From assembly GCA_902760805.1 (NCBI GenBank), contig CACWHY010000002.1, positions 124,001 through 188,000 on the forward strand: 64,000 bases of DNA, read 5' to 3'. The translations under genes and the position numbers were made by a program. Below the pieces are notes generated by a model. It was not told the DNA's origin. It worked only from the letters and a program-made list of their open reading frames with translations, and did no database searches. Numbering within the stretch: the first letter of the stretch is position 1; every line of letters begins with the position of its first letter. Origin of the DNA: Ruminococcus flavefaciens. Lineage in GTDB: Bacteria > Bacillota > Clostridia > Oscillospirales > Ruminococcaceae. Shown here one piece after another: positions 1 to 64,000 of the stretch.

Positions 1-794
1 CCGCAGAGCTTCGCAGAAACCGTCAGAACGCTGTTCTCATCGCCAAGGATAGCCTTTACGATGCGAGTTATAGCCATTCCGATGCCGTAGTAGGTCGCAC
101 GCTTGGCCTCGATGATCTTATAGGCGGCAGTGCGCACCTGTTCTTCGATCTTCTCCATATCCTCGATGCAATACTCATTGTTCTCACTTTCCAGCATCTC
201 AGTGATATGCTTTGTAGCAAACATCACCTGCGAAAGAGGAACAAATTCGCTGTCACCGTGCTCGCCGATAACGTATGCGTGGATATTCTTCGGGTCAACA
301 GTCAGATAATCGCCCAGCAGATAGCGCAGACGAGCTGTGTCGAGGGAAGTTCCTGTGCCGATAACTCGAGAAGCACCAAACCGTGAGAGCTCATAGGTGA
401 CTCTCGTCATGATGTCAACGGGGTTAGTGGCTACAAGGAAAATACCGTCAAAGCCAGACTTTACGACGGGTCCGATTATGGAGCGGAAGACCTCTGTATT
501 GCGCTGAAGAAGGTCAAGACGGGTCTCGCCCTCTTTCTGGGCAACTCCGGCTGCGATAACGATGATGTCAGCGTCCTTGCAGTCCTTATAATCGCCTGCA
601 TAGATCTTCATATTTGATTTTGCGAAGGCCAGTCCATGATTAAGGTCCATAGCCTCGCCGTTTGCACGCTCCTTATTAACGTCGATGAGGACGAGCTCGT
701 TGCAGATACCGCCCTGATTTACCAGAGCATAGGCAAAGCTCATGCCCACCATTCCTGTTCCTATCAAAACTACCTTGCGGCTGTCAGTATTCAT
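1..794 (-). CDS. ldh: L-lactate dehydrogenase, C-terminus cut by window edge
   Basis: Reduces pyruvate to L-lactate with NADH in the cytoplasm, a fermentation redox sink. The reading frame on the minus strand opens with the NAD-binding glycine motif VLIGTGMVG, then has the VATNPVD segment and the catalytic-histidine motif GEHGDSE near residue 177. These are hallmarks of the LDH/MDH family, and the substrate-loop sequence GETRLDL favours LDH. About 264 residues are visible of the usual 310-320; the stop lies beyond position 1. The start ATG at 794 is preceded by AAAAGGAGAA at good spacing and by a near-consensus promoter. It is monocistronic as far as can be seen. Malate dehydrogenase is the main alternative but less likely. 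Confidence 0.93.
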   Translation of the reverse strand, partial: MNTDSRKVVLIGTGMVGMSFAYALVNQGGICNELVLIDVNKERANGEAMDLNHGLAFAKSNMKIYAGDYKDCKDADIIVIAAGVAQKEGETRLDLLQRNTEVFRSIIGPVVKSGFDGIFLVATNPVDIMTRVTYELSRFGASRVIGTGTSLDTARLRYLLGDYLTVDPKNIHAYVIGEHGDSEFVPLSQVMFATKHITEMLESENNEYCIEDMEKIEEQVRTAAYKIIEAKRATYYGIGMAITRIVKAILGDENSVLTVSAKLC

Positions 795-840
795 GTTTAT
801 TCTCCTTTTCAGCTAGAGTAGCAGATCACTGCTCATCTCA

Positions 841-869
841 ATTATATACTAACAGCAGTAGTTTGTCAA
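841..869 (-). promoter_or_regulatory. Promoter of ldh
   Basis: TTGACA and TATAAT separated by exactly 17 nt on the minus strand, about 45 nt upstream of the ldh start. A short inverted repeat AGCAG-N4-CTGCT (820-833) sits at the expected transcription start and could be an operator. Confidence 0.85.
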
Positions 870-881
870 GGAAAACACATT

Positions 882-1679
882 TTAATCTGGTATTGCCATT
901 GGCTCTGAGGCTGTGCAGGTCAGCGGATAGAACTTGCCGTCACGCTCCAAATAAATAGTGAGATGCGGGTCGTAAACACGGTAGACATACTCGCCCTTCA
1001 GCGTTACATCAAAAGGCTCTGCGTCGAGACTGTCAAGTACCTCTCCGCCTTCATAGACCATGGTGTCAGTTGTTGTGCCATTGCTGTAGAAATAAGTGGG
1101 ATCAGGCTTAGTATAGCCGATATATGAGCCAAAATTCAGTATGCACCTTGTGTTTTCTGCGCCCTCCTTCTGGTAACCCAGAACCCTTCGAAGGCTGATG
1201 ATATTCCTGAAAGGCATCTCATCCATGTAGAAATACCCATCCGACACGAAGCTGTCACAGGCAGTGTAGATCTTTTGTCCGAACAGCTCGTTTTCGCCGA
1301 GGATATTTCCGTCCGTGACCGTGTAGTGCATATGGCCGATGTCGAAGGTGCAGACGTCGCCGTTGACCTCTGACTCGATACCATAGAAGTCTCTGAGGAA
1401 AACATCACTGAGATAACACTTTGACTGTTCGTTTCCGCCTTCTGTGTTGTCCGGAAAGGTCTCCTGCTGGATAAATGATACTCCGACCTTCACAAACTTG
1501 TCATCGATCTTCATTTTGTTGGTCTTGTGGTGCCCCACGTTATTAGCGTCAACGTAGGGGCCGTAAAGGAACTGGTCATGCATGATCTCGGCTGCTTCGA
1601 TCTCCTCGTCACTTACCTCTTTGGGAGCTCCGCAGCCAGTCAGCAGTATAAGCCCTAATAAAATTGCGATTTTTTTCAT
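882..1679 (-). CDS. Putative lipoprotein of unknown function
   Basis: A 265-residue exported lipoprotein. The N-terminus has a short Lys-rich start, a hydrophobic stretch and the lipobox LLTGC, so Cys16 would be lipidated and the protein held on the outer face of the membrane. The remainder is acidic and rich in Tyr, Asp and Asn, without a family motif I recognise. The start is supported by AAGGAGGG 7 nt upstream. It stands between ldh and tyrA with no tight linkage to either, so context gives no hint of function. Confidence is high that it is a real lipoprotein gene; no role is proposed. Confidence 0.8.
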   Translation of the reverse strand: MKKIAILLGLILLTGCGAPKEVSDEEIEAAEIMHDQFLYGPYVDANNVGHHKTNKMKIDDKFVKVGVSFIQQETFPDNTEGGNEQSKCYLSDVFLRDFYGIESEVNGDVCTFDIGHMHYTVTDGNILGENELFGQKIYTACDSFVSDGYFYMDEMPFRNIISLRRVLGYQKEGAENTRCILNFGSYIGYTKPDPTYFYSNGTTTDTMVYEGGEVLDSLDAEPFDVTLKGEYVYRVYDPHLTIYLERDGKFYPLTCTASEPMAIPD

Positions 1680-1790
1680 GGTGATCCCTCCTTATCAAAT
1701 AAGTGCAGAAGGAGGCACTGTTTGTTGCAGAAAGGTACAATTTTCGTCTGTTTGAACAAATATCCAGACCAAAGATCATGCAAAAAAACA

Positions 1791-1815
1791 AAAGCCGCAG
1801 TTAAACTGCGGCTGA
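1791..1815 (-). terminator. Terminator of tyrA
   Basis: Stem AGCCGCAG / CTGCGGCT (1793-1813) followed on the minus strand by TTTTGTTTTTTT, directly after the tyrA stop. Confidence 0.85.
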
Positions 1816-1819
1816 AAGA

Positions 1820-2671
1820 TCAGTTTGGCTGGCCGACACGGTGACGGAGATTGTCCTCTTTAAGCTGCCTGCCTTCAGCGATAAGAGCTTCCATTTCGGC
1901 TGAGTCGCCTTTTTTTAAAGCCTCACTGTATTTGTTAAGGTTTGCGATGAGAGTTTCCAGCTCAAACAGCAGATTTTCCCTGTTCTGCATGAAAAGATCC
2001 GTCCACATACGCTCGTTCATGGTTGCAATGCGAGTCATATCCTGGAAGCTGCCGCCGCTAAATCCGCACTCCAGCTTTAGCTCGGGACTTTTGACATAGG
2101 CGCTTGAAACGATATGGGCAAGCTGTGAGGTATATGCGATCATCTTATCGTGATCCTCGGGAGTTGTAACTACGATCTTGCCGGCGCCGATCTCAAGTGC
2201 CAGTTTACGCAGGGTCTCCACCTCTGTCTCGGGGCTTTTCTCAGTGGCTGCGATGATAAAATTCGCCTTCTGGAAGAGGTCTGCTGAGCTGTTCTGATAG
2301 CCGCCGAACTCCTTTCCGGCCATGGGGTGAAGTCCGATGTAGCTAAGGCCGTTTTCCTCTGCAAGAGCCTCTATCCTTCTTGAAAAACCGCCCTTGATGC
2401 CACAGACGTCAGTCAGGAGAGTTCCCTTGCTGAAGCTGCTGATATTTCCCCGGAAAAACCGTTCGCTGGCCTCCGGGAAGAGAGCTGCGATGACCAGATC
2501 AAAGCCGGAATAGTCTCCGTCAAAGGCCTCATCAATGGCCACATCACGCATTGCGGCAAACTCGATATCTTTATTTATGTCTGAGCCGACAACTGTATGT
2601 GTAGAGTATTTTTTTAGAGCTCTGCAAAGAGAGCCACCTATAAGTCCAAGTCCAACAACGAGAATTCTCAT
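1820..2671 (-). CDS. tyrA: Prephenate dehydrogenase
   Basis: Converts prephenate to 4-hydroxyphenylpyruvate in tyrosine biosynthesis. The N-terminus carries the Rossmann motif VGLGLIGGSL (residues 6-15), and the middle has the TyrA signature HPMAGKE, which contributes to the active site. At 283 residues it is a stand-alone dehydrogenase without a fused chorismate mutase or C-terminal ACT domain. A separate ACT-domain gene lies just upstream on the same strand. It has its own TTGACT-17-TATAAT promoter (2702-2730) and a clear terminator. The start ATG at 2671 follows AAAGGCG. Arogenate dehydrogenase activity cannot be excluded from sequence alone. Confidence 0.9.
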   Translation of the reverse strand: MRILVVGLGLIGGSLCRALKKYSTHTVVGSDINKDIEFAAMRDVAIDEAFDGDYSGFDLVIAALFPEASERFFRGNISSFSKGTLLTDVCGIKGGFSRRIEALAEENGLSYIGLHPMAGKEFGGYQNSSADLFQKANFIIAATEKSPETEVETLRKLALEIGAGKIVVTTPEDHDKMIAYTSQLAHIVSSAYVKSPELKLECGFSGGSFQDMTRIATMNERMWTDLFMQNRENLLFELETLIANLNKYSEALKKGDSAEMEALIAEGRQLKEDNLRHRVGQPN

Positions 2672-2701
2672 GAAAACACGCCTTTCTAAAATGATATTAT
2701 C

Positions 2702-2730
2702 ATTATATCACTTTAAATAGCAAAAGTCAA
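2702..2730 (-). promoter_or_regulatory. Promoter of tyrA
   Basis: TTGACT-17 nt-TATAAT on the minus strand, between the ACT-domain gene stop and the tyrA start. Confidence 0.8.
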
Positions 2731-2745
2731 CGCATTTTCATTTTT

Positions 2746-2988
2746 TTATTGCTCTGCAAAGCTGATGAAGCCCTTTATACGCTGGCATTTTCGCTTAAGA
2801 GCCTGTAGCTGTCCCGGATCCGTCATATCCAGCTCTGCATGGAAAATGGAAACAGCCATTCCGCTGCGGTCTGTTGTGACCTTGGCTCCATGACGGTTTA
2901 TCCCGATGCCAAGACTACTTATCTTGCCGCTTATTTCGCTGACTACTCCGATACGGTCTCTGACTTTGACTATGACTTCTGTTTTCAT
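2746..2988 (-). CDS. Stand-alone ACT-domain protein
   Basis: An 80-residue protein made almost entirely of one ACT domain: KTEVIVKVRDRIGVVSEIS is the first strand and helix, and GI-NRHGAK the ligand-binding turn. ACT domains bind amino acids and act as allosteric modules. The ATG at 2988 is chosen over an upstream in-frame ATG (3048) because AAAGGAGG lies 8 nt before it and because the ACT fold starts there. It sits directly upstream of tyrA on the same strand, so a role in sensing an aromatic amino acid is plausible but is inference. It resembles the small ACT proteins of the UPF0237 type. Confidence 0.8.
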   Translation of the reverse strand: MKTEVIVKVRDRIGVVSEISGKISSLGIGINRHGAKVTTDRSGMAVSIFHAELDMTDPGQLQALKRKCQRIKGFISFAEQ

Positions 2989-3083
2989 GGCTGTCGCCTC
3001 CTTTATATAATTATAGTTATAATAACACATTTCGCCAAAAATGTACAATACATTTTTTCTATAGAAAGATATCAGATCTTACT

Positions 3084-3118
3084 ATAAAAAAAGACCCGAA
3101 GGCGATTGCTTTCGGGTC
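3084..3118 (-). terminator. Terminator of the SulP transporter gene
   Basis: Stem GACCCGAA...TTCGGGTC (3093-3118) followed on the minus strand by TTTTTTT, just downstream of the transporter stop. Confidence 0.88.
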
Positions 3119-3131
3119 AGCATTCGTATTA

Positions 3132-4820
3132 TCATGCTTTGATAGGCTGGATCTGATCTTCGATCGCCTGAGCACGAGCCAGAGCAGTATCGATGTGGTC
3201 GCAGAAATTCTCTGCACCCACCATATCCACGAAGCCTGCTTTCTCCATGACCTGCATGGGCTGTTCATTGACGTGAGAGAATACTACCTTCACACCATGG
3301 CGCTGACAGCGCTTAACGATACCCATGAGCGTCTCCACACCGGCAGCGTCTATTGCAGGCACGTTTCTCATTCTTATGCAGAGAACGTCTATGTCCTTAT
3401 CGCTGAGCAGGTAGCTGTACTTGTCAGAGGCAGCAAAGAACATGGGGCCATTTATCTCGAAGACCCTGGTGTTTCTGGGGATCTTCTTCAGCGAGATATT
3501 GTCAGGATCTGTGTCCTCATCGTCAACATCCAACCAAGCGTGAGCCTCGGTAACGTCTGCCATGCGCTTCATGAACAGCAGAGCTGCCATTACCATTCCC
3601 ACTCCGATAGCAACTACCAGGTCGAATACAACTGTGAGAATCAGAGTAGTGAAAAGGACTGCGATGTCGCTCTTAGGAGCGGTTTTCACGGTGTTGCGGA
3701 TATTCCTCCAGCCGCACATATTATACGCAACAATGAAGAGGATAGCTGCGATAGTCGGCATGGGGATATATTGAGCGTACTTCATGAGAGCTACAAGTGT
3801 GATCAGCACTACCACAGAGTGGACCATTCCGGCAACCGGTGTACGGCCGCCGTTTTTGACGTTTGCGGCAGTTCTTGCGATAGCTCCGGTAGCAGGGATC
3901 CCTCCGAAAAATGCGGATCCGATGTTTGCTGCTCCCTGCGCAACAAGCTCCATATTAGAGCGGTGCTTTGAGCCTATCATACCGTCTGCAACTACGCATG
4001 AAAGAAGTGACTCCACAGCAGCAAGGATAGCGATAGTGAAGGCATTGGGGATAAGGGCTCTTACTCTTGCAAAAGAAAGCTCAGGCACAGTAAAATGGGG
4101 AAGATCGTTTGAAATGGAGTAGAGCTTGCCTATAGTGTTAACATTCAGCCCTGTGAGCTGTACCAGCACGGAACAGACAACAACTGCAATAAGAGAGGCC
4201 GGGATCTTCTCCAGTTTTTTCGGCCAGAAGATAAGTATGGCCAGAGAGATGACTCCCACTAAAAGCGCCTGCCAGTTTATGGTGTCCAGGCTAAGGCATA
4301 TCTCCTTGACCTTATCGATAGTTTCGATAGGAGCGTGCTTGAAAGTCAGGCCAAGGAAGTCCTTGATCTGGCCAAGCAGGATCGTTACGGCGATACCAAA
4401 GGTAAATCCGGAAGTGATAGTTCCGGGAATGTACTTGATCAGTGCTCCAAAGCGACAAAGTCCCATGATGATAAGGATGATACCAGCCAGTACAGTGGAT
4501 ATGATCAGGCCGTCCATTCCCTCGCTTGCAACGATACCAGCTACGATCGTTGCAAATGCTGCGGTAGGACCTGCGATCTGCACTCGGCTTCCGCCAAGGA
4601 AGGAAACGATAAATCCTGCGACTATTGCTGTGTAGAGACCCTGTTCAGGGTTTACTCCGGAGGCCAGTGCTAAGGCTATCGACAGCGGAAGTGCGATTAT
4701 CGCTACGATTATTCCGGCAATGATATCCTTGATGAACTGCTCCTTGGTGTAGGTCTTCATCACAGAGAAGAGCTTTGGTTTCAGCTTGGTTTCGGTGGGT
4801 TTAACAGCTTTCTGTTCCAT
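3132..4820 (-). CDS. SulP-family anion transporter with STAS domain
   Basis: An inner-membrane anion transporter (sulfate, bicarbonate or a related anion). It has about ten hydrophobic segments over residues 25-430, including the family pattern GLYTAIVAGFIVSFLGGS and AGPTAAFATIVAG, then a cytoplasmic STAS domain (about 440-562, FEINGPMFFAASDKY). The ATG at 4820 is taken as the start: AAGGAGAT is 7 nt upstream, and the more upstream TTG at 4838 would include that ribosome site inside the gene. Length (562 residues) is normal for the family. No sulfate-assimilation genes lie beside it, so the substrate is open; bicarbonate is as plausible as sulfate. Confidence 0.88.
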   Translation of the reverse strand: MEQKAVKPTETKLKPKLFSVMKTYTKEQFIKDIIAGIIVAIIALPLSIALALASGVNPEQGLYTAIVAGFIVSFLGGSRVQIAGPTAAFATIVAGIVASEGMDGLIISTVLAGIILIIMGLCRFGALIKYIPGTITSGFTFGIAVTILLGQIKDFLGLTFKHAPIETIDKVKEICLSLDTINWQALLVGVISLAILIFWPKKLEKIPASLIAVVVCSVLVQLTGLNVNTIGKLYSISNDLPHFTVPELSFARVRALIPNAFTIAILAAVESLLSCVVADGMIGSKHRSNMELVAQGAANIGSAFFGGIPATGAIARTAANVKNGGRTPVAGMVHSVVVLITLVALMKYAQYIPMPTIAAILFIVAYNMCGWRNIRNTVKTAPKSDIAVLFTTLILTVVFDLVVAIGVGMVMAALLFMKRMADVTEAHAWLDVDDEDTDPDNISLKKIPRNTRVFEINGPMFFAASDKYSYLLSDKDIDVLCIRMRNVPAIDAAGVETLMGIVKRCQRHGVKVVFSHVNEQPMQVMEKAGFVDMVGAENFCDHIDTALARAQAIEDQIQPIKA

Positions 4821-4853
4821 AATTATCTCCTTGTCCAATATTTCAACTTTTCA

Positions 4854-4882
4854 ATTATACGACTTTATTTCGCTGATTTCAA
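4854..4882 (-). promoter_or_regulatory. Promoter of the SulP gene
   Basis: TTGAAA-17 nt-TATAAT on the minus strand, 34 nt from the chosen start. Its -35 region is covered by a perfect 9-bp inverted repeat (4871-4903). Confidence 0.82.
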
Positions 4883-4903
4883 GTGTGTTTTTCAAAATCA
4901 GCG
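4871..4903. promoter_or_regulatory. Operator-like inverted repeat over the SulP promoter
   Basis: CGCTGATTT - 15 nt - AAATCAGCG, a perfect 9-bp inverted repeat overlapping the -35 hexamer. The position suits a repressor site. It lacks a T-run, so it is not a terminator. The cognate regulator is unknown. Confidence 0.5.
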
Positions 4904-4979
4904 AAACTCCCACAATACTTCCCCTATTTACAACTAAAATAGTGCAGTTTGGAACTGGCTATCATTCGCATTTTATGCC

Positions 4980-5008
4980 TTGCATTTGCTATTGCTTTGT
5001 GTTATAAT
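4980..5008 (+). promoter_or_regulatory. Promoter of the polytopic membrane protein gene
   Basis: TTGCAT-17 nt-TATAAT, followed 38 nt later by the start codon at 5047. Confidence 0.82.
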
Positions 5009-5046
5009 TATAAGAGATATTTTATTTTAATGTATAGGAGATAATC

Positions 5047-6735
5047 ATGACACAAAAGAAACGCAACAATTTGCTGAAGATCCTCTTTTTTGCAGCCTTT
5101 GTGGTGTTTATCGAGGTGCTTTTCTTCCGCAATATCCTCACGAATGACAACCTTATCGGCAGCAACGGCGACGCTCGCTACATCGACCTTATCCTTGAGC
5201 ACTACTACCGATTTCTGCAAGGACAGGAGAAGTTCACCGACCTAAGATGCTTCTATCCTGTGACCAATACTATCTCTTACTCGGATATGCTGCTGGCGCT
5301 GGCTATACCATTCTGTATCCTTAGAGCTTTGGGTGTTTCCATGTTCATGGCAAACAAGATCGGTCTCATTCTGATCCACTTGACCGGTACGGCTTCTACA
5401 GTTGCTCTTCTGGATAAAAAAATGAAGCTAAAGCACTATGCAACTGTTATCGGAACGATCGTATTCTGTTATGCAAGCTCTCTTTCTACTAAAACTTGGC
5501 ACAATCAGATGCTGGCAGTTTGTCTGTTCCCGCTGATGTTCCTGCTGCTTTGGAGCTTCTTTGAGAACATTCAGCAAAACGGAAAAAAGCGGATCATTTG
5601 CGGACTTGGCGCAATATCCATTCTTGCTCTGGTCTTCTACACCAGCTTCTACAACGCATACTATTTCCTGCTTTATGCAGTTTTCACTGTTATCGCTTAC
5701 ATGATCGTCCTTTGTCTGAGGAAAGCACACCCGTTCAAAGCGATCGGCGGCTTTATCCGCAAGCACATCGGCGAGACGATCCTTTACGTTATATACGGCT
5801 GTGCGATCATGTTACCATTCATCAAGATCTACCTGCCGACTCTCAAGCAAAGCGGCGGCTGGGACTGGGAAACGGTCATTCTTGTTCTTCCCACTTGGAG
5901 AGATTATTTCAACGTAGGACCGTTCAATATCGTTTACGGTGCTTTCATGCAGGGGCCTTATTTCAAGCTGTCGGGCTACTATGCAGGCGAGCTTAGAACA
6001 GGCTTCCCCCTGGTGACGATGCTCCTTTTCATCGCAGCTGTCGTTTTCCTGAGGGTCAACGCACCCAAGAAACTGGACAAGCGTGCAAAGGCTTCTGACT
6101 TTACTGAGGTCTTCTACTGGGCAGCCGCTCTTGGAGTTCTCTGCTGTTTCGCTTCAATATTCAAATTCCACGGCCACAGTATATGGAAGTTCTTCTTCTA
6201 CTACGTTCCCGGAGCATCTGGACTCCGTGCGATCGCACGTTTCAATATGTTCCTGACTCTGCCTGTGGGAATTCTAACAGCTGTATTCATCGACAGAGCA
6301 GTTCCCAAGATCAAAATGCGCAGAAGAAGCAGAGCCATTCTGCTGACCGCTCTCTCCCTATGGCTGATAGTAGAGAACACTCTTTCAGTTGGCGCAAGGA
6401 GCCTGTGGAATATCCACGATGCTGTTAAGATCACAAATGCAGCTGCCGCTCCTCCGGATGAATGCAAGATCATGTTCATCACCGATTCCTCCGAAGAGCC
6501 CTCCCTCTACGACGATAAGGACTACCAGCTCACCGCCTGGGAGATCGCATACAAGTACGATATTTGGTGCATAAACGGACACTCCGGCCAGTTCCCGCCG
6601 GAATGGTCTCACATGAGTCCTGTTCACGGTGAGGAGGCTTACTCAGAAGCTATGGCTAAATGGATAGAAAAGTACGGCCTAAAGGATGTTTGGTCATACG
6701 ATATTGCTGAGAACACCTGGACGAAATACAACTGA
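5047..6735 (+). CDS. Polytopic membrane protein, GT-C glycosyltransferase-like
   Basis: A 562-residue integral membrane protein with one N-terminal transmembrane helix, an extracellular loop (SNGDARYIDLILEHYYRF), and about ten further helices ending near residue 455. A soluble C-terminal tail follows. The topology, with a first large outer loop containing acidic residues and an aromatic-rich patch, resembles GT-C glycosyltransferases and YfhO-type proteins that use polyprenyl-linked sugars. I see no motif that fixes the substrate. The start follows TAGGAGAT at good spacing and a strong promoter. The next gene on the strand begins 43 nt downstream and may share the transcript. The family assignment is tentative. 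Confidence 0.62.
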   Translation: MTQKKRNNLLKILFFAAFVVFIEVLFFRNILTNDNLIGSNGDARYIDLILEHYYRFLQGQEKFTDLRCFYPVTNTISYSDMLLALAIPFCILRALGVSMFMANKIGLILIHLTGTASTVALLDKKMKLKHYATVIGTIVFCYASSLSTKTWHNQMLAVCLFPLMFLLLWSFFENIQQNGKKRIICGLGAISILALVFYTSFYNAYYFLLYAVFTVIAYMIVLCLRKAHPFKAIGGFIRKHIGETILYVIYGCAIMLPFIKIYLPTLKQSGGWDWETVILVLPTWRDYFNVGPFNIVYGAFMQGPYFKLSGYYAGELRTGFPLVTMLLFIAAVVFLRVNAPKKLDKRAKASDFTEVFYWAAALGVLCCFASIFKFHGHSIWKFFFYYVPGASGLRAIARFNMFLTLPVGILTAVFIDRAVPKIKMRRRSRAILLTALSLWLIVENTLSVGARSLWNIHDAVKITNAAAAPPDECKIMFITDSSEEPSLYDDKDYQLTAWEIAYKYDIWCINGHSGQFPPEWSHMSPVHGEEAYSEAMAKWIEKYGLKDVWSYDIAENTWTKYN

Positions 6736-6778
6736 TTTGCTGAACTGACGCATACCAAAGTAAGAAAGGATGCTCTCG

Positions 6779-7651
6779 ATGAACAAGTACGGAAAACTCA
6801 TTAAAGTCGGTGAAACTGAGCTTAATGTTTACTCTGAGGGAAATGGAAATGTAACTCTGGTCTTTATGGCTGGCTCAGGAGTAGGCTGCCCTGTGCTGGA
6901 ATATAGCCCGATCTACCGAAAAATGTCTGCGGACTACAGGATCTCTGTAGTAGAAAAAGCCGGCTATGGCTCCAGCGGAAAAGCTACGACTAAAAGAAGC
7001 GTTGATAACCTAGTAAATGAAAGCCGTGCCGCACTTAAGGCCGCCGGGATCCAGCCGCCTTATGTCCTCGTTCCTCATTCCTACTCTGGGTTTGAGGCTA
7101 TTTGGTGGGCTAATACCTTTCCCGACGAAGTTGCTGCTGTTCTGGGACTGGATATGGGCTTTCCAAATATGATGAAAGCACAGGCTGCTCAGATCCCACA
7201 TTCAAAAAAGGTCGTTATGGTGGACAAAACACGAAAACTTATGCAGAGAATTGCAAAACGTGGTCTTTTGGACAAGCTACTCAGAAACAAAACAGTCAAT
7301 GCTTCCGGCCTTCTGAGCGGTAATGCGTTGACTATGGAAGAAAAAAGATTTTACGAAGACACTTACTACAAGAATATCGCCAGTGAAGCAGTCTTCGAGG
7401 AGTCCATTTTAGCTGAGGAAAACGCAGCTAAAGCCGAAGGTACTGGTTATCTGAGTTGTCCGGCCTGTTTTCTTGTCAGCAATATGAGGTCTCCTGTAAA
7501 GGCTCTCACCTGGCAGCAGGCAGCCAAGGACTACGCTGAAAAATGCGGAGCTGAGATCCATCTTTTAGATGAAAACCATATGATGTACACTAAGATACCA
7601 GACAAGATCGTAGGGATCTTCACGGATTTTCTTAGAAGCAAGAATATATGA
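6779..7651 (+). CDS. Alpha/beta hydrolase
   Basis: A 290-residue cytoplasmic alpha/beta-hydrolase-fold protein. Visible elements are the oxyanion-region motif FMAGSGVG, the strand RISVVEKAGYGSSG, the nucleophile elbow PHSYSG (Ser in the G/H-x-S-x-G-like position) and a late catalytic His in LLDENHMMY. The ATG at 6779 is preferred over the one at 6770 because AAAGGA lies at proper spacing only for the former. It probably shares a transcript with the membrane protein upstream and ends at a strong bidirectional terminator. The substrate cannot be told from sequence; esterase or peptidase activity is equally possible. Confidence 0.8.
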   Translation: MNKYGKLIKVGETELNVYSEGNGNVTLVFMAGSGVGCPVLEYSPIYRKMSADYRISVVEKAGYGSSGKATTKRSVDNLVNESRAALKAAGIQPPYVLVPHSYSGFEAIWWANTFPDEVAAVLGLDMGFPNMMKAQAAQIPHSKKVVMVDKTRKLMQRIAKRGLLDKLLRNKTVNASGLLSGNALTMEEKRFYEDTYYKNIASEAVFEESILAEENAAKAEGTGYLSCPACFLVSNMRSPVKALTWQQAAKDYAEKCGAEIHLLDENHMMYTKIPDKIVGIFTDFLRSKNI

Positions 7652-7652
7652 A

Positions 7653-7696
7653 AAAGACCCGAAAGCCGCATATCAGCCGCTTTCGGGTCTCGTTTT
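7653..7696. terminator. Bidirectional terminator between hydrolase and pullulanase
   Basis: Twelve-base stem AGACCCGAAAGC / GCTTTCGGGTCT (7655-7690) with a T-run on both strands (CGTTTTTT on plus, TTTTTC on minus). It serves the convergent genes on either side. Confidence 0.92.
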
Positions 7697-9589
7697 TTAT
7701 TCAGTTTCGCCTTCGTTCATGATCAGCATTATTCCTCTCCTTCGACAGACTACATCGCCGGTCACACGGTAAAGAGGCTCGGTGGAAGCATAGTCCTTAT
7801 CAGCGTAGACCATTCCGCTGGCCTTAAATCTGATATCATGCCAGAAAGGATTGACCACAAGTGTGAAACGTCCTATCCTTGCGATAAATGCTCCCTCGCC
7901 AAGATCCTCGAAGGACACCTGACTGCGGATCTGGTCGCCTGTGCTCAAGCGGAACTCCGGGAATTTTTTCCTTATGGCGATAAGTCCCTTATAGTAGAGT
8001 ACAAGAGGACGGTTTATACGGAGCTGATCCCACTTGATGCTGTTTATCATATCCGGGGAATTGTAGCTGTTGTGCTCAAATCCGCCGTGGGGCAGTGGCT
8101 TGCTTCGGAGGAATTCCTGACCGGCCTGCATAAAGGGTATGCCCTGAGAGAAGAACACCAGAGCAGCTCCCAGCTTATCAGCAGTGTAGATCTCATGCTC
8201 AGAAGCTGACGGCATGGAAAGTCTAAGTTTATCACAGAATGTGAGATTGTCGTGAGCTTCCACATAATTAACCGTCTGGCATGGCGAATCAGTTATACAG
8301 TGCTCAAGAGGTCTGCTGAGCTGAGGATGATAGATACCTCCGCACATTGCAGTTCTTACAGCCTCACCGGACCAGCCGTGTCCGCCATTGATATAGCCGG
8401 TATTTCGGTCATCGAAAACATTTCCCTTAACGATATCTCTGAACTCATCTGAGAAAACAGCATACTCCGGGATCCTGCGAACGTTTCCACGGACAGCTCT
8501 AAGGCTTTCGTCAAGCGCAGAAGCGCCGCCTGTCCAGCCTTCGCCATAGAGAATGATATCCGGATCGATCTCTCTAAGTCTGCGAGCGGCCTTGTTGATA
8601 GTTTCGATGTCCAGAAGCCCCATAAGGTCAAAACGAAAGCCGTCCAGCTTATACTCGGTACAGAGCCAGCAAAGGCTGTCAATGATATAGCGGCTCGCCA
8701 TTTTACGCTCAGAAGCAAACTCGTTTCCACAGCCAGATCCGTTTGAATATCCGCCGTTTGCCTGGCGGTAGTAATACTCCGGAAAGGTCTTTGTGAAACA
8801 GGAGTTGTCAGTAGAGTAGGTGTGGTTATACACCACGTCCATGATGACGCCCAGTCCCCTCTTATGTGCCGCAAGAACAAGCTCCTTGAACTCCTTGACT
8901 CTGGTGGAGCCGTCAAAGGAATTGGAGGAATAGCTTCCCTCCAAAGCGTTGTAATTCATGGGATCATAGCCCCAGTTATATGCGGGATGGTCGCTGCCCT
9001 CATCGACAGTTTCAAAATCGAAGACTGGCAGCAGGTGGATATGTGTCACTCCCAGAGAAGCGATGTAGTCCAGTCCAATAACGTCACCGTAGCTGTTCGT
9101 TACGTTCTCCTCGGTAAATGCGAGGAATTTGCCCCTATTTGTGAAGGTTCCTGCTGTATCAGCGGAGAAATCCCTTACATGGAGCTCGTAGATAACGGCG
9201 TCTGTAAAATTCTCTAGCTTCACCCTCTGGCTATCTCCCCAGCCCTCAGGATCTGTTCTGGAAAAATCAAGCACCATGCCTCGGTATCCGTTGACTCCCG
9301 AAGATTTGGCGTAGATGTCGATAGTTTCCCTTGCAACACCGTTATAAGTGATAGTGTAGGAGTAGTAAACGCCGTGGAGGTCCCCTTCCGCCTCGGCTTC
9401 CCAGACTCCATTATTGTTCTTCATGGGACAGACCAGTGAAGGGTCCCATGTGACGCAGTCAGGATAGAGTTTAAGTACAGCGTCCTCAGCACAAGGTGCC
9501 CAGACCCTGAATACCGTCTTATCCTTTGAGTATTGTGCCCCAAGCGGGCCATCGTAGCAATAATCCCTGTCAATAGCGTCAAAATCCAT
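7697..9589 (-). CDS. pulA: Type I pullulanase (GH13)
   Basis: Hydrolyses alpha-1,6 branch links in pullulan, starch limit dextrins or glycogen. Residues 10-110 form a CBM48-like N-terminal domain. The GH13 barrel follows, with the type I pullulanase signature YNWGYDP (204-210), DVVYNH (251-256), nucleophile Asp321 in DGFRFDLMG, acid/base Glu350 in LYGEGW, and the third carboxylate Asp447 in VEAHDN. There is no signal peptide, so it acts in the cytoplasm, probably on imported maltodextrins or stored glycogen. The 630-residue length is normal. It is transcribed alone from a strong promoter. Confidence 0.95.
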   Translation of the reverse strand: MDFDAIDRDYCYDGPLGAQYSKDKTVFRVWAPCAEDAVLKLYPDCVTWDPSLVCPMKNNNGVWEAEAEGDLHGVYYSYTITYNGVARETIDIYAKSSGVNGYRGMVLDFSRTDPEGWGDSQRVKLENFTDAVIYELHVRDFSADTAGTFTNRGKFLAFTEENVTNSYGDVIGLDYIASLGVTHIHLLPVFDFETVDEGSDHPAYNWGYDPMNYNALEGSYSSNSFDGSTRVKEFKELVLAAHKRGLGVIMDVVYNHTYSTDNSCFTKTFPEYYYRQANGGYSNGSGCGNEFASERKMASRYIIDSLCWLCTEYKLDGFRFDLMGLLDIETINKAARRLREIDPDIILYGEGWTGGASALDESLRAVRGNVRRIPEYAVFSDEFRDIVKGNVFDDRNTGYINGGHGWSGEAVRTAMCGGIYHPQLSRPLEHCITDSPCQTVNYVEAHDNLTFCDKLRLSMPSASEHEIYTADKLGAALVFFSQGIPFMQAGQEFLRSKPLPHGGFEHNSYNSPDMINSIKWDQLRINRPLVLYYKGLIAIRKKFPEFRLSTGDQIRSQVSFEDLGEGAFIARIGRFTLVVNPFWHDIRFKASGMVYADKDYASTEPLYRVTGDVVCRRRGIMLIMNEGETE

Positions 9590-9623
9590 ATGTTTGTGTT
9601 CACCTCATTGCTAAGATAACAAT

Positions 9624-9652
9624 ATTATACCACAATTCTGCCAAAATTGCAA
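9624..9652 (-). promoter_or_regulatory. Promoter of pulA
   Basis: TTGCAA-17 nt-TATAAT on the minus strand, 35 nt upstream of the pullulanase start. Confidence 0.82.
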
Positions 9653-9689
9653 TACGCTTGTGAAATTCATTGCAAAAGGCTGTATTTAG

Positions 9690-9724
9690 GGAAAAATCTC
9701 CTCTCAGGATGTCTGAAAGGAGAT
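9690..9724 (-). terminator. Terminator of the ECF/cobalamin operon
   Basis: Stem ATCTCCTTTCAG / CTGAGAGGAGAT (9696-9724, one mismatch) followed on the minus strand by TTTTTCCC, immediately after the S-component stop. Confidence 0.85.
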
Positions 9725-10411
9725 CTATATGCCGTATTTGATCTTTATCCTGGCTAGCTTATCGCCGATAGGCTTGCTGAGTATCAGCAAAAACAGCACG
9801 TTTGACACCATATAAGACAGCGTGTATGGAATAGCTGTGATCAGTGCGCTTTGATAGAGCTTCCAGCTAAAGTCCTCCGCATACCAAAGAACAGTCCAGA
9901 TGTCCATGATAAATGAGTAGAGCATTCCTGACAGAGCTCCGTAAAACAGAAGAAAAGGCTTGCTGCGCTTCAATGGCTCCGCCAGAGCCCCGGCAAACAG
10001 TCCGGCAGATCCCCAGGCCAGCATTTGAAAGGCTGTCCAGGGGCCTTGGCCGAAATAAAAATTTGACAGAACAGCAGCCAGAGCTCCCACAAGGAAACCT
10101 GCTTCTCCCCCTAAATACAGGGCTGAAATGATAGTTAGCGCCATTATGGGCTTGAGAAAAGGTATGAATCTTCCGGCAAAGCAAAGAGCTGTCATCACAG
10201 CAACTATCACCATTCGCCGAGTTCCTGTGGAGCGCTTCTCGAAGCCGGCTGCAAAAAGCAAAAGGGCGAAGAATGCGACTGCCATTGAAATTATGATGTG
10301 CTTTTTCTGATCAAATGCAACGGCTCCGGCGATAGTCAGCAGCGGCAATATCACAAATGGAACAGCTACCTTAATTGCGCTGCGCATGGTCTTGCTTCGG
10401 ATCAGTATCAT
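9725..10411 (-). CDS. ECF transporter S component, probable cobalamin specificity
   Basis: The substrate-binding membrane subunit of an energy-coupling-factor importer. The 228-residue protein has about seven hydrophobic segments and the S-component-like ALTIISALYLGGEAGFLVGALAAVLSNFYFGQGPWTAFQM region, split here only for reference; the LGG-x-x-GFLVG-x-x-A stretch is typical of small-Trp-region S proteins. The start ATG at 10411 overlaps the ATPase stop as ATGA and has GGAGG 7 nt upstream. It is the last gene of an operon led by a cobalamin riboswitch, so B12 or a corrinoid precursor is the inferred substrate. The sequence alone does not prove the ligand. Confidence 0.82.
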   Translation of the reverse strand: MILIRSKTMRSAIKVAVPFVILPLLTIAGAVAFDQKKHIIISMAVAFFALLLFAAGFEKRSTGTRRMVIVAVMTALCFAGRFIPFLKPIMALTIISALYLGGEAGFLVGALAAVLSNFYFGQGPWTAFQMLAWGSAGLFAGALAEPLKRSKPFLLFYGALSGMLYSFIMDIWTVLWYAEDFSWKLYQSALITAIPYTLSYMVSNVLFLLILSKPIGDKLARIKIKYGI

Positions 10412-12036
10412 GAGCAGCCTCCGTTCCTTTGGCAAAGCTCCAGAGCGTCATCAATAGTCACAGCGTTTTGGAAGATCCCTCGTGTCATGCGGCTGATAGC
10501 CGTTGTATAGAAGGTGTTTGCCGAAAAAAATGAGTTTGGAGGAGCTATGGAAACTATCCTTCCTGCAAAAAACATTGCACAGCGGTCGGCGCAGGAGGCC
10601 GCAAATTCCACATCATGAGTAACGATACATACCGTCACACCGTTTTCCTTTAATCGCTTTATGACCTCAATGATCTTACTCTTTGAGGCTGGATCCAGGC
10701 CTTTTGTGGGCTCGTCAAGAAGAAGCAGTTTCGGGTGAGCGGCAAGCACCTTCGCCATAGCCGCAAGCTGCTGCTCTCCGCCGGATAGGTCGTATGGGTG
10801 TTTGTCCAGCAGGTGAGTTATATCATATGGCAGCGACTTAGGATCACAGCTTACATCTGAAAGCTCCTCACGAAGCGTGTTCTTCAGAAACACCGTTTGA
10901 ACGTCCTGTGGGAGCATAGCCAGGCAATTCCGGTAAAGGCTGCGATTTTTGTACTCCTTCAATTTCTTGCCGAAGACTTTTATCGTACCGGCATAGGGCT
11001 TGATCAGGCCGGCTGCCGCTGCAAGAGAGGTGGTCTTTCCGGAGCCGTTCCCTCCCAGAATGCAGAAGATCTCGCCTGTATTAACAGAAAAGTCGAGTCC
11101 GCACAATACGTCCGGTGAGCTCTTGCTGTAACGGAAGAAAACACTGTTAAACTCAAGCGCCTTGTCTCCGGCAACAAGAGTTTCAGCTCTGTTCAGCCGC
11201 TGGATCTGGCCGGAAATGGTCTTCTCCAGGAACTCTCGTCCCTCTCTTATTGTCAAAGGGCACTCGCCTTTTCCTCCAAGCTGAGTAAACAATCTCGAAG
11301 CCGCCGGCATTCCGCATAGGATCTCAGGCTTGGACGCAAGACCGGCGATCACCTGCCTGGGTTGTCCGTCTGCGATAAGACTTCCCTTTTCCATTACAAG
11401 GAGCCTGTCGCATATAGGCACGACCTCTTCAAGCCGATGCTCAGCCAGGATGATCGTCAGCCCAAGCTCACTGTTGAGCTTTTTCAGAGCAGAGATGAAT
11501 TCCGAGGCAGCTATCGGGTCTAGCTGCGCAGTGGGCTCGTCCAGGATCAGAAGCTCTGGCTGCATCGCCAAAACCGAAGCCAGGGACAGAAGCTGTTTCT
11601 GGCCGCCTGAAAGCTCCGAGGTCTCCTTTTCGTACCATGGCCCTATACCGAAAAAGCTGGCGACCTCCGCAGTTCTTCGTGAGATCTCCGCCGAGGCTAT
11701 GCCTAGATTTTCCAGTCCGAAGGCCAGCTCATGCCACACTTTATCAGTGACTATCTGCTGCTCAGGCTGCTGCATAACAAATCCAATGCTTGCAGCTGCT
11801 TTTCTATCGTCAAGACTATCTATATCAGTTCCGCAGAAAAACACCTGTCCGTTTTTTTCTCCAAGAGGAGCTATCTCCCTTTTCAAAAGCCTTAGAAGGG
11901 TGGATTTTCCGCTTCCAGTAGCACCGCAAAGAACGTTGAACGTGCCCTTCTCCACCTTAAAAGAGACATTCGAGACCGCAGGTGCATTACACAAGGGATA
12001 GGTGAAGGTCAGATCTCTGACATCAAGCGTTTCCAT
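10408..12036 (-). CDS. ECF transporter fused double ATPase (EcfA1-EcfA2)
   Basis: One 542-residue chain with two ABC ATPase domains, replacing the usual separate EcfA1 and EcfA2. Domain 1 (about 1-230) has Walker A GATGSGKST, signature ELSGGQKQ and Walker B LLILDEPTA; domain 2 (about 300-520) has GGNGSGKTT, DLSGGEQQ and LLLLDEPTK. It powers substrate import with EcfT and the S component. The start at 12036 lies 28 nt inside the end of ecfT, and its stop overlaps the S-component start, so the three subunits are translationally coupled. Fused ATPases are known among ECF modules with dedicated subunits. Confidence 0.93.
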   Translation of the reverse strand: METLDVRDLTFTYPLCNAPAVSNVSFKVEKGTFNVLCGATGSGKSTLLRLLKREIAPLGEKNGQVFFCGTDIDSLDDRKAAASIGFVMQQPEQQIVTDKVWHELAFGLENLGIASAEISRRTAEVASFFGIGPWYEKETSELSGGQKQLLSLASVLAMQPELLILDEPTAQLDPIAASEFISALKKLNSELGLTIILAEHRLEEVVPICDRLLVMEKGSLIADGQPRQVIAGLASKPEILCGMPAASRLFTQLGGKGECPLTIREGREFLEKTISGQIQRLNRAETLVAGDKALEFNSVFFRYSKSSPDVLCGLDFSVNTGEIFCILGGNGSGKTTSLAAAAGLIKPYAGTIKVFGKKLKEYKNRSLYRNCLAMLPQDVQTVFLKNTLREELSDVSCDPKSLPYDITHLLDKHPYDLSGGEQQLAAMAKVLAAHPKLLLLDEPTKGLDPASKSKIIEVIKRLKENGVTVCIVTHDVEFAASCADRCAMFFAGRIVSIAPPNSFFSANTFYTTAISRMTRGIFQNAVTIDDALELCQRNGGCS

Positions 12037-12887
12037 TTCAGCTTCACCCCCGTTTCATTGATCAATGGCAGCATTACTAGGACTGCATATGCGAAGATCC
12101 CAGCTATACCAAGAAAGCCCGGAGAGGCTGCTCTTAGCTGGGGATAAAATTCAAACTTCAGGCGACCTGCTCCTACTGCGGCTGAACATAAGCCAACAAG
12201 TCCAAGCGTCAGGCCAAGGAACAACCAGTCAGCTGCAAAAAAACTTGCTCTCCTCATTTGAGTGCGCCGTCCTGTACCGTATCCCCTGGCAGCCATGCTG
12301 TCTGCTGTAACGATGCCGTTTTCCAAAGCCCAGGTAATCAGTATCGAGAAGATCCTCATTCTGCCACGAATATCATCAATAATGTTGTCCTCGCTGAAAA
12401 GCCCCATAGCCTTTTGGGAATCGGCTATTTTTCTGGACTGCTTACCGAACATGGGTACAGATCTGAGCGCCATCGAAAGCACCAGAGACAGCTTAGGAGA
12501 AAGAGCTCCGGTTATGCAAAGCAGCTTTTCGCTGGTCATGATCTGCGAAAACGAGCGAAAAAAATACAGCACGCCAACGATCATTGCAGCAGAATTTAGT
12601 CCGTAAAGCACAGCCTCCAGTGTGATCGGGTTGTGGTCAAGAACAAACAGCACCGTCTTGCCATTATGGGAAATCAGCGGATTAGCCAGAGCTAAAACTG
12701 TGAATAACAGCCCAAAATACAGATGTGTCCTGCCGTGGGATAGGCCGTTCCTGACTCCAAAAAACAGGACTCCTCCGCAAAGAGCGATCGCCATTAGCGG
12801 AGGATGATTACAAAACATTGCAACGCCTGTGACACTGAAAAACCAAACAGCTATCACTATAGGGTGGTAGTCAGAAAAGCTCCTCAT
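12009..12887 (-). CDS. ecfT: ECF transporter transmembrane subunit EcfT
   Basis: The 292-residue membrane scaffold that couples the ATPases to the S component. It begins with hydrophobic segments (HPIVIAVWFFSVTG), and has the cytoplasmic coupling-helix region with the Ala-Arg-Gly motif in SMAARGYGTGRRT, diagnostic for EcfT. A last transmembrane segment lies near the C-terminus. The start overlaps the stop of the upstream transcobalamin-like gene by 4 nt (ATGA type), and the gene end overlaps the ATPase start. All of this supports a single operon and a dedicated (group I) ECF system rather than a shared module. Confidence 0.92.
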   Translation of the reverse strand: MRSFSDYHPIVIAVWFFSVTGVAMFCNHPPLMAIALCGGVLFFGVRNGLSHGRTHLYFGLLFTVLALANPLISHNGKTVLFVLDHNPITLEAVLYGLNSAAMIVGVLYFFRSFSQIMTSEKLLCITGALSPKLSLVLSMALRSVPMFGKQSRKIADSQKAMGLFSEDNIIDDIRGRMRIFSILITWALENGIVTADSMAARGYGTGRRTQMRRASFFAADWLFLGLTLGLVGLCSAAVGAGRLKFEFYPQLRAASPGFLGIAGIFAYAVLVMLPLINETGVKLKWKRLMSEI

Positions 12888-14824
12888 TCCTCATACACCT
12901 CATTGAGATCACGGCCAAGGTCACAGGTGTAGAGCCATTCTATCTTGTCTCCGGGAGTGAGGGTATAATCACCGCAGCCCCTGGAGGGAGAGATGCCGTT
13001 GACATGGTATACCCAGCCCGACAGGTCACCCAGTGCGTACTCGTAAAGGTAGTTTATTCCTGCAATATAGACCATTCCGTGGGCGTTTCCAGAGCCTCCT
13101 GAATTCTCCACCTGAATGTCGTAGGTCTGAGCGGCTTCCATGAGAATATCAAAAACTGTTTCTCCTTCGGTTATCTCAAAGGTCGTTTCCGGAAGGACAG
13201 TTCCGTCTTCAGGGATATAATCGGCATCCAGCTTTCCTACAGCCGTATCGCACCGAATCTCCAATGTTACCGTTCCAATGGAGTTTTCCTTATGTGTTGC
13301 TTCACCGCTGTAATAGTCATCTGGTGATTTTATATCGGTCAGGAGAACTATTGCGATAGCTGCTGCGACCGCTAGTCCAACGAAAATGAAGTTCTTGTAG
13401 TTCCTCTTGCCAAGTGCAAAGATCAGCAGTGAAAGCAGAAGTCCGGCTCCGACAATGATAATGATGACCTTGGGCTTATAGCTGCCTTTTTTCGTTCCGG
13501 AGATCTTATCCTTGCCTGTAGCCTGAGTCTTAGACACAGTTGTGGTGCCGGAGGAAACCGTTACCGTTGCATCTGAGTTGGCCATTTCAAGGTCGTCTAA
13601 AGTGCTGCCGGAACTGTCAGTCTTTTTTGCACCGGCGGTAGCTGAGGGAGCTGCCGTTGTGAGGGTAGAGATAGTTCCCTTCACAAAGGGCGCTGTAGTA
13701 CGTCCGCCGCTGGGAACGACATGATGAACTCCGGGGCTGATACCCATTTGACTTAGACCACCGTCCTCTGGGATAGTTCCCTCTTGGACCTGCCCATCAC
13801 CTGAGCTGTTTCCGCTGCTGGATTCTGTAGGATCCTCTTTCTGCGCCGGAGTATCCTCTACCGGTCTTGCGTTGTCTAAAACAAGCAAGGGTCCCTGGCC
13901 GTTGAGAGTTCTTCTGTAAGCAATAAGAGAGTAGTAGGACTGAACTGTGGCGGATTCGTTGGATCCTCCACCGATATTATGGCAAAAGCTGCCGTCTGGG
14001 AGCCTGTACATATTGATACCGTCGATAAGTGTACAGCCGTTCTTGATAAAACGGTCGTCCTGCTGACAATCTATGCCCAGTGCAGAAAGTGCCGTCAATA
14101 CCTGTGCGGTGCTCTCAGGGTTAGGCGAGCCGAAGCTCTCATAGCCGCCGTCATCCATTTGTCTTTCGGAAAGAAAATCCAAACCTCGGTCAACAGCAGT
14201 CTGAACATCGCCGCTATAAGGATAATGGGGCGCAAGCGCCTGGATCACCATTGCGGTAACATCTATATCGCCGGATCCTCCGAACAGAGCCCAGCCGCCA
14301 TCATCATACTGCAAGGAAAGCAGCGTTCCCACGCAGGAGCCGGTATCATAATTCTGGCAGGTATAGCCATTATTGAGGACGTGCAGGCCGTAGATCCAGC
14401 TCATTATCCCCTGCTGTCCGATCGAGCTGTCAAGAATGTCGGAAATATACTTGTCCGAGCTTCCTGAGGCAGACAGTGTAAGGGCAAATTTCTCTCTGGA
14501 GGTCGCCGAAGAAACATCATTAGCCGAAAGATAGCTTTTCAGCGCAGCTTCGTATGAAGAAAAAGAGCTGTAGCCGCTCTGACTAAGACCGATAACGTAC
14601 CATTCTGAGCCCTGTCCGGCTGTTCCGGAAAGCTCACCGTCTATCCAATCCTGAACATCCGCAGATCCCGATCCACCTAGCTTATATGCGACTATACCGT
14701 CGATCAGGCTATTGACCTCATCGACGGTATACTCTTGACCTGCTGCTCGCATCGGAAGAAAGCTCAGCGAGATCAGCAGCGTGATGAAAAGGCAAAGCGG
14801 GGCCGCTATTACCTTACTTCTCAT
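12884..14824 (-). CDS. Exported transcobalamin-like protein (alpha/alpha-barrel plus DUF4430 domain)
   Basis: A 646-residue exported protein. Residues 1-29 are a signal peptide. Residues about 30-320 contain repeated helical motifs of the squalene-cyclase/prenyltransferase type (DDGGWALFGGSGDIDVTAMVIQAL, given here by its DDGGWALF and DVTAMVIQAL parts; RQMDDGGYESFG). A Ser/Thr-rich linker follows, then two membrane helices (about 452-471 and 478-496) and a C-terminal DUF4430 domain (515-646) with GWVYHVNG and LTPGDKIEWLYT. An alpha6/alpha6 barrel joined to a DUF4430-like beta domain is the architecture of animal transcobalamin and intrinsic factor. Together with the B12 riboswitch this points to corrinoid capture at the surface. 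Start overlaps the upstream stop by 11 nt. Confidence 0.82.
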   Translation of the reverse strand: MRSKVIAAPLCLFITLLISLSFLPMRAAGQEYTVDEVNSLIDGIVAYKLGGSGSADVQDWIDGELSGTAGQGSEWYVIGLSQSGYSSFSSYEAALKSYLSANDVSSATSREKFALTLSASGSSDKYISDILDSSIGQQGIMSWIYGLHVLNNGYTCQNYDTGSCVGTLLSLQYDDGGWALFGGSGDIDVTAMVIQALAPHYPYSGDVQTAVDRGLDFLSERQMDDGGYESFGSPNPESTAQVLTALSALGIDCQQDDRFIKNGCTLIDGINMYRLPDGSFCHNIGGGSNESATVQSYYSLIAYRRTLNGQGPLLVLDNARPVEDTPAQKEDPTESSSGNSSGDGQVQEGTIPEDGGLSQMGISPGVHHVVPSGGRTTAPFVKGTISTLTTAAPSATAGAKKTDSSGSTLDDLEMANSDATVTVSSGTTTVSKTQATGKDKISGTKKGSYKPKVIIIIVGAGLLLSLLIFALGKRNYKNFIFVGLAVAAAIAIVLLTDIKSPDDYYSGEATHKENSIGTVTLEIRCDTAVGKLDADYIPEDGTVLPETTFEITEGETVFDILMEAAQTYDIQVENSGGSGNAHGMVYIAGINYLYEYALGDLSGWVYHVNGISPSRGCGDYTLTPGDKIEWLYTCDLGRDLNEVYEE

Positions 14825-15749
14825 TTCTCTTTCTCAGTGCAAATGCAGCAAATACGGAAGCGCCCATAAATGCAAATGAAGCAGCTGTGCCGGCATCGCC
14901 TGTCTTGGGAGAGCTGTTTTCTGCATTCTTAGTTGTTTTGGCAGTGGAAGTTACTGTTGTTGTTGTGGTGGTAGTAGTGGTCGTTGCGGCCTCTTCAGTA
15001 GTTGTTTCTGGAGCTTCTGTAGGCGCCTCTGTGGGAGCCTCTGTAGGCTCTTCCTCACCGTTTACCTGAACAACAGCAACAGGAGGAGCAAGACGAATAC
15101 CCTCGGGAGCCTTTGCGCTGATAATGTTCTGACCAGCCTTGTCAAGAGTAACAGATACCTTTCCGTCAGCGTCAGTCTTCAGCTCAGTAGCCTCGCCGTT
15201 TACAGTGATAGAAGCGCCCTCAACGGGAGAAGAAACAGTTGATCCGTCAGAGCCCCATGAGAGCTTGTTCAGTGTAAGCTCAAGAGCCTCACCCTTCTCA
15301 GTCTCAGCGCTCTTCACGTTGAAGTAGCTGTAAGCATCAGAGAAGCCCTGAGTATCAGTGTAAACAAAAGCGTAAACATTGTCGCCGTCCTTAACAGGAT
15401 CTGTAAGTCCCATAGAAGCTACATCGTTCACATAGTAGCCGTAGCTGCCGCCGTTGGTAACGCCCCAGAGCTTGTCCAGGCCCAGTCCCCACTGTCCAAC
15501 TGTGGACTTGTAGCCTGCCTGTGCTCCGCCCTCGTACTTAGCCTCATGAGCCAGGTAAAGAGCATCGTTTATGGTAAGAGCACCGTCGTTGTCGATGTCA
15601 GTGACCTGGATCTGCTCCTGGGTAAGAGCAAGATCTCCGTTAGCGATAGTTACGCTTACAGTAGTTTTGTCCTCAGCATTTGCAGCCATAACACAGGCAG
15701 CAGAGCAGATGAGTGCCATTGCAGAGATAGTGCTGATGAGCTTTTTCAT
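14814..15749 (-). CDS. Secreted surface protein with DUF4430-like domain, EF-hand loop and anchor
   Basis: A 311-residue exported protein, first gene of the riboswitch operon. It has a signal peptide (1-25), then a DUF4430-like domain (about 28-145) with GGSYGYYVNDV and DGDNVYAFVYT, the same pattern as the C-terminal domain of the next gene. A loop DIDNDGALTIND (51-62) with acidic residues at EF-hand/dockerin calcium positions is inserted in it. A small Ig-like region follows, then a Pro-Thr-Glu and Thr-rich stalk and a sorting-like tail: SPKTGD (280-285), a hydrophobic helix and RKRNEK. The tail is a variant LPXTG-type anchor. A corrinoid-binding or relay role is inferred from the riboswitch and neighbours. 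Confidence 0.8.
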   Translation of the reverse strand: MKKLISTISAMALICSAACVMAANAEDKTTVSVTIANGDLALTQEQIQVTDIDNDGALTINDALYLAHEAKYEGGAQAGYKSTVGQWGLGLDKLWGVTNGGSYGYYVNDVASMGLTDPVKDGDNVYAFVYTDTQGFSDAYSYFNVKSAETEKGEALELTLNKLSWGSDGSTVSSPVEGASITVNGEATELKTDADGKVSVTLDKAGQNIISAKAPEGIRLAPPVAVVQVNGEEEPTEAPTEAPTEAPETTTEEAATTTTTTTTTTVTSTAKTTKNAENSSPKTGDAGTAASFAFMGASVFAAFALRKRNEK

Positions 15750-15783
15750 AAAAACCGATCTCCTTTAAAAAATTGATGTGACA

Positions 15784-15821
15784 ACAAAAACACGCTTCCT
15801 CCTTAGGTAAGAAAAAGCGTG
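15784..15821 (-). terminator. Riboswitch expression-platform terminator
   Basis: Minus-strand stem with arms CACGCTT / AAGCGTG (15791-15821) and further internal pairing, followed by GTTTTTG. It lies between the cobalamin aptamer and the first gene of the operon, the position of a ligand-controlled terminator. Another hairpin, ACGTTTTT / AAAAACGT (15859-15882), sits between it and the aptamer. Confidence 0.75.
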
Positions 15822-15887
15822 AGAAAGGGAGCCCTCTTGAGGACTCGGTTTCAGGCTAACGTTTTTCATTGTCCAAAAACGTAAAAA

Positions 15888-15986
15888 CCGCAGATATCCG
15901 GCGAGCGGCCCGACTTGGAAAAGCTCCACACGGTAGTGACTGCTGCGGCGGATTCACACCGCCTTCCCTCAGTTCCGGATACTTTT
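15888..15986 (-). promoter_or_regulatory. Cobalamin riboswitch aptamer
   Basis: On the minus strand the leader contains the B12-box landmarks in order: GAGGGAA, then GGCGGTGTGAATCCGCC (cf. GGTGNGAATCC), a GCAG...CACTACCGTG segment (cf. CNGNCCC-NC-ACTGT), AAGTCGG, and GCCGGATATCTGC (cf. GCCAGGANACCTGC). The closing stem is TATCCGG (15975-15981) with CCGGATA (15895-15901). It is compact, about 100 nt, lacking the long peripheral arm of large AdoCbl riboswitches. It lies between a strong promoter and a terminator hairpin upstream of the ECF operon. A covariance-model search is the decisive check. Confidence 0.85.
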
Positions 15987-16002
15987 TAGATTTTACGATA
16001 TG

Positions 16003-16031
16003 ATTATAGCACATTGATAGTAGGTTGTCAA
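16003..16031 (-). promoter_or_regulatory. Promoter of the riboswitch/ECF operon
   Basis: TTGACA-17 nt-TATAAT on the minus strand, ending about 20 nt upstream of the riboswitch closing stem. Confidence 0.87.
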
Positions 16032-16063
16032 GAGCAAAACACACTATATATAGTAACAGTTAT

Positions 16064-16087
16064 AGGTGCAGAAACGTCAGTCTGCAC
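16064..16087. repeat. Inverted repeat between divergent promoters
   Basis: GTGCAGA-8 nt-TCTGCAC (16066-16087), bracketed by two copies of GTTATAG. A 12-bp palindrome ACTATATATAGT (16043-16054) lies nearby. It sits between the divergent promoters of the B12 operon and the PLP-enzyme gene; no T-run follows. Possible operator. Confidence 0.4.
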
Positions 16088-16141
16088 AGGTTATAGAATG
16101 AAACTATTACAAGATATAGATCATTGTTAATGGATCAGGTA

Positions 16142-16170
16142 TTGATTTTTATTGCCAGCTATAGTATAAT
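16142..16170 (+). promoter_or_regulatory. Promoter of the O-acetylhomoserine sulfhydrylase-type gene
   Basis: TTGATT-17 nt-TATAAT, 38 nt upstream of the start codon at 16209. Confidence 0.8.
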
Positions 16171-16208
16171 TGTATTACAGTAAATTTTTGACAAAGGAGA
16201 AATATAAC

Positions 16209-17477
16209 ATGAAGCTTGAAACAAAATGCCTCCATGCAGGCTATACACCTAAGAACACAGAGCCCAGAGTAGTGCCTATCGTTCAGAGCACTACTTACGT
16301 TTACGACTCAACAGACGATGTTGCTGCCGTTTTTGACGATCCCACCAAGAGCCTTATCTACTCAAGATTTGAAAATCCCACTGTTATGGCTGTCGAAGAC
16401 AAGATCGCAGCTCTTGAGGGAGGTATCGGTGCAATGTGTACCTCCAGCGGACAGGCTGCTTCTCTTTGCTCTATCCTGAACATCTGCCAGGCTGGAGACA
16501 GCATCATTTCCACTACAACTATCTACGGAGGAACTATCAATCTCTTCGCAGTTACCTTCAAAAAGCTGGGCATCGAAACTATCTTTGTAGATCCTGATGC
16601 TTCTGAGGATGAGATCCGTGCAGCATTTAAGCCCAACACCAAGGCAGTTTTCGGCGAGACTATCGCTAACCCTGCACTGACAGTATTCGACATCGAAAAA
16701 TTCGCTAAGATCGCACACGAGAACAACGTTCCTCTTATCGTGGACAACACCTTCCCCACACCTATCCTTTGCCGTCCTATCGAGCACGGCGCAGACATCG
16801 TTGTCCACTCCACATCTAAGTACATGGACGGCCATGCTGTTCAGGTGGGCGGTGTGATCGTAGATGCAGGTACTTTCGACTGGGCAAACGGTAAGTTCCC
16901 TGAGTTCACAGAGCCTGATGAGAGCTATCACGGCACTATCTACACAAAGGCATACGGTAAGGCTGCATATATCGTTAAGGCAAGAATGCAGCTCATGAGA
17001 GATTTCGGCTGCTATCCTTCAGCACAGTCTGCATTCTATCTCAACCTTGGCCTGGAGACTCTTGCTGTTAGAATGAAGCAGTATTGCGAGAATGCTAAGA
17101 TCATTTCTGAGTTCCTTGAGGCTGATCCTCATGTTGAGTCAGTAAACTACCCTGGCCTGGCAAGCAGTCCTTACCACGAGCTTGCTCAGAAGTACCTTCC
17201 CAACGGATGCAGCGGAGTTATCTCATTCGTTATCAAGGGCGGCAGAAGCACTGCTGTCAAGTTCATGGATGCTCTGAAGCTGGCATCAAATGAGGTACAC
17301 GTTGCAGATATTAGAACTTGTGTGCTTCACCCTGCAAGCGCAACACATCGTCAGCTCACAGATGAGCAGCTTGTTGCAGCAGGTATCAACGGCGGAATGA
17401 TCCGCTTCTCTGTTGGCCTTGAGAATATCGACGACATTCTCGACGATCTGAAGCAGGCATTTGCAGCTATCGACTAA
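16209..17477 (+). CDS. metY: O-acetylhomoserine sulfhydrylase / Cys-Met metabolism PLP enzyme
   Basis: A PLP-dependent trans-sulfuration enzyme of 422 residues. Family marks are KCLHAGY at the N-terminus, YSRFENPTV, SSGQAA (phosphate-binding), DNTFPTP (Asp to the pyridine nitrogen) and the PLP lysine in VVHSTSKYMDGH. The length above 400 and the GGVIVDAGTFDW region favour MetY, which makes homocysteine from O-acetylhomoserine and sulfide; methionine gamma-lyase is the closest alternative. The ATG at 16209 is chosen over an upstream in-frame ATG (16170) because AAAGGAG lies 9 nt before it and the family starts there. It faces away from the B12 operon, and B12 is a methionine-synthase cofactor, a plausible metabolic link. 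Confidence 0.87.
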   Translation: MKLETKCLHAGYTPKNTEPRVVPIVQSTTYVYDSTDDVAAVFDDPTKSLIYSRFENPTVMAVEDKIAALEGGIGAMCTSSGQAASLCSILNICQAGDSIISTTTIYGGTINLFAVTFKKLGIETIFVDPDASEDEIRAAFKPNTKAVFGETIANPALTVFDIEKFAKIAHENNVPLIVDNTFPTPILCRPIEHGADIVVHSTSKYMDGHAVQVGGVIVDAGTFDWANGKFPEFTEPDESYHGTIYTKAYGKAAYIVKARMQLMRDFGCYPSAQSAFYLNLGLETLAVRMKQYCENAKIISEFLEADPHVESVNYPGLASSPYHELAQKYLPNGCSGVISFVIKGGRSTAVKFMDALKLASNEVHVADIRTCVLHPASATHRQLTDEQLVAAGINGGMIRFSVGLENIDDILDDLKQAFAAID

Positions 17478-17493
17478 AGATCCGATCTATTCA

Positions 17494-17520
17494 AAAAGGG
17501 AGCCCAGCGGCTCCCTTTTA
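17494..17520. terminator. Bidirectional terminator after metY
   Basis: Stem AAAAGGGAGCC / GGCTCCCTTTT with loop CAGC. It lies between two convergent genes. Confidence 0.88.
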
Positions 17521-17521
17521 G

Positions 17522-19738
17522 TTATTTGTTCGTTTTTCTGTATTGCGCTGCCGTCATGCCGCATTTATCTTTGAACTGCCGCATGAAGTGGCTCTCATTA
17601 TTGTAGCCGCACTGCTCAGCCACCTCTTGTATGCGCATATCTGTGTTTGCGAGAAGCTGCATAGCACGCTTGATCCTGGCGCTAATCATGTCATCTTTTG
17701 CAGTTACACCGAAAAGCTGCTTATAAAGTCTCTGGAAGTGGCTGCGGCTAATGGCCATCTCCTTTGCAAGTTCAGATATCTCCCACTCAAGCTGGGGCTG
17801 TGAAAGGATATTTCTCCGAATATGGTAGAGCTGTTCACGATAGTCGATAAAATTGTTCTGAGCAGCGGTCTTCTTGTCAGATAAAGCACTGATACACGAG
17901 CTGAGCTGCTCATCTATTATGGACATCTCATAGTCGGTGATCTCGGAGGCCTCGGTGATAAATTCAGGAAGACTTACTGTCTCCGTCACCGCAAACCTCG
18001 TCCGCATACTGTTTTCAATACTCAGTATCAGTTCCTCGGCTATTTGATCCGGCTGTCCGTCGCTGCTTACTGAGAGCAGCACGGAATAGATCTTGTCCTG
18101 TATACGGGCACAAAGACTGTTTCCGCAGGCGTTGCGAATGATATCCGCTATCACGTTCGATGGGTCGCCCAGTGCGAACTCGTCCGGATAATATGTGATA
18201 AGCAGCAGAAAGCTCCGTGTGCCGCTGTATCTGTTCCTGCTGAGGATCTCCGGAAGATGTATCATGAAGCCTCGTTTATTGAGCATTCCGCTGATGGGGT
18301 CCGCCACAGAGAGCTTTGAGAACTGCTCACTGAAATGCTTTGCGTACATTTTCTTTTGCAGTGATATCAAAGCGCTGGAGATCGAATCGCAAAAGCTGAT
18401 GAGGTACTCATCGATCTCGATGTCCTTAGGATCTGTATATCCAACGGAACAAGATCCAAGTATCTGACCGTCACAGTGAAGAGATGTCATCACGATCAGA
18501 TGCGGGTCGTGTGGAGCATTGAGTGCAGGCAAAAGCGAACGTGTGGGGAAGCTGTACATGGCCCTCTCATTGCTGCCACGGCGCTTTGAAAGAAGCATGA
18601 ACATCTCGTCGGAGAAGCCGTACTGCCTAAATTTATCCGGGTTATCTATATCTGCACGCCAATCGCTGCACAGGCATACATCCAGCCGATCCCAATCTCT
18701 GATCATATGAGCAACGCTGCTGATAGAGTCAGAAAGCTCCTGCAAAGTCGATGATCTGGACATACTATGGATATGATCGGTAGCAATAAACGGACGTGAT
18801 TCGATCATGTGGCTGAACTTTCGCTTTAGGTAGCTGAGTGCAGATCCTTCTCTTTGATTGGACTCGGCGATCCGCTCATACGAACAGCCGCAGCTCCTGC
18901 CGAAAAAAATGCTCTGACAGCGCAGGACGGGCTCGGAGCCCCCGGTGATCAAGTTGTGCAGCGTGAGCATTGCATTTGAGCCAAACTGCTTGTCTCTTCC
19001 GCATACAGTAGTGATCGACGGCTCGTTCATGATCGCCTCAAGGCCGCCGTCAAACCCAGTCACCGCAATATCCTCCGGTACCCTCAAGCCGTGCTCTTTA
19101 AGAGACTCTATGAGTGCAACAGCCATTATGTCGCTTGTGCAAACTATACCATCTGGTTTTTCTATTCGTCCGCAAGCGATATCCTCACCGATCTTCGTTG
19201 GAACGTCCTTCCAGAAATAGCCGTAGAAAACGTCGTCCTCAGTAACAGCCACGCCGTTTTCAGAACAAGCGTCAGTAAATGCCCTAAGCCGCTCCTGAGA
19301 TGATCGATGTTCCGGAACGCCTGTTATGCAGTACAGCTTTTTGCAGCCGTGGGCTTTGATAAGATGAGTGGTAAGGTCAAAAACGCTGTCATACTCGTTT
19401 GCATACAGCGAGGTGAAGTCCTTCAGCTCGTCGCCCAGCACTATGCAGGGCGCATCAGTTTGCCTAAGATAGCTGATGATCTTTTCTGTCAGCTCCGGAG
19501 TGCGGAAGCGTTCAGCAGCATAGATGATACCGTCAAAGCGGCACATACATACAAGCGAATAGATATTTTCAAGTCCGGCGATATAGCTGTCATAGCGCAG
19601 CTCTCGCTGAGAATTCAGTACCCCGGTAAGCACTATCAGGTCGTAGCCGAGCCGTTTAGCCTGAGAGTATACACCGCTGAGCAGCTCATAGTCCTGATGA
19701 CTTATGATCTCCGGCATAAGTATAGCGATCTTTCCCAT
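17522..19738 (-). CDS. LacI-type sensor / degenerate GGDEF / AraC-family regulator
   Basis: A 738-residue cytoplasmic transcription factor. Residues about 1-290 match a LacI/periplasmic-binding sugar-sensor fold (IAILMPEI at the start, GIVCTSDIMAVALIESL and VPEDIAVTGFDG later), but without the usual N-terminal LacI HTH. A central region carries a GAF-like part and a GGDEF-like part (VADPISGMLNKRGF) in which the GGDEF signature itself is missing. The last ~100 residues are an AraC HTH (ISRSHFQRLYKQLFGV, IQEVAEQCGYNNESHFMRQFK). The ATG at 19738 has GGGGAAG upstream. No transport or sugar operon flanks it, so the ligand is unknown. This mixture of modules is seen in some Clostridia regulators. 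Confidence 0.83.
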   Translation of the reverse strand: MGKIAILMPEIISHQDYELLSGVYSQAKRLGYDLIVLTGVLNSQRELRYDSYIAGLENIYSLVCMCRFDGIIYAAERFRTPELTEKIISYLRQTDAPCIVLGDELKDFTSLYANEYDSVFDLTTHLIKAHGCKKLYCITGVPEHRSSQERLRAFTDACSENGVAVTEDDVFYGYFWKDVPTKIGEDIACGRIEKPDGIVCTSDIMAVALIESLKEHGLRVPEDIAVTGFDGGLEAIMNEPSITTVCGRDKQFGSNAMLTLHNLITGGSEPVLRCQSIFFGRSCGCSYERIAESNQREGSALSYLKRKFSHMIESRPFIATDHIHSMSRSSTLQELSDSISSVAHMIRDWDRLDVCLCSDWRADIDNPDKFRQYGFSDEMFMLLSKRRGSNERAMYSFPTRSLLPALNAPHDPHLIVMTSLHCDGQILGSCSVGYTDPKDIEIDEYLISFCDSISSALISLQKKMYAKHFSEQFSKLSVADPISGMLNKRGFMIHLPEILSRNRYSGTRSFLLLITYYPDEFALGDPSNVIADIIRNACGNSLCARIQDKIYSVLLSVSSDGQPDQIAEELILSIENSMRTRFAVTETVSLPEFITEASEITDYEMSIIDEQLSSCISALSDKKTAAQNNFIDYREQLYHIRRNILSQPQLEWEISELAKEMAISRSHFQRLYKQLFGVTAKDDMISARIKRAMQLLANTDMRIQEVAEQCGYNNESHFMRQFKDKCGMTAAQYRKTNK

Positions 19739-19783
19739 GATCTTCCCCGATCTGTGCGTTTTCAGGCCGCACACTTTTTTCTA

Positions 19784-19812
19784 ATTTTAGCACAATTCCG
19801 CAGTAATGTCAA
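19784..19812 (-). promoter_or_regulatory. Promoter of the AraC-family regulator gene
   Basis: TTGACA-17 nt-TAAAAT on the minus strand. Confidence 0.8.
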
Positions 19813-19819
19813 CAAATAG

Positions 19820-19857
19820 CAAAGCGGCCGAGAAATCTCCCAGCCGCTTTGTTTTCT
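19820..19857. terminator. Probable terminator downstream of the YolD-like gene
   Basis: Nine-base stem CAAAGCGGC / GCCGCTTTG (19820-19851). The T-run is better on plus (GTTTTCTG) than on minus (CTATTTG), yet only minus-strand genes adjoin, so orientation is uncertain. Confidence 0.6.
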
Positions 19858-19915
19858 GTTAAATTTCAGTATATGCTGCCCAATGGACATCACACATACT
19901 TATCTTTTCCCGTAT

Positions 19916-20329
19916 CTAAGATATGAGCCCTTGAGCTGCAATGTCATAGATATCCTCAATGGGTATCTTTGTTCCGTCCACAAGAATTACCGAATGGCTC
20001 TGCTCTTCGATGTACTTGAATTCACCTTCGGCAATAACGTAAGCGCCGCCCTCCTTCAGTTGATCCTCTTGGAAGTAGGTGATCACAGTATAAGGCCGTG
20101 CAGGAGCCGATTCAGTTAGGAATTGCAGGCAGCCGTGGATCTTGGACATTCTGTCCTCGTCAGGCTCAAGCCTTCCGCCGGTAGGCCGTCCGGCCTCTGC
20201 CACCTCGTCCTCGTATCCAGTCAGCGCAGCAAAGGGCGCAAACTGACCGGCTCTCTCCTCCATAGTCATGGGCTCTCTGGTTTCCGAAACATGATGAGGA
20301 AGTCCGATAATGTCGTCGTAATTTGTCAT
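19916..20329 (-). CDS. YolD-like domain protein
   Basis: A 137-residue cytoplasmic protein. The motif MTMEERAGQFAPFAALTGYED near residue 22 (shown by RAGQFAPFAALTGY) matches the YolD-like family, small Firmicutes proteins often encoded beside Y-family DNA polymerases. The rest is acidic with a predicted beta-rich C-terminal half (SVILVDGTKIPIEDIYDI). The start has AAGGAG 6 nt upstream. No polymerase gene is adjacent here; it follows the FtsX-type permease by 9 nt and may be cotranscribed with it. The family's biochemical role is not established, so none is claimed. Confidence 0.65.
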   Translation of the reverse strand: MTNYDDIIGLPHHVSETREPMTMEERAGQFAPFAALTGYEDEVAEAGRPTGGRLEPDEDRMSKIHGCLQFLTESAPARPYTVITYFQEDQLKEGGAYVIAEGEFKYIEEQSHSVILVDGTKIPIEDIYDIAAQGLIS

Positions 20330-20338
20330 TTTCTCTCC

Positions 20339-23300
20339 TTAATCAACTGATTTCAATGATTCGGCCATATTGATCTTTTCCAGCTTTAGCTCCATGAAAA
20401 GATCAACGATGATATTGAACACAAATGTCAAAACGATGCTCAGCACGAAGCTCAGCGGAAGGATCTTCACACGAAAATCCACCATATCCACCACGATCTG
20501 ATCCATTACAAATCTGTGCAGGAATATCCCCAGGATAAGCCCAGCAAGAGCTCCTGCTCCGGTCAGGACCAGGTTTTCTCTAAGGACATAGGCTGAGGTC
20601 TCACGGCGGAAAAATCCCAGTACCTTGATAGTTGCGATCTCACGGGTGCGCTCAGTTATGTTTATGTTGGTCAAGTTGTAGATCACAACGAATGCAAGGC
20701 CTGCGGCACAAACTATGATCAGCAGAACGATATAGTCAAGGCTGCTCATCATTTTTCCAAGGCGCTGGCTCAGGTCGCTGAAAAGAGTCATCCCTGTTAC
20801 ATCCGAGAGCTTTGAGATCGAAGCCGCTGACTTAGATACATCGCTGTTTTCCGGGAAATTCACATAGGCGCTGTTATAGCGTGTGCCATTGTCCAGCTGG
20901 CTGTCAAGAGTCTGTGAAGAAACAAAAATGTAGTTGTAAACGTGATTTTCAAAAACACCGGTGACTCTCAGGTGCAGCTCTTCGAGCTCTTCGTTTCGCA
21001 GAACTATCTCTGACCCCACTTTAGCGCCGTAGCGGTCTGCTACACTGTGGCTAACGAGAGCTTCGCCCATACCGGGAGAAGGCAGCTTCTCCCCTTCCAT
21101 CGTGCGGAAGTTCATGAACTGCTCCATATTCGTCCAATCCTCCGGAGCCATAAGAGTGATGCTCTTCACCTTATTGCCATAGAGAAGATCCCAGGAGCCG
21201 GTGTAAAGGGGCATATAGCCGGAGCTGTTCTCCTCTAGAGCAGCAAGCAGCTTATCCGGCAGCTTTCCGTCGTCTGTAGTCTTGCAGTTCAGCGATGCAT
21301 CTGCGATCTGAACTTGACCGTACTGCATTTCGGCAAAACCTGCGATCGAGTCTTTCAGTCCAAAGCCCGTCAGCAGCAGAGCTGTACAGCCGCCGATACC
21401 TACGATCATCATGAAGAAACGCCCTTTGTAGCGCAGGATATTGCGGATAGAGACCTTGTGCAGGAATTTCAGCCTGTTCCATATAAATGGGATCCTTTCC
21501 AGAAGCACTCGCTTGCCGGCTTTAGGCGCCTTGGGCCGCATAAGAACTGCGGAATTCTGTCTTAGCTCCACCCGACAAGCGATCCATGTAGTTCCCAGCG
21601 AACATAGCATGGACGCCGCCACACTCAAAAGAGCCAGCTTCCAGTCGAACATATACGGGATATGCAGCGGTATATACATCAGTTTATATGTCATCCAGAT
21701 TATCGCCGGGAATAGGAATGTTCCCACAGCATATCCGATAGTGCAGCCAAGAAGAGATGCGCTTCCGGAGTAGATCATGAATTTTCCCATGATAGAGCCA
21801 TTTGAGTAGCCCAATGCCTTCAGCACACCGATCTGAGTTCGCTGTTCCTCCACCATACGGCTCATAGTCGTCATACAGACTAGAGCTGCTACAAGAATGA
21901 AGAATATGGGGAAAACTCTTGCAACCTGCTCCACGATCTGAGAGTCGCTCTCAAAGCAGGCATAGCCGATATTCGTGTTTCGGTCAAGAACGTATACATC
22001 AGGAGACTTGATGTCTGCGATCTCCTCCTCAGCTTCAGCCAGCTCCTGCTCTGCATCTGCTATCTTCTCGTTGAATTCCGCAGCGCCCTTCTCGTATTCT
22101 TCGAGCCCACTGTTATACTCAGCCAAACCGTCTTCATACTCTTTCAGGCCGTCCTCATATTCCTTTACGCCTTTATCGAACTCAGCCTTGGAGCTTTCGT
22201 ACTCCTTTTGACCGTCCTGATACTGTTTTAGGCCTTCTTCATACTCACGTCTGCCCTGCTCTAGCTCGGTCTTGCTTTGCTCCAAAGCCTGCTGCTGTGC
22301 AGCTATCTCTGCCTTGCCGGCCTCAAGCTGGTTCCTGGCGTCGGTGAGCTGTTCACGGCTGCTGTCAAGCTGAGCTTTGCCCGCGAGGATCGCCTGGCGC
22401 TGCTCAGGTGGAAGCTGATCCGCCATAGGCAATAGAGCTCCGTATTGAGCCTGGAACTCGGCCTCAGCTGCGGCAAAAGCCTCCTCCTGCCCCTTCAGCT
22501 CAGTTTCTTTTTTGTCAAGATCTGCTTTTGCCTGATCCAGCTGAGCCTGACCATCGGCAAGCTGTGTTTCTCCGTCAGAAAGCTCTTTCTCGGACTGGTC
22601 CAGCTGAGACTTTGAGTCGTCCAGCTTCTTGTTTGCATCCTCCAGCTCCTTGCGGCCGTTTTCGATATCTGCAGCGGAGCTGTCCAGCTTTTCCTTGGCT
22701 TCGTCCAGCTCTGCTTTAACGTCATCGAGCTCTGCCTTCGAATCATCAAGCTCCTTTTGGCCGTCGGTGCGGCTCTTTTCAAGCTCATTGCGGCCGTCCT
22801 CCAGCTCCTGAGCTGCTGAGCTCATAAGCCTTTCGTATCGAGCCTGCGCCTGATCTTCAGCAAGCTCCTCCCAATCAGAAGCTGCCTTCTTTATGATACT
22901 GTCGTACTCATCGGAATAGATCTCTGCATCTGTACCCAGCTTCACAAAGATATCCGTATAAACGTCTGTATCGAAGGCTTTCTCCGGAAGATAGATAAAC
23001 GCATTGACCCCACCGTTGCCAATGGAGGTCGTGCCTCGTTCAAAGTTGATATAGTAGGAGGAATTGGCAATTCCCACAACGGTATATTTATCGTATTTGA
23101 GCTGCTGAGCGGTCTTCTTATCGTTCTCGGAGCTTACACGAAAAATAGTTCCGATCTTCGCTCCGCCGTCCTTGCTGTCAGCTATACACTCCTGAGGGGT
23201 CTGAGGCATCCTGCCCTCTACAAGCTGTATGCCATTGATGTTCCCGGGAAGGCAATGTGTCTTCATAACTCTTTCGTTGCCGGAGCTGGTCTCATACAGC

Positions 23301-23578
23301 ACATCAAGGCAAACCGAGCCCTCGACCACTGTATTTATGGAGGCGCTTTTCAATGCATCAACATCTTCCCTCTCCCAGCCAAGAGTCGAGACAAGACGCA
23401 GGTCGTATAGATCGTTTTCCTGTAAGAAGCCGTTCATCATGTTCACCATTGCCGGAGTAGTTATACGCACACCGGTAAAAAAGCCGACACCCAATGCGAT
23501 TATGGCGAATATTGCGATAAATCGGCCAAATGTGCTTTTTATTTCCCGGAAAGTGGATCTCCTTAACGCTTTCTTCAT
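20339..23578 (-). CDS. FtsX/MacB-type ABC permease with long coiled-coil domain
   Basis: A 1079-residue membrane protein paired with the ATPase encoded just upstream. One transmembrane helix lies at residues 17-37, followed by an extracytoplasmic domain. A very long charged coiled coil (about 235-530) is rich in repeated seven-residue units such as EYEDGLK and QLADGQA. Then come two FtsX-like permease units, about 560-700 and 950-1070, each with three to four helices. This layout occurs in Firmicutes exporters linked to peptide or lipid handling and stress. Start ATG 23578 is 4 nt after the ATPase stop. The substrate is unknown. The repeated codons also make the DNA here internally repetitive. 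Confidence 0.85.
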   Translation of the reverse strand: MKKALRRSTFREIKSTFGRFIAIFAIIALGVGFFTGVRITTPAMVNMMNGFLQENDLYDLRLVSTLGWEREDVDALKSASINTVVEGSVCLDVLYETSSGNERVMKTHCLPGNINGIQLVEGRMPQTPQECIADSKDGGAKIGTIFRVSSENDKKTAQQLKYDKYTVVGIANSSYYINFERGTTSIGNGGVNAFIYLPEKAFDTDVYTDIFVKLGTDAEIYSDEYDSIIKKAASDWEELAEDQAQARYERLMSSAAQELEDGRNELEKSRTDGQKELDDSKAELDDVKAELDEAKEKLDSSAADIENGRKELEDANKKLDDSKSQLDQSEKELSDGETQLADGQAQLDQAKADLDKKETELKGQEEAFAAAEAEFQAQYGALLPMADQLPPEQRQAILAGKAQLDSSREQLTDARNQLEAGKAEIAAQQQALEQSKTELEQGRREYEEGLKQYQDGQKEYESSKAEFDKGVKEYEDGLKEYEDGLAEYNSGLEEYEKGAAEFNEKIADAEQELAEAEEEIADIKSPDVYVLDRNTNIGYACFESDSQIVEQVARVFPIFFILVAALVCMTTMSRMVEEQRTQIGVLKALGYSNGSIMGKFMIYSGSASLLGCTIGYAVGTFLFPAIIWMTYKLMYIPLHIPYMFDWKLALLSVAASMLCSLGTTWIACRVELRQNSAVLMRPKAPKAGKRVLLERIPFIWNRLKFLHKVSIRNILRYKGRFFMMIVGIGGCTALLLTGFGLKDSIAGFAEMQYGQVQIADASLNCKTTDDGKLPDKLLAALEENSSGYMPLYTGSWDLLYGNKVKSITLMAPEDWTNMEQFMNFRTMEGEKLPSPGMGEALVSHSVADRYGAKVGSEIVLRNEELEELHLRVTGVFENHVYNYIFVSSQTLDSQLDNGTRYNSAYVNFPENSDVSKSAASISKLSDVTGMTLFSDLSQRLGKMMSSLDYIVLLIIVCAAGLAFVVIYNLTNINITERTREIATIKVLGFFRRETSAYVLRENLVLTGAGALAGLILGIFLHRFVMDQIVVDMVDFRVKILPLSFVLSIVLTFVFNIIVDLFMELKLEKINMAESLKSVD

Positions 23579-23582
23579 AGGC

Positions 23583-24287
23583 TCACCACTCTATCTCGGA
23601 AACATCTTTGATCTCGGTGTTTATCCGAACATCAGCTATAGTTCCGCTCTTCACTGTGATTATTCTATCGGCCATGGCAGAGATAGCCTGGTTATGAGTG
23701 ATGACCACCACCGTCATACCAGTGCTGCGGCAGGTGTCCTGAAGCAGCTTCAATACAGCCTTTCCGGTGTTGTAGTCCAGGGCGCCGGTGGGCTCGTCGC
23801 AAAGCAGCAGCTTTGGATTTTTCGCAAGAGCTCTTGCAATGGCAACTCTCTGCTGCTCACCGCCAGAGAGCTGTGCCGGGAAATTGCGCATCCTGTCAGC
23901 AAGCCCCACCTGTTCCAGAACTCTGGCTGCATCAAGAGGATCCGGACAGATCTGTGCAGCAAGCTCCACATTTTCAAGAGCGGTCAAATTCTGTACAAGG
24001 TTATAAAACTGGAACACAAATCCCACGTCATAGCGCCGGTATGCTGTGAGCTGGCGCTTATTCATGGCAGAGATGTCTTCCCCGTCAAGGATAGCGCTTC
24101 CTGAGGTCAATGTGTCCATGCCTCCAAGAATATTTAGTATGGTGGTTTTTCCGGCACCGGAAGCTCCTACGATAACGCAGAACTCCCCCTTGCCGATCTC
24201 AAAGCTTACGTCTTTCAGGGCCTCGATCTGGACCTCTCCTGTCTTGTACACTTTTCTGACTTTTTTGAACTGAACATAGGCACTCAT
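23583..24287 (-). CDS. ABC transporter ATP-binding protein (MacB/LolD type)
   Basis: A 234-residue ABC ATPase that powers the coiled-coil permease encoded next. It has Walker [10 protein letters not shown], the Q-loop region FVFQFYNLV, signature [15 protein letters not shown], Walker [13 protein letters not shown] and the H-loop VVITHN. The DEPTGALD sequence is typical of the MacB/LolD/FtsE group. The start follows AAAGGAGATCGATCCC. It is the first gene of a probable two- or three-gene operon. No two-component system of the bacitracin type is adjacent. Confidence 0.92.
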
Positions 24288-24319
24288 GGGATCGATCTCC
24301 TTTAAAGTAATACGAAAGT

Positions 24320-24348
24320 ATTATACCATATCAACTTCACAAATGCAA
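24320..24348 (-). promoter_or_regulatory. Promoter of the MacB-type ABC operon
   Basis: TTGCAT-17 nt-TATAAT on the minus strand, 33 nt upstream of the ATPase start. Confidence 0.8.
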
Positions 24349-24403
24349 GGGATCTCACTAAAGGGACGGCAATAAGTTAAATATGCAAAATTTATCATAG
24401 CCC

Positions 24404-24432
24404 TTGCAATCTATTTCAGAATATGGTAAAAT
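24404..24432 (+). promoter_or_regulatory. Promoter of tRNA-Arg
   Basis: TTGCAA-17 nt-TAAAAT ending 9 nt before the mature tRNA. Confidence 0.78.
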
Positions 24433-24441
24433 ATATATGTT

Positions 24442-24518
24442 GTCCCAATAGCTCAGTAGGATAGAGCGACTGCCTCCTAAGCAGTAGGCCGGAGGTTCGA
24501 CTCCTCTTTGGGACGCCA
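24442..24518 (+). tRNA. tRNA-Arg (anticodon CCU)
   Basis: Cloverleaf readable by eye: acceptor arms GTCCCAA / TTGGGAC, D-loop GCTCAGTAGG, anticodon stem ACTGC / GCAGT enclosing loop CTCCTAA (anticodon CCT), T-loop GGTTCGACTCC, and an encoded 3' CCA. It decodes AGG arginine codons. It has its own promoter and terminator. Confidence 0.96.
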
Positions 24519-24543
24519 GCGGCCAGCTGCCGCACACAGATCT

Positions 24544-24573
24544 GCGCCTCACATAATGTGAGGCGCTTTTTTA
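24544..24573 (+). terminator. Terminator of tRNA-Arg
   Basis: Ten-base perfect stem GCGCCTCACA / TGTGAGGCGC followed by TTTTTTAT. Confidence 0.92.
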
Positions 24574-24663
24574 TATCCAGCCGCCCTCTTACACAAATTG
24601 CTTTTAAGTTTTCTTTTCTAAAAAAATATTTACTTAATTCCTACTGTTTTTGTATCCGAACAC

Positions 24664-24692
24664 TTGACAAAATCGTAAAAAAGTGGTATAGT
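24664..24692 (+). promoter_or_regulatory. Promoter of the ACT protein - homoserine dehydrogenase operon
   Basis: TTGACA-17 nt-TATAGT. A small hairpin GTTCGCCACTGGCGGAC (24710-24726) followed by GATCTTTT lies in the leader; it may be an attenuator or only incidental. Confidence 0.83.
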
Positions 24693-24756
24693 AAATAAGT
24701 AATGTACAGTTGTTCGCCACTGGCGGACGATCTTTTGAATTACAGGGGGATCCGAT

Positions 24757-25200
24757 ATGGACACAAATCCGCAGCTCATCGTTGTTGACGCAAATATCCT
24801 GCCCGAGGTCTTCACAAAAGTCCTTGAGGTGAAAAAACTAATGGCTTGTAAAGGCGAAAAGAGCTTTGCCTCTGCCTGCAAAAGGATAGGTATTTCCCGA
24901 AGCGCCTATTACAAGTACAAGGACTGCGTTTTCTCCTATGAAGAGCTGTTCAACCGTCGGATCGTCAATATGTACCTCCTCCTGAGCGATAGCCCGGGAG
25001 TCCTGTCAAGCGTTCTGGTTTATCTTCATGACCTCCACGCAAATATCCTGACAGTTAATCAGAGCATCCCCGTTGACGGCGCCGCTGCTGTTAATATTTC
25101 GCTGCGGCTCACTGAGGAAGCTCCTGACGAGCTGACTGCCCTTAATTCAATCAATGAGCTGGAAGGCGTGCTCGAGGTAAAGCTCCTTTCTGCCGAATAA
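24757..25200 (+). CDS. ACT-domain protein, UPF0735/PheB-like
   Basis: A 147-residue protein with an N-terminal helix-turn-helix-like segment (FASACKRIGISRSAYYKYKD) and a C-terminal ACT domain (about 65-145, MYLLLSDSPGVLSSVLVYLHDLHANIL, starting LLLSDSPGVLS). This is the layout of the PheB/UPF0735 family. It lies 19 nt upstream of homoserine dehydrogenase on the same transcript, a common pairing in Firmicutes, which suggests an amino-acid-sensing role in the aspartate pathway. ACT ligand and any DNA target are unknown. Confidence 0.85.
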   Translation: MDTNPQLIVVDANILPEVFTKVLEVKKLMACKGEKSFASACKRIGISRSAYYKYKDCVFSYEELFNRRIVNMYLLLSDSPGVLSSVLVYLHDLHANILTVNQSIPVDGAAAVNISLRLTEEAPDELTALNSINELEGVLEVKLLSAE

Positions 25201-25219
25201 TCTACGGAGGTTTTTATTT

Positions 25220-26419
25220 ATGTCAGTTAAGATCGCAGTTTTAGGTCACGGTGTTGTAGGATCGGGCGTTGTTGAGCTATTCTACAAGAACAAGGCAAGC
25301 ATCGAGAAGCGTGCCGGTACCGAGATCGATATAAAATACATCCTTGACCTGAGAGATTTCCCTGATTCTCCTTACAAGGACAAGTTCACCAAGAATTTCG
25401 ACGACATCCTTAACGATGATGAGATCGTTGCAGTCGCTGAGTGCATGGGCGGAGTTGAGCCTGCTTTCACCTTTGTAAAGGCCTGCCTGGACAAGGGAAA
25501 GAGCGTTTCTACATCTAATAAGGAACTGGTCGCTGCTAAGGGTGACATTCTTCTTGCTTCCGCTAAGGAACACAGCTGCAATTTCTTCTTTGAGGCCAGC
25601 GTTGGCGGAGCTATCCCGATAATTCGTCCTCTTCACCGCTGCCTCGCTGCAAACTCTATCGACAAGGTAGCTGGTATACTCAACGGCACGACAAACTTCA
25701 TCCTCACAAAAATGTACGATGAGAATATGCCCTTCGACAAGGCTCTCAAGCTCGCTCAGGAGCTTGGCTACGCTGAAAAGGATCCTACAGCTGATGTTGA
25801 AGGACATGATGCCTGCCGTAAGATCTGCATTATTTCCTCGCTGGTTTTCGGCAAGCACGTTTATCCGGAAAGCGTCTACACAAAGGGTATCTCCCAGGTA
25901 GACCTGACAGATGTAGCTGCTGCTGATGTTCTGGGCAGCGCTATCAAGCTGGTAGCAAGTGTAAGACAGCTCCCCGACGGCCGTATCCTGCCCGTTGTAA
26001 TGCCTACCCTTATCCCCCATGAGAACATCATGGCTGGCGTAAATGACGTGTTCAACGCTGTTCTGGTATACGGCGACGGTATCGACCAGACAATGTTCTA
26101 CGGCAGAGGCGCCGGAAAGCTCCCCACTGCAAGCGCTGTTCTTGGAGATGTTATCGAGGCTGTAAAGCACAAGGTCACAGTCTTTTCTCAGACCTGGGAG
26201 CCTGCTCAGGATCAATCCTTCGTAGCTCCCGTGGACGAGCTCTCCTGCCGCTGGTATTTCCGTATCCCTGACGACGGCGGTATGCCGGATGGTACAGTTG
26301 AGGTCTTCCGTGAAGATGGCAGCCTTAGCTTCATTACTTCCGCTGAGCTCTCATACAAGGATGCTATGGCAAAGGCTGAGGCTCTCGGTGCACTGGCAGT
26401 TTACCCTGTTCTTGACTAA
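25220..26419 (+). CDS. hom: Homoserine dehydrogenase
   Basis: Reduces aspartate semialdehyde to homoserine, the branch to threonine and methionine. The N-terminus has the NAD(P) motif VLGHGVVGSGV, and the catalytic domain has the family signature GILNGTTNFILTKM and the catalytic-lysine region AELGYAEKDPTADVEGHDA, read here as GYAEKDPTADVEG. At 399 residues it is slightly shorter than the B. subtilis enzyme; the C-terminal region after residue 330 is a reduced or divergent ACT-like segment, so feedback control may rest partly on the ACT protein encoded upstream. AGGAGG-like GGAGG precedes the ATG. Confidence 0.95.
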   Translation: MSVKIAVLGHGVVGSGVVELFYKNKASIEKRAGTEIDIKYILDLRDFPDSPYKDKFTKNFDDILNDDEIVAVAECMGGVEPAFTFVKACLDKGKSVSTSNKELVAAKGDILLASAKEHSCNFFFEASVGGAIPIIRPLHRCLAANSIDKVAGILNGTTNFILTKMYDENMPFDKALKLAQELGYAEKDPTADVEGHDACRKICIISSLVFGKHVYPESVYTKGISQVDLTDVAAADVLGSAIKLVASVRQLPDGRILPVVMPTLIPHENIMAGVNDVFNAVLVYGDGIDQTMFYGRGAGKLPTASAVLGDVIEAVKHKVTVFSQTWEPAQDQSFVAPVDELSCRWYFRIPDDGGMPDGTVEVFREDGSLSFITSAELSYKDAMAKAEALGALAVYPVLD

Positions 26420-26421
26420 AA

Positions 26422-26458
26422 ACATAGCCGCAGTTCAAAAGCGAACTGCGGCATTTTT
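26422..26458 (+). terminator. Terminator of hom
   Basis: Stem GCCGCAGTTC / GAACTGCGGC (26427-26452) followed by ATTTTTGT. Confidence 0.9.
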
Positions 26459-26462
26459 GTGT

Positions 26463-26511
26463 AAAAACGCTCCCGAAAACGGCTCTTTCCGTCTTCGGGA
26501 GCGTTCTTTTA
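26463..26511. terminator. Terminator of the SSS symporter gene (bidirectional)
   Basis: Twelve-base stem AACGCTCCCGAA / TTCGGGAGCGTT, with TTTTTAC on minus and CTTTTATT on plus. Confidence 0.88.
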
Positions 26512-28098
26512 TTTTGTGTTCAGGCTGCTGAAAGCATTCTCAACTACCTTGTCATCAGGAGCCTTAGTGAAGCTGCTGACGATGGGAACTATGATGATCG
26601 AAACTATCATAGCGAAAGCACCTGCATTGATCGGCGAAAGCAGATTGAGCGGGCAGCCAAGGTCGATAACTGACTGACGGATACCGCTGAATGCCTCGAT
26701 GCCGAAGCTGAACAGGAACATATGGATCAGAGTTATGCCAACTCCTGTGAAGAAGCTGGTCCAGCAAGCTGCCTTAGAAGCCTTCTTGAGGAAGAGTCCA
26801 TAGAGGAAGGGTCCAAGGAAGGCGCCGGAAAGAGCTCCCCAGGAGTATGACATGAGAGTTGAAATAGAAGCATTCTTGTTTGAAGCAATGATAACTGAGA
26901 TCACCAGGAAAACTGCGATGAAAATTCGCATTGCGACCATTTGCTTCTTGTCGTCGAAGTCCTTCACTCTGGGCTTGATAAGGTCGTTCGTGAGAGTTGT
27001 AGACGATGTGAGTACCAGTGAAGAAAGGGTCGAAAGAGAAGCAGAAAGCACCAGAACAACGAGAAGTCCGATAAGCAGGTTCGGAAGAGCCTGATGAAGC
27101 AGCGCAGGTACCATTGTATCGAAAACAGGCTTGCCGTTGACAGTCTCGATGAAGGCCTTTCCAGAGTTGTCGTCAGGGTCAAGTGTGCAGTAAAGTCTGA
27201 TGAAGCCGCCCATGAAGTAAGAGCCGCCTGCAACTACCAGAGCAAAGAATGTGGAGATAACAGCGCCCTTTTTGATGGCGTCCTCGTTCTTGATCGCGTA
27301 GAACTTCTGAACCATCTGGGGAAGTCCCCATGTACCGAGAGATGTGAGCAGAACAACGCCCAGCAGATTCAAGGGATCCGGTCCGAAGAGAGAGCCCAGT
27401 GTACCGGTATTTCCCTTGTCGTCAGGAATAATGTTAAGAGCATCAACTGCGGCAGAGAAGCCGTCCTTCTTCTGAACAGTGAGAGCAACTACTGTTGCGA
27501 TACCGATCAGCATGATGATCCCCTGGAAGAAGTCGTTAAGAGCAGTTGCCTTGTAGCCGCCGAGAGTTACATAAACAGCGGAGAGCAGTGCCATGAGGAT
27601 GATAATGATAGTTCCGCCGTTTTTTCCCAGGTCGAATACCATTCCAAAAAGACGAGAAAGTCCGTTGTAAACAGAAGCTGTGTAAGGGATAAGGAAGATG
27701 AATACGATAAGAGCAGATGCGGTTTTCAGCTTGCTGGAGTCAAATCTCTTCCCAAAGTAGTCCGGCATAGTCTTTGCGCCGAGATGATTGGTCATAAGAC
27801 GAGTTCTTCGGCCTATAAGGAAGAAAGGGATCAGACTTCCGATGATAGCGTTACCGATACCGACCCAGCTTGCGGAAATACCGTAGCCCCAGCCGAACTG
27901 TCCGGCATAGCCTATGAAAACTACTGCGGAAAAATATGTAGTTCCATAGGAGAAGGCTGTCAGCCATGAGCCGACGTTTCGTCCGCCAAGTATGAAATCA
28001 TTAGTGTTTTTTGTACGTCTTGCAGTGTAAACGCCGATCGATACCATGATCAGCACATACAAAGCAAGGATCAGGATAGTTGCGACTCTTGAGTCCAT
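26509..28098 (-). CDS. Sodium:solute symporter (SSS family, PutP-like)
   Basis: A 529-residue membrane importer with about 13 hydrophobic segments. The family marks are FILGGRNVGSWLTAFSYGTTYFSAVVF (shown by GGRNVGSWLTAFSYG) in helix 1-2, the sodium-site region, and GGYKATALNDFFQGIIML in the middle. Proline, pantothenate or another sodium-coupled substrate is possible; proC lies divergently next to it, which makes proline a reasonable guess only. The ATG at 28098 is preferred over 28113 because GGAG lies 9 nt upstream of the former and nothing suitable precedes the latter. Confidence 0.88.
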   Translation of the reverse strand: MDSRVATILILALYVLIMVSIGVYTARRTKNTNDFILGGRNVGSWLTAFSYGTTYFSAVVFIGYAGQFGWGYGISASWVGIGNAIIGSLIPFFLIGRRTRLMTNHLGAKTMPDYFGKRFDSSKLKTASALIVFIFLIPYTASVYNGLSRLFGMVFDLGKNGGTIIIILMALLSAVYVTLGGYKATALNDFFQGIIMLIGIATVVALTVQKKDGFSAAVDALNIIPDDKGNTGTLGSLFGPDPLNLLGVVLLTSLGTWGLPQMVQKFYAIKNEDAIKKGAVISTFFALVVAGGSYFMGGFIRLYCTLDPDDNSGKAFIETVNGKPVFDTMVPALLHQALPNLLIGLLVVLVLSASLSTLSSLVLTSSTTLTNDLIKPRVKDFDDKKQMVAMRIFIAVFLVISVIIASNKNASISTLMSYSWGALSGAFLGPFLYGLFLKKASKAACWTSFFTGVGITLIHMFLFSFGIEAFSGIRQSVIDLGCPLNLLSPINAGAFAMIVSIIIVPIVSSFTKAPDDKVVENAFSSLNTK

Positions 28099-28169
28099 TG
28101 GTAAGATCTCCATTCATAATATTTTGTGCGGTAAACCTACACAGCTTTAAATCAATAAAGCGTAGTTAC

Positions 28170-28198
28170 ATTATAATACTTTTTTCCGGGAATGTCAA
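28170..28198 (-). promoter_or_regulatory. Promoter of the SSS symporter gene
   Basis: TTGACA-17 nt-TATAAT on the minus strand; the leader has a small hairpin GCTTTA / TAAAGC (28144-28161). Confidence 0.83.
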
Positions 28199-28278
28199 GG
28201 GCTTTTTTCAAGTTTTTCGGCTTTTGTGTCAATTCTCTGTAAGCTAAGAAAAACTATAGCCGATGCACAATAAAGATG

Positions 28279-28307
28279 TTGCATTTTCTAAAAAAACGTG
28301 ATATAAT
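28279..28307 (+). promoter_or_regulatory. Promoter of proC
   Basis: TTGCAT-17 nt-TATAAT, 31 nt upstream of the start codon. Confidence 0.82.
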
Positions 28308-28338
28308 TAGTAGTAATACTTTTTAAGGAGATCTAACT

Positions 28339-29145
28339 ATGAGCAATATCAATATCGGTTTCATCGGCGCTGGAAATATGGGAAGCGCCATTATGAAGGG
28401 CATCGCTGGCAGCGAGTCCGGAAAGGATATACAGCTTTTCGCCTTTGATCCTGACGCCTCAAAGGTGGCTGCTCTGGCAGGATATGGAGTTTCCCCCTGC
28501 GAGAGCGAGGCAGACCTTGTGAAGAAGTGCAAGTATGTTTTCCTTGCTGTTAAGCCTCAGATAATCGAAAGCGTACTTGAAGCTGCTGCTCCCGGGGCAA
28601 ACAGCGAGACAGTCTTCGTTTCGATAGCTGCCGGTATCACAGCTGAATTCGTGGCTCAGAAGACTCTTGCTGAGGCAAAGGTCATTCTCGTTATGCCCAA
28701 TACTCCCCTTCTTCTGGGCGAAGGCGCTTCCGCTCTTTCACGAAACGAGAGAGTTACCGACCAGGAATTTGAGCTGATCCTCGGAGTTTTCCGCTCCTGC
28801 GGCAAGGCTGAGGTCATCAGCCGTGACAAGATGAAGGAGATCATCGCTATAAACGGCAGCAGCCCGGCGTTCATCTACCTTTTTGCAAAGGGCTTCATCG
28901 ACTATGCAGCTTCTGTTGGCATTGATCCTAAGGCTGCGGAGGGACTTTTCGCTCAGAGCCTTATCGGTTCGGCAAAAATGATCACTGAGTCTGGTTATTC
29001 TATCGACGAGCTGATAAAAATGGTGTCATCTCCCGGAGGAACTACTCTGGCTGGTCTTGACAGACTTTACGAGGGCGACCTGACCGGAACAGTTGAGAAA
29101 TGCTGCGAGAGCTGCACAAAGCGTGCCTATGAGCTCTCCAAATAA
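28339..29145 (+). CDS. proC: Pyrroline-5-carboxylate reductase
   Basis: Catalyses the last step of proline synthesis, reduction of pyrroline-5-carboxylate with NAD(P)H. It begins with the nucleotide-binding motif IGFIGAGNMGSAIMKG and ends with the family's C-terminal signature VSSPGGTTLAGL, which lines the active site. The 268-residue length is normal. AAGGAGAT lies 8 nt before the ATG. The two membrane-protein genes that follow on plus may be on the same transcript, since no terminator is seen before 30732. Confidence 0.96.
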   Translation: MSNINIGFIGAGNMGSAIMKGIAGSESGKDIQLFAFDPDASKVAALAGYGVSPCESEADLVKKCKYVFLAVKPQIIESVLEAAAPGANSETVFVSIAAGITAEFVAQKTLAEAKVILVMPNTPLLLGEGASALSRNERVTDQEFELILGVFRSCGKAEVISRDKMKEIIAINGSSPAFIYLFAKGFIDYAASVGIDPKAAEGLFAQSLIGSAKMITESGYSIDELIKMVSSPGGTTLAGLDRLYEGDLTGTVEKCCESCTKRAYELSK

Positions 29146-29196
29146 GTTCTAAGCACAAACTTGTCCGCATATCCTTGAATGAAAGGATGATGCGGA

Positions 29197-29787
29197 ATGA
29201 AAAACAAGATCGTTTACACAGCAGACAAAAGAAGAGGCTCTATCTTCCTGCTTTCACTTCTTGTGATCGTCGGGATCGCAGCCGGGACAGCCTTTGCAGC
29301 AAGCGGAAGCAGACTGTCGCCTTGGTGGGTACATCAGTATTTTTCCCCGGTATTCAGCGGAAACACGGCAGCTGAGGTCTTTCGGAACACCTTCCTGTCA
29401 TCAGCTGTATTCATCACAGCTGCCTTTTTGGGAGGCCTTTCCGCAGCCGGTGCTCCTATTGGTGCCGGACTAGCCTTCTACAGGGGCTTCGGGATCGGCG
29501 CATCAGCTGCCGGTATGTATCTTTCCCTTGGAGGAGCAGCTCTTCCCGGGGTCTTGGTGCTGCTTTTGCCGAAAGCCGTGGCAGTTTCCGCAGTTTCTTT
29601 ACTTGCAGTTAGAGAGCTCTTCCGCAGTTCAGGGATACTGCTGAGATTTTTCGTTCTGGGAGAAACTGACCTTCGGAAAGGCTCTGCAAAGCTGTATTTG
29701 CTCAAATACGGAGTTCTTTTGCTGCTATCACTGCTTATCTCCGGAGCAGACGCCGCCATGAACTATTTCTTCGCCGGTCTGCTCTGA
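29197..29787 (+). CDS. SpoIIM-like membrane protein
   Basis: A 196-residue integral membrane protein with five or six hydrophobic segments. The pattern FRNTFLSSAVFITAAF followed by a glycine-rich stretch (GGLSAAGAPIGAGLAFYRGFGIG) and a late LPKAV resembles the SpoIIM/DUF95 family. In B. subtilis SpoIIM acts in septal peptidoglycan remodelling during engulfment. No other sporulation gene is near, so it may be a paralogue with another job. A GAAAGGATG site precedes the ATG. Family assignment is by pattern and topology only. Confidence 0.6.
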   Translation: MKNKIVYTADKRRGSIFLLSLLVIVGIAAGTAFAASGSRLSPWWVHQYFSPVFSGNTAAEVFRNTFLSSAVFITAAFLGGLSAAGAPIGAGLAFYRGFGIGASAAGMYLSLGGAALPGVLVLLLPKAVAVSAVSLLAVRELFRSSGILLRFFVLGETDLRKGSAKLYLLKYGVLLLLSLLISGADAAMNYFFAGLL

Positions 29788-29809
29788 ACAAAACTGGAGG
29801 ATGTAAAAA

Positions 29810-30733
29810 TTGGGAATATTCTTTAAGGACTACGAAAGCTCCGGACCAGGCATTGCGAAAAACGGGCCTAAAAAGAAGGGCGCCGCACTGTTTTTTGACA
29901 TTTTTTTCCGTAAATTCTGGGTGCTCTTCGGAGTCAATATGCTCTACTTCGTGTTTTTCCTTCCACTGGTGCTTGGCTTCTTAGCGCTGAGCTTCATGAA
30001 GGATTACAACGCTCTTCTGGCAGTTCTGTCGGTTTGCGTTGTCGTTTTTGCAGTTTTTATAGGTCCGGCCACAGCTGGCCTGACTAAAGTGCTCAGATGC
30101 TTCATACTTGAAAAGCACACCTTCATTATAAAAGACTTTTTCAAGGCCTTCAAGGCTAATTTCAAAAAGGCAATGGCTGTTGGAGTGCTGGACGTTCTGA
30201 TATTCATGAGCGTTTTTGCAGCCTATAATGTCTACCCGGGACTGGCTATCCAGGCCGGAACTAAACTGCTTTATGTTCCTATGATCCTGACCTTCAGCCT
30301 GGGACTTGTGGTAGTCATGATGAATTACTACATCTATCTCATGATGGTGGCCACGGATCTTTCCCTGAAAGATCTGATCAAAAACAGCTTTGCACTGACC
30401 TTTGTTGGAATGAAAAAAAACCTTCTCTCCTTCGTGATCAATGCTGTTGTACTGGTGCTCATGGTACTGCTTTTCCTGTATGTTCCGCCGCTGTGTATGC
30501 TGTTAATGCCATTCCTTCCGGCAGCTCAGGTATGGTTTACTGTTTGCTTCCTGTGCTATCCGGTCATCCAGACCTACGTCATCAACCCCTACTATACTTC
30601 TATCGGTCAGGTCAACCCAGAGCTGACCGGAGGCTTCGATGACATCGAGGAGGAGGCTGTTTTCGAGGACATGGGCGGCAAGGAAAAACCGATCGAAAAG
30701 CGCAAAAAAGGAAAAGGAAGACATATCTCTTAA
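29810..30733 (+). CDS. YesL/DUF624-like membrane protein (TTG start)
   Basis: A 307-residue membrane protein with an N-terminal cytoplasmic segment and six transmembrane helices, followed by an acidic and then Lys-rich tail (EKPIEKRKKGKG). The first helix region FWVLFGVNMLYFVFFLP and the GLTKVLRCFI part fit the DUF624/YesL family. The start is a TTG at 29810: GGAGG lies 8 nt upstream, and no better codon is available. It is 22 nt downstream of the SpoIIM-like gene. In other Firmicutes YesL-like genes often accompany sugar transport loci, which is not the case here. Confidence 0.72.
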   Translation: MGIFFKDYESSGPGIAKNGPKKKGAALFFDIFFRKFWVLFGVNMLYFVFFLPLVLGFLALSFMKDYNALLAVLSVCVVVFAVFIGPATAGLTKVLRCFILEKHTFIIKDFFKAFKANFKKAMAVGVLDVLIFMSVFAAYNVYPGLAIQAGTKLLYVPMILTFSLGLVVVMMNYYIYLMMVATDLSLKDLIKNSFALTFVGMKKNLLSFVINAVVLVLMVLLFLYVPPLCMLLMPFLPAAQVWFTVCFLCYPVIQTYVINPYYTSIGQVNPELTGGFDDIEEEAVFEDMGGKEKPIEKRKKGKGRHIS

Positions 30734-30775
30734 AGAAAAGGCCTGCTGTTCACCACAGCAGGCCTTTTCTTTAAT
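30732..30775. terminator. Bidirectional terminator with 18-bp perfect stem
   Basis: AAAGAAAAGGCCTGCTGT / ACAGCAGGCCTTTTCTTT with loop TCACC. It separates the convergent DUF624-like and CobW-like genes. Confidence 0.93.
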
Positions 30776-31736
30776 AAAACGTTGCGACCTCACGCTCCGG
30801 CATTACGGAGTCGGTCATGTTTTTGATAGTGAGCACAGGTCCGGCGCCCTTGTAGAGCTTGTGGCGCTGTACCTTGATTTCGGCAGTAAGCATGATCCAG
30901 TGCTTCTGGCGAGGGATAAAGTCTTCCTTCTCGTATTGAGCCACAAGCCAGCAATACTGGATATCCTCCACACAGCAAGTCATTATATGGCGGCCAACTG
31001 CAAATGTGTAGGGCGGGAATTTCCCGTTTTTGGCAGCAAGAGCTTTAAAGGTAACGGTTTTTCCGTCGTATTTTTCCGGCTCCTCCATGATGTCACGGTA
31101 GAAAAGAGCGAAGTCCTCGTCCTTGATCACGATGTTGTCAGCCTCGATGTCGAATGGCAGCGGATCCTCGATCTCGTCAAAAACCACCTTGCCATCGGCG
31201 TACTCGTAGCAAATATCTGAGCGGCGGGACACTCCCCTGACGATCTTGTGGAACTCATTCGGATCCATAGACTTATCGAAGCGGTTGAACACCGTCAGCT
31301 CGCAGAGATTGAGCTTATCGACTACTAGGCTGCGCATATTAGCGTTGTAGTTCATGAATGTAGTGGCATCGGCAAAGAACATCACCTGTGCAATGACCCA
31401 ATTCTCAGGCATATTGCCTAGCAGGTCAGATATGTTCCACATACCGTTGTACTCGACGATAACACGTTCAGCCTTGGTATCGTATGCCAGCTTTGCAAGA
31501 GCTGCGATATCCAGCTCCTCCTTGTCCTCGATGACATGGAAAACGTTGCGGCTCTTCTTGGGGAACTTAGACTCGTCATACTCCTCTATTCCCTCTTCGC
31601 AAACCAAAATAAGTGTCTGCTCGCCGTTGGAAAAGCGCTTATCTTCGAGAGTCTCCTGAATGAACTTGGTCTTTCCGGACTCAAGAAATCCAAGGAACAG
31701 ATAAACAGGGATCTGCTCCTGATTGTTCTTAGGCAT
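30771..31736 (-). CDS. CobW-like GTPase fused to a DUF1980/YcgQ-like domain
   Basis: A 321-residue protein. The N-terminal half is a COG0523 G3E GTPase: Walker A FLGFLESGKTK (a variant of GxxxxGKT with Glu-Ser), but the usual Cys-x-Cys-Cys metal motif is missing. The C-terminal half (about 225-321) has GKTVTFKALAAKNG and GRHIMTCCVEDIQYCW, which matches the Cys-Cys-x-Asp-type core of the DUF1980 (TIGR03943) family often encoded beside zinc-response genes. It lies 11 nt downstream of a His-rich COG0523 GTPase gene, so the pair probably works together in metal allocation. The fusion is inferred from motifs; the Walker A variant should bind nucleotide. Confidence 0.75.
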   Translation of the reverse strand: MPKNNQEQIPVYLFLGFLESGKTKFIQETLEDKRFSNGEQTLILVCEEGIEEYDESKFPKKSRNVFHVIEDKEELDIAALAKLAYDTKAERVIVEYNGMWNISDLLGNMPENWVIAQVMFFADATTFMNYNANMRSLVVDKLNLCELTVFNRFDKSMDPNEFHKIVRGVSRRSDICYEYADGKVVFDEIEDPLPFDIEADNIVIKDEDFALFYRDIMEEPEKYDGKTVTFKALAAKNGKFPPYTFAVGRHIMTCCVEDIQYCWLVAQYEKEDFIPRQKHWIMLTAEIKVQRHKLYKGAGPVLTIKNMTDSVMPEREVATFY

Positions 31737-31747
31737 ATTTATCCTCC

Positions 31748-32839
31748 TTATTCAACGCAAAACAGCTTTGCGATAGCATCCTCCTTGAGCTTTGAGCCGA
31801 TCACGCAAAGGCGGCCTGTTGTTTCGGCTGAGCCTGTACGAACATCGGGCACTCCGGGAACATAATCGAAGTGGATCCACTGACCGTCCTCGCCTGCTAC
31901 GATGCCCTTTGCACGGAGCACCAGACCGTAGGTCTCTTCATCAGAAAGAGCCTCCAGAGCAGCCTTTATTGCCTCAGCAGAGTAAGGACGAGGAGTCTCT
32001 GTTCCCCAGCTTGTGAACACCTCGTCAGCATGATGGTGGTGATGATCATGATCGTGACAGCCGCAGGTGCAGTCCGGACCGTGATCATGGTGGTGGTCAT
32101 GCTCTTCATCATGGTCGTGGTGATGATGTTCATGCTCATCATCGTGGTCATGGTGGTGATGTTCATGCTCATCATCGTGGTCATGGTGATGGTGATGATG
32201 CTCGCTCTCCTCTGCAAGAAGAGCCTTCAGCTCGTCGTCAAGTGTGTTCTTCTGAGTCATTGCGTCAGTAAGCTGTTTTCCGGTGAGCTCGTCCCACTCG
32301 GTAGTTACGATAGGCGCAGCAGGGTTGAATTCTCTCAGACGCTGTACAGTGTCGTTTATCTTCTCCTGAGTCAGACCAGCAGTATGGCTGAGGATGATAC
32401 AGCTTGCGTATGTGATCTGGTTGTTGAAGAACTCACCAAAATTTTTCTGATACATCTTGCACTTCTTTGCGTCAACTACAGTTGTAAAGCCGTCAAGCTC
32501 CACATCGTGAGCGCCTATGTTCTGAACAGCACTGATAACATCGCTGAGCTTGCCAACTCCGGAGGGCTCGATGAGGATACGGTCGGGATGATATTCCTCG
32601 AGCACCTTCTCCAGAGCCTTGCCGAAATCTCCCACAAGACTACAGCAGATACAGCCGGAATTCATCTCAGTTATCTCGATACCGGCATCCTTCAGGAAGC
32701 CTCCGTCTATACCAATGTCACCGAACTCATTCTCGATGAGCACCAGCTTTTCGCCCTTGTAGCCCTCGTTTATGAGCTTCTTGATAAGGGTAGTCTTACC
32801 GGCTCCAAGAAAGCCGGAGAAAATAGTTATCTTTGTCAT
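31748..32839 (-). CDS. COG0523 (CobW-like) GTPase with long His-rich metal-binding segment
   Basis: A 363-residue G3E GTPase, probable metallochaperone for zinc or a related metal. It has Walker A SGFLGAGKTT (8-17), the switch/metal motif GCICC (62-66), and a very long His/Asp/Glu segment (about 212-270) including EHHHHHHDHDDEHE and CTCGCHDHDHHHHH. A C-terminal CobW_C domain follows (RPYSAEAIKAALEAL). The His-rich run is encoded by an imperfect 33-bp tandem repeat near 32100-32200. The strong promoter just upstream has an inverted repeat at its start site, a candidate metal-regulator site. Nickel or cobalt are alternatives to zinc. Confidence 0.88.
   Translation of the reverse strand: MTKITIFSGFLGAGKTTLIKKLINEGYKGEKLVLIENEFGDIGIDGGFLKDAGIEITEMNSGCICCSLVGDFGKALEKVLEEYHPDRILIEPSGVGKLSDVISAVQNIGAHDVELDGFTTVVDAKKCKMYQKNFGEFFNNQITYASCIILSHTAGLTQEKINDTVQRLREFNPAAPIVTTEWDELTGKQLTDAMTQKNTLDDELKALLAEESEHHHHHHDHDDEHEHHHHDHDDEHEHHHHDHDEEHDHHHDHGPDCTCGCHDHDHHHHHADEVFTSWGTETPRPYSAEAIKAALEALSDEETYGLVLRAKGIVAGEDGQWIHFDYVPGVPDVRTGSAETTGRLCVIGSKLKEDAIAKLFCVE
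32050..32205. repeat. Tandem repeat encoding the His-rich segment
   Basis: Imperfect 33-bp units containing TCGTGGTCATGGTGGTGATG recur two to three times inside the GTPase gene and encode repeated DHDDEHEHHHH units. Repeat number could vary between strains. Confidence 0.75.
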
Positions 32840-32867
32840 ATATCTGCACTTCTTTCTTTAGGATATC

Positions 32868-32881
32868 GCCGTATTAACGGC
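32868..32881. promoter_or_regulatory. Operator-like inverted repeat in the GTPase-pair leader
   Basis: GCCGT-ATTA-ACGGC, placed about 12 nt downstream of the -10 box on the minus strand, at the expected start of transcription. A metal-dependent repressor is a possibility; the sequence does not match a consensus I can name with certainty. Confidence 0.4.
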
Positions 32882-32892
32882 CGCTAACTTTT

Positions 32893-32921
32893 ATTATACC
32901 ACATCGCCTCAGAAATTTCAA
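32893..32921 (-). promoter_or_regulatory. Promoter of the COG0523 GTPase pair
   Basis: TTGAAA-17 nt-TATAAT on the minus strand. Confidence 0.83.
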
Positions 32922-33074
32922 GCCTCCATGCGAAAATCCGAAGCTTTGGAAGTTTTCAGCGGTATCCGCATCACTTTGACCTTCATTGGGGCAGTTTCGT
33001 GAGGCTGTAAAACAGATATGCAGGTAAAAAAACGGCTCTGAATTCTCCGTTCAGAGCCGTTATCTGTAGACCTC
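32922..33074 (-). other. Gene-free intergenic part with minus-strand terminator-like hairpin
   Basis: Between the GTPase pair and the signalling locus (32840-33147) I see the GTPase promoter, the plus-strand promoter at 33080, and a hairpin AACGGCTCTGA / TCAGAGCCGTT (33031-33061). The hairpin is followed by TTTTTTTT only on the minus strand. No gene ends there, so it may close a small untranslated RNA or be a remnant. No credible protein gene is present. Confidence 0.5.
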
Positions 33075-33079
33075 GGACA

Positions 33080-33108
33080 TTGCATTTTTTCCAAAACTGT
33101 GCTATAAT
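33080..33108 (+). promoter_or_regulatory. Promoter of the pseudo-kinase/kinase genes
   Basis: TTGCAT-17 nt-TATAAT, about 39 nt upstream of the start at 33148. Confidence 0.82.
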
Positions 33109-33147
33109 CATTCTGATAGTTCAACAAAACATAGAAAGGCTGATATT

Positions 33148-34722
33148 ATGAAGGAAGCCAAAAAGACCTTTAGTTATATTATTGCAGCTTTCCTGCTGCT
33201 GTGCCTTGTTTCTCTTTATCGTCAGATCAGTATCCATTACTTTCCGGAGGATCCGTTTCGGCCATTTTTGACCTACGGCACTTACGTTTTCCTTATCGCA
33301 TCATGGACCCGATCCTTGCACGGCCGCATAACTCAAAAAACTATGCTGACCTGTCTCTCGGTGGAGACATTCGTGCTGTTCCTATGGCTGACCGTTAGAC
33401 TGTTTCAGGACACGCTGCTGTACAAAAACACCCACATCATGCGTGTCAGCGGATACCTCATCGTTTTCCCCCTTGTATTCGTTACGCTTATGGGACTTTA
33501 CGCTTCATTCGGTCTTGATAGAGGTGACGGATACAGGATCCCCAAAAGTTCCTTCCTGCTGCTGATACCTGACGCTCTGCTGATAATACTTATGCTGACC
33601 AATGAGCAGACCCACTTCGTTTTCAAAGTCTATGATAACGAGGAGGAAAACCTAGAATTTCACAGCAATTTCGGCATAATCCTGATCCTTCTTTGGGGAA
33701 GCGCTATGATCATCGCAAGGCTTTTCATCATACTGCGCAAGGCAAGGGATATCAAAGCCGGCCCTCTAAAAAAGCTGCTGCCTCTGATATTCGGAGTTGC
33801 GATGCCGATCGTAGTTATCCCCTATTTCATAAACGATTTCGTTGCCAAGCGTGAGCTGATCGAGCTGACCGCAAAGCTCTATTTCCTGGAAGCCATGTCC
33901 TGGGAAAGCTGCATCATCCTGGGAATGGTACCGGTCAATACTCAGTATGGTCAGGTCTTCCGGAAGTCCACTGTAGGTATGCAGATACTTGACAAGTCTG
34001 GTGAGGCCGTTTTGAGCTCTGAGTACGCACGTCCGATCTCTGATGAGGAGCTGTATGTCCTCTTCCGAGATAAATGCTTCTGCGATGACAGCGGCCAGGA
34101 GATCAGGATCCACTCGATCAAAAGCGGATATCTGGTCTACCAGAAGGATATCTCCGGGATCCTCAGCATTATCGAGGAGCTCCACGAAAAGGAGGAGCTC
34201 CTCACTCATGAGAGGACAATGCTCAGCCGTGAGATCGCTGCACGTTCAGAAAAAGCCAAGGTCGAACTGCGAAATAACATCTACGACGGCCTTTCCAGTG
34301 ATATAATGGTGTATCTTCAGCAAATGGATGAGCTGCTAGACAAGCTAACGCCGGATAATTCCATCAAGACCTTCACGCAGCTCTGCTTGATGGGCACATA
34401 CATCAAGCGCCGCAGCAACCTAAAGCTGATCTATGAGCAAAGCGGCAGCCTTGATATGGAGGATCTGAGGTTTTCTTTGGAGGAATTCTGCTCATGCTTC
34501 CGTCAGGTGGGGATAAGATCCTCTCTGCGCTGGGTACCGATATTGCAGCTTTCACCACAGGAGATCCTAAGTGTTACAGATATGATCGAGGAGGTAATGG
34601 AGGAAAATTCATTCGACTTGGAATCTGTTTCACTATGCGCAGATCAAAGCTTTACCGTTATCGCAAAAGCTCCAGGAGCTGAGCCGAAGAATTATTCATT
34701 TAACAGGGAGGCTGAGATATGA
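33148..34722 (+). CDS. 7TM sensor with degenerate histidine-kinase core (pseudo-kinase)
   Basis: A 524-residue membrane protein. Residues 1-260 hold about seven hydrophobic segments like the histidine-kinase N-terminal 7TM sensor module. A linker region and a NarL-type kinase-like core follow, but where these kinases have ELHDGLG the protein has NNIYDGLS, with Tyr379 in place of the phospho-accepting His. The C-terminal part aligns by position with a HATPase domain but lacks the N-box (RE-x-x-TNA-x-RH) and glycine motifs. It is thus probably a sensor without kinase activity. Its stop overlaps the start of a soluble kinase gene (ATGA), which suggests that the two products form a complex. Confidence 0.77.
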   Translation: MKEAKKTFSYIIAAFLLLCLVSLYRQISIHYFPEDPFRPFLTYGTYVFLIASWTRSLHGRITQKTMLTCLSVETFVLFLWLTVRLFQDTLLYKNTHIMRVSGYLIVFPLVFVTLMGLYASFGLDRGDGYRIPKSSFLLLIPDALLIILMLTNEQTHFVFKVYDNEEENLEFHSNFGIILILLWGSAMIIARLFIILRKARDIKAGPLKKLLPLIFGVAMPIVVIPYFINDFVAKRELIELTAKLYFLEAMSWESCIILGMVPVNTQYGQVFRKSTVGMQILDKSGEAVLSSEYARPISDEELYVLFRDKCFCDDSGQEIRIHSIKSGYLVYQKDISGILSIIEELHEKEELLTHERTMLSREIAARSEKAKVELRNNIYDGLSSDIMVYLQQMDELLDKLTPDNSIKTFTQLCLMGTYIKRRSNLKLIYEQSGSLDMEDLRFSLEEFCSCFRQVGIRSSLRWVPILQLSPQEILSVTDMIEEVMEENSFDLESVSLCADQSFTVIAKAPGAEPKNYSFNREAEI

Positions 34723-35729
34723 GACTGTTCAATAAAGACCGTATCCGGCTTAGCAGAGCCGTTCGTGAGGCGATAGATTCATATCCTGAGGGACTGTGCT
34801 TTTCCTCTGAAGATGGCAAGCCGATCCTTGTGAACACTCAGATGAACAGACTGATCAGCCTTCTCACCGGCCATACGATCATAGAAACTGTTCACCTTTG
34901 GAACGAGCTTTCTGCCATCAGTGAGACCTCCTCAGGCTGTAAACGTATTACCATGACCGAAAACGAGGCCTTCGATATCAATAAGCTGATCTTCCGATAT
35001 CCTGACGGCAGGATCTGGCGATTTGAAAAAAGCGTCCTGCAAAGCGATGGGCAGATAACCATTCAGCTGAAAGCAGATGATATAACAGAGCTTACATCTG
35101 TCAGCCGGGAGCTTCTAAAGAACAATCAGAAGCTGGCAGCTATGAACAAGAGGCAGAAGGCTCTTCTAAAAGACATCGTTGAGATAAACCGGGACAAGGA
35201 GTTCCTTGCGGCCAAAATGAGGATCCATGATGAGTTCGGAAGATGCCTTGTGGCAACAAAAAAAGCCCTCAGCGATCATTCAATAGCAGAGAGCATGGAT
35301 ATGCTGGTAAGCGGCTGGAGGTCAGCTATACAAGGAATGAGCGTGATCCCCCTCCAGCAAAAGGAGACTTCTCCCGAGGAGGAGCTGAGAAAAGTGGCAA
35401 GCATGATCGGATGCCGGATAAATATGATCGGCGAACAGCCAAAGAAAAACCCCGCTCTCAACCTGCTGTATGCCGCCATTCGTGAGGGACTGACAAATGC
35501 TGTGCGTCACGCCGGAGCTGATGAGCTTACTGTAGAGCTCACTCACGGAAACGGTTTTTGCCATGCTGAGATCTCCAGCAACGGCAGCACCGAAGCGACT
35601 CAGATAACTGAGGGCGTTGGCCTGGGAAGTCTCCGGAAGAGCCTTGAACAGGAAGGTGCTGTCATGGAGATCAAATGCGAGAACGGTGTGCGAATGATCA
35701 TTGATCTGCCGGAAGAATTAAGTAATTAA
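34719..35729 (+). CDS. Soluble NarL-type sensor histidine kinase
   Basis: A 336-residue cytoplasmic kinase with no membrane segment. Residues about 15-130 look like a PAS-type domain (YPEGLCFSSEDGKPILVN). A coiled-coil and DHp helix follow with RIHDEFGR, His170 being the likely phospho-acceptor, then a HATPase domain with N-box REGLTNAVRHAG and G-box EGVGLGSLRKSL. Its start overlaps the stop of the 7TM pseudo-kinase as ATGA, and a NarL/LuxR-type regulator follows. The inferred system is sensor, kinase and regulator in three chains. The signal is unknown. Confidence 0.85.
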   Translation: MRLFNKDRIRLSRAVREAIDSYPEGLCFSSEDGKPILVNTQMNRLISLLTGHTIIETVHLWNELSAISETSSGCKRITMTENEAFDINKLIFRYPDGRIWRFEKSVLQSDGQITIQLKADDITELTSVSRELLKNNQKLAAMNKRQKALLKDIVEINRDKEFLAAKMRIHDEFGRCLVATKKALSDHSIAESMDMLVSGWRSAIQGMSVIPLQQKETSPEEELRKVASMIGCRINMIGEQPKKNPALNLLYAAIREGLTNAVRHAGADELTVELTHGNGFCHAEISSNGSTEATQITEGVGLGSLRKSLEQEGAVMEIKCENGVRMIIDLPEELSN

Positions 35730-35745
35730 ATAAAATATATTCGAT

Positions 35746-35790
35746 CCACACAAACAAGTAGTGTAAAATCGTTTCTAGTGTGGTATAATT
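35746..35790 (+). promoter_or_regulatory. Response-regulator promoter with flanking inverted repeat
   Basis: TATAAT at 35784-35789 with only a weak -35 (TGTAAA). CCACAC (35746-35751) and GTGTGG (35778-35783) form an inverted repeat that brackets the -35 region and abuts the -10, and TAGTGT occurs twice. A weak -35 with such repeats fits an activated promoter, perhaps autoregulated. Confidence 0.55.
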
Positions 35791-35827
35791 ATATATGGAG
35801 TATTATCTTATTTTTTGGAGGGGTCGT

Positions 35828-36451
35828 ATGTATAATGTGCTAATCGTGGAGGACTCAAAGCTCTCACGAACTGCCATCGAACACCAGCTTTTGGCCGAAA
35901 GATGCTTCAACATCGTTACATCTATCGAAAGTGCTGCCAACGCAGATATCCTCTGTATGGGCGGAAATATCGACCTTGTTCTCATGGACATCTGCACTGC
36001 TAACGATGAATCCGGTCTAAAGGCTGCCGGGCGAATAAAGAGCCATTATCCCGAAATAAAGCTGGTCATGATGACCTCGATGCCGGAGCACTCTTTCATT
36101 CAAAAGGCTCGTGAGAGCAGCTGCGATAGCTTCTGGTATAAGGAGCACAGCTCTATGGATATTGCGGAGGTCTGCCGAAGGACTATGCTGGGCGAAAGTA
36201 TTTGGCCGCCTGATTCTCCTCAGCTTTCGATCGGTGCCGCCAAAAGCTCTGACTTCACCGACAGAGAGCTTGAAGTGATCAGGGAGCTTGTGGGCGGACA
36301 TACATACAGCGAGATCGCACAGACACTGAAGGTCAGCGAAAACACGGTGAAATTCCACATAAAGAGCATCATGCAAAAGACCGGCTTCAAGAATACGCTC
36401 CAGCTGGTCGCAGATGTGGTGGAGAAAAAGTTCATCATGCCTAAATACTGA
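35828..36451 (+). CDS. NarL/LuxR-family response regulator
   Basis: A 207-residue regulator with a receiver domain (1-120: acidic pocket Glu8/Asp9, phospho-acceptor Asp54 in VLMDICTAN, conserved Lys in FWYKEHS) and a LuxR-type HTH (about 140-200: FTDRELEVIRELVGGHTYSEIA, read from TDRELEVIREL, and SENTVKFHIKSIMQKT). The ATG at 35828 is chosen because GGAGGGG lies 5-9 nt upstream; an in-frame ATG at 35795 has none. It follows the split kinase and has its own promoter. Expected to be phosphorylated by the soluble kinase and to act on DNA as a dimer. Confidence 0.92.
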   Translation: MYNVLIVEDSKLSRTAIEHQLLAERCFNIVTSIESAANADILCMGGNIDLVLMDICTANDESGLKAAGRIKSHYPEIKLVMMTSMPEHSFIQKARESSCDSFWYKEHSSMDIAEVCRRTMLGESIWPPDSPQLSIGAAKSSDFTDRELEVIRELVGGHTYSEIAQTLKVSENTVKFHIKSIMQKTGFKNTLQLVADVVEKKFIMPKY

Positions 36452-36482
36452 AAAAAGCCGCCATTTAAGGCGGCTTTCTTTA
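36452..36482. terminator. Bidirectional terminator after the response regulator
   Basis: Nine-base stem AAAGCCGCC / GGCGGCTTT (36454-36477) with T-rich flanks on both strands. Confidence 0.85.
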
Positions 36483-36767
36483 TGCGGTCTCGGGGGGCTG
36501 AGCTGCGATACAAATAAGATTTCCTATGATACAGCCGATAGCCGCTGTTCCTACGACGAGGAGCAGGAGCTCGCTGAGGTAATTCGTCCCTATATTCATG
36601 AAAAGCTCGCAGAGACCGTATACAGCTGCGGAGGCCGCAAGTGCGATAACTGCTATCTTTCGCCTTTTAGTGGCAGCTCCGATCATGATAGCAATCACGA
36701 AGCCTATCATAAGGAAGAACACTGAGTCAGAGTTGAAAAGCTCCTCAAGTATTGGCAGGTATCTCAT
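36480..36767 (-). CDS. Small membrane protein of unknown function
   Basis: A 95-residue protein with three hydrophobic segments (FFLMIGFVIAIMIG, IAVIALAASAAVYGL, ELLLLVVGTAAIGCIIGNLI). The ATG at 36767 is chosen because AAAGGAGAG lies 8-9 nt upstream; an earlier in-frame ATG (36821) falls in the promoter, TTGAAT-18-TATACT. It is convergent with the response regulator and shares its terminator. I recognise no family. Confidence 0.7.
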   Translation of the reverse strand: MRYLPILEELFNSDSVFFLMIGFVIAIMIGAATKRRKIAVIALAASAAVYGLCELFMNIGTNYLSELLLLVVGTAAIGCIIGNLICIAAQPPETA

Positions 36768-36842
36768 AGTCTCACTCTCCTTTCTGAGATAAGTATACCA
36801 CGATAGGCAGTTACAATTCAAGATTATATAGGTTACAAATCA

Positions 36843-36869
36843 GAAAAGGTCTCCGAAGAGACCTTTTTC
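36843..36869 (-). terminator. Terminator of the fumarase - Flx-Hdr - fumarate reductase unit
   Basis: Stem AAAAGGTCTC / GAGACCTTTT with a TTCG/CGAA loop, 2 nt past the last gene's stop. Confidence 0.75.
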
Positions 36870-36870
36870 A

Positions 36871-38112
36871 TTATTTGAATATTATCAGCAGCACCTGTGA
36901 GGTGATCACAACTGAGATAAGAGCTACAGGGTAAGTTGCTGCATAGGCAGAAGCCACGTCCTCGGTGCCGGCGGTGCTGATGAGTGTTCCAAGGGCCGGT
37001 GTGGAGGTCATTCCGCCTGTTATCGAGCCAAGGTTGTTCAGCAGACTCAGCTTCAGAACGTACTTTGCAAAAAGGAATCCGATGATCATTGGGATCAGTG
37101 TCATGAGCATTCCGTAGAGGAAGAATACCGGCTGGAAGTAGCGTGCGAAATTTGCTCCGCCGGAAACTCCAGCTCCGATAAGGAAGAACATCAGACCCAG
37201 CTCACGGAAAACCTTCAGAGTTGAGTCCTTGGGCATAACGCTAATCTTTCCAAAATGGCTAAAATGGCCGAAGATCAGGGACATCAGCAGACAGCCGCCT
37301 GTTGTGGAAAGTGAGAAGTGTCCCACCTTGAATGAGCCGATGATGATGCCGAAAACTGCTGCAAGTGCAAAGGGCATGATACCGAAATCGTCCATCTCGA
37401 TGAGATCCTTGGGAGCAGCCTTCTTCTTGCCGCTGCCGGAATTCACCAGAAGCTCACGCTCCTTCTTCATATCAGCCTTCATGATCTTAGGAATGATCTG
37501 AACAAAGAGTACAACGCCCAGAACTCCGAAGATATAGGCGATAGCGTAGCCTACTGAAACTGCGTCCTTATAGTCTCCAGCTGCGTCCTTTGCTGCGGAG
37601 AAGCCGGGTGTGCTGGTGAGGGCGCCGGAGAGAAGTCCGGTCATCAATGCGGAGAACTCGCCGCTCTCCCAATCTGAGAAGTTGCGTCCGACAAGGATAC
37701 AGCCTGCACAGGTAAGTCCGCCGGAAAGGATTATGATCACTGCCAGCAAAACGTATGACTTGAAATTTTTCTTGAAATTGCCAAAGAAATTGGGGCCGGC
37801 AATAAATCCAACTGCCGTTACAAAGAGGATAAGACCAACGTTGTCAACGATCTTCAGAGCCTGATCCACGAAGGTGACTTCATCCACCACATTTCCAGCG
37901 GTGTCCTTGACGCCTACTACCAGCTGCTGAGTGAGCTGTTCGTGGAAAACATAGCCGAAGAAAAGCGCTACCAGGAAAACTCCCGCAGTGCCAAGAGAAA
38001 TGCCCTTGATAGTTACTCTTCCCAGAATATAGCCGAGAGCTGCTATAGTCAGTACCGACAGCATCAGGAAGGCTACACTCTGAATGGAGAGGTATCCGTT
38101 AAAAAGTTCCAT
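36871..38112 (-). CDS. AspT/YidE-family transporter, probable succinate or C4-dicarboxylate exporter
   Basis: A 413-residue membrane protein built from two similar halves of about five helices each: half 1 has GLLSGALTSTPGFSAA and half 2 has GSITGGMTSTPALGTL. This internal duplication with the G-x-x-T-S-T-P motif defines the aspartate:alanine exchanger (AspT) family, to which the succinate exporter SucE of Corynebacterium belongs. It is the last gene of the fumarase-fumarate reductase unit, so export of succinate, or exchange with another dicarboxylate, is the natural inference. The TrkA_C domain found between the halves in many relatives is absent; a short Lys-rich loop replaces it. Confidence 0.82.
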   Translation of the reverse strand: MELFNGYLSIQSVAFLMLSVLTIAALGYILGRVTIKGISLGTAGVFLVALFFGYVFHEQLTQQLVVGVKDTAGNVVDEVTFVDQALKIVDNVGLILFVTAVGFIAGPNFFGNFKKNFKSYVLLAVIIILSGGLTCAGCILVGRNFSDWESGEFSALMTGLLSGALTSTPGFSAAKDAAGDYKDAVSVGYAIAYIFGVLGVVLFVQIIPKIMKADMKKERELLVNSGSGKKKAAPKDLIEMDDFGIMPFALAAVFGIIIGSFKVGHFSLSTTGGCLLMSLIFGHFSHFGKISVMPKDSTLKVFRELGLMFFLIGAGVSGGANFARYFQPVFFLYGMLMTLIPMIIGFLFAKYVLKLSLLNNLGSITGGMTSTPALGTLISTAGTEDVASAYAATYPVALISVVITSQVLLIIFK

Positions 38113-38141
38113 ATACCTTTATCCTTTTCTTTACAAATTCA

Positions 38142-38162
38142 CGGGACGCACAGGGCGTCCCG
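38142..38162 (-). other. Intercistronic hairpin between frdA and the transporter gene
   Basis: Eight-base stem CGGGACGC / GCGTCCCG in the 59-nt gap. It is not followed by a T-run on minus (GTGAATTTG), so it is more likely an RNA-processing or stability element than a terminator. Confidence 0.5.
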
Positions 38163-38171
38163 AAGAAATAT

Positions 38172-39776
38172 TTACTTAGATCTTCTTGCGTAGTGAGGAA
38201 GAAGCATGGGTGAGGCAGTTCCGCTTGCAGCACCGGACTCCTCAAGCTCCTTGTTGAAGCGCTCGATGTGATCCAGAGTCAGCTTCTCAGGAACAGCAGT
38301 ATCCTTAGCCTTAGCTGCGGCGTTGATACCAGCATTTCTGCCGAATACGATAACGTCCAGCAGAGAGTTGCCCATGAGACGATTGCGGCCGTGGATACCT
38401 CCGGCTACCTCACCGGCAGCGTACAGGTTTTCTACATCAGTGGAGCAGTCCTCAGAGATGTTCAGTCCGCCGTTCTGGTAGTGAAGTGTGGGGTAGACCA
38501 GGATAGGCTCCTTACGAATGTCGATGCCGTACTTGCCGAACATTCTCATCATTGCAGGGATACGCTTCTCGATAGTTCCCTCGCCGTGCTTGTACTCGAT
38601 CATGGGAGTGTCAAGCCAAACGGCCTTGCCCAGAGAGGTCTCAACTCCCTTGTTGCGCTCAGTACACTCACGAATGATGGAAGCGGCTGTTACGTCACGG
38701 GTCTCCAGGGGGTGCATGAACACCTCACCGTCGATGTTCACCAGCTTTGCGCCAAGTGAACGAACCTTCTCAGTAACCAGAGCACCAAAGATCTGCTCAG
38801 GATAGCCTGTGCCTGTGGGGTGATACTGGAGAGTATCTGCGTAGAGCAGCCTTGCGCCGACTCTGTAGCCAAGGATAAGTCCGTCAGCAGTTGCTCCGTA
38901 ATGGTTGGAAGTTGGGAAGCCCTGATAGTGGAGGCGTCCAGCTCCGCCGGTAGCGATGATGACTGTCTTAGCTCTAGCCACCAGAAGCTCCTTAGTCTCC
39001 ATATTCATGAGGACTGCACCGGCAGCCTTGCCGTTTTCATCAAGGATGATCTCGATAGCTGCTGTGAAGTCGATAACGGGAATGCCTCTGTTGATGACCT
39101 CGTCACGGAGAGTACGCATGATCTCAGCGCCGGAATAATCCTTTGCTGCGTGCATACGCTTTCTGGAGGTACCGCCGCCGTGGGTGGTGACCATTGTGCC
39201 GTCGGGCTCCTTATCGAACTCAACGCCCAGCTTGTTTAGCCACTGGATAGCCTCGGGAGCCTTTGTGACCAGCTTTCTTACCAGCTCAGGCTTTGCAGCG
39301 AAGTGTCCGCCGCCGAATGCGTCGATATAGTGGATAGCAGGCGAATCGTTGGGCTTGTCAGCAGCCTGGATACCGCCCTCTGCCATCATTGTATTTGCGT
39401 CGCCGATACGCAGCTTTGTGACGATCATTGCCTTGACTCCGGCCTCGTCAGCCTCGATAGCTGCGGAAGCTCCTGCTCCGCCGCCGCCGATGATCAGGAC
39501 ATCAGTATCGTAGTCAGGAGCGCTCAGGTCAACATCAGCTGCTGTGATACGGCTCTTTCCCTGTAACAGCTCTGCAAGCTGGGTCGGTACCTTGTCGCCC
39601 TTGTTCACTCCGGCAGACAGCACGGTGAACTCGTCCTGCTTGTAGTCTGGGTGGAAGGTGGCCAGAAGAGTATCCTTCTCCTCTGCGGTCATTCTTCTGG
39701 GCTCGAGAGCGGCGTTGGCCTCTCTCTTCTCAGCAACGATCTTTGCAAGCTCGTTCAGCTTATCTATCTTATACAT
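38172..39776 (-). CDS. frdA: Fumarate reductase flavoprotein subunit (soluble type)
   Basis: Reduces fumarate to succinate. The 534-residue protein has an N-terminal extension of about 85 residues, then the FAD-binding motif VLIIGGGGAGASAA (93-106), the substrate-site region THGGGTSRKRMHAAKDYSG (cf. the Frd/Sdh G-H-x-x-x-R pattern) and the late FAD motif AAGEVAGGIHGRNRLMGNS. No membrane-anchor subunit is encoded nearby, so the enzyme should be cytoplasmic and receive electrons from a soluble partner. It follows its Fe-S partner gene by 12 nt and lies downstream of fumarase and the Flx-Hdr genes. Adenylylsulfate reductase and L-aspartate oxidase are excluded by motif and context. Confidence 0.88.
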   Translation of the reverse strand: MYKIDKLNELAKIVAEKREANAALEPRRMTAEEKDTLLATFHPDYKQDEFTVLSAGVNKGDKVPTQLAELLQGKSRITAADVDLSAPDYDTDVLIIGGGGAGASAAIEADEAGVKAMIVTKLRIGDANTMMAEGGIQAADKPNDSPAIHYIDAFGGGHFAAKPELVRKLVTKAPEAIQWLNKLGVEFDKEPDGTMVTTHGGGTSRKRMHAAKDYSGAEIMRTLRDEVINRGIPVIDFTAAIEIILDENGKAAGAVLMNMETKELLVARAKTVIIATGGAGRLHYQGFPTSNHYGATADGLILGYRVGARLLYADTLQYHPTGTGYPEQIFGALVTEKVRSLGAKLVNIDGEVFMHPLETRDVTAASIIRECTERNKGVETSLGKAVWLDTPMIEYKHGEGTIEKRIPAMMRMFGKYGIDIRKEPILVYPTLHYQNGGLNISEDCSTDVENLYAAGEVAGGIHGRNRLMGNSLLDVIVFGRNAGINAAAKAKDTAVPEKLTLDHIERFNKELEESGAASGTASPMLLPHYARRSK

Positions 39777-39788
39777 TTCACGCCCTCC

Positions 39789-40463
39789 TTACTGCTCAAT
39801 GTCACGGTTGTTGTAGAGCTCTTTCATCTCTTCGATAGGCTTCTGCATGAGGCTCTCGATGAGCTCGTTGAAAGCGCCCTCGTCGATCTCCTTGACACGG
39901 TCTGCAAGATGACCGCATTCGGGAGCGATGTACTTTCCGTTAAGACGGCGTGCCAGCATTGCTACCTGGGGATGAGAGATACCGGCAGGACAGCGGGATG
40001 AGCAGACTCCGCACATAACGCAGTCGAAGCTCTCCTCAGCGCACTTCTCATACTCGCCTCTCTGAGCGTATGCGATATACTGCATAACATTCAGCTCCTG
40101 AGTGCAGGCCTTGGTGCAGGCATTGCAGCCGATACAGCTGTAGATCTCGGGATAGAGCTGCATCATGATCTGCTCAGTGGGCTTGATCTTCTCGATATCA
40201 TAGACCTTTTTCTCCAGGGGGAAGAAGGGCAGAGTTGCAACGTACATACCCTCCTGTACCTCGGTCTGACAGGCAAGACATCCGTGAAGAGCGGACTCTC
40301 CCTTGATCCTGTAGATAGTAGCACAGGCTCCGCAGAAGCCGTTTCTACAGCCGCAGCCTCTTACCAGCTCATAGCCGGCGTATTCCATAGCAGTCATTAT
40401 CGTAAGACCTGCCGGCACCTGATACTTCTTGCCGAACAGGTAAACATTAACCATATTTTCCAT
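39789..40463 (-). CDS. frdB: Fumarate reductase iron-sulfur subunit
   Basis: A 224-residue electron-transfer subunit. The N-terminal [2Fe-2S] ferredoxin domain has Cys37, Cys39, Cys44 and Cys47 plus Cys62/Cys65 in HGCLAC. Two C-terminal [4Fe-4S] motifs are Cys110-x2-Cys-x2-Cys-x3-Cys120 and Cys148-x2-Cys-x2-Cys-x3-Cys158. Unlike methanogen TfrB it has no CCG (HdrB) domain; separate HdrB and HdrC are encoded in the same unit. It would carry electrons from the Hdr part to FrdA. GGAG lies 8 nt before the ATG. Confidence 0.87.
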   Translation of the reverse strand: MENMVNVYLFGKKYQVPAGLTIMTAMEYAGYELVRGCGCRNGFCGACATIYRIKGESALHGCLACQTEVQEGMYVATLPFFPLEKKVYDIEKIKPTEQIMMQLYPEIYSCIGCNACTKACTQELNVMQYIAYAQRGEYEKCAEESFDCVMCGVCSSRCPAGISHPQVAMLARRLNGKYIAPECGHLADRVKEIDEGAFNELIESLMQKPIEEMKELYNNRDIEQ

Positions 40464-40479
40464 GCTTTATGCTCCTTTA

Positions 40480-41307
40480 TCAATATTCGTCCGGCAGTGC
40501 GTCAAGCTGGTCGAAACGGAAAACCGGACCGTCCTTGCAGACGTACTTGTTGCCGATATTGCATCTTCCGCACTTTCCCACGCCGCACTTCATGCGAAGC
40601 TCCATTGTGGTATAGACCTGAGTTTCGGTGAAGCCCAGCTCCTTCAGTCCGGCAAGAGTGAACTTGATCATGATAGGCGGTCCGCAGACCAGAACGGTCT
40701 TGTTTGTAGAGGGCTTGAGCTCCTTGACGTAGTTGGGAACAAAGCCAACGTGGCCGTCCCAGCCCTCCTGAGGATTATCTATGGTGAGGTCGACCTCAAC
40801 GCCGGGATCAGCCATCCACTCGTCGATGATCTCCTTATAGTCCACCAGGTCATCCTTTGAACGTGAGCCGTAGACGATCTGGACATCGCCATATTCGCCG
40901 CGCTTGTCACGGACGTAGTTTATAACTGAGCGGAGAGGTGCAAGTCCGATACCGCCGGCGATGAAGAGCAGATCCTTGCCCTTCAGCTCTGTGTCAACGG
41001 GGAATGCGTTTCCGTACGGTCCACGGATAGTGATCTGCTGGCCCACTTCCATAGCATGGAGCCATTCAGTAAGGCATCCGCACTTTTTGATGCTGAATTC
41101 CATGAACTCCTTATTTGTAGGCGAGGAAGTGATTGAGAACATAGCCTCACCGACACCGGGGATAGAGAGCATGGCGCACTGGCCGGGCATATGCTCGAAG
41201 ACCTTTCCGCCCTCCGGAGAAACGACTCTAAAGGTCTTGACATCGGGGGTATCTATCCTGATGTCCGTAACTACTCCCACATGGGGGATCAATGTATCGT
41301 TGTTCAT
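40480..41307 (-). CDS. FlxA-like FAD/NAD(H) oxidoreductase with [2Fe-2S] cluster
   Basis: A 275-residue ferredoxin-NADP-reductase-fold protein. It has an FAD-binding barrel (MFSITSSPTN), an NAD-binding domain (FIAGGIGLAPLRSVI, VLVCGPPIMIKFT) and a C-terminal four-Cys cluster motif, CGVGKCGRCNIGNKYVC. This fits the FlxA / hydrogenase-gamma / AsrB group, which takes electrons from NAD(P)H. The ATG at 41307 is used because GGAGG is 7 nt upstream and it overlaps the previous stop as TGATG. In this unit it is the expected NADH entry point of a Flx-Hdr complex. Confidence 0.85.
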   Translation of the reverse strand: MNNDTLIPHVGVVTDIRIDTPDVKTFRVVSPEGGKVFEHMPGQCAMLSIPGVGEAMFSITSSPTNKEFMEFSIKKCGCLTEWLHAMEVGQQITIRGPYGNAFPVDTELKGKDLLFIAGGIGLAPLRSVINYVRDKRGEYGDVQIVYGSRSKDDLVDYKEIIDEWMADPGVEVDLTIDNPQEGWDGHVGFVPNYVKELKPSTNKTVLVCGPPIMIKFTLAGLKELGFTETQVYTTMELRMKCGVGKCGRCNIGNKYVCKDGPVFRFDQLDALPDEY

Positions 41308-42326
41308 CACTTTACCTCCAATGCTTTCATTACCTTGACGATGTTCATTGAGATCGGGCACTTGGACAGGCATCTTCCGCAGCCTACACAGCCGAATTCG
41401 CCGTTGTTATTGGCCGGGAAGTACACCAGCTTGTGCATAAATCTCTGACGGAAGCGCTCAAGCTGAGATGTTCTGGGGTTGCCGTGTGCCATTTTTGTGA
41501 AATCTGAGTACATACAGGAGTCCCAGCAGCGGAAGCGCTTGATGCCGTTTCCGGTGTTGAAGTCCTTGATGTCGTAGCACTGACAGGTGGGGCAGACAAA
41601 GGTACAGGTGCCGCAGCCAAGACAGCTCTCGGACAGCTCTGCCCATTTCTCCGAATTGAAATGCTCATTCAGTGTGTCTCCGCCAAATGCTGCTGTAGAA
41701 AGGTTTGCAAGGGGAAGACGTGAGAGGATCTCCTTGGTCTTTGCCTTGACCTGATCCAGCTTAGCAGTGTCGCCCTCTTCAAGAAGGGATGAAATGCTGT
41801 CAATAAAGGCCTGACCCTTGTCGTTATTAGCCTTGATGAAGAGGTCTTCGCCGTCGCTCCAGCAGGCAGCATCGCCCTCGGGCTCAGTTGCGTCGATGCC
41901 GAAAGTACCGCAGAAGCAGGTCTCGGCAGGACGTGAGCAGGCCATAGTCACAACAGTTCCGTGGTCACGTCTGTTCTTGTAGAAGCTGTCCACAGGCTCA
42001 GAAAGGAACACCTTATCAAGGATAGTGAAGCTCCTTGCGTCACAGGGACGAACTCCGAATATAACGAAATCCTCGTGCTCGCTGCGCTGGTCGATGACCT
42101 GGATATTCTTGCCCTCCATCTTGAAATCAACGATGTTCTCGGTCTGGGGAAAGAAGAAATCCTTTGCGCTGCGGAGCGTGTTCAGCTTCTGGGTAAGAGC
42201 CTTTCCGGGCTCCCACTTAGTGAACTCAGCAGCTCCGTCGGCACGGTCGCTGGGAATGTAAAGAGTCTGCTTCTCGGCGATAGCTGCGAAAAGCTCCTCC
42301 AGTCTTGAAAGTGAGATCTTCAGCAT
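41307..42326 (-). CDS. 4Fe-4S dicluster electron-transfer protein (FlxB/AsrA-like)
   Basis: A 339-residue Fe-S protein of the hydrogenase-beta/AsrA family. Two [4Fe-4S] motifs are in the C-terminal half (CLGCGTCTFVCPTC and CVGCGRCLSKCP), and an N-terminal domain has VRPCDARSF, a family mark. It passes electrons between the FAD/NAD subunit and the other Fe-S proteins. Its start overlaps the upstream stop as TAATG, and its stop overlaps the FlxA-like start as TGATG, so synthesis is coupled. Related proteins serve in sulfite reductases and hydrogenases; neither enzyme is encoded here. Confidence 0.83.
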   Translation of the reverse strand: MLKISLSRLEELFAAIAEKQTLYIPSDRADGAAEFTKWEPGKALTQKLNTLRSAKDFFFPQTENIVDFKMEGKNIQVIDQRSEHEDFVIFGVRPCDARSFTILDKVFLSEPVDSFYKNRRDHGTVVTMACSRPAETCFCGTFGIDATEPEGDAACWSDGEDLFIKANNDKGQAFIDSISSLLEEGDTAKLDQVKAKTKEILSRLPLANLSTAAFGGDTLNEHFNSEKWAELSESCLGCGTCTFVCPTCQCYDIKDFNTGNGIKRFRCWDSCMYSDFTKMAHGNPRTSQLERFRQRFMHKLVYFPANNNGEFGCVGCGRCLSKCPISMNIVKVMKALEVK

Positions 42327-43297
42327 TACTCAGCACCCCTTTCGTGAACTATGCTGGCCTCGCAGTCATCAGCGGTGTAGTCCGTAAGAGGAGCACGGGA
42401 TGTGGTGTCTGCGCCGGCCTGATACTCGCCGTAAAGGGAGTTGATGTCCTTGATGAACTTTCTGTTGAGCAAGTGGAGCGGGATGTTCTGAGGGCAAACT
42501 CTTGAGCACTCGCCGCAGTCTGTACATCTTCCGGCAACGTGGAATGCACGGATGATGTGGAACATATTCTCCTCAAAGCTGTCGGAGGCTGCCTTGTTCT
42601 CTACGCCGGAATTCGGGTTGTCGAATACGCACTTTTCGCAAGTGCAGGCAGGACAGACGTTTCGGCAGGCATTGCAGCGGATACACTTAGAGAGCTGCTC
42701 TCTCCAGAAATCATATCTCTCCTGAGCAGTCATGTTCTCCAGCTTCTCCACCATGTCAAAGCGGTCAGAGTCCAGAACATCGCCGTCCTCGCCGATGAGC
42801 TCGTCGTAGGTAACGTGCTTCTTGCTCTTGCAGGAGGCGCACTTATCCAGGATAGCCTCGCTGAAGGGCATGGTCTCCTCTCCGTAGAGAGTATCTATTT
42901 TCAGTGTGTAATTATCATTCTTGACGCTGAGGATACCGGTAATGCCCTTTGCTTTGATCTTCTCGATGTCCAGCTTGGGACCGCCGGGAATACCGATAAC
43001 GTAGATGTTGTCACGGTCAACTCTGTGCTCCTTGGTGAGCTGATTGAGGCTGTAGGTGTCGCAGGGCTTGAGGAAAACAAGCACCTTGCCCTCCTTCTTG
43101 GACTCCTTCACCAGATACTTGGAAACGTTTGCGCTGGTGAAATCGTCGAATACGAAGTCCTTGTCCAGCTCCTCGGCGCTCTCGAATACAGCAGGGGTGA
43201 TGTCGTAGGCGAACTCTCCCCTCTTCCAGCCGATAACACGCTTTACGCTGCCGTCAGCAAGGAGCTCCTTGGCTCTTTTTATCATTGCTTCCTGCAT
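42326..43297 (-). CDS. 4Fe-4S dicluster protein, FrhB/FlxC-like
   Basis: A 323-residue electron-transfer protein. The N-terminal half has LKPCDTYSLNQL, akin to the F420-hydrogenase beta (FrhB) fold. Cys-rich motifs CIRCNACRNVCPAC and CTDCGECSRVCP bind two [4Fe-4S] clusters. A four-Cys patch (CASCKSKKH upstream) may add another site. It overlaps the MvhD-like gene by 16 nt and its start has GGAGG 7 nt upstream. In known flx-hdr clusters such a protein joins the NADH module to the MvhD-HdrA module. Confidence 0.8.
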   Translation of the reverse strand: MQEAMIKRAKELLADGSVKRVIGWKRGEFAYDITPAVFESAEELDKDFVFDDFTSANVSKYLVKESKKEGKVLVFLKPCDTYSLNQLTKEHRVDRDNIYVIGIPGGPKLDIEKIKAKGITGILSVKNDNYTLKIDTLYGEETMPFSEAILDKCASCKSKKHVTYDELIGEDGDVLDSDRFDMVEKLENMTAQERYDFWREQLSKCIRCNACRNVCPACTCEKCVFDNPNSGVENKAASDSFEENMFHIIRAFHVAGRCTDCGECSRVCPQNIPLHLLNRKFIKDINSLYGEYQAGADTTSRAPLTDYTADDCEASIVHERGAE

Positions 43298-43728
43298 CTC
43301 AGATCCTCCAATCTACGGTTAGGACCGAGCTTTCTTACGGCCTCGGTGAACTCGTTCATTGTTGCTGCGAATTTTGCGCCCTCAGCAGCGGATACCCACT
43401 CAACTCTTGTTCTGTCACGCTCGATGCCCAGGAAATCCAGCATACTGAACAGCAGAGTCATTCTGCGGCGTGTGAAGTAGTTCCCTGAGGTGTAGTGGCA
43501 GTCTCCCGGGTGGCAGCCGCAGAGGATAACGCCGTCTGCGCCACGCTGGAAGGCTCTGAGGATGAACATTGGGTTGACTCTGCATGAGCAGGGCACTCTG
43601 ATTATCTTAACATTTGTGGGGTAGTTCAGTCGGTTGGTGCCTGACAGGTCTGCGCCGGCGTATGAGCACCAGTTGCAGCAGAAGGCAACGATCAGCGGCT
43701 GAAACTCTTTGTTTTCATTTACTTGCAT
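43282..43728 (-). CDS. MvhD/FlxD-like [2Fe-2S] linker subunit
   Basis: A 148-residue protein of the methyl-viologen-reducing hydrogenase delta (MvhD) family. Cysteines in FCCNWCSYAGAD, VPCSCRVNP and CGCHPGDCHY match the family's [2Fe-2S] site. MvhD connects an electron donor to HdrA, the site of flavin bifurcation. It overlaps the hdrA stop by 10 nt and is followed by the Flx-like Fe-S genes. No hydrogenase gene is here, so the donor is presumably the NADH-oxidising Flx module. Confidence 0.93.
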   Translation of the reverse strand: MQVNENKEFQPLIVAFCCNWCSYAGADLSGTNRLNYPTNVKIIRVPCSCRVNPMFILRAFQRGADGVILCGCHPGDCHYTSGNYFTRRRMTLLFSMLDFLGIERDRTRVEWVSAAEGAKFAATMNEFTEAVRKLGPNRRLEDLRCRKQ

Positions 43729-45710
43729 ATTGCGTCTACCTCCGCCATGATCTGACTGTTAGAGAAGCCGGACAGATCCATTGCGCCAGAAGGACAGGCA
43801 ACTGTACAAGCGCCGCAGCCCTGACAAACAGCAGGGTTGACGCTGGCCACTCTTCTGATAGCAGTGGTGCGGTCGGGCATTCTGAACTCCTTATCGATGT
43901 ATGTGATAGCTCCGTAGGGGCAAACCTTCTCACAGGACGAACAGCCGTTGCACATAAGCTCGTTTGAGTGAGCAGTGCAGGGATTACAAGTGATGCTGTT
44001 CTTGCAGAGCAGGCCGATCGCCTTTGCAGCGGCGGCGCTTCCCTGAGCAACTGTCTCCGGGATGTCCTTGGGACCCTGGCAGGCGCCTGACAGGAAGATA
44101 CCGGCAGTTGCGCTCTCTACAGGTCTCAGCTTGGGGTGAGCCTCTGTGAAGAAGTCGTTGGTGTCCATCTGTGTGGTGAGCATAGTCGCAAGAGGACGAG
44201 CAGTCTTGTCCGGCTCGATAGCTACCGCAAGAACTACCATATCTGCGTCGATGTGGAGCTGCTCGTTGGACAGAAGATCGGAAGCCTGGACGCCGATCTT
44301 TCCGTCGGACTTGGGCGTTACTTTGCCCACCATTCCCTTTATGTAGTGAACGTTGTACTGCTCCACTGCACGGCGGTAGAACTCATCGAAGTTCTTTCCG
44401 GGAGTACGCACGTCGATGTAGAAAACGTATACCTCGGTATCCGGATATTTTTCACGGATAAGCATTGCGTGCTTGGCTGTGTACATACAGCAGATCTTCG
44501 AGCAGTAAGGCTTGCCCTTGCTGTCATCACATCTTGATCCTACGCACTGTACGAAAACGATGGTATGGGGGTGAGTTTTATCGGAAGGACGAAGGAGAGT
44601 TCCTCCGTTGGGGCCGGCTGCGTTCATCAGACGCTCCAGCTCCAGGGATGTAACAACGTCAGGACACTGGTTGTAAGCGAACTCGTCGTACTTGTCCAGC
44701 TTGATCGGGTTGAATCCGGTCGCAACAACGATAGCACCGTACTTCTCCTCGATGATCCTGTCCTGCTGCTTATAGTCGATAGCTCCCACTGAGCAGACCT
44801 TTGAGCAGACTCCGCACTTGCCGTTTTTCAGCATCATGCAGTAGTTGGGGTCGATAGTTGCCACCTTTGGAACAGCCTGTGCAAAGGGGATGTAGACAGC
44901 CGAGCGGTTATCCAGACCCATATTGAACTCGTTGGGCACCTTCTTCATTGGGCACTTCTCGGTACAAAGTCCGCAGCCGGTACACTTGGTCTCGTCAACG
45001 TATCTGGCCTTCTTCCGGATCTTTACGGTGAAGTTTCCAACGAAGCCCTTCACGTCCTCTACCTCGCTGAATGAGTGGATAGTGATGTGCTCATTCTGGG
45101 AGGCCTCTACCATTTTTGGGGTAAGGATACAAGCGGCGCAGTCCAGTGTGGGGAAGGTCTTGTCGATCTGAGCCATTTTTCCGCCGATAGTAGGCTGCTT
45201 CTCAACGATATCTACGTCGAAGCCGGCCTCGGCGATGTCAAGAGCCGTCTGGATACCGGCAATTCCTCCGCCGATGACCAGAGCACGCTTAACAACAGGG
45301 CTCTCCATAGAAGTGAGAGGTGTGTTCAGGTGGACCTTAGCGATAGCGGCTTTTCCGAGGATAATAGCCTTTTCTGTGGCAGTAGCGATGTCCTTGTGGA
45401 TCCAGGAGCACTGCTCACGGATATTGGCGATCTCCACCAGATAGGGATTAAGACCGGCAGAAGCTGCTGCCTTTCTGAAAGTATTCTCGTGCATTCTTGG
45501 CGAGCATGAGCAGATGACTACTCCGCCAAGATCATGCTCCTTGATAGCGTCCTTGACCAAATTCTGTCCGGACTCAGAGCACATATACTGATAGTCCTGG
45601 GAGATAACTACGCCGGGCTCATGACCGAGAGCCTCTGCAACTGCCTTAACGTCAACAGTTGCGGCGATATTCGTTCCGCAGTGACAGACAAATACACCTA
45701 TTCTCTGCAT
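43719..45710 (-). CDS. hdrA: Heterodisulfide reductase subunit A-like flavoprotein
   Basis: A 663-residue FAD-dependent protein, the proposed flavin-bifurcating core. It has an N-terminal domain with VFVCHCGTNI, an FAD-binding motif VIGGGIAGIQTALDIAEAG, and the HdrA signature around DCAACILTPKM. A ferredoxin insert follows (CTGCGLCTEKCP and CGVCSKVC), and a C-terminal ferredoxin domain (CNGCSSCEKVCP, CQGCGACTVACP). In methanogens HdrA splits electron pairs between heterodisulfide and ferredoxin. Clostridia have no coenzyme M/B heterodisulfide, so another acceptor is needed; the downstream fumarate reductase is the obvious candidate. Confidence 0.94.
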   Translation of the reverse strand: MQRIGVFVCHCGTNIAATVDVKAVAEALGHEPGVVISQDYQYMCSESGQNLVKDAIKEHDLGGVVICSCSPRMHENTFRKAAASAGLNPYLVEIANIREQCSWIHKDIATATEKAIILGKAAIAKVHLNTPLTSMESPVVKRALVIGGGIAGIQTALDIAEAGFDVDIVEKQPTIGGKMAQIDKTFPTLDCAACILTPKMVEASQNEHITIHSFSEVEDVKGFVGNFTVKIRKKARYVDETKCTGCGLCTEKCPMKKVPNEFNMGLDNRSAVYIPFAQAVPKVATIDPNYCMMLKNGKCGVCSKVCSVGAIDYKQQDRIIEEKYGAIVVATGFNPIKLDKYDEFAYNQCPDVVTSLELERLMNAAGPNGGTLLRPSDKTHPHTIVFVQCVGSRCDDSKGKPYCSKICCMYTAKHAMLIREKYPDTEVYVFYIDVRTPGKNFDEFYRRAVEQYNVHYIKGMVGKVTPKSDGKIGVQASDLLSNEQLHIDADMVVLAVAIEPDKTARPLATMLTTQMDTNDFFTEAHPKLRPVESATAGIFLSGACQGPKDIPETVAQGSAAAAKAIGLLCKNSITCNPCTAHSNELMCNGCSSCEKVCPYGAITYIDKEFRMPDRTTAIRRVASVNPAVCQGCGACTVACPSGAMDLSGFSNSQIMAEVDAICK

Positions 45711-45722
45711 ATTATCTCCTCC

Positions 45723-46106
45723 TTACTTAGCATATTTCCGCATTGCTGTAACGATGGCCTGCTGTGGGAGGTCCTCGTCAAGCAGCGAAGGGATCTGGTC
45801 GGGGCTGAGGTGGTTGCCGTCCTGCTGACGGATCGCTGCAAGGCGAACTGCCTCAACGACCTTGGCCGGCTGAACACCTCTGGGACATCTGTCCACGCAG
45901 GCAAAGCAGGTCAGGCACTTGTATATGGACTCAGACTTCATGAGAGTCTCGATGTCGCCCTTTTCCACCATGTATACGAACTGGTGAGGGTGGTATTCCA
46001 TCTCATCGTATGAGGGGCAGGTGCCGGAGCACTTTCCGCAGCGCATACATTTGAGCACGTTCACTCCGCTTGAACGGAGCACCTGCTCTTTAAGATTCTT
46101 ATTCAT
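45723..46106 (-). CDS. hdrC: Heterodisulfide reductase subunit C-like protein
   Basis: A 127-residue small ferredoxin-type protein with two [4Fe-4S] motifs, Cys20-x2-Cys-x2-Cys-x3-Cys30 and Cys64-x2-Cys-x2-Cys-x3-Cys74. HdrC relays electrons from HdrA to HdrB. Its start overlaps the hdrB stop by 8 nt and the gene precedes hdrA, the usual B-C-A order. GGAGG lies upstream of the ATG. Confidence 0.93.
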   Translation of the reverse strand: MNKNLKEQVLRSSGVNVLKCMRCGKCSGTCPSYDEMEYHPHQFVYMVEKGDIETLMKSESIYKCLTCFACVDRCPRGVQPAKVVEAVRLAAIRQQDGNHLSPDQIPSLLDEDLPQQAIVTAMRKYAK

Positions 46107-46896
46107 TATTGCCCTCCTTTAGGCCAAGAGCCTGGGCCAGGATCTCGGTAAAGTAGTACACAGGCAGGTCAGAGCCTGAATTCTTCTTGAGGTTGTAAAG
46201 GCACAGCGGACAGGCTGTGATGATCATGTCGGCTCCCTGATCCTTAGCGGACTCCATAACAGCTCCGCTTCTCTTAGCAGCCTGAGACTTGTCCTCCAGG
46301 GTGATATAGCCGCCGCAGCATTCGTTTCGCTGAGCGTAGATCACAGGAGTTGCACCGATAGCACGAATGAAATCCTCCATGATAGTGGGGTTTTCCGGGT
46401 CGTCCATGGCAAGGGCGGCGCTGGGTCTCAGCAGGAGACAGCCGTAGTAAGCTGCGATCTTCACACCCTTCAGAGGAGCGACCACCTTCTCCTTCAGCTT
46501 ATCAAAGCCCACCACATCTCTGAGCATTTCCAGATAGTGATAAACTGTGGTCTCGCCGGTATAGGCCTCAGGGAGCTGGAGATAATTGTTCACCTTCGCA
46601 GCCATTTCCTCGTCACGGGAAATATCGTAGTTGGTCTGCTTTATAACATTGTGACAGGCGGAACAGACTGTGATCAGCGCCCTTCCCTGCTCCTTGGCAG
46701 CGTTAAGGGTCCTGACCGCAGAGAGCTTAGTCGCTATCTCGTCCTTGGCTGTAGTATAGGCTCCTCCGCAGCACTGCCAGTCAGCAGGCTCCTCCAGAGC
46801 TATGCCAAGAGCCTCAGCGGAAGCTCTTGCATAGGCGTCCAGATCCTTAGCCTTGGTCCTAAGTGTGCAGCCGGGATAATATGTGAAAGTTTCCAT
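46099..46896 (-). CDS. hdrB: Heterodisulfide reductase subunit B-like protein (two CCG domains)
   Basis: A 265-residue catalytic-type subunit. Both CCG motifs are complete: Cys10, Cys42-Cys43-Gly, Cys78-x2-Cys81 and Cys153, Cys193-Cys194-Gly, Cys229-x2-Cys232. These bind the non-cubane [4Fe-4S] clusters that cleave disulfides in methanogen HdrB. The intact ligands imply either a real disulfide (or thiol) step or electron delivery to a partner such as FrdB. The ATG at 46896 is chosen because GAAAGGA precedes it; a longer frame would run into the fumarase gene. The fumarase stop is 22 nt upstream. Confidence 0.92.
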   Translation of the reverse strand: METFTYYPGCTLRTKAKDLDAYARASAEALGIALEEPADWQCCGGAYTTAKDEIATKLSAVRTLNAAKEQGRALITVCSACHNVIKQTNYDISRDEEMAAKVNNYLQLPEAYTGETTVYHYLEMLRDVVGFDKLKEKVVAPLKGVKIAAYYGCLLLRPSAALAMDDPENPTIMEDFIRAIGATPVIYAQRNECCGGYITLEDKSQAAKRSGAVMESAKDQGADMIITACPLCLYNLKKNSGSDLPVYYFTEILAQALGLKEGNNE

Positions 46897-46918
46897 TAGC
46901 TTGCAGTCCTTTCGTATG

Positions 46919-48295
46919 TTATACCATTTCCTCCGGGTGGAAGACCTCTTCGAACTTCTCCTCGGTGAGGAAGCCAAGCTGTACGCAGGCCTCCTTGAGA
47001 GAGATGTTGTCCTTGAAAGCCTTCTTTGCGGTCTTAGCAGCGTTCTCATAGCCAATGTACGGGTTGAGAGCTGTTACCAGCATGAGGGAATTGTGGAGGT
47101 TGTGGTGCATTTTTTCCTTATTAGCCTTGATGCCTACAGCGCAATTCTTGTTGAACGAAAGGATCGACTCAGCAAGAAGTCTTGCGGACTGGAGGAAGTT
47201 GTAAGCGCAAACGGGCATGAACACGTTCAGCTCAAAATTGCCCTGTGAAGCAGCCATTCCAACGGCAACATCGTTGCCCATGACCTGTACAGCCACCATT
47301 GTCACCTGCTCGCACTGGGTGGGGTTTACCTTTCCGGGCATGATGGAAGAGCCGGGCTCGTTCTCGGGAATGAAGATCTCTCCCAGACCGTCACGGGGGC
47401 CGGAAGCCAGCCAGCGCACATCGTTGGCGATCTTCATCATGTCAGCAGCAAGTGCCTTCAAAGCTCCGTGGGCGAATACGATCTCATCCTTGGAGGTGAG
47501 TGAGTGGAACTTGTTGGGAGCGGTCACGAAGCTCTTTCCGGTAAGCTCGCTGATAGCCTGTGCAGCCTTCTCAGCAAATCCAGCAGGAGCGTTAAGACCT
47601 GTACCAACGGCAGTTCCGCCAAGAGCGAGCTCCTTGAGCTCCTCGCAGGAGGAAAGGATCATCTTTCTATCCTTCTCAAGAGAAGCTCTCCAGCCGCTGA
47701 TCTCCTGAGAGAACTTGATCGGAGTAGCGTCCTGGAGGTGAGTTCTTCCGCTCTTAACGATGCCCTCGTTCTCTTCTTCAAGGCGCTTGAAAGTAGCGAT
47801 AAGGGTATCAACAGCCGGGATCACCTTGTCCTCCAGGGCGATCACAGCAGCAATGTGCATGGCTGTGGGGAATGTATCGTTTGAGGACTGGCTCATATTG
47901 ATGTCGTCGTTGGGGTGGAGCAGCTTACTGCCGGCGATCTCATTTCCACGGTTAGCGATGACCTCGTTGGCATTCATGTTGGACTGAGTGCCGCTTCCGG
48001 TCTGCCAAACTACAAGAGGAAAATGGTCGTTGAGAGAGCCGCTGATCACCTCGTCGCAGGCCTGAGAGATAGCAGCGAGCTTCTCGTCGGTCATACGCTC
48101 AGGCTTGAGAGCGTGGTTAGCCTGTGCAGCAGCCTTTTTGAGGATACCGAAGGCGTGAGTGATCTCTCTCGGCATAGTCTCGATACCGACGCCGATGAGG
48201 AAATTTTCGTGGCTGCGCTCGGTCTGAGCGGCCCAATACTTATCGGCAGGCACCTTTACCTCGCCCATAGAGTCGTGTTCGATACGATAATCCAT
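46919..48295 (-). CDS. fumC: Fumarase, class II
   Basis: Interconverts malate and fumarate without an Fe-S cluster. The 458-residue protein starts YRIEHDSMGEVKVPADKYWAAQTERS and contains the superfamily signature GSSIMPGKVNP, QTGSGTQSNMN and the active-site GRTHLQDATP, all class II fumarase marks. The ATG at 48295 is preferred over 48304, which lies too close to GGGAG. It is the first gene of the long unit that ends with the succinate-type transporter, which directs its flux to the reductive branch. A promoter (48359-48387) and a Rex-like site lie upstream. Confidence 0.95.
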   Translation of the reverse strand: MDYRIEHDSMGEVKVPADKYWAAQTERSHENFLIGVGIETMPREITHAFGILKKAAAQANHALKPERMTDEKLAAISQACDEVISGSLNDHFPLVVWQTGSGTQSNMNANEVIANRGNEIAGSKLLHPNDDINMSQSSNDTFPTAMHIAAVIALEDKVIPAVDTLIATFKRLEEENEGIVKSGRTHLQDATPIKFSQEISGWRASLEKDRKMILSSCEELKELALGGTAVGTGLNAPAGFAEKAAQAISELTGKSFVTAPNKFHSLTSKDEIVFAHGALKALAADMMKIANDVRWLASGPRDGLGEIFIPENEPGSSIMPGKVNPTQCEQVTMVAVQVMGNDVAVGMAASQGNFELNVFMPVCAYNFLQSARLLAESILSFNKNCAVGIKANKEKMHHNLHNSLMLVTALNPYIGYENAAKTAKKAFKDNISLKEACVQLGFLTEEKFEEVFHPEEMV

Positions 48296-48358
48296 TGAAA
48301 ACATCTCCCGTTCTGAATCGGAACGCAGCCATACGTTCCTACATTATATTACAATATA

Positions 48359-48387
48359 AGTATATCAGCAAATCGCCATATTTTCAA
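48359..48387 (-). promoter_or_regulatory. Promoter of the fumarase - Flx-Hdr - fumarate reductase unit
   Basis: TTGAAA-17 nt-TATACT on the minus strand. An inverted repeat with arms CCATATT / AATATGG (48376-48406) overlaps the -35. A second weaker pair (TTGCTG-17-TATAAT) overlaps it. Confidence 0.68.
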
Positions 48388-48417
48388 ATACTGATTTTGA
48401 ATATGGCTATTCATCAA

Positions 48418-48435
48418 TTGATATAATATTAACAA
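48418..48435. promoter_or_regulatory. rex box: Candidate Rex operator
   Basis: TTGATATAATATTAACAA resembles the Clostridia Rex consensus TTGTTAANNNNTTAACAA; each outer TTG/CAA is intact. It lies about 31 nt upstream of the -35 of the fumarase promoter, and a rex gene is 320 nt away. The position is unusual for a simple repressor, so binding must be tested. Confidence 0.5.
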
Positions 48436-48756
48436 TGTTTCGCCTCTCATATATCAGACGAACTTTTTTCATGGTCAGACTACGTTTTCTCATATAAAAA
48501 CATATCTGCAAAACATACAGAAAAGTGATAACAGGTCTATCAATTTTGGTGGAGTTTCTTACAGCTTCTTGTACGAAAATCACACTTAGCAACACCACCG
48601 GTAGTTAATAGACTGATTTCAGCCTGATTTGAAGGGGGATATCAGATATATAGCAAAATATCGTTTTATATATATCGCTAACGAAACATTGATAATTTTT
48701 TCACAGTTTTTATCTTCCATACGAAAGCGCCGGGCTGGATAACCAGCCCGTGCTCA
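48436..48756. other. AT-rich gene-free region between the two TCA-related units
   Basis: From the fumarase start to the rex stop (48296-48756) I find no credible protein gene. Besides the fumarase promoter and Rex-like site it holds AT-rich sequence with several short repeats (CTGATTT at 48612 and 48624; a GATATATAGC / ATATATATC imperfect repeat near 48650-48680). A stem CGGGCTGG / CCAGCCCG (48731-48750) just after rex is probably its weak terminator. Confidence 0.6.
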
Positions 48757-49395
48757 TCACTTTTTTTCAATAGTGTTTAGGCCGTACGAAAGTGTCGTCA
48801 AACTGTCGCCAAGGTGTACGTTCTCCACCAAAACGCCACGGTAATTAAGCCTCAGATCATAATGGGTGAAGTTCCAGAAGGCCTTGATACCGCAGTTTAT
48901 GAGCCGTTCGGTCTCCTTAGCCGCATCGTCCTTGGGGATGCAAAGGATAGCCGCTACAGGCTTGTGTTCGTGGCAAAAGCTCTCGATAGAGCTGCTGCTC
49001 ATTACCTCCAGCTCCCCCACCTTGCGGCCTACAAGCTCCGGATCAACATCAAAAATGCCGATCAGCTTGAAGCCACGGTTGTCGAAGTCGATGTGTGCTG
49101 CAAGAGCTCTTCCCAGATTTCCCGCACCCAAAAGGATCATGGGCGTGTGCTTGTCCAGGCCTAAGATCTTGCCGATCTCGCCTCTGAGCTCTGTTACATT
49201 ATAGCCGTAGCCCTGCTGGCCGAACTCTCCAAAGCAGTTGAAGTCCTGGCGTATCTGTGAGGCTGTAAGGCCCATTTTCTCCGCAAGCTCCCTTGAAGAG
49301 ATACGGACGTAGCCGTTAGCCTCAAGGTCCCCCAGAAATCTATAATACCGTGGCAATCGGCGTATGACTGAGTTGGATATAGTAGTTTTCGACAA
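48757..49395 (-). CDS. rex: Redox-sensing transcriptional repressor Rex (TTG start)
   Basis: A 212-residue regulator that binds DNA when the NADH/NAD+ ratio is low and releases it when NADH rises. The N-terminal winged helix has SVIRRLPRYYRFL and ELAEKMGLTASQIRQDFNCFGEFG (read by its TASQIRQDFNCFG core); the Rossmann domain has ILLGAGNLGRAL. All are Rex hallmarks. The start is TTG at 49395 with AGAGG 8 nt upstream; an ATG nearby is in another frame. It follows isocitrate dehydrogenase by 33 nt, so rex is probably cotranscribed with aconitase and IDH. A Rex-like site lies near the fumarase promoter. Confidence 0.95.
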   Translation of the reverse strand: MSKTTISNSVIRRLPRYYRFLGDLEANGYVRISSRELAEKMGLTASQIRQDFNCFGEFGQQGYGYNVTELRGEIGKILGLDKHTPMILLGAGNLGRALAAHIDFDNRGFKLIGIFDVDPELVGRKVGELEVMSSSSIESFCHEHKPVAAILCIPKDDAAKETERLINCGIKAFWNFTHYDLRLNYRGVLVENVHLGDSLTTLSYGLNTIEKK

Positions 49396-49428
49396 TTCAT
49401 TCGCCTCTTTTCAGAAGTATCCTTTAAG

Positions 49429-50640
49429 TCACACTAGCTTGTCAAGTCTCAGCTTGATCTCATCGAGGAAAGTCTTGGAGTCTACCTTCTTCTTGTTATC
49501 CAGCTTGGAGATCAGGAACAGGTCGCCTGTCATCACGCCCTCTTCGATAGTCTGGATAGTTGCCTTCTCCAGCTTATCTGCGAAGTCGCAAAGCTCGGGA
49601 GTTCCGTCAAGCTCGCCTCTCTTGCGGAGAGCGCCGCTCCATGCGAAGATAGTTGCAACTGAGTTTGTAGAGGTCTCCTCGCCCTTGAGGTACTTGTAGT
49701 AGTGGCGCTGTACAGTTCCGTGTGCAGCCTCATACTCATAGATACCGTCGGGAGATACCAGAACAGAGGTCATCATTGCAAGGCTTCCGTAGGCTGTAGA
49801 TACCATGTCGGACATAACGTCGCCGTCATAGTTCTTGCAAGCCCAGATGTAGCCGCCGTTTGAACGGATAACTCTTGCAACTGCATCGTCGATCAGTGTG
49901 TAGAAATACTCGATGCCGGCAGCCTCGTACTTCTCCTTATACTCATTGTCGTAGATCTCCTGGAAAATATCCTTGAAACGGTGATCGTACTTCTTTGAGA
50001 TAGTGTCCTTGGAAGCAAACCAAACGTCCTGCTTCAGGTCGAGGCCGTAGTTCAGGCAAGCTCTTGCGAAGCCGGCAATAGAGTCGTCCAGATTGTGGAG
50101 TCCCTGGATGATGCCGTCGCACTTTGTGAAGTCGTGGATCAGCTCACGGGTCTCGTTGCCGTTTTCGTCAGTTACCACCAGTTCAGCCTTGCTGCCCTTG
50201 CTAACACGCATCTCAGTGTTCTTGTAAACGTCGCCGTATGCGTGACGTGCGATAGTGATAGGCTTTGTCCAGGTGGGGATATAAGGCTCTATTCCCTTAA
50301 CGATGATAGGAGTTCTGAAAACTGTTCCGTCAAGAGCAGCACGGATAGTTCCGTTAGGAGACTTCCACATCTGAGTAAGGTTGTACTCAGGCATTCTTGC
50401 TGCATTAGGAGTGATAGTTGCGCACTTTACGGCTACTCCGTACTTCTTGGTAGCCTCAGCGGAGTCGATAGTGACCTGATCCTTAGTCTCCTCACGGTGC
50501 TTGAGACCAAGGTCGTAGTACTCTGTGTTCAGCTCGATATAGGGCTCAAGAAGAGTCTCCTTTATCCACTGCCAGAGGATACGGGTCATCTCGTCGCCGT
50601 CCATCTCGACGAGAGGTGTTTTCATGATGATCTTTGCCAT
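49429..50640 (-). CDS. icd: Isocitrate dehydrogenase (NADP-type, homodimeric class)
   Basis: Oxidises isocitrate to 2-oxoglutarate, giving NADPH for glutamate synthesis. The 403-residue protein begins [20 protein letters not shown], as in the eukaryote-like homodimeric NADP-IDH class, and has the substrate motif [10 protein letters not shown] and the metal-site [15 protein letters not shown]. It is distinct from the E. coli type. It lies in one unit with aconitase and rex, giving the oxidative half of a split citrate cycle. AGGAGGTAAATACCA precedes the start. Confidence 0.95.
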
Positions 50641-50686
50641 TGGTATTTACCTCCTAAACTAAATTGACTTGCGAAAAGCTGAGCGG

Positions 50687-51052
50687 TCAGTCAACGCTGC
50701 CCAGCAGAAAAGCCGTCCCAAACAAGAGGAATATCATGATCAGGATGATCACGTTTCTCAGAAGGGCGTATTTGAGCGAGATCTTGTCAAAGGAAACGCT
50801 TTTGTACGTTCCCACGCCAAAGGCGCCGATCAGGCCGAAGATCATATAGCCTCCGCCCAGCATCTTGGCTATGGCAAGTCCCAGGATAAACCCCAGAAAC
50901 TGCGGCAGGAACAGCAGCCAGAGCCCCGGACTGCTCCTGCGCCTGCGGTAGCTCGGCATAAAGGTGCCGTTCTCTCTGAGAGAGTCCTCATACCGCTGAT
51001 CTGTGGTATTTACGTCGTCGAAAATATCTTTGATGATCTCAATTATTCTCAT
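50687..51052 (-). CDS. Small membrane protein, unknown (aconitase-icd unit)
   Basis: A 121-residue protein with a charged N-terminus containing a run of Arg (SYRRRRSSPG) and about three hydrophobic segments (GLWLLFLPQFLGFILGLAIA, GYMIFGLIGAFGVG and a C-terminal IILIMIFLLFGTAFLLG). AAAGGGAAACC precedes the ATG. It sits between two other membrane-protein genes and isocitrate dehydrogenase on the same strand. I do not recognise a family. Confidence 0.72.
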   Translation of the reverse strand: MRIIEIIKDIFDDVNTTDQRYEDSLRENGTFMPSYRRRRSSPGLWLLFLPQFLGFILGLAIAKMLGGGYMIFGLIGAFGVGTYKSVSFDKISLKYALLRNVIILIMIFLLFGTAFLLGSVD

Positions 51053-51069
51053 GGTTTCCCTTTCCTATA

Positions 51070-51252
51070 TCATTTGAAAAGCGGGAGCACGGTCATCACG
51101 AGCAGCCCCAGGATAAGCAGTCCGCCGATAAGGTCGAAGGCCTTGCTCTTTCCGTTCCAGCTGCCTGAGCGGATGTGCTTATACACATTAAGTCCCCAGA
51201 AAACAAGGAGAAGCAGTACGAAGAATATGAGTATCTTGATCATGCCTTCCAT
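51070..51252 (-). CDS. Small two-helix membrane protein, unknown
   Basis: A 60-residue protein that is little more than two hydrophobic segments (MIKILIFFVLLLLVFWGL and LIGGLLILGLLVMTVLPLF) joined by a basic loop. GGAGGAG lies 9 nt before the ATG at 51252, which supports real translation. It lies 12 nt from the TraX-like gene and 17 nt from the next, within the aconitase-icd unit. Its role is unknown. Confidence 0.65.
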   Translation of the reverse strand: MEGMIKILIFFVLLLLVFWGLNVYKHIRSGSWNGKSKAFDLIGGLLILGLLVMTVLPLFK

Positions 51253-51264
51253 AGAGCGCTCCTC

Positions 51265-52014
51265 CTATCTCGTTTTCACACGGATATATGTAAGTATGAT
51301 AAGATGCAGCGGATAGAAGATGTAGAACACCCACTTGCTCAGCTTGCCGCCGCCTCTTTTGCCGCTATAGAGCATGAGAAGCGGTATGGGGAGCAGCACG
51401 CCAAAATTCATCCAGTTGTAGACCAGGCTGGCCGGTGCTTTTAGAGTGGCTGTCATTATGGGGATGATCTTCAGCACAAAGGCAGTCAGACCGTAGGAAA
51501 TGATCTGTTCCCTTGGTTTGCCCCGTGCTATCTCGAAGGCCAGCACGAACCAGATGATCCGCTCTCCCCAATCGCAGTGATCCGATGCATAAAGTATCAG
51601 AACGATCGCCGGGACTTTAAGGAATTTCGGGATCCTTTCAGAGTTGTACAGCCACAGAGTCAGAAGTCCCAGAAAGAGGGTCGCAATAACGCTGAGCTTG
51701 CACAATTTAAAAAAATGTCTTGTATTAAAATAGGCGAAAGCAAACTGAGAGACAACGGCAAATACTCCAAGCCTGATGAAATATTTCTTCAGGTCCCTGG
51801 TGTGATGGAAGCCCTCAGTAATGAAAAACGCCATTACCGGCGCAGTGGTCCTGCCGATAAAGTGGAGGAGCTGGCCGAGAAAGCTCTGTGTTGGGACAAA
51901 GAGCCATGCGTAGTGGTCGATCGCCATAGCTATGATAGCGATGTACTTGATGGCTGAGCCCGAAAGCCCCTTTGTCCCGGAAGAGCTGATCTTTACTTCA
52001 CTGCTTTCAGTCAT
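51265..52014 (-). CDS. TraX-family membrane protein
   Basis: A 249-residue membrane protein with about seven hydrophobic segments. The opening KYIAIIAMAIDHYAWLF and GRTTAPVMAFFITEGF are marks of the TraX family, named after an F-plasmid pilin N-acetylase; chromosomal members in Firmicutes are common and their substrate is usually unknown. No conjugation gene is present in the window. The gene lies between aconitase (18 nt) and two small membrane-protein genes. No strong ribosome site is visible before the start. Confidence 0.85.
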   Translation of the reverse strand: MTESSEVKISSSGTKGLSGSAIKYIAIIAMAIDHYAWLFVPTQSFLGQLLHFIGRTTAPVMAFFITEGFHHTRDLKKYFIRLGVFAVVSQFAFAYFNTRHFFKLCKLSVIATLFLGLLTLWLYNSERIPKFLKVPAIVLILYASDHCDWGERIIWFVLAFEIARGKPREQIISYGLTAFVLKIIPIMTATLKAPASLVYNWMNFGVLLPIPLLMLYSGKRGGGKLSKWVFYIFYPLHLIILTYIRVKTR

Positions 52015-52032
52015 AGTGAAACGAAAAGCCGC

Positions 52033-53970
52033 TTACTTCATAGACTCTCTTGTGAAATCAAGGAGTCCGCCGGCAAGCATGATGTCCTTTGTTCTGCCGG
52101 AAAGCTCACAGAGAACGGGGATCTCAGCGCCGTTGGTCTTGTCGATAACAGTGAGCTGAGAAACGCCCTCAGCTACGGACTTTCTAACGTCGGCAAGAAG
52201 GAGCTGGTCGCCTTCCTGGATCTTGTCGTAGTCAGCCTCGTTCACGAATGTGAGAGGCAGGATGCCTGCGTTGATCAGGTTAGCTCTGTGGATACGAGCG
52301 AAGGACTTCACCAGAACTGCCTTTACTCCCAGATAAAGAGGAGCAAGGGCTGCGTGCTCACGGGATGAGCCCTGACCGTAGTTTGAGCCGCCTACGATGA
52401 TGCTCTTGCCAAGGCGCTCGGCTCTCTTGGGGAAGCTCTCGTCACAAACTGCGAAGCAGAACTGTGAGATCTTCGGGATATTTGAGCGCAGGGGCAGGAT
52501 CTTTGCACCGGCGGGCATGATGTGATCTGTTGTGATATTGTCGCCGACCTTGAGAGAAACAGGTGCGTCGATAGTCTCAAGGAGAGGAGTTGTCTCAGGA
52601 TAGGGCTTGATGTTGGGTCCACGGAGGATCTCAACGCTGTCCATTTCCTCAGCAGGAACAGGAGGAACTATCATGTTGTCGTTGATAGTGAACTCCTCGG
52701 GCAGAGTGAACTCAGGCATATCGCCAAGCTCTCTGGGGTCTGTCAGATAGCCGGTGAGAGCGGAAACTGCTGCCATTTCGGGAGAAACAAGGTAGATCTG
52801 GCCGTCCTTTGTTCCAGAGCGTCCCTCGAAGTTTCTGTTGAAGGTACGCAGGGAGATACCCTTGGAGTTAGGTGACTGACCCATACCGATACAAGGACCG
52901 CAGGCGCTCTCAAGAATTCTTGCTCCGGCGTCGATGAGGGTCGCAAGAGCTCCGTTCTGAGCCATCATGTTCAGCACCTGCTTTGAGCCGGGTGCGATAG
53001 CCAGAGAAACATCAGGGTTGACTGTCTTGCCCTTGAGGATATAGGCCACCTTGAGCATATCGAGGAGAGAAGAGTTCGTACATGAGCCGATGCAGACCTG
53101 GTCTACCTTCAGCTTGCCGATCTCCTCAACGCTCTTAACGTTGTCTGGAGAATGAGGACAAGCAGCAAGAGGCACCAGCTGGCTCAGGTCGATGTTCAGC
53201 TCCTCGTCGTAAACTGCATCAGGATCTGCTGCAAGAGGAGTCCATACTTCCTCACGCTGCTGAGCCTTCAGGAACTGCTTTGTGATCTCGTCTGAGGGGA
53301 AGATAGAGGTAGTTGCGCCAAGCTCAGCACCCATATTTGTGATAGTTGCACGTTCAGGGACTGAGAGAGTCTTTACGCCCTCGCCAACGTACTCGATGAC
53401 CTTGCCTACGCCGCCCTTAACGGACATTCTTCTGAGCACCTCAAGGATAACGTCCTTTGCAGCGACCCAGGGACGGAGCTTTCCGGTAAGGTTGACCTTG
53501 ACTACCTTAGGGCAGGTGATGTAGTATGCGCCGCCGCCCATTGCAACAGCAACGTCAAGTCCGCCTGCGCCGATAGCGATCATTCCGATACCGCCGCCTG
53601 TGGGAGTATGGCTGTCAGAGCCGATAAGTGTCTTTCCGGGGATACCGAAGCGCTCCAGGTGTACCTGGTGGCAGATACCGTTGCCGGGACGTGAGAAGTA
53701 GATGCCGTGCTTCTTGGCAACGCTGCCGATGAAGCGGTGATCGTCGGCGTTCTCGAAGCCGCTCTGAAGAGTGTTATGGTCTATGTACGCAACAGAGCGC
53801 TCAGTCTTGACTCTGGGAACTCCCATAGCCTCGAATTCAAGATATGCCATTGTTCCGGTAGCGTCCTGAGTAAGAGTCTGATCGATACGGATACCGATCT
53901 CCTGACCCTTGACGTACTCTCCGTCAACAAGGTGTGCTCTGAGGATCTTTTCAGTAAGTGTGTAGCCCAT
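52033..53970 (-). CDS. acn: Aconitate hydratase
   Basis: Isomerises citrate to isocitrate with a [4Fe-4S] cluster. The 645-residue protein has the cluster cysteines in CIGSCTNSS and CGPCIGMG, GSDSHTPTGGGIGMIAIGAGG (seen as SDSHTPTGGG), and a C-terminal swivel domain with GSNYGQGSSREHAAL. The size fits the bacterial mitochondrial-like class. The ATG at 53970 is used because AAAGGA lies upstream; an earlier ATG lacks one. Followed by TraX-like, two small membrane genes, icd and rex. No citrate synthase gene is in the window. Confidence 0.95.
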   Translation of the reverse strand: MGYTLTEKILRAHLVDGEYVKGQEIGIRIDQTLTQDATGTMAYLEFEAMGVPRVKTERSVAYIDHNTLQSGFENADDHRFIGSVAKKHGIYFSRPGNGICHQVHLERFGIPGKTLIGSDSHTPTGGGIGMIAIGAGGLDVAVAMGGGAYYITCPKVVKVNLTGKLRPWVAAKDVILEVLRRMSVKGGVGKVIEYVGEGVKTLSVPERATITNMGAELGATTSIFPSDEITKQFLKAQQREEVWTPLAADPDAVYDEELNIDLSQLVPLAACPHSPDNVKSVEEIGKLKVDQVCIGSCTNSSLLDMLKVAYILKGKTVNPDVSLAIAPGSKQVLNMMAQNGALATLIDAGARILESACGPCIGMGQSPNSKGISLRTFNRNFEGRSGTKDGQIYLVSPEMAAVSALTGYLTDPRELGDMPEFTLPEEFTINDNMIVPPVPAEEMDSVEILRGPNIKPYPETTPLLETIDAPVSLKVGDNITTDHIMPAGAKILPLRSNIPKISQFCFAVCDESFPKRAERLGKSIIVGGSNYGQGSSREHAALAPLYLGVKAVLVKSFARIHRANLINAGILPLTFVNEADYDKIQEGDQLLLADVRKSVAEGVSQLTVIDKTNGAEIPVLCELSGRTKDIMLAGGLLDFTRESMK

Positions 53971-54002
53971 TGAGATCATTCCTTTCAATACATATATATT
54001 AC

Positions 54003-54031
54003 ATTTTACTACTTTTCACAAAGTTTGTCAA
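54003..54031 (-). promoter_or_regulatory. Promoter of the aconitase - icd - rex unit
   Basis: TTGACA-17 nt-TAAAAT on the minus strand. The spacer contains TTTGTGAA, a half-site of the Rex consensus TTGTGAA, without a matching second half. Confidence 0.8.
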
Positions 54032-54085
54032 GAAATAAACAGGTCCGTCAGAAAACTGTCCCCAAAATATAGTTAGCACACTATA

Positions 54086-54116
54086 ACAAAAGAGCTTCCC
54101 CATAAGGAGAAGCTCC
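54086..54116 (-). terminator. Terminator of the lon-engB-lysA side genes
   Basis: Stem GAGCTTC / GAAGCTC with inner CC/GG pairing (54092-54115), followed on the minus strand by TTTTGTTATAG, after the acetyltransferase gene. Confidence 0.75.
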
Positions 54117-54132
54117 GGATCGACTGGTATTC

Positions 54133-54606
54133 TTAAAAAAGTTTCTCCGCAGTGATATAGCTGTGGCCGAACATCTGGTATTTGCCGTAGAACTGAAATC
54201 CAAGGGATCTGTAGATCGCCTGAGCGATATGGTTTTGCTCAGCCACAAGTATATGCACCGAACGGATCTGAGGCAGCTGCTGAAAAAGAAGCCGGAGCAT
54301 CTCTCGGGAAAGTCCCCTGCCCTGAGATCTGCTGTCCACCGCAACTCTTGCGATCTCGCAGTAGTTTTCTCTCACCTGCCAGCAGTCGAGCCCGTCAAGC
54401 TCGTTTTCCGGCACCACTGATACGCAGCCCAGGATCTCGCCCTCTGCCTGCAAAACATACAAGCACTCGGCAGCTATGTCCTCGGCGATAGTCTCCCTGT
54501 TTGGATAGCTCTCGTCCCAGGTGCAGCCCGGCGCAGTCTTGGCACTGTGATAAAGGCGGAGGATGACCTCCGCCTCGTCAATTCTCGCTTTTCTCAGCTC
54601 AAACAT
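54133..54606 (-). CDS. GNAT-family N-acetyltransferase
   Basis: A 157-residue cytoplasmic acetyl-CoA-dependent acetyltransferase. It has IARVAVDSRSQGRGLSREML (the acetyl-CoA-binding Q/R-x-x-G-x-G/A motif as SQGRGLS) and a C-terminal AIYRSLGFQFYGKY, typical of the fold. The ATG at 54606 overlaps the lysA stop by 8 nt, which favours it; in-frame starts 18-21 nt further upstream cannot be ruled out, since neither has a clear ribosome site. The acceptor substrate is unknown. Confidence 0.85.
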   Translation of the reverse strand: MFELRKARIDEAEVILRLYHSAKTAPGCTWDESYPNRETIAEDIAAECLYVLQAEGEILGCVSVVPENELDGLDCWQVRENYCEIARVAVDSRSQGRGLSREMLRLLFQQLPQIRSVHILVAEQNHIAQAIYRSLGFQFYGKYQMFGHSYITAEKLF

Positions 54607-55897
54607 CGTTTGCGATGATGTCATCAAGAGACTGTCTCTTCACTACAACTCTCGACTTGCCTTCGTTCACGAAAACTACTGCCGGCTTCTGAAGACGGTT
54701 GTAATTTGAAGACATGGAGTAGTTGTAGGCGCCAGTCGCCAGAACTGCCAGGATGTCGCCGCTCTCAGCGTGCTGGAGGGGCATATTCTCGCCGATAAGG
54801 TCGCCGCTCTCACAGCATTTTCCGGCGATAGTCACCTTCTCATTGCGCTCCTGAGAGGCCTTGTTCGCCACAACTGCCTCATACTCGGACTGGTAGAGGA
54901 TGTATCTGGGGTTGTCGGCCATTCCGCCGTCAACTGAAATGTATGTACGGATACCGGGGATCTCTTTTCTTGCACCTACAGTGTACAAAGTGATACCGGC
55001 AGAAGCTGCGATCGAACGGCCGGGCTCGATGTAGATGAAGGGGCGCTCAATGCCCAGCTTGCTGCACTGCTCGTCAACAACAGCTGCAACTCGCTCCATG
55101 TAGACCTCGAAGGGAGCAGGATCGTGCTCCTCCAGGTACTTTATGCCGAAGCCTCCGCCCAAATTCAGGCCGGGGATCTCATAGCCAAGCTCATTCTTCA
55201 CCTTTGCGATGAACTCCAGCATGACCTTTGCAGCGGCCTCGAAGGGATCGATGTCGAAGATCTGGGAGCCGATGTGGCAGTGAACGCCCACCAGCTTCAC
55301 ATTCTGGCAGGAAAGAGCTTCCTTAACTGCCTCAAAAGCCTCGCCGGTCTCCAGAGCAAAGCCGAATTTGCTGTCGATCTGGCCGGTCATGATGAACTGG
55401 TGAGTGTGTGCGTCGATACCGGGCTTGATGCGGAACATGATGTGCGGACAAGCCTTCATCTCCCCGGCGATGCGCTCAAGGCGCTCCAGCTCAGGAAGGT
55501 TGTCAACGATGATGTGGCCAACTCCCACCTCAAGGGCGTAGCGGAGCTCCTCATCGGTCTTGTTGTTGCCATGGAAGCCCACCTTCTCCATGGGGAAGCC
55601 GGCCTTCACTGCGGTGTAGAGCTCGCCGATAGAAACTGCGTCCAGACCGTCGCCCTCAGAAGCTACTACTCTGCACATCTCAAGGCATGAGAAGGCCTTG
55701 CTTGCGTAGCACACAAGTCCCATGCCCTGGTAATTCTTCTGCATACTCTCGTGAAATCTGCGAAGATTGCTGCGAATGAGCTGCTCGTCCATAACGTAGA
55801 GCGGGGTGCCGTACTGCTGAGCAAGCTCCACTGTGTCAGCGCCGCCGATAGTCAGGTTGCCCTGAGAGTTGACGGACAAATTTTCGGATACAAACAT
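54599..55897 (-). CDS. lysA: Diaminopimelate decarboxylase
   Basis: Decarboxylates meso-diaminopimelate to lysine with PLP. The 432-residue alanine-racemase-fold protein has the PLP lysine in VCYASKAFSC, GVHCHIGSQIFD, the phosphate-binding GGGFGI and EPGRSIAASAG, and the second-subunit CESGD motif. It is the last step of lysine synthesis. It lies 24 nt downstream of engB on the same strand and overlaps the acetyltransferase gene. Confidence 0.95.
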   Translation of the reverse strand: MFVSENLSVNSQGNLTIGGADTVELAQQYGTPLYVMDEQLIRSNLRRFHESMQKNYQGMGLVCYASKAFSCLEMCRVVASEGDGLDAVSIGELYTAVKAGFPMEKVGFHGNNKTDEELRYALEVGVGHIIVDNLPELERLERIAGEMKACPHIMFRIKPGIDAHTHQFIMTGQIDSKFGFALETGEAFEAVKEALSCQNVKLVGVHCHIGSQIFDIDPFEAAAKVMLEFIAKVKNELGYEIPGLNLGGGFGIKYLEEHDPAPFEVYMERVAAVVDEQCSKLGIERPFIYIEPGRSIAASAGITLYTVGARKEIPGIRTYISVDGGMADNPRYILYQSEYEAVVANKASQERNEKVTIAGKCCESGDLIGENMPLQHAESGDILAVLATGAYNYSMSSNYNRLQKPAVVFVNEGKSRVVVKRQSLDDIIANDV

Positions 55898-55921
55898 ATT
55901 CTTGAGTCCTTTCGGGTAAAT

Positions 55922-56530
55922 TTATATAGCAGCGACGTCATTGTCGTCTGCAATATCCTCAACTATCTGTCTGAGCTCTTCCACTCCCTCAAATGTTTGG
56001 GAAGAAAAGGGCACGACGTGCATATCGTCGAAGCAGGGGATCTCCTCACGGAAAGCCTCCATGCGCTTTTGACGCTCCATTTTCTTCAGTTTATCGGCCT
56101 TTGTCAGCACCAGCACAAAGGGCATCTCGGTGTCGATGAGGTAGTTGATCATGTGGACGTCATCCTTTGTGGGAGCGTGCCGCATATCCACCAGCATGAA
56201 CACCAGTCTGATGTCACGGTCTGAGCTGAGATAGCCCTCGATAAGGCCTGACCAGCGCTCCTTCTCGGACTTGGCCACCTTTGCGTAGCCGTAGCCGGGG
56301 AGGTCTACAAAGTAGAGCGGATCGAGGCTGTAGAAGTTTATGGTGGCTGTTTTTCCCGGAACAGAGCTGACTCTGGCCAGATTTTTCCGGTTGAACAGCT
56401 TATTTATCAGGGTCGATTTGCCCACGTTAGAGTGACCTGCAAAGGCGATCTCAATACGCTCCGGGGCAGGGATCTGGGAGAACTTGCCGTAGGAGGCGTA
56501 ATACTCGGCCTTATTGTAATTCAGCTTCAT
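55922..56530 (-). CDS. engB: Ribosome biogenesis GTPase EngB (YsxC/YihA)
   Basis: A 202-residue essential-type GTPase for 50S subunit assembly. G motifs are visible: G1 GHSNVGKST, G2 with SVPGKTATIN, G3 VDLPGYGYAKV and G4 LTKADKL. The VDLPGYGYA sequence is specific for this family. It directly follows lon (21 nt), a gene order also known in Bacillus. Confidence 0.96.
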   Translation of the reverse strand: MKLNYNKAEYYASYGKFSQIPAPERIEIAFAGHSNVGKSTLINKLFNRKNLARVSSVPGKTATINFYSLDPLYFVDLPGYGYAKVAKSEKERWSGLIEGYLSSDRDIRLVFMLVDMRHAPTKDDVHMINYLIDTEMPFVLVLTKADKLKKMERQKRMEAFREEIPCFDDMHVVPFSSQTFEGVEELRQIVEDIADDNDVAAI

Positions 56531-56551
56531 TTTGGTCTCCTTTCATCTGGC

Positions 56552-58897
56552 TTATTTCTTCACGAGTGCAGTGTCCAAAACATCGGTGAGCTCCTTTGCG
56601 AAGACAAACTTGATGTTCTCCTTGACTGCATCGTCCACCTCCTCAAGGTCAGGGCGGTTTTCCTCGGGAACGATCACGGTCTTGATACCGGCTTTGAAAG
56701 CGGCCATGGTCTTCTCACGGAGGCCGCCGATCGGCAGCACCTTGCCGTGAAGGGTGATCTCGCCTGTCATTGCCACATCAGAGCGGACTGCTCTTCCGGA
56801 AAGTGCCGAAACAAGGGCAGTTGTCATGGTGACTCCGGCAGAGGGGCCGTCCTTTGGGACTGCTCCCTCGGGAGCGTGGATGTGAAGATCCTTGTTCTTG
56901 TAGAAATCAGGGTCGATACCGTACTTCTTGGCAACGCTGCGGACGTAGCTCACTGCGATCTTGGAGCTCTCCTTCATAACGTCGCCCAGAGAGCCTGTTA
57001 CCTCGATCTTGCCGGTGCCTTCAAGCACGATGACCTCCAGAGGCATGAGGACTCCGCCGACGGAAGTCCATGCCAGGCCGTTTACCACGCCCACCTGATC
57101 CTTCTTTGATGCAAAGTCGGAAAGGTAGCGCTTGATGCCCAGCAGGTCGTGAAGATCCTTGGCCTTTACAGTGATACGCTTGGCCTCACCTGAGGCGATA
57201 CGTCTGGCTGCTTTTCGGCAGATAGAAGCGATCGAGCGCTCCAGGCTGCGGACACCGGCCTCCTTGGTGTAATACTGGATGATGTCATTTATGGCAGGAT
57301 CCTGGAACTTCAGCTGAGTTTTGGTCAGGCCGTGCTCCTTGATCTGCTTGGGGATAAGGTGGTTTTTGGCGATATGGAACTTCTCCTCGGCTGTGTAGCT
57401 GGGAAGCTCGATGAGCTCCATTCTGTCAAGAAGAGGCCCCGGGATAGCGGAAACATTATTGGCGGTGGTAATGAAAACTGCCTTGCTCAGGTCGAAAGGC
57501 ACCTCGATGAAGTGGTCACGGAAGGCATTGTTCTGCTCGCTGTCCAGCACCTCCAGCATTGCGGAGGAGGGGTCGCCCTTGATGTCACTGCACAGCTTGT
57601 CGATCTCATCAAAGAGTATCAGCGGGTCGGCAGAGCCTGCCTGCTGGATAGCGGTGATGATCCTTCCGGGCATTGCGCCCACATAGGTCTTGCGGTGGCC
57701 TCTGATATCGGCCTCGTCACGGACTCCGCCAAGGGAAACTCTTGCGTAGCTCCTGCCCATTGCCCTTGCGATAGACTTTGCGATGGAGGTCTTTCCTATT
57801 CCGGGAGGGCCTGCCAGACAGATGATCTGTCCCTTAACATCGGGGTTGAGCATATGGACAGCAAGGAACTCCAAAATGCGCTCCTTGACCTTCTTCAGGC
57901 CGTAGTGATCCTCTTCAAGGATAGCCTCGGCCTTCTCCATAGAGATCTTGGTCTTGGTGTACTTGCCCCAAGGCAGATCCAGAACTGTGTCAAGGTAATT
58001 CTTGATAACGAAGGACTCCTGGGAAGCCGGCGGCAGCTTGCTGAGCTTATCGGCCTCCTTCATCAGCTTCTCCTTGCTCTTTTCGTCAATAGGAAGGTTG
58101 CTGATGTCGTCCATGTAGCCGAAGACCTCCTCGCCGTCGTCCTCACCCAGCTGTTCCTGGATAACACGCATCTGCTCACGGAGGTAATACTCCTTCTGTC
58201 CCTTGTCTATGCTGTTTTTGGTCTGCTCGTTTATTATGTTCTCCAGCTCCAGGATCTCCACCTCGGAAGAAAGGCAGGCATAGAGCACGGAGAGCTTGTT
58301 CATCACATTTGTCTCCTCAAGGAGAGTCTGCTTGTCACGGTAATTCAGGTTGCAGTTGAAGGTCACAGCCTCATAGAGCTTGACCGGATCTGTCTGAGTC
58401 ATTACGGAGACCAGCAGCTCGTTGGGCATTTTCGGGAAGAAGCTGGAATAGCGCTCGAAGATGTCCTTCACTGAGCGCATGAGAGCCTCAGCCTCGATCG
58501 GGTCGTACTTGGCCCGTGAGTATGTAGGGGTGCGCTTGATCTCAGCTCTGAGAGCATCGCCCTCGTCGATAAGGCGGACAAGGTTTGCCCTGTAAACGCC
58601 CTCCACAAGCACCTTCATAACGTTGTCAGGGAGCCTGAGCACCTGCTTGATCTCTGCAACGACACCGACCTTGTACAGGTCTGAGGCCTTAGGAGACTCC
58701 ACATAGGACTCGTGCTGAGCTACCAGGAAGAGCCTTCCGCCCTCCTCTAAAGAGCGCTCGATAGAGGCAACGGACTTCTCCCTTGCCACATCAAAATGCA
58801 TGACCATTTTGGGGAACGCAACAAGTCCCCTCATGGCAACAGTGTACAGGATAGTGCCTGATTCTGTACTTTTATCACTTTTCATAATCTGTTCCAA
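56552..58897 (-). CDS. lon: ATP-dependent protease Lon (LonA)
   Basis: A 781-residue AAA+ serine protease that degrades misfolded and regulatory proteins. It has the N-terminal substrate domain (from [19 protein letters not shown]), Walker [10 protein letters not shown], Walker B ILFDEIDK, and a C-terminal protease domain with the catalytic Ser in [11 protein letters not shown] and Lys in [13 protein letters not shown]. The likely start is TTG at 58897 with GAGG 8 nt upstream; GTG at 58906 is too close to that site, and an ATG at 58885 is further off. Transcribed from its own promoter. Confidence 0.94.
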
Positions 58898-58957
58898 AAT
58901 ATTCACCTCTGCTTGGTGTGTAAAAATGCTTATACCTAAATGAATGCTTTCGCATTT

Positions 58958-58986
58958 ATTATATCACAAAACCAAAAACATTGCAA
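58958..58986 (-). promoter_or_regulatory. Promoter of lon
   Basis: TTGCAA-17 nt-TATAAT on the minus strand; a small hairpin AATGC-GAAA-GCATT follows in the leader. Confidence 0.82.
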
Positions 58987-59005
58987 GTACTGGAGAGCAT
59001 TTACA

Positions 59006-59036
59006 AAAAGCCGCCTGTAGTTCCCTACCGGCGGCC
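59006..59036 (-). terminator. Terminator of the isomerase/acyl-CoA-synthetase fusion gene
   Basis: Stem GCCGCC / GGCGGC (59010-59035) followed on the minus strand by TTTTTG. Confidence 0.82.
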
Positions 59037-59043
59037 ATTTTTC

Positions 59044-61572
59044 TTATGCAGTAACGATACTGTTTGCGTTGTGGAGCTTCAGCTTTTCAACGGCCTGCTC
59101 TCTCATCTTGTACTTGAGTATCTTTCCGGCGGCGTTCATGGGGAAGCCGTCTACGAAGTCAACGTACCGGGGACACTTATGCTTGGCCATTCTCTCAAGG
59201 CAGAAGTCCTTGATCTCCTGCTCGGTGGCAGTTTCGCCGTCCTGGAGAACGATGCAGGCCATGATCTCCTCACCGTAGTCCTCGTCGGGCACACCGATGA
59301 CCTGAACGTCCTTTACCTTTGGATAGGTGTACAGGAAGTCCTCGATCTCCTTGGGGTAGATGTTCTCACCGCCACGAATGATCATGTCCTTGATACGGCC
59401 TGTGATCTTGTAGTAGCCGTCAGATGAGCGGCGTCTTGCCAGGTCTCCAGTGTGGAGCCAACCCTCCTCGTCGATAGCTGCGGCAGTTGCCTCAGGCATC
59501 TTGTAGTAGCCCTTCATGATATTATAGCCTCTTGCTACGAACTCGCCGTCCACATCGTCCGGAAGCTCCTCATTGGTCTCGGGGTCAACGATACGGCACT
59601 CAACACCAAAGATCGGGCCTCCGACTGTGTTTACACGCTGCTCGATAGAGTCTGTGGTCTTGCTCATGGTGGTGGCAGGAGAAGCCTCGGTCTGACCGTA
59701 TGTGATACAGATCTCGCTCATGTGCATCTTCTCGATGACCTCCTCCATTGTCTTGATAGGACAGGGCGAGCCGGCCATTATTCCAGTTCTCATGTAAGAG
59801 AAATCGGTCTTTTCAAAATTCTCATGTCCCAGCATTGCAATGAACATTGTGGGAACTCCGTGGAAGCAGGTGATCTTCTCCTTATTGATACAGTCAAGTC
59901 CCTTTCTGGGAGAAAATCTGGTTATAGGAGACATAGTAACGCCATGAGTTACGGAGGCTGTCATTGCCAGCACCATGCCGAAGCAGTGGAACATAGGCAC
60001 CTGGATCATCATGCGGTCTGCTGTGGAAAGGTCCATGCAGTCGCCGATAGCCTTACCGTTGTTCACTACGTTGTAGTGGGTCAGCATAACGCCCTTGGGG
60101 AAGCCTGTCGTTCCGGAGGTGTACTGCATATTGCACACGTCATGGATATTGATGGTCTTTCTTACAGCCTCAACCTCGCTGTAGGGAACGTTCTTGGAAT
60201 ACTCAAGAGCCTCCTCCCAAGTGAAGCAGCCGTTGTTCTTGGAGTCGATAGTGATGACGTTCTTCAGGAAGGGCAGTCTTGCGGACTTCAGCTGTCCGGG
60301 CTCACAGGTCTCAAGCTCGGGACAGAGCTCCTTGATGATGTCAACGTACTTGATATTCTTGATACCGTCGATCATTACCAGAGTCATGGTATCGGACTGG
60401 CGGAGCAGGTACTCTGCCTCGTGGATACGGTACTCGGTATTCATAGTTACCAGAACAGCGCCGATCTTGGTAGTTGCCCAGAAAGTGATATACCACTGGG
60501 GAACATTAGTTGCCCAGATAGCAACGTGGTCGCCCTTCTTTACGCCCATTGCCAGCAGAGCTCTTGCGAAGGTGTCAACGTCGTCACGGAATTCAGGGTA
60601 TGTACGAGTGTAATCCAGCTCAGTATAGCGGAAAGCGTACTGGTTGGGGAACTGCTCGCAGATACGGTCCAGAATATCGGGGAATGTGTAGTTGAGGATA
60701 CGCTCCTTTGGCCAGGGGTACTGGCCGTCGCCCTTGATGCTGGTCTGGAGGGCGTGCTTGTGGCGCTTCTTATAAGGTGCCATGTACTCTGCGAACTGCG
60801 GGATAACGATACCTGCATCGCTCAGGTCGGGAGCCCAGCGCTTTACCCACTCCAGAGAGATATAGCCGTTGTAGCCGATGTTCTCAAGAGCTGCGATCAT
60901 TTCCTTTACAGGGATGTCACCTGTGCCCATGATACGGTACTCTACCTTGCCCTCTGCGTTCACAACGGAGTCCTTTACCTGGATGTACTTGATGTACTCG
61001 CCGAGATTTTCCACGGTAGTCTCAGGAGACTCGTTGTTGTACCGGTAGGGGTGGTGCATATCCCAAAGGGCAGCTACCTTGCGGCTCTTGACAGAGCTCA
61101 GCACCTTTGCAAGACGTGCTGAATCGCTGTAAACGCCGTTTGTCTCCACAAGGAGGGTAACGTTATGCTCCTCGGCAACAGGTACCAGCTTCCTCAGAGC
61201 TTCGATGATGTACTCATCGTCAACATCTCCGCCGGGAGCAGGCTCCAGATCGCCAAGGATACGGATATATGGTGTGCCGAGCTTCTGTGCCAGCCTGGCA
61301 TATTCTGTGATCTCTTCTTTTATGTCGTCAAATTTGTCCTTGAATTTCAGGCAGGCGCCGGAGGTGAGACAGGGGATCTCCAAGCCTAGAGAAGCCAGCT
61401 TGGCAATAGTCTTAGGAAGCTGAGCCTCTGTAAAGGGCTGAGCCTTGACCGAAAATATCTCATTCCCCAGGCCACGGATCTCGATACCGTCAAAACCGAA
61501 GTCCTTAGCCATGGAATAGATGTCTGTCCAGGAAAAATCCGGGCAGGCAAGTGTTGAAAAACTGATTTTCAT
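59044..61572 (-). CDS. Sugar-isomerase-fold / acyl-CoA synthetase (ANL) fusion protein
   Basis: An 842-residue two-part protein. Residues about 1-265 are a xylose-isomerase-like TIM barrel (AP-endonuclease-2 superfamily: ISFSTLACPDFSW, GFDGIEIRG, LLVETNGVYSD, ALWDMHHPYR, YIQVKDS, YNGYISLEWVKRW), with metal-ligand-type Glu, Asp, His residues in place. After a short linker, residues about 285-842 are a complete ANL adenylating enzyme: YTSGTTGFPKG (near 485), ITYGQTEASP, WLHTGDLA, IRGGENIYPKEIE, and the catalytic Lys region AAGKILKYKMRE. The ANL half fits medium- or long-chain acyl-CoA synthetases. The ATG at 61572 has AAGGA upstream. No frameshift or stop separates the halves. The linked substrate is unknown. 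Confidence 0.88.
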   Translation of the reverse strand: MKISFSTLACPDFSWTDIYSMAKDFGFDGIEIRGLGNEIFSVKAQPFTEAQLPKTIAKLASLGLEIPCLTSGACLKFKDKFDDIKEEITEYARLAQKLGTPYIRILGDLEPAPGGDVDDEYIIEALRKLVPVAEEHNVTLLVETNGVYSDSARLAKVLSSVKSRKVAALWDMHHPYRYNNESPETTVENLGEYIKYIQVKDSVVNAEGKVEYRIMGTGDIPVKEMIAALENIGYNGYISLEWVKRWAPDLSDAGIVIPQFAEYMAPYKKRHKHALQTSIKGDGQYPWPKERILNYTFPDILDRICEQFPNQYAFRYTELDYTRTYPEFRDDVDTFARALLAMGVKKGDHVAIWATNVPQWYITFWATTKIGAVLVTMNTEYRIHEAEYLLRQSDTMTLVMIDGIKNIKYVDIIKELCPELETCEPGQLKSARLPFLKNVITIDSKNNGCFTWEEALEYSKNVPYSEVEAVRKTINIHDVCNMQYTSGTTGFPKGVMLTHYNVVNNGKAIGDCMDLSTADRMMIQVPMFHCFGMVLAMTASVTHGVTMSPITRFSPRKGLDCINKEKITCFHGVPTMFIAMLGHENFEKTDFSYMRTGIMAGSPCPIKTMEEVIEKMHMSEICITYGQTEASPATTMSKTTDSIEQRVNTVGGPIFGVECRIVDPETNEELPDDVDGEFVARGYNIMKGYYKMPEATAAAIDEEGWLHTGDLARRRSSDGYYKITGRIKDMIIRGGENIYPKEIEDFLYTYPKVKDVQVIGVPDEDYGEEIMACIVLQDGETATEQEIKDFCLERMAKHKCPRYVDFVDGFPMNAAGKILKYKMREQAVEKLKLHNANSIVTA

Positions 61573-61609
61573 CGTGATCATTCCTTCTCGAATAAATTAA
61601 ACACTTCAT

Positions 61610-61638
61610 ATTATAACATATTAAAGCGAAAAAATCAA
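61610..61638 (-). promoter_or_regulatory. Promoter of the fusion gene
   Basis: TTGATT-17 nt-TATAAT on the minus strand. Confidence 0.8.
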
Positions 61639-61774
61639 GAGGAGAAGTAAGATTTTTCCAGAAAAGCCTTTTGAACACATCTTTTGTGCCGATTCATCAT
61701 AGACATGAGCTTCGTCACCAAGATAAATATTTTACACATTTTCAAGTAAGCCTTCTTATTGGTGCTGCCGATCG

Positions 61775-61803
61775 TTGACATTTTGTCCAGATCATGCTAG
61801 AAT
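61775..61803 (+). promoter_or_regulatory. Promoter of the GGDEF-EAL gene
   Basis: TTGACA-17 nt-TAGAAT, about 51 nt upstream of the start at 61855. Confidence 0.8.
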
Positions 61804-61854
61804 ATATGTATAACTATTAGTTGAGTCAGATTCTTCTCTCCGGAGGATAATAAT

Positions 61855-64000
61855 ATGAAATGGATCTTAAGCCCCCTGCTCTTTGCCGCTTCGATCTTCC
61901 TTATGGTCAGCGGCTTTGTCAGCTTTAGCAAGGCAAAAAACAACAAGATAGCTTCCCCTTTGCGAAGAGTTCTCTTCCTGTCGGGTACCGCTCTGGCGTT
62001 TCTGGGAGCCGCCTATGTCGCCAAGGATGAGCTGCCGGCCTACTGCCTTTACTCCGCTTATTTCTGCCTGATAGACGCTACTCTTATCTCGCTGGTGGTC
62101 TTCGCCAGGCGCTACACCGGACATCACACCCGCACCGGCGGCAAGATCAGGTATTTCTGCTTTGCGGCACTTGTGGACTGCGTGATGATGGCGGCTGACC
62201 CCATTACTCACTGGGTCTACAGCCTTTCACCATACTACGACAAATTCGGTACCTACTTCTTCCGCATAGAAAGCCGCAACATCATGTACTGGTACCACCT
62301 TGTGCTGGCCTATCTGCTCACCGCTGCCGCTATGGCTACTCTCGGCAAGAAGATCGTTCGCTCGCCTAAGATCTACAAGATGAAGTACGCCTGTCTGCTG
62401 GCTGCCATCAGCATGATACTGCTGACCCACGCACTCTGCGTAAGGTTTTCGGCTCTTGTGGACGTTTCCGTTGTGCTGTACCCATTTGCAGGCTTCGTAT
62501 TACTCTACTTCACTATACTCTACATCCCAAGAGGACTTATGGAGAGGCTGCTGTTCTTCACTATCGCCAATATGAAGGACGGCATCATCTGTCTTGATGT
62601 TGACGGAAAGCCTGTTCACTCCAACCGCAACGCACAAGTATTCTGCTCCTCCGAAAACGATCCCAAGGCCATGGAGATCCAGATCGAGCGCTGGTTTAGG
62701 GAGAACATCACTACAGGCGCAAACAACCAGTCCTGGAGCCTCACACGCCGTGTTGATGACACAAACCGCTACTACGACATCGAGTACAAAACCATTTTCG
62801 ATGCTCAGTACAAGTATCTCGGCTGCTTCTTCATAATCCACGACAAGACCGAGGAGTATGAGGGCATTTCTGAGGAAAAATACCGTGCCAACCACGACCT
62901 CCTCACAGGCCTTTATAACAAGGAGCGTTTCAATGAAGCCGCCGGCACTGAGATCCTTGGCAACACCGATGAGCGCTACTACATCATCTGCACCGATGTG
63001 AAGAATTTCAAGATCGTCAACGATGTTTTCGGAACAGATACCGGCGACCGTGTTCTCAAGCGCCTCGCTGAGATCTTCGACGACTTCTGCAATGATAACT
63101 ACATCTACGGAAGACTCACAGGCGACCGCTTCGCCCTTTGCGTGAAGAAGGACAGCTTCGATGAAAGGGCTCTGCTGGAGGCTATCTCTCAGATCACAAA
63201 CTTCACCGGGAGCAATTCCTTTAAGATCTACGTTCACGTCGGAGTTTACGAGGTCAAGGACCCCTATCTGAAGGTGTCCGTTATGTGCGACCGTGCAAAT
63301 CTGGCAATAAAAACGATCAAGGACAGCTATTCCAATATCATCGCATACTACGACAGCAAGCTCCGTGAGAGTTACCTGAACGAGCAGAAGGTCATCAGCC
63401 TTTTTGAGGACGCTCTTGCCAACAGGGAGTTCTGCTTCTATGTTCAGCCTCAGACTCAGGTAAACGGCAGAGTCGAGGGCGGCGAGGCTCTTGTTCGCTG
63501 GATCCACCCTTCTCAGGGCATGATCACTCCCGGCAGCTTTGTACCTGTCTTTGAGCAGGCCGGGCTCATTAGCCGGCTTGACCGCTATATCTGGGAGCTT
63601 GCCTGCTCTCAGCTGAGAAAATGGGACCAGGAAGGCTACCGCCAAAACTACCTTTCTGTCAATATCTCTCAGAAGGATTTCTACGTTCTGGACATCTACG
63701 ATATTTTCACTACTCTGGTCAAAAAATACCAGATCGACCCCAAAAATCTCCACCTGGAGATCACCGAGACCGCTATCATGAACAACCCGCAGTCTCAGCT
63801 CCCCCTCATCGACAAGCTCAGGCAGTTCGGCTTTTTGGTGGAGATCGACGATTTCGGCAGCGGCTATTCCTCACTCAACACGCTGAAGGACTTCAACGCC
63901 GATGTGCTGAAGATAGACATGGGATTTCTCGAAACAAAGGCTGAAAATGAGGCCAAGAGCAAGACTATCCTCAGAAGCATCATCTCTCTGGCCAAGGCTT
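61855..64000 (+). CDS. 7TM-GGDEF-EAL cyclic-di-GMP protein, C-terminus cut by window end
   Basis: A membrane signalling protein of at least 715 residues. About seven helices (1-225) resemble the histidine-kinase N-terminal 7TM module. A PAS-like region follows (DGIICLDVDGKPVHSN), then a GGDEF domain (DLLTGLYNKERF, TDVKNFKIVND) whose signature reads GRLTGDRFAL (TGDRF in place of GGDEF), so cyclase activity is doubtful. The EAL domain has QPQT, GEALVRW, EITETA and DDFGSGYSSL, all consistent with an active phosphodiesterase as far as visible. CGGAGG lies upstream of the ATG. The stop is outside the window. Confidence 0.9.
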   Translation, partial: MKWILSPLLFAASIFLMVSGFVSFSKAKNNKIASPLRRVLFLSGTALAFLGAAYVAKDELPAYCLYSAYFCLIDATLISLVVFARRYTGHHTRTGGKIRYFCFAALVDCVMMAADPITHWVYSLSPYYDKFGTYFFRIESRNIMYWYHLVLAYLLTAAAMATLGKKIVRSPKIYKMKYACLLAAISMILLTHALCVRFSALVDVSVVLYPFAGFVLLYFTILYIPRGLMERLLFFTIANMKDGIICLDVDGKPVHSNRNAQVFCSSENDPKAMEIQIERWFRENITTGANNQSWSLTRRVDDTNRYYDIEYKTIFDAQYKYLGCFFIIHDKTEEYEGISEEKYRANHDLLTGLYNKERFNEAAGTEILGNTDERYYIICTDVKNFKIVNDVFGTDTGDRVLKRLAEIFDDFCNDNYIYGRLTGDRFALCVKKDSFDERALLEAISQITNFTGSNSFKIYVHVGVYEVKDPYLKVSVMCDRANLAIKTIKDSYSNIIAYYDSKLRESYLNEQKVISLFEDALANREFCFYVQPQTQVNGRVEGGEALVRWIHPSQGMITPGSFVPVFEQAGLISRLDRYIWELACSQLRKWDQEGYRQNYLSVNISQKDFYVLDIYDIFTTLVKKYQIDPKNLHLEITETAIMNNPQSQLPLIDKLRQFGFLVEIDDFGSGYSSLNTLKDFNADVLKIDMGFLETKAENEAKSKTILRSIISLAKA

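Follow-up and report, generated by a model that had tools for sequence, protein, structure and literature searches.

Which substrate does an importer serve when its genes share an operon with those of two exported proteins, and what do these proteins do at the cell surface? The question is raised by a locus of Ruminococcus flavefaciens lying in a stretch of 64,000 nucleotides, hereafter the window, which was analysed as a whole. We consider with good confidence that the operon is a capture and import system for corrinoids (vitamin B12-type compounds). A capture relay feeding an importer had been proposed in the preliminary description of the locus; the presence of an ECF module whose S component is of the B12 type, and the predicted fold of the second exported protein, g2, agree with it, while corrinoid binding and a handover from g1, the first exported protein, to g2 stand as predictions.

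Organization of the operon and its occurrence in relatives

Open reading frames and leader elements follow each other on the minus strand of the window in the order consensus promoter, cobalamin-type riboswitch, terminator and five genes, each overlapping its successor. This is the layout described earlier, five coupled genes behind a B12-type RNA with a terminator. The genes are, in order of transcription:

14814..15749, minus strand: g1, 311 aa
12884..14824, minus strand: g2, 646 aa, membrane-tethered protein, transcobalamin-like by its predicted fold
12009..12887, minus strand: EcfT (CbiQ family), transmembrane coupling subunit (PF02361)
10408..12036, minus strand: EcfAA, a fusion of two ECF ATPase domains (TIGR04520; two ABC_tran stretches)
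9725..10411, minus strand: S component of the CbrT kind (profile match 6fnp_A)

Loci of 80 named relatives were searched by tblastn: 63 of them have matches to all five genes on a single strand, and full open reading frames could be mapped for all five in 56 of the 80. In five loci, g2 is directly followed by the S component, and neither strand harbors a match to ecfT or ecfAA; no Rfam cobalamin switch was found in these five.

The leader

The leader comprises three elements upstream of g1:

16003..16031, minus strand: sigma-70-type promoter TTGACA-17-TATAAT, 12 of 12 consensus positions
15858..15994, minus strand: aptamer of a cobalamin (AdoCbl-type) riboswitch, with its conserved last hairpin (RF01482, sub-threshold)
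15781..15821, minus strand: intrinsic terminator, a 13-pair stem followed by TTTTTGTTGT, likely expression platform

The putative promoter is the sole site with 12 of 12 positions among the 16 found (5.8 are expected from shuffles), and its assignment is by consensus match, which does not prove function. At the curated (gathering) cut-off, Rfam returns zero matches in the window. The AdoCbl model RF01482 nevertheless matches 15994-15858 with 39.5 bits, against a cut-off of 50 (E 9.1e-6 for 601 bases), and this leader is its only match in the whole 2.73 Mb genome up to E 0.001. Covariation was assessed in 34 aligned leaders, with a paired structure drawn by hand from the same kind of alignment, which favours the structure: 96.4% of the cells pair (shuffle mean 88.6%), changes on both sides occur in 13 of 19 pairs (shuffle mean 6.5, none of 500 shuffles being as high), and 60 cells carry such a change (shuffle mean 15.4). 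Further pair types are unremarkable, 22 against 20.0 in shuffles and equalled by 61 of 500. These values are those of all 34 leaders, and a subset of 28 gave the same result.

The terminator hairpin, with its 13 pairs and T-run, is the longest of eight found, a number not above chance (6.2 expected). A loose script, run with no shuffled control, detected a hairpin ahead of a T-rich stretch in 33 of the 34 leaders, L102 being the one that lacks it. The terminator is likely the expression platform of the riboswitch. A covariance search of 15888-15986 had been proposed as a check: the RNA element is supported by the sub-threshold match and the covariation; the terminator falls outside that stretch. 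Together, sequence and structure support the prediction of a cobalamin-type riboswitch, and with it the control of the operon that had been put forward.

Among relatives, 66 leaders were testable for a cobalamin switch by motif or Rfam scans: 57 were positive, one more fell below cut-off, and in the remaining 8 none was found by the scans used. To note, the motif scans relied on loose patterns, a stricter first pattern having matched 2 of 81 sequences. The Rfam family of the switch varies between loci, the cobalamin riboswitch clan being taken as RF01482, RF01689 and RF00174. The curated cut-off of AdoCbl-II is reached in 4 of 12 close-relative loci, the other 8 having no Rfam cobalamin match at curated cut-off, and also in L052 and L144. 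RF00174 or AdoCbl precedes the operon genes in L114, L118, L119, L122, L123, L128, L131, L132 and L133.

B12 supply in the genome and the nature of the ligand

Much of B12 synthesis is encoded in the genome, which possesses a large B12-synthesis cluster, a further importer, Btu-like and preceded by a class I switch of its own, CobU-, CobS-, CobT-, CbiB- and CobD-like cobinamide-finishing enzymes, and a MetH-like B12-binding protein, the last speaking for corrinoid import. Given this synthesis and the Btu-like importer, the need for the present operon is not obvious, the view of an auxotroph scavenging its vitamin does not fit this strain simply, and other corrinoids may be the substrate. The main ligand would then be incomplete corrinoids or foreign cobamides (e.g. 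cobinamide), imported for remodelling, instead of B12. This is possible although rather unlikely. The cobinamide-finishing enzymes and the Btu-like importer with its switch speak for it, as does the ability of ECF-CbrT to move both cobalamin and cobinamide, reported in the available part of PMC5997447. Conversely, sequence cannot separate these ligands, and a cobalamin switch would govern the operon for any imported corrinoid.

The membrane-tethered protein g2

In its model, g2 is composed of two domains separated by a membrane hairpin:

13904..14725, minus strand: alpha/alpha toroid domain, g2 residues 34-307 (model, Foldseek)
13340..13480, minus strand: membrane hairpin, g2 residues 449-495, helices 449-470 and 476-495 (model and alignment)
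12905..13276, minus strand: SLBB/DUF4430 beta-grasp domain, g2 residues about 517-640 (PF14478, Foldseek)

The structure model of g2 has a pLDDT of 82.6. When it is compared with the PDB by Foldseek, ranks 1 to 11 are occupied exclusively by transcobalamin, haptocorrin and intrinsic factor, and the beta domain of human transcobalamin (5no0) follows at rank 48 with a TMt of 0.76. The TM-scores of the carrier matches, 0.30-0.38 by query, are modest and their rmsd is large (9 to 15 Å), indicating that the domain arrangement in the model differs from that of the carriers. Glycoside-related toroids occur further down the list. At the sequence level, the eukaryotic cobalamin-binding family of Pfam does not match g2 up to E 1, and no transcobalamin is present among the 20 hits of its profile against PDB chains, E up to 1. 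A structural search of the viral library gave no match up to E 0.001. The toroid matches SQHop_cyclase_C with 23.4 bits, under the cut-off of 26.1, and the NCBIfam model NF053823 (SCO2321-family membrane protein) with 29 bits (E 4.7e-7; cut-off 300). The beta-grasp domain matches PF14478 with 53.4 bits against a cut-off of 23.8, g2 being the only protein of the genome to do so. The model supports a two-domain fold, toroid plus beta-grasp, resembling transcobalamin. Both the architecture first described for g2, an alpha/alpha-barrel and a DUF4430 domain tethered to the membrane, and the suggested comparison with transcobalamin are supported.

The hairpin is conserved: exactly two hydrophobic segments are found in 75 of 75 aligned sequences, in each of them between the two putative binding domains and with K/R in the loop. 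With the hydrophobic helix pair placed between toroid and SLBB domain, both domains should face outward beside the importer. In L055, L059 and L061, a separate SLBB protein with an N-terminal hydrophobic segment is encoded just upstream of ecfT, preceded in L055 by a separate toroid protein.

The first exported protein g1

From its sequence, g1 is a probable secreted surface protein with a candidate SLBB/DUF4430-like region at its N-terminus, followed by an Ig-like domain, a Thr-rich linker and an SPKTG-type tail. Two short motifs stand out:

15564..15599, minus strand: EF-hand/dockerin-type loop DxDxDGxLTIND, g1 residues 51-62 (alignment of 59 sequences)
14898..14912, minus strand: sortase-type anchor motif SPKTG, g1 residues 280-284 (sequence motif)

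The loop is well conserved in the 59 aligned sequences, window included: D51 in 59, D53 in 55 (N in 4), D55 in 59, G56 in 51, T59 in 57 and D62 in 56 (E in 3). In 46 of the 59, an xPxTG motif lies within the C-terminal 60 residues, the NCBIfam model Rumino_NPXTG reaches 20.5 bits on g1, under its cut-off of 23.5, and the genome contains six sortase-family matches.

The earlier reading of g1 as a DUF4430-like protein fares less well, the sole DUF4430 match of the genome being that of g2. Pfam gives no PF14478 match for the window protein or for ten g1 fragments, the family is not among the 25 listed for the 59 g1 members, and hhalign of g1 with a DUF4430 domain (P 0.059) is no better than with a control domain (0.025). 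Aligned by hhalign as whole profiles, g1 and g2 match in their signal peptides only. A model of g1 computed without alignment (pLDDT 37) was discarded. In L048 and L051, the protein of the first gene carries a true DUF4430 domain followed by the Ig-like domain of g1 (i-E 8.2e-4 and 7.4e-7; 3798 ORFs), the DUF4430 part having no significant alignment with g1. The candidate DUF4430 identity of g1 comes from these relatives, every direct test having failed.

These features bear on the idea that the S component and the ECF module import the corrinoid alone, g1 and g2 being attachment or polysaccharide-binding surface proteins that merely share the operon. The anchor motif and the dockerin-type loop of g1 would suit such a role, and among the 59 g1 sequences Dockerin_1 is matched by 2 and choline-binding repeats by 1; the glycoside-related toroids lower in the Foldseek list point the same way, and Lactobacillus CbrT has been shown to work as ECF-CbrT alone, according to the available part of PMC5997447. 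We nonetheless regard it as improbable: Foldseek puts B12 carriers first for g2, g2 keeps adjoining the S component even in the loci devoid of ecfT and ecfAA, and the first gene of two relatives encodes true DUF4430 domains.

The ECF module and its S component

EcfT matches PF02361 with 37.6 bits (cut-off 25), NCBIfam giving nothing for it up to E 1, and EcfAA matches TIGR04520 with 338 bits (cut-off 315) and contains two ABC_tran stretches according to Pfam. The best PDB chain for the S-component profile is 6fnp_A (E 5.9e-13), the sole other one up to E 0.1 being 4hzu_S (0.0074); 6FNP is ECF-CbrT (PMC5997447, available part). Against a B12-type assignment, Pfam labels the S component ECF-ribofla_trS (40.6 bits, cut-off 26.7), and NCBIfam yields a match of folate type, albeit a weak one (16 bits, cut-off 60); the cobalt subunit, CbiM, is not among the families listed for it. 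The ATG at 10411 is a likelier start of the S component than the TTG listed at 10435, 35 of 68 relatives being exactly 228 aa long. The identification of an ECF module made of EcfT, fused EcfA and an S component is upheld by families scoring over their cut-offs, and its S component is supported as being of the CbrT type, the kind of a tested B12 S component.

That the ECF module takes up a metal, cobalt or a different one, to supply B12 synthesis, with the surface proteins serving this uptake, is very improbable and was dropped as a main reading. In its favour, EcfT is a member of the CbiQ family, cobalamin riboswitches frequently control cobalt ECF systems, and a genome apparently capable of B12 synthesis needs cobalt. 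Against it, the S component matches CbrT and vitamin-type Pfam S families, with no CbiM-type family listed, and no role in metal-ion binding is known for transcobalamin-like folds.

A possible mechanism

For corrinoid capture and import, the following sequence of events may be proposed. At low intracellular cobalamin, the riboswitch, judging from its class and anatomy, would let RNA polymerase past the terminator, and the five genes would be made. After export, the g1 protein would be attached to the cell wall, where it probably binds corrinoid at the surface, calcium possibly holding its fold. The g2 protein would sit in the membrane by its two-helix hairpin, with the toroid and the SLBB domain outside; the hairpin and a flexible linker would connect these two domains, which may close on the corrinoid as those of transcobalamin do. 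The corrinoid would then pass from g2 to the neighbouring CbrT-like S component in the membrane, the least certain step, and EcfT and the fused EcfAA, as expected from their families, would drive it into the cytoplasm. We tentatively suggest, at somewhat less than even confidence, that g2 acts as the ECF importer's own extracellular capture subunit, a transcobalamin-like clamp that docks through its hairpin on the S component or EcfT and delivers the corrinoid there.

Comparison with known systems

Surface proteins combining a toroid and an SLBB domain, encoded with CbiQ/CbiO and involved in B12 scavenging, were predicted by Burroughs et al. in 2007 (PMC1796856, available part), so that the core idea of such a capture system is not new. 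Shared with the present operon are, as far as that part goes, the toroid-SLBB fusion, signal peptides, anchors of the Gram-positive type, the CbiQ and CbiO neighbours and the proposed scavenging of B12; for the second extracellular SLBB protein of the prediction, g1 is the candidate here. In contrast, the first part of section 7 of that paper mentions neither an S component nor a hairpin in the membrane between the domains, both of which are predicted here, the word riboswitch is absent from its main text, and its bacteria usually do not have key B12 synthesis enzymes, of which this genome has many. The operon would thus add to the 2007 prediction an RNA switch, a B12-type transport subunit and a membrane-held binding protein. 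It connects that structural prediction with a named kind of S component, with an RNA switch and with a membrane topology, making it directly testable. In the literature searched, which covered neither subscription papers nor preprints, this is the only description of such a bacterial system, and no experimental test of the predicted capture systems was found. The identification of B12 transporters in many gut genomes has been called an open problem (PMC6593275, available part).

The closest characterized importer is ECF-CbrT of Lactobacillus delbrueckii (6FNP), with the same kind of S component and an ECF module. Here, however, the operon itself encodes the ECF module, the ATPase is fused, and extracellular proteins stand alongside. 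ECF systems are held to catch their substrate with the membrane S component alone; delivery by g2 to the S component, if true, would change the view of how ECF importers capture scarce substrates. By analogy, BtuG/BtuB of Bacteroides may share with this operon the capture of corrinoids at the surface ahead of a transporter, although their folds differ and an outer membrane is present. The likeness of the g2 toroid to the SCO2321 family is weak, far under the family cut-off.

Finally, in the model, g2 shares with animal transcobalamin, haptocorrin and intrinsic factor their two-domain fold, an alpha/alpha toroid and a beta-grasp domain. Unlike these carriers, it is bacterial, has no sequence match to them, is held by a hairpin between its domains, and is tied to an importer and not to a receptor. 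If g2 does deliver corrinoid to the ECF S component, bacteria would possess in it a counterpart of transcobalamin and intrinsic factor, and g2 would be a living relative of the ancestor of the animal B12 carriers.

Organization and conservation of the operon

In this Ruminococcus-type genome, the operon lies on the minus strand, where five genes with overlapping ends (g1, g2, ecfT, ecfAA and that of the S component) follow three leader elements:

16031-16003, minus: promoter, 12/12 consensus positions
about 15994-15858, minus: AdoCbl-type riboswitch (RF01482 match)
15821-15791, minus: terminator hairpin and T-run

Just past the S component gene, an inverted repeat (GATCTCC...GGAGAT) with a T-run behind it can be made out by eye (9696-9724, minus); absent from the list of the terminator scan, it is a possible operon terminator. 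The divergent neighbour (16170-17477, plus) encodes a PLP enzyme of Cys/Met metabolism, which by eye resembles O-acetylhomoserine sulfhydrylase; if it is this enzyme, it would supply the substrate for B12-dependent methionine synthase.

Relatives were fetched through g2, the membrane-tethered protein, with 409 pattern matches, 401 of them confirmed. The best 80 of these 401 were used, and g2 is therefore present in all 80 loci by construction. In this set, same-strand tblastn detects ecfT and S in 73 loci each, ecfAA in 72 and g1 in 70. All five genes are found in 63/80 loci by tblastn and in 56/80 by full ORF mapping. A part is missing by tblastn in 17/80 loci, some of which are explained by contig ends (e.g. 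L066, L118, L120, L135). Locus L143 carries its S component upstream on the opposite strand (L143:5528-6211, minus), and the order in L131 is rearranged to ecfT-ecfAA-S-g1-g2. Judged by g2, L065, a Ruminococcus from roe deer, is the closest named relative (80% identity over this protein). A g2 match occurs in 27 of the 60 neighbourhood genomes, the window's own included. Of 249 genomes sampled from the phylum, 77 carry DUF4430, and the domain is therefore common.

The cobalamin-type riboswitch

The preliminary description placed a B12-box RNA ahead of the operon. The window element is the sole RF01482 match up to E 0.001 across the 2.73 Mb genome (E 9.8e-6), and its leader, folded alone, is somewhat more stable than shuffles (z -2.33; 3/200 shuffles at least as stable). 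Mapping placed g1 in 69 loci, and in 66 of them the upstream sequence is long enough for a survey. The box scan of these 66 leaders yields a compact (class II-like) box in 33 and a class I B12 box in 12; outside the leaders of those loci, 13 extra box matches occur on both strands (1.16 Mb for all 80 loci). Three of the 13 (L114, L119, L131) fall within Rfam cobalamin matches farther upstream, and that of L086 lies 110 bases ahead of a longer g1 reading frame. Other scans give a switch in 12 of the 21 box-less leaders: ten by Rfam (L114, L118, L119, L122, L123, L128, L131, L132, L133, L144), L086 by its box only, farther upstream, and L124 by motif only. In L131 the switch stands ahead of ecfT, as expected from its gene order. 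L138 has a sub-cut-off match (23.7 bits) whose position agrees with the leader, while the scans used detect no cobalamin switch in 8/66 leaders (L090, L091, L097, L103, L108, L116, L142, L143).

Covariation was assessed over 19 pairs that we named, in the complete set of 34 aligned compact leaders with the window among them. Thirteen of the 19 change on both sides, compared with at most 10 when partners are slid by 1-3 columns, and the cells changed on both sides number 60 (shuffle mean 15.4). Further pair types are unremarkable (22 vs 20.0 in shuffles, equalled by 61/500). A loose script, run without shuffled control, places a hairpin ahead of a T-rich stretch in 33/34 leaders. The claimed RNA is thus backed by this covariation and by a cobalamin switch in 57/66 leaders (58/66 counting the weak L138), but the window copy itself stays under the Rfam curated score (39.5 vs 50 bits, RF01482). 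The Rfam family varies by locus (AdoCbl-II, AdoCbl, Cobalamin); among 12 close-relative loci, four reach the curated cut-off (AdoCbl-II) and eight do not. Judged from sequence, the compact switch of this clade appears to be an intermediate form often missed by Rfam cut-offs. To note, for this compact switch (window about 15853-15989, leaders of L065-L106), the best match in the window is AdoCbl.

The membrane-tethered protein g2

DUF4430 is detected in g2 well above the Pfam cut-off (53.4 bits, cut-off 23.8), while the squalene-cyclase-type toroid falls under it (23.4 vs 26.1 bits). An AlphaFold2 model, built on an alignment of 75 sequences (window and 74 of the 77 relatives at hand), has a pLDDT of 82.6 and the following layout:

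residues 3-21: N-terminal helix
residues 34-307: toroid
residues 344-442: stretch with pLDDT <50
residues 449-470 and 476-495: two helices
residues about 517-640: beta-grasp domain

Sequence searches (Pfam; PDB chain profile search) return no transcobalamin match. By Foldseek against 350,542 PDB chains, ranks 1-11 for the model are transcobalamin, haptocorrin and intrinsic factor (E 7.1e-6 to 1.1e-4), which together with the DUF4430 score supports the proposed transcobalamin-like architecture, an alpha/alpha-barrel joined to DUF4430. The overall fit is modest (TM-score by query 0.30-0.38) with a large rmsd (9 to 15 Å), which a domain arrangement other than that of the carriers would explain. 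The isolated human beta domain (5no0) ranks 48 with a TMt of 0.76.

Each of the 75 aligned sequences has a hydrophobic segment at the N-terminus and exactly two more between the domains, and the loop joining these two contains K or R. By the positive-inside rule for membrane-protein topology, both binding domains, toroid and SLBB, are predicted to lie outside the cell. The more distant loci L055, L059 and L061 encode the DUF4430 domain as a protein of its own, immediately upstream of ecfT, and L055 carries the toroid on a second one; the window g2 is therefore a fusion of those parts.

The ECF importer

The expected ECF module is recovered in full. Family scores of EcfT and of the fused EcfAA exceed the cut-offs (Pfam, NCBIfam), as do those of the S component in Pfam (the broad ECF-ribofla_trS family, 40.6 bits, cut-off 26.7; ECF_trnsprt, 32.5, cut-off 30.7); in NCBIfam the S component has no more than a weak match of folate type (16 bits vs cut-off 60). 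A profile of 35 S components (of 67 at hand) finds PDB chain 6fnp_A at E 5.9e-13, with a single further chain at E 0.1 or below. 6FNP is the structure of ECF-CbrT, for which cobalamin and cobinamide transport is reported (Santos et al., PMC5997447).

Five loci (L109-L112, L125) have S directly after g2, with g1, ecfT and ecfAA unmatched on either strand and no Rfam cobalamin switch. Their retention of g2-S suggests that the two form a working pair able to borrow an ECF module, and these loci are possibly such minimal units.

The first protein g1

The g1 protein comprises a signal-peptide-like start, an N-terminal domain holding an EF-hand/dockerin-type loop, an Ig-like region, a Thr-rich linker and an SPKTG tail. 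In the alignment of 59 sequences (window and 58 of 69 relatives), D51 and D55 are present in all 59, D53 in 55, and D or E at position 62 in 59. An xPxTG motif lies near the C-terminal end in 46/59, and the window's genome has six sortase-family matches.

The DUF4430-like domain initially attributed to g1 is not recovered: every profile test of the N-terminal domain is negative, and across the genome g2 alone matches DUF4430. By eye, a DUF4430-like pattern can be seen ('GGSYGYYVN', 'DGDNVYAFVY'). The operon's first gene in L048, which belongs to the same genus, and in L051, of the same order, encodes true DUF4430 domains followed by the Ig-like domain of g1 (i-E 8.2e-4 and 7.4e-7, respectively, among 3798 ORFs), then dockerin-like repeats, identified by profile in L051 and by eye in L048:

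L048:8290-9294: first-gene protein, DUF4430 + Ig-like + dockerin-like repeats
L051:2672-4348: first-gene protein, DUF4430 + Ig-like + dockerin-like repeats

The position of these proteins gives indirect support to an SLBB identity of g1, taken here as likely. Their repeats hint that the putative B12-binding proteins of L048 and L051 are attached by cohesin-dockerin interaction instead of a sortase anchor.

B12-synthesis genes in the same genome

The window's genome also harbors a B12-synthesis cluster with a class I switch, a CbiK-like fusion and a BtuF/C/D-like importer, on two stretches (L147, G000:C14:8000-27999; L148, G000:C14:28000-40000). By best NCBIfam family, proteins of the cluster match CbiD, CbiF, CbiG, CbiH, CbiJ, CbiE-CbiT, CobB/CbiA, CobT, CobU, CobS, CbiB, CobD, CobQ/CbiP and CbiC, several of them under model cut-off (e.g. 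CbiG, CobU, CobD, CbiC); this inventory covers part of the pathway steps. The cluster is followed by the class I cobalamin switch (107.1 bits), the CbiK-like fusion, an unmatched protein, a Peripla_BP_2 protein (BtuF-like), and BtuC- and BtuD-like proteins, these two also under model cut-offs and the former partial at the end of the stretch examined. A 311-residue protein situated between these elements (L147:17488-18423) matches no Pfam or NCBIfam family at the thresholds applied. The genome also encodes a MetH-like protein that carries B12-binding domains, which indicates a use for B12 in this organism. The cluster and the Btu-like importer argue against a simple scavenger; the operon importer may thus serve thrift, or take up other corrinoids.

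Proposed mechanism and comparison with known systems

At low cobalamin, transcription would most likely open; g1 would collect the corrinoid at the cell wall, g2 would clamp it at the membrane, and the CbrT-like S component would import it with EcfT-EcfAA. No experimental test of such a system was found in the open-access literature.

Burroughs et al. 2007 (PMC1796856) describe bacterial SLBB proteins with toroids, anchors and CbiO/CbiQ neighbours, together with another SLBB protein encoded in the operon. They propose B12 scavenging and transfer to animals, and their main text does not contain the word riboswitch. The window operon shares with those proteins the SLBB-toroid combination, the anchor and the CbiO/CbiQ neighbours. 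The present analysis extends that description by the switch, the CbrT-type S component, the predicted membrane hairpin and the EF-type loop, and places the system in a genome that also carries a large B12-synthesis cluster.
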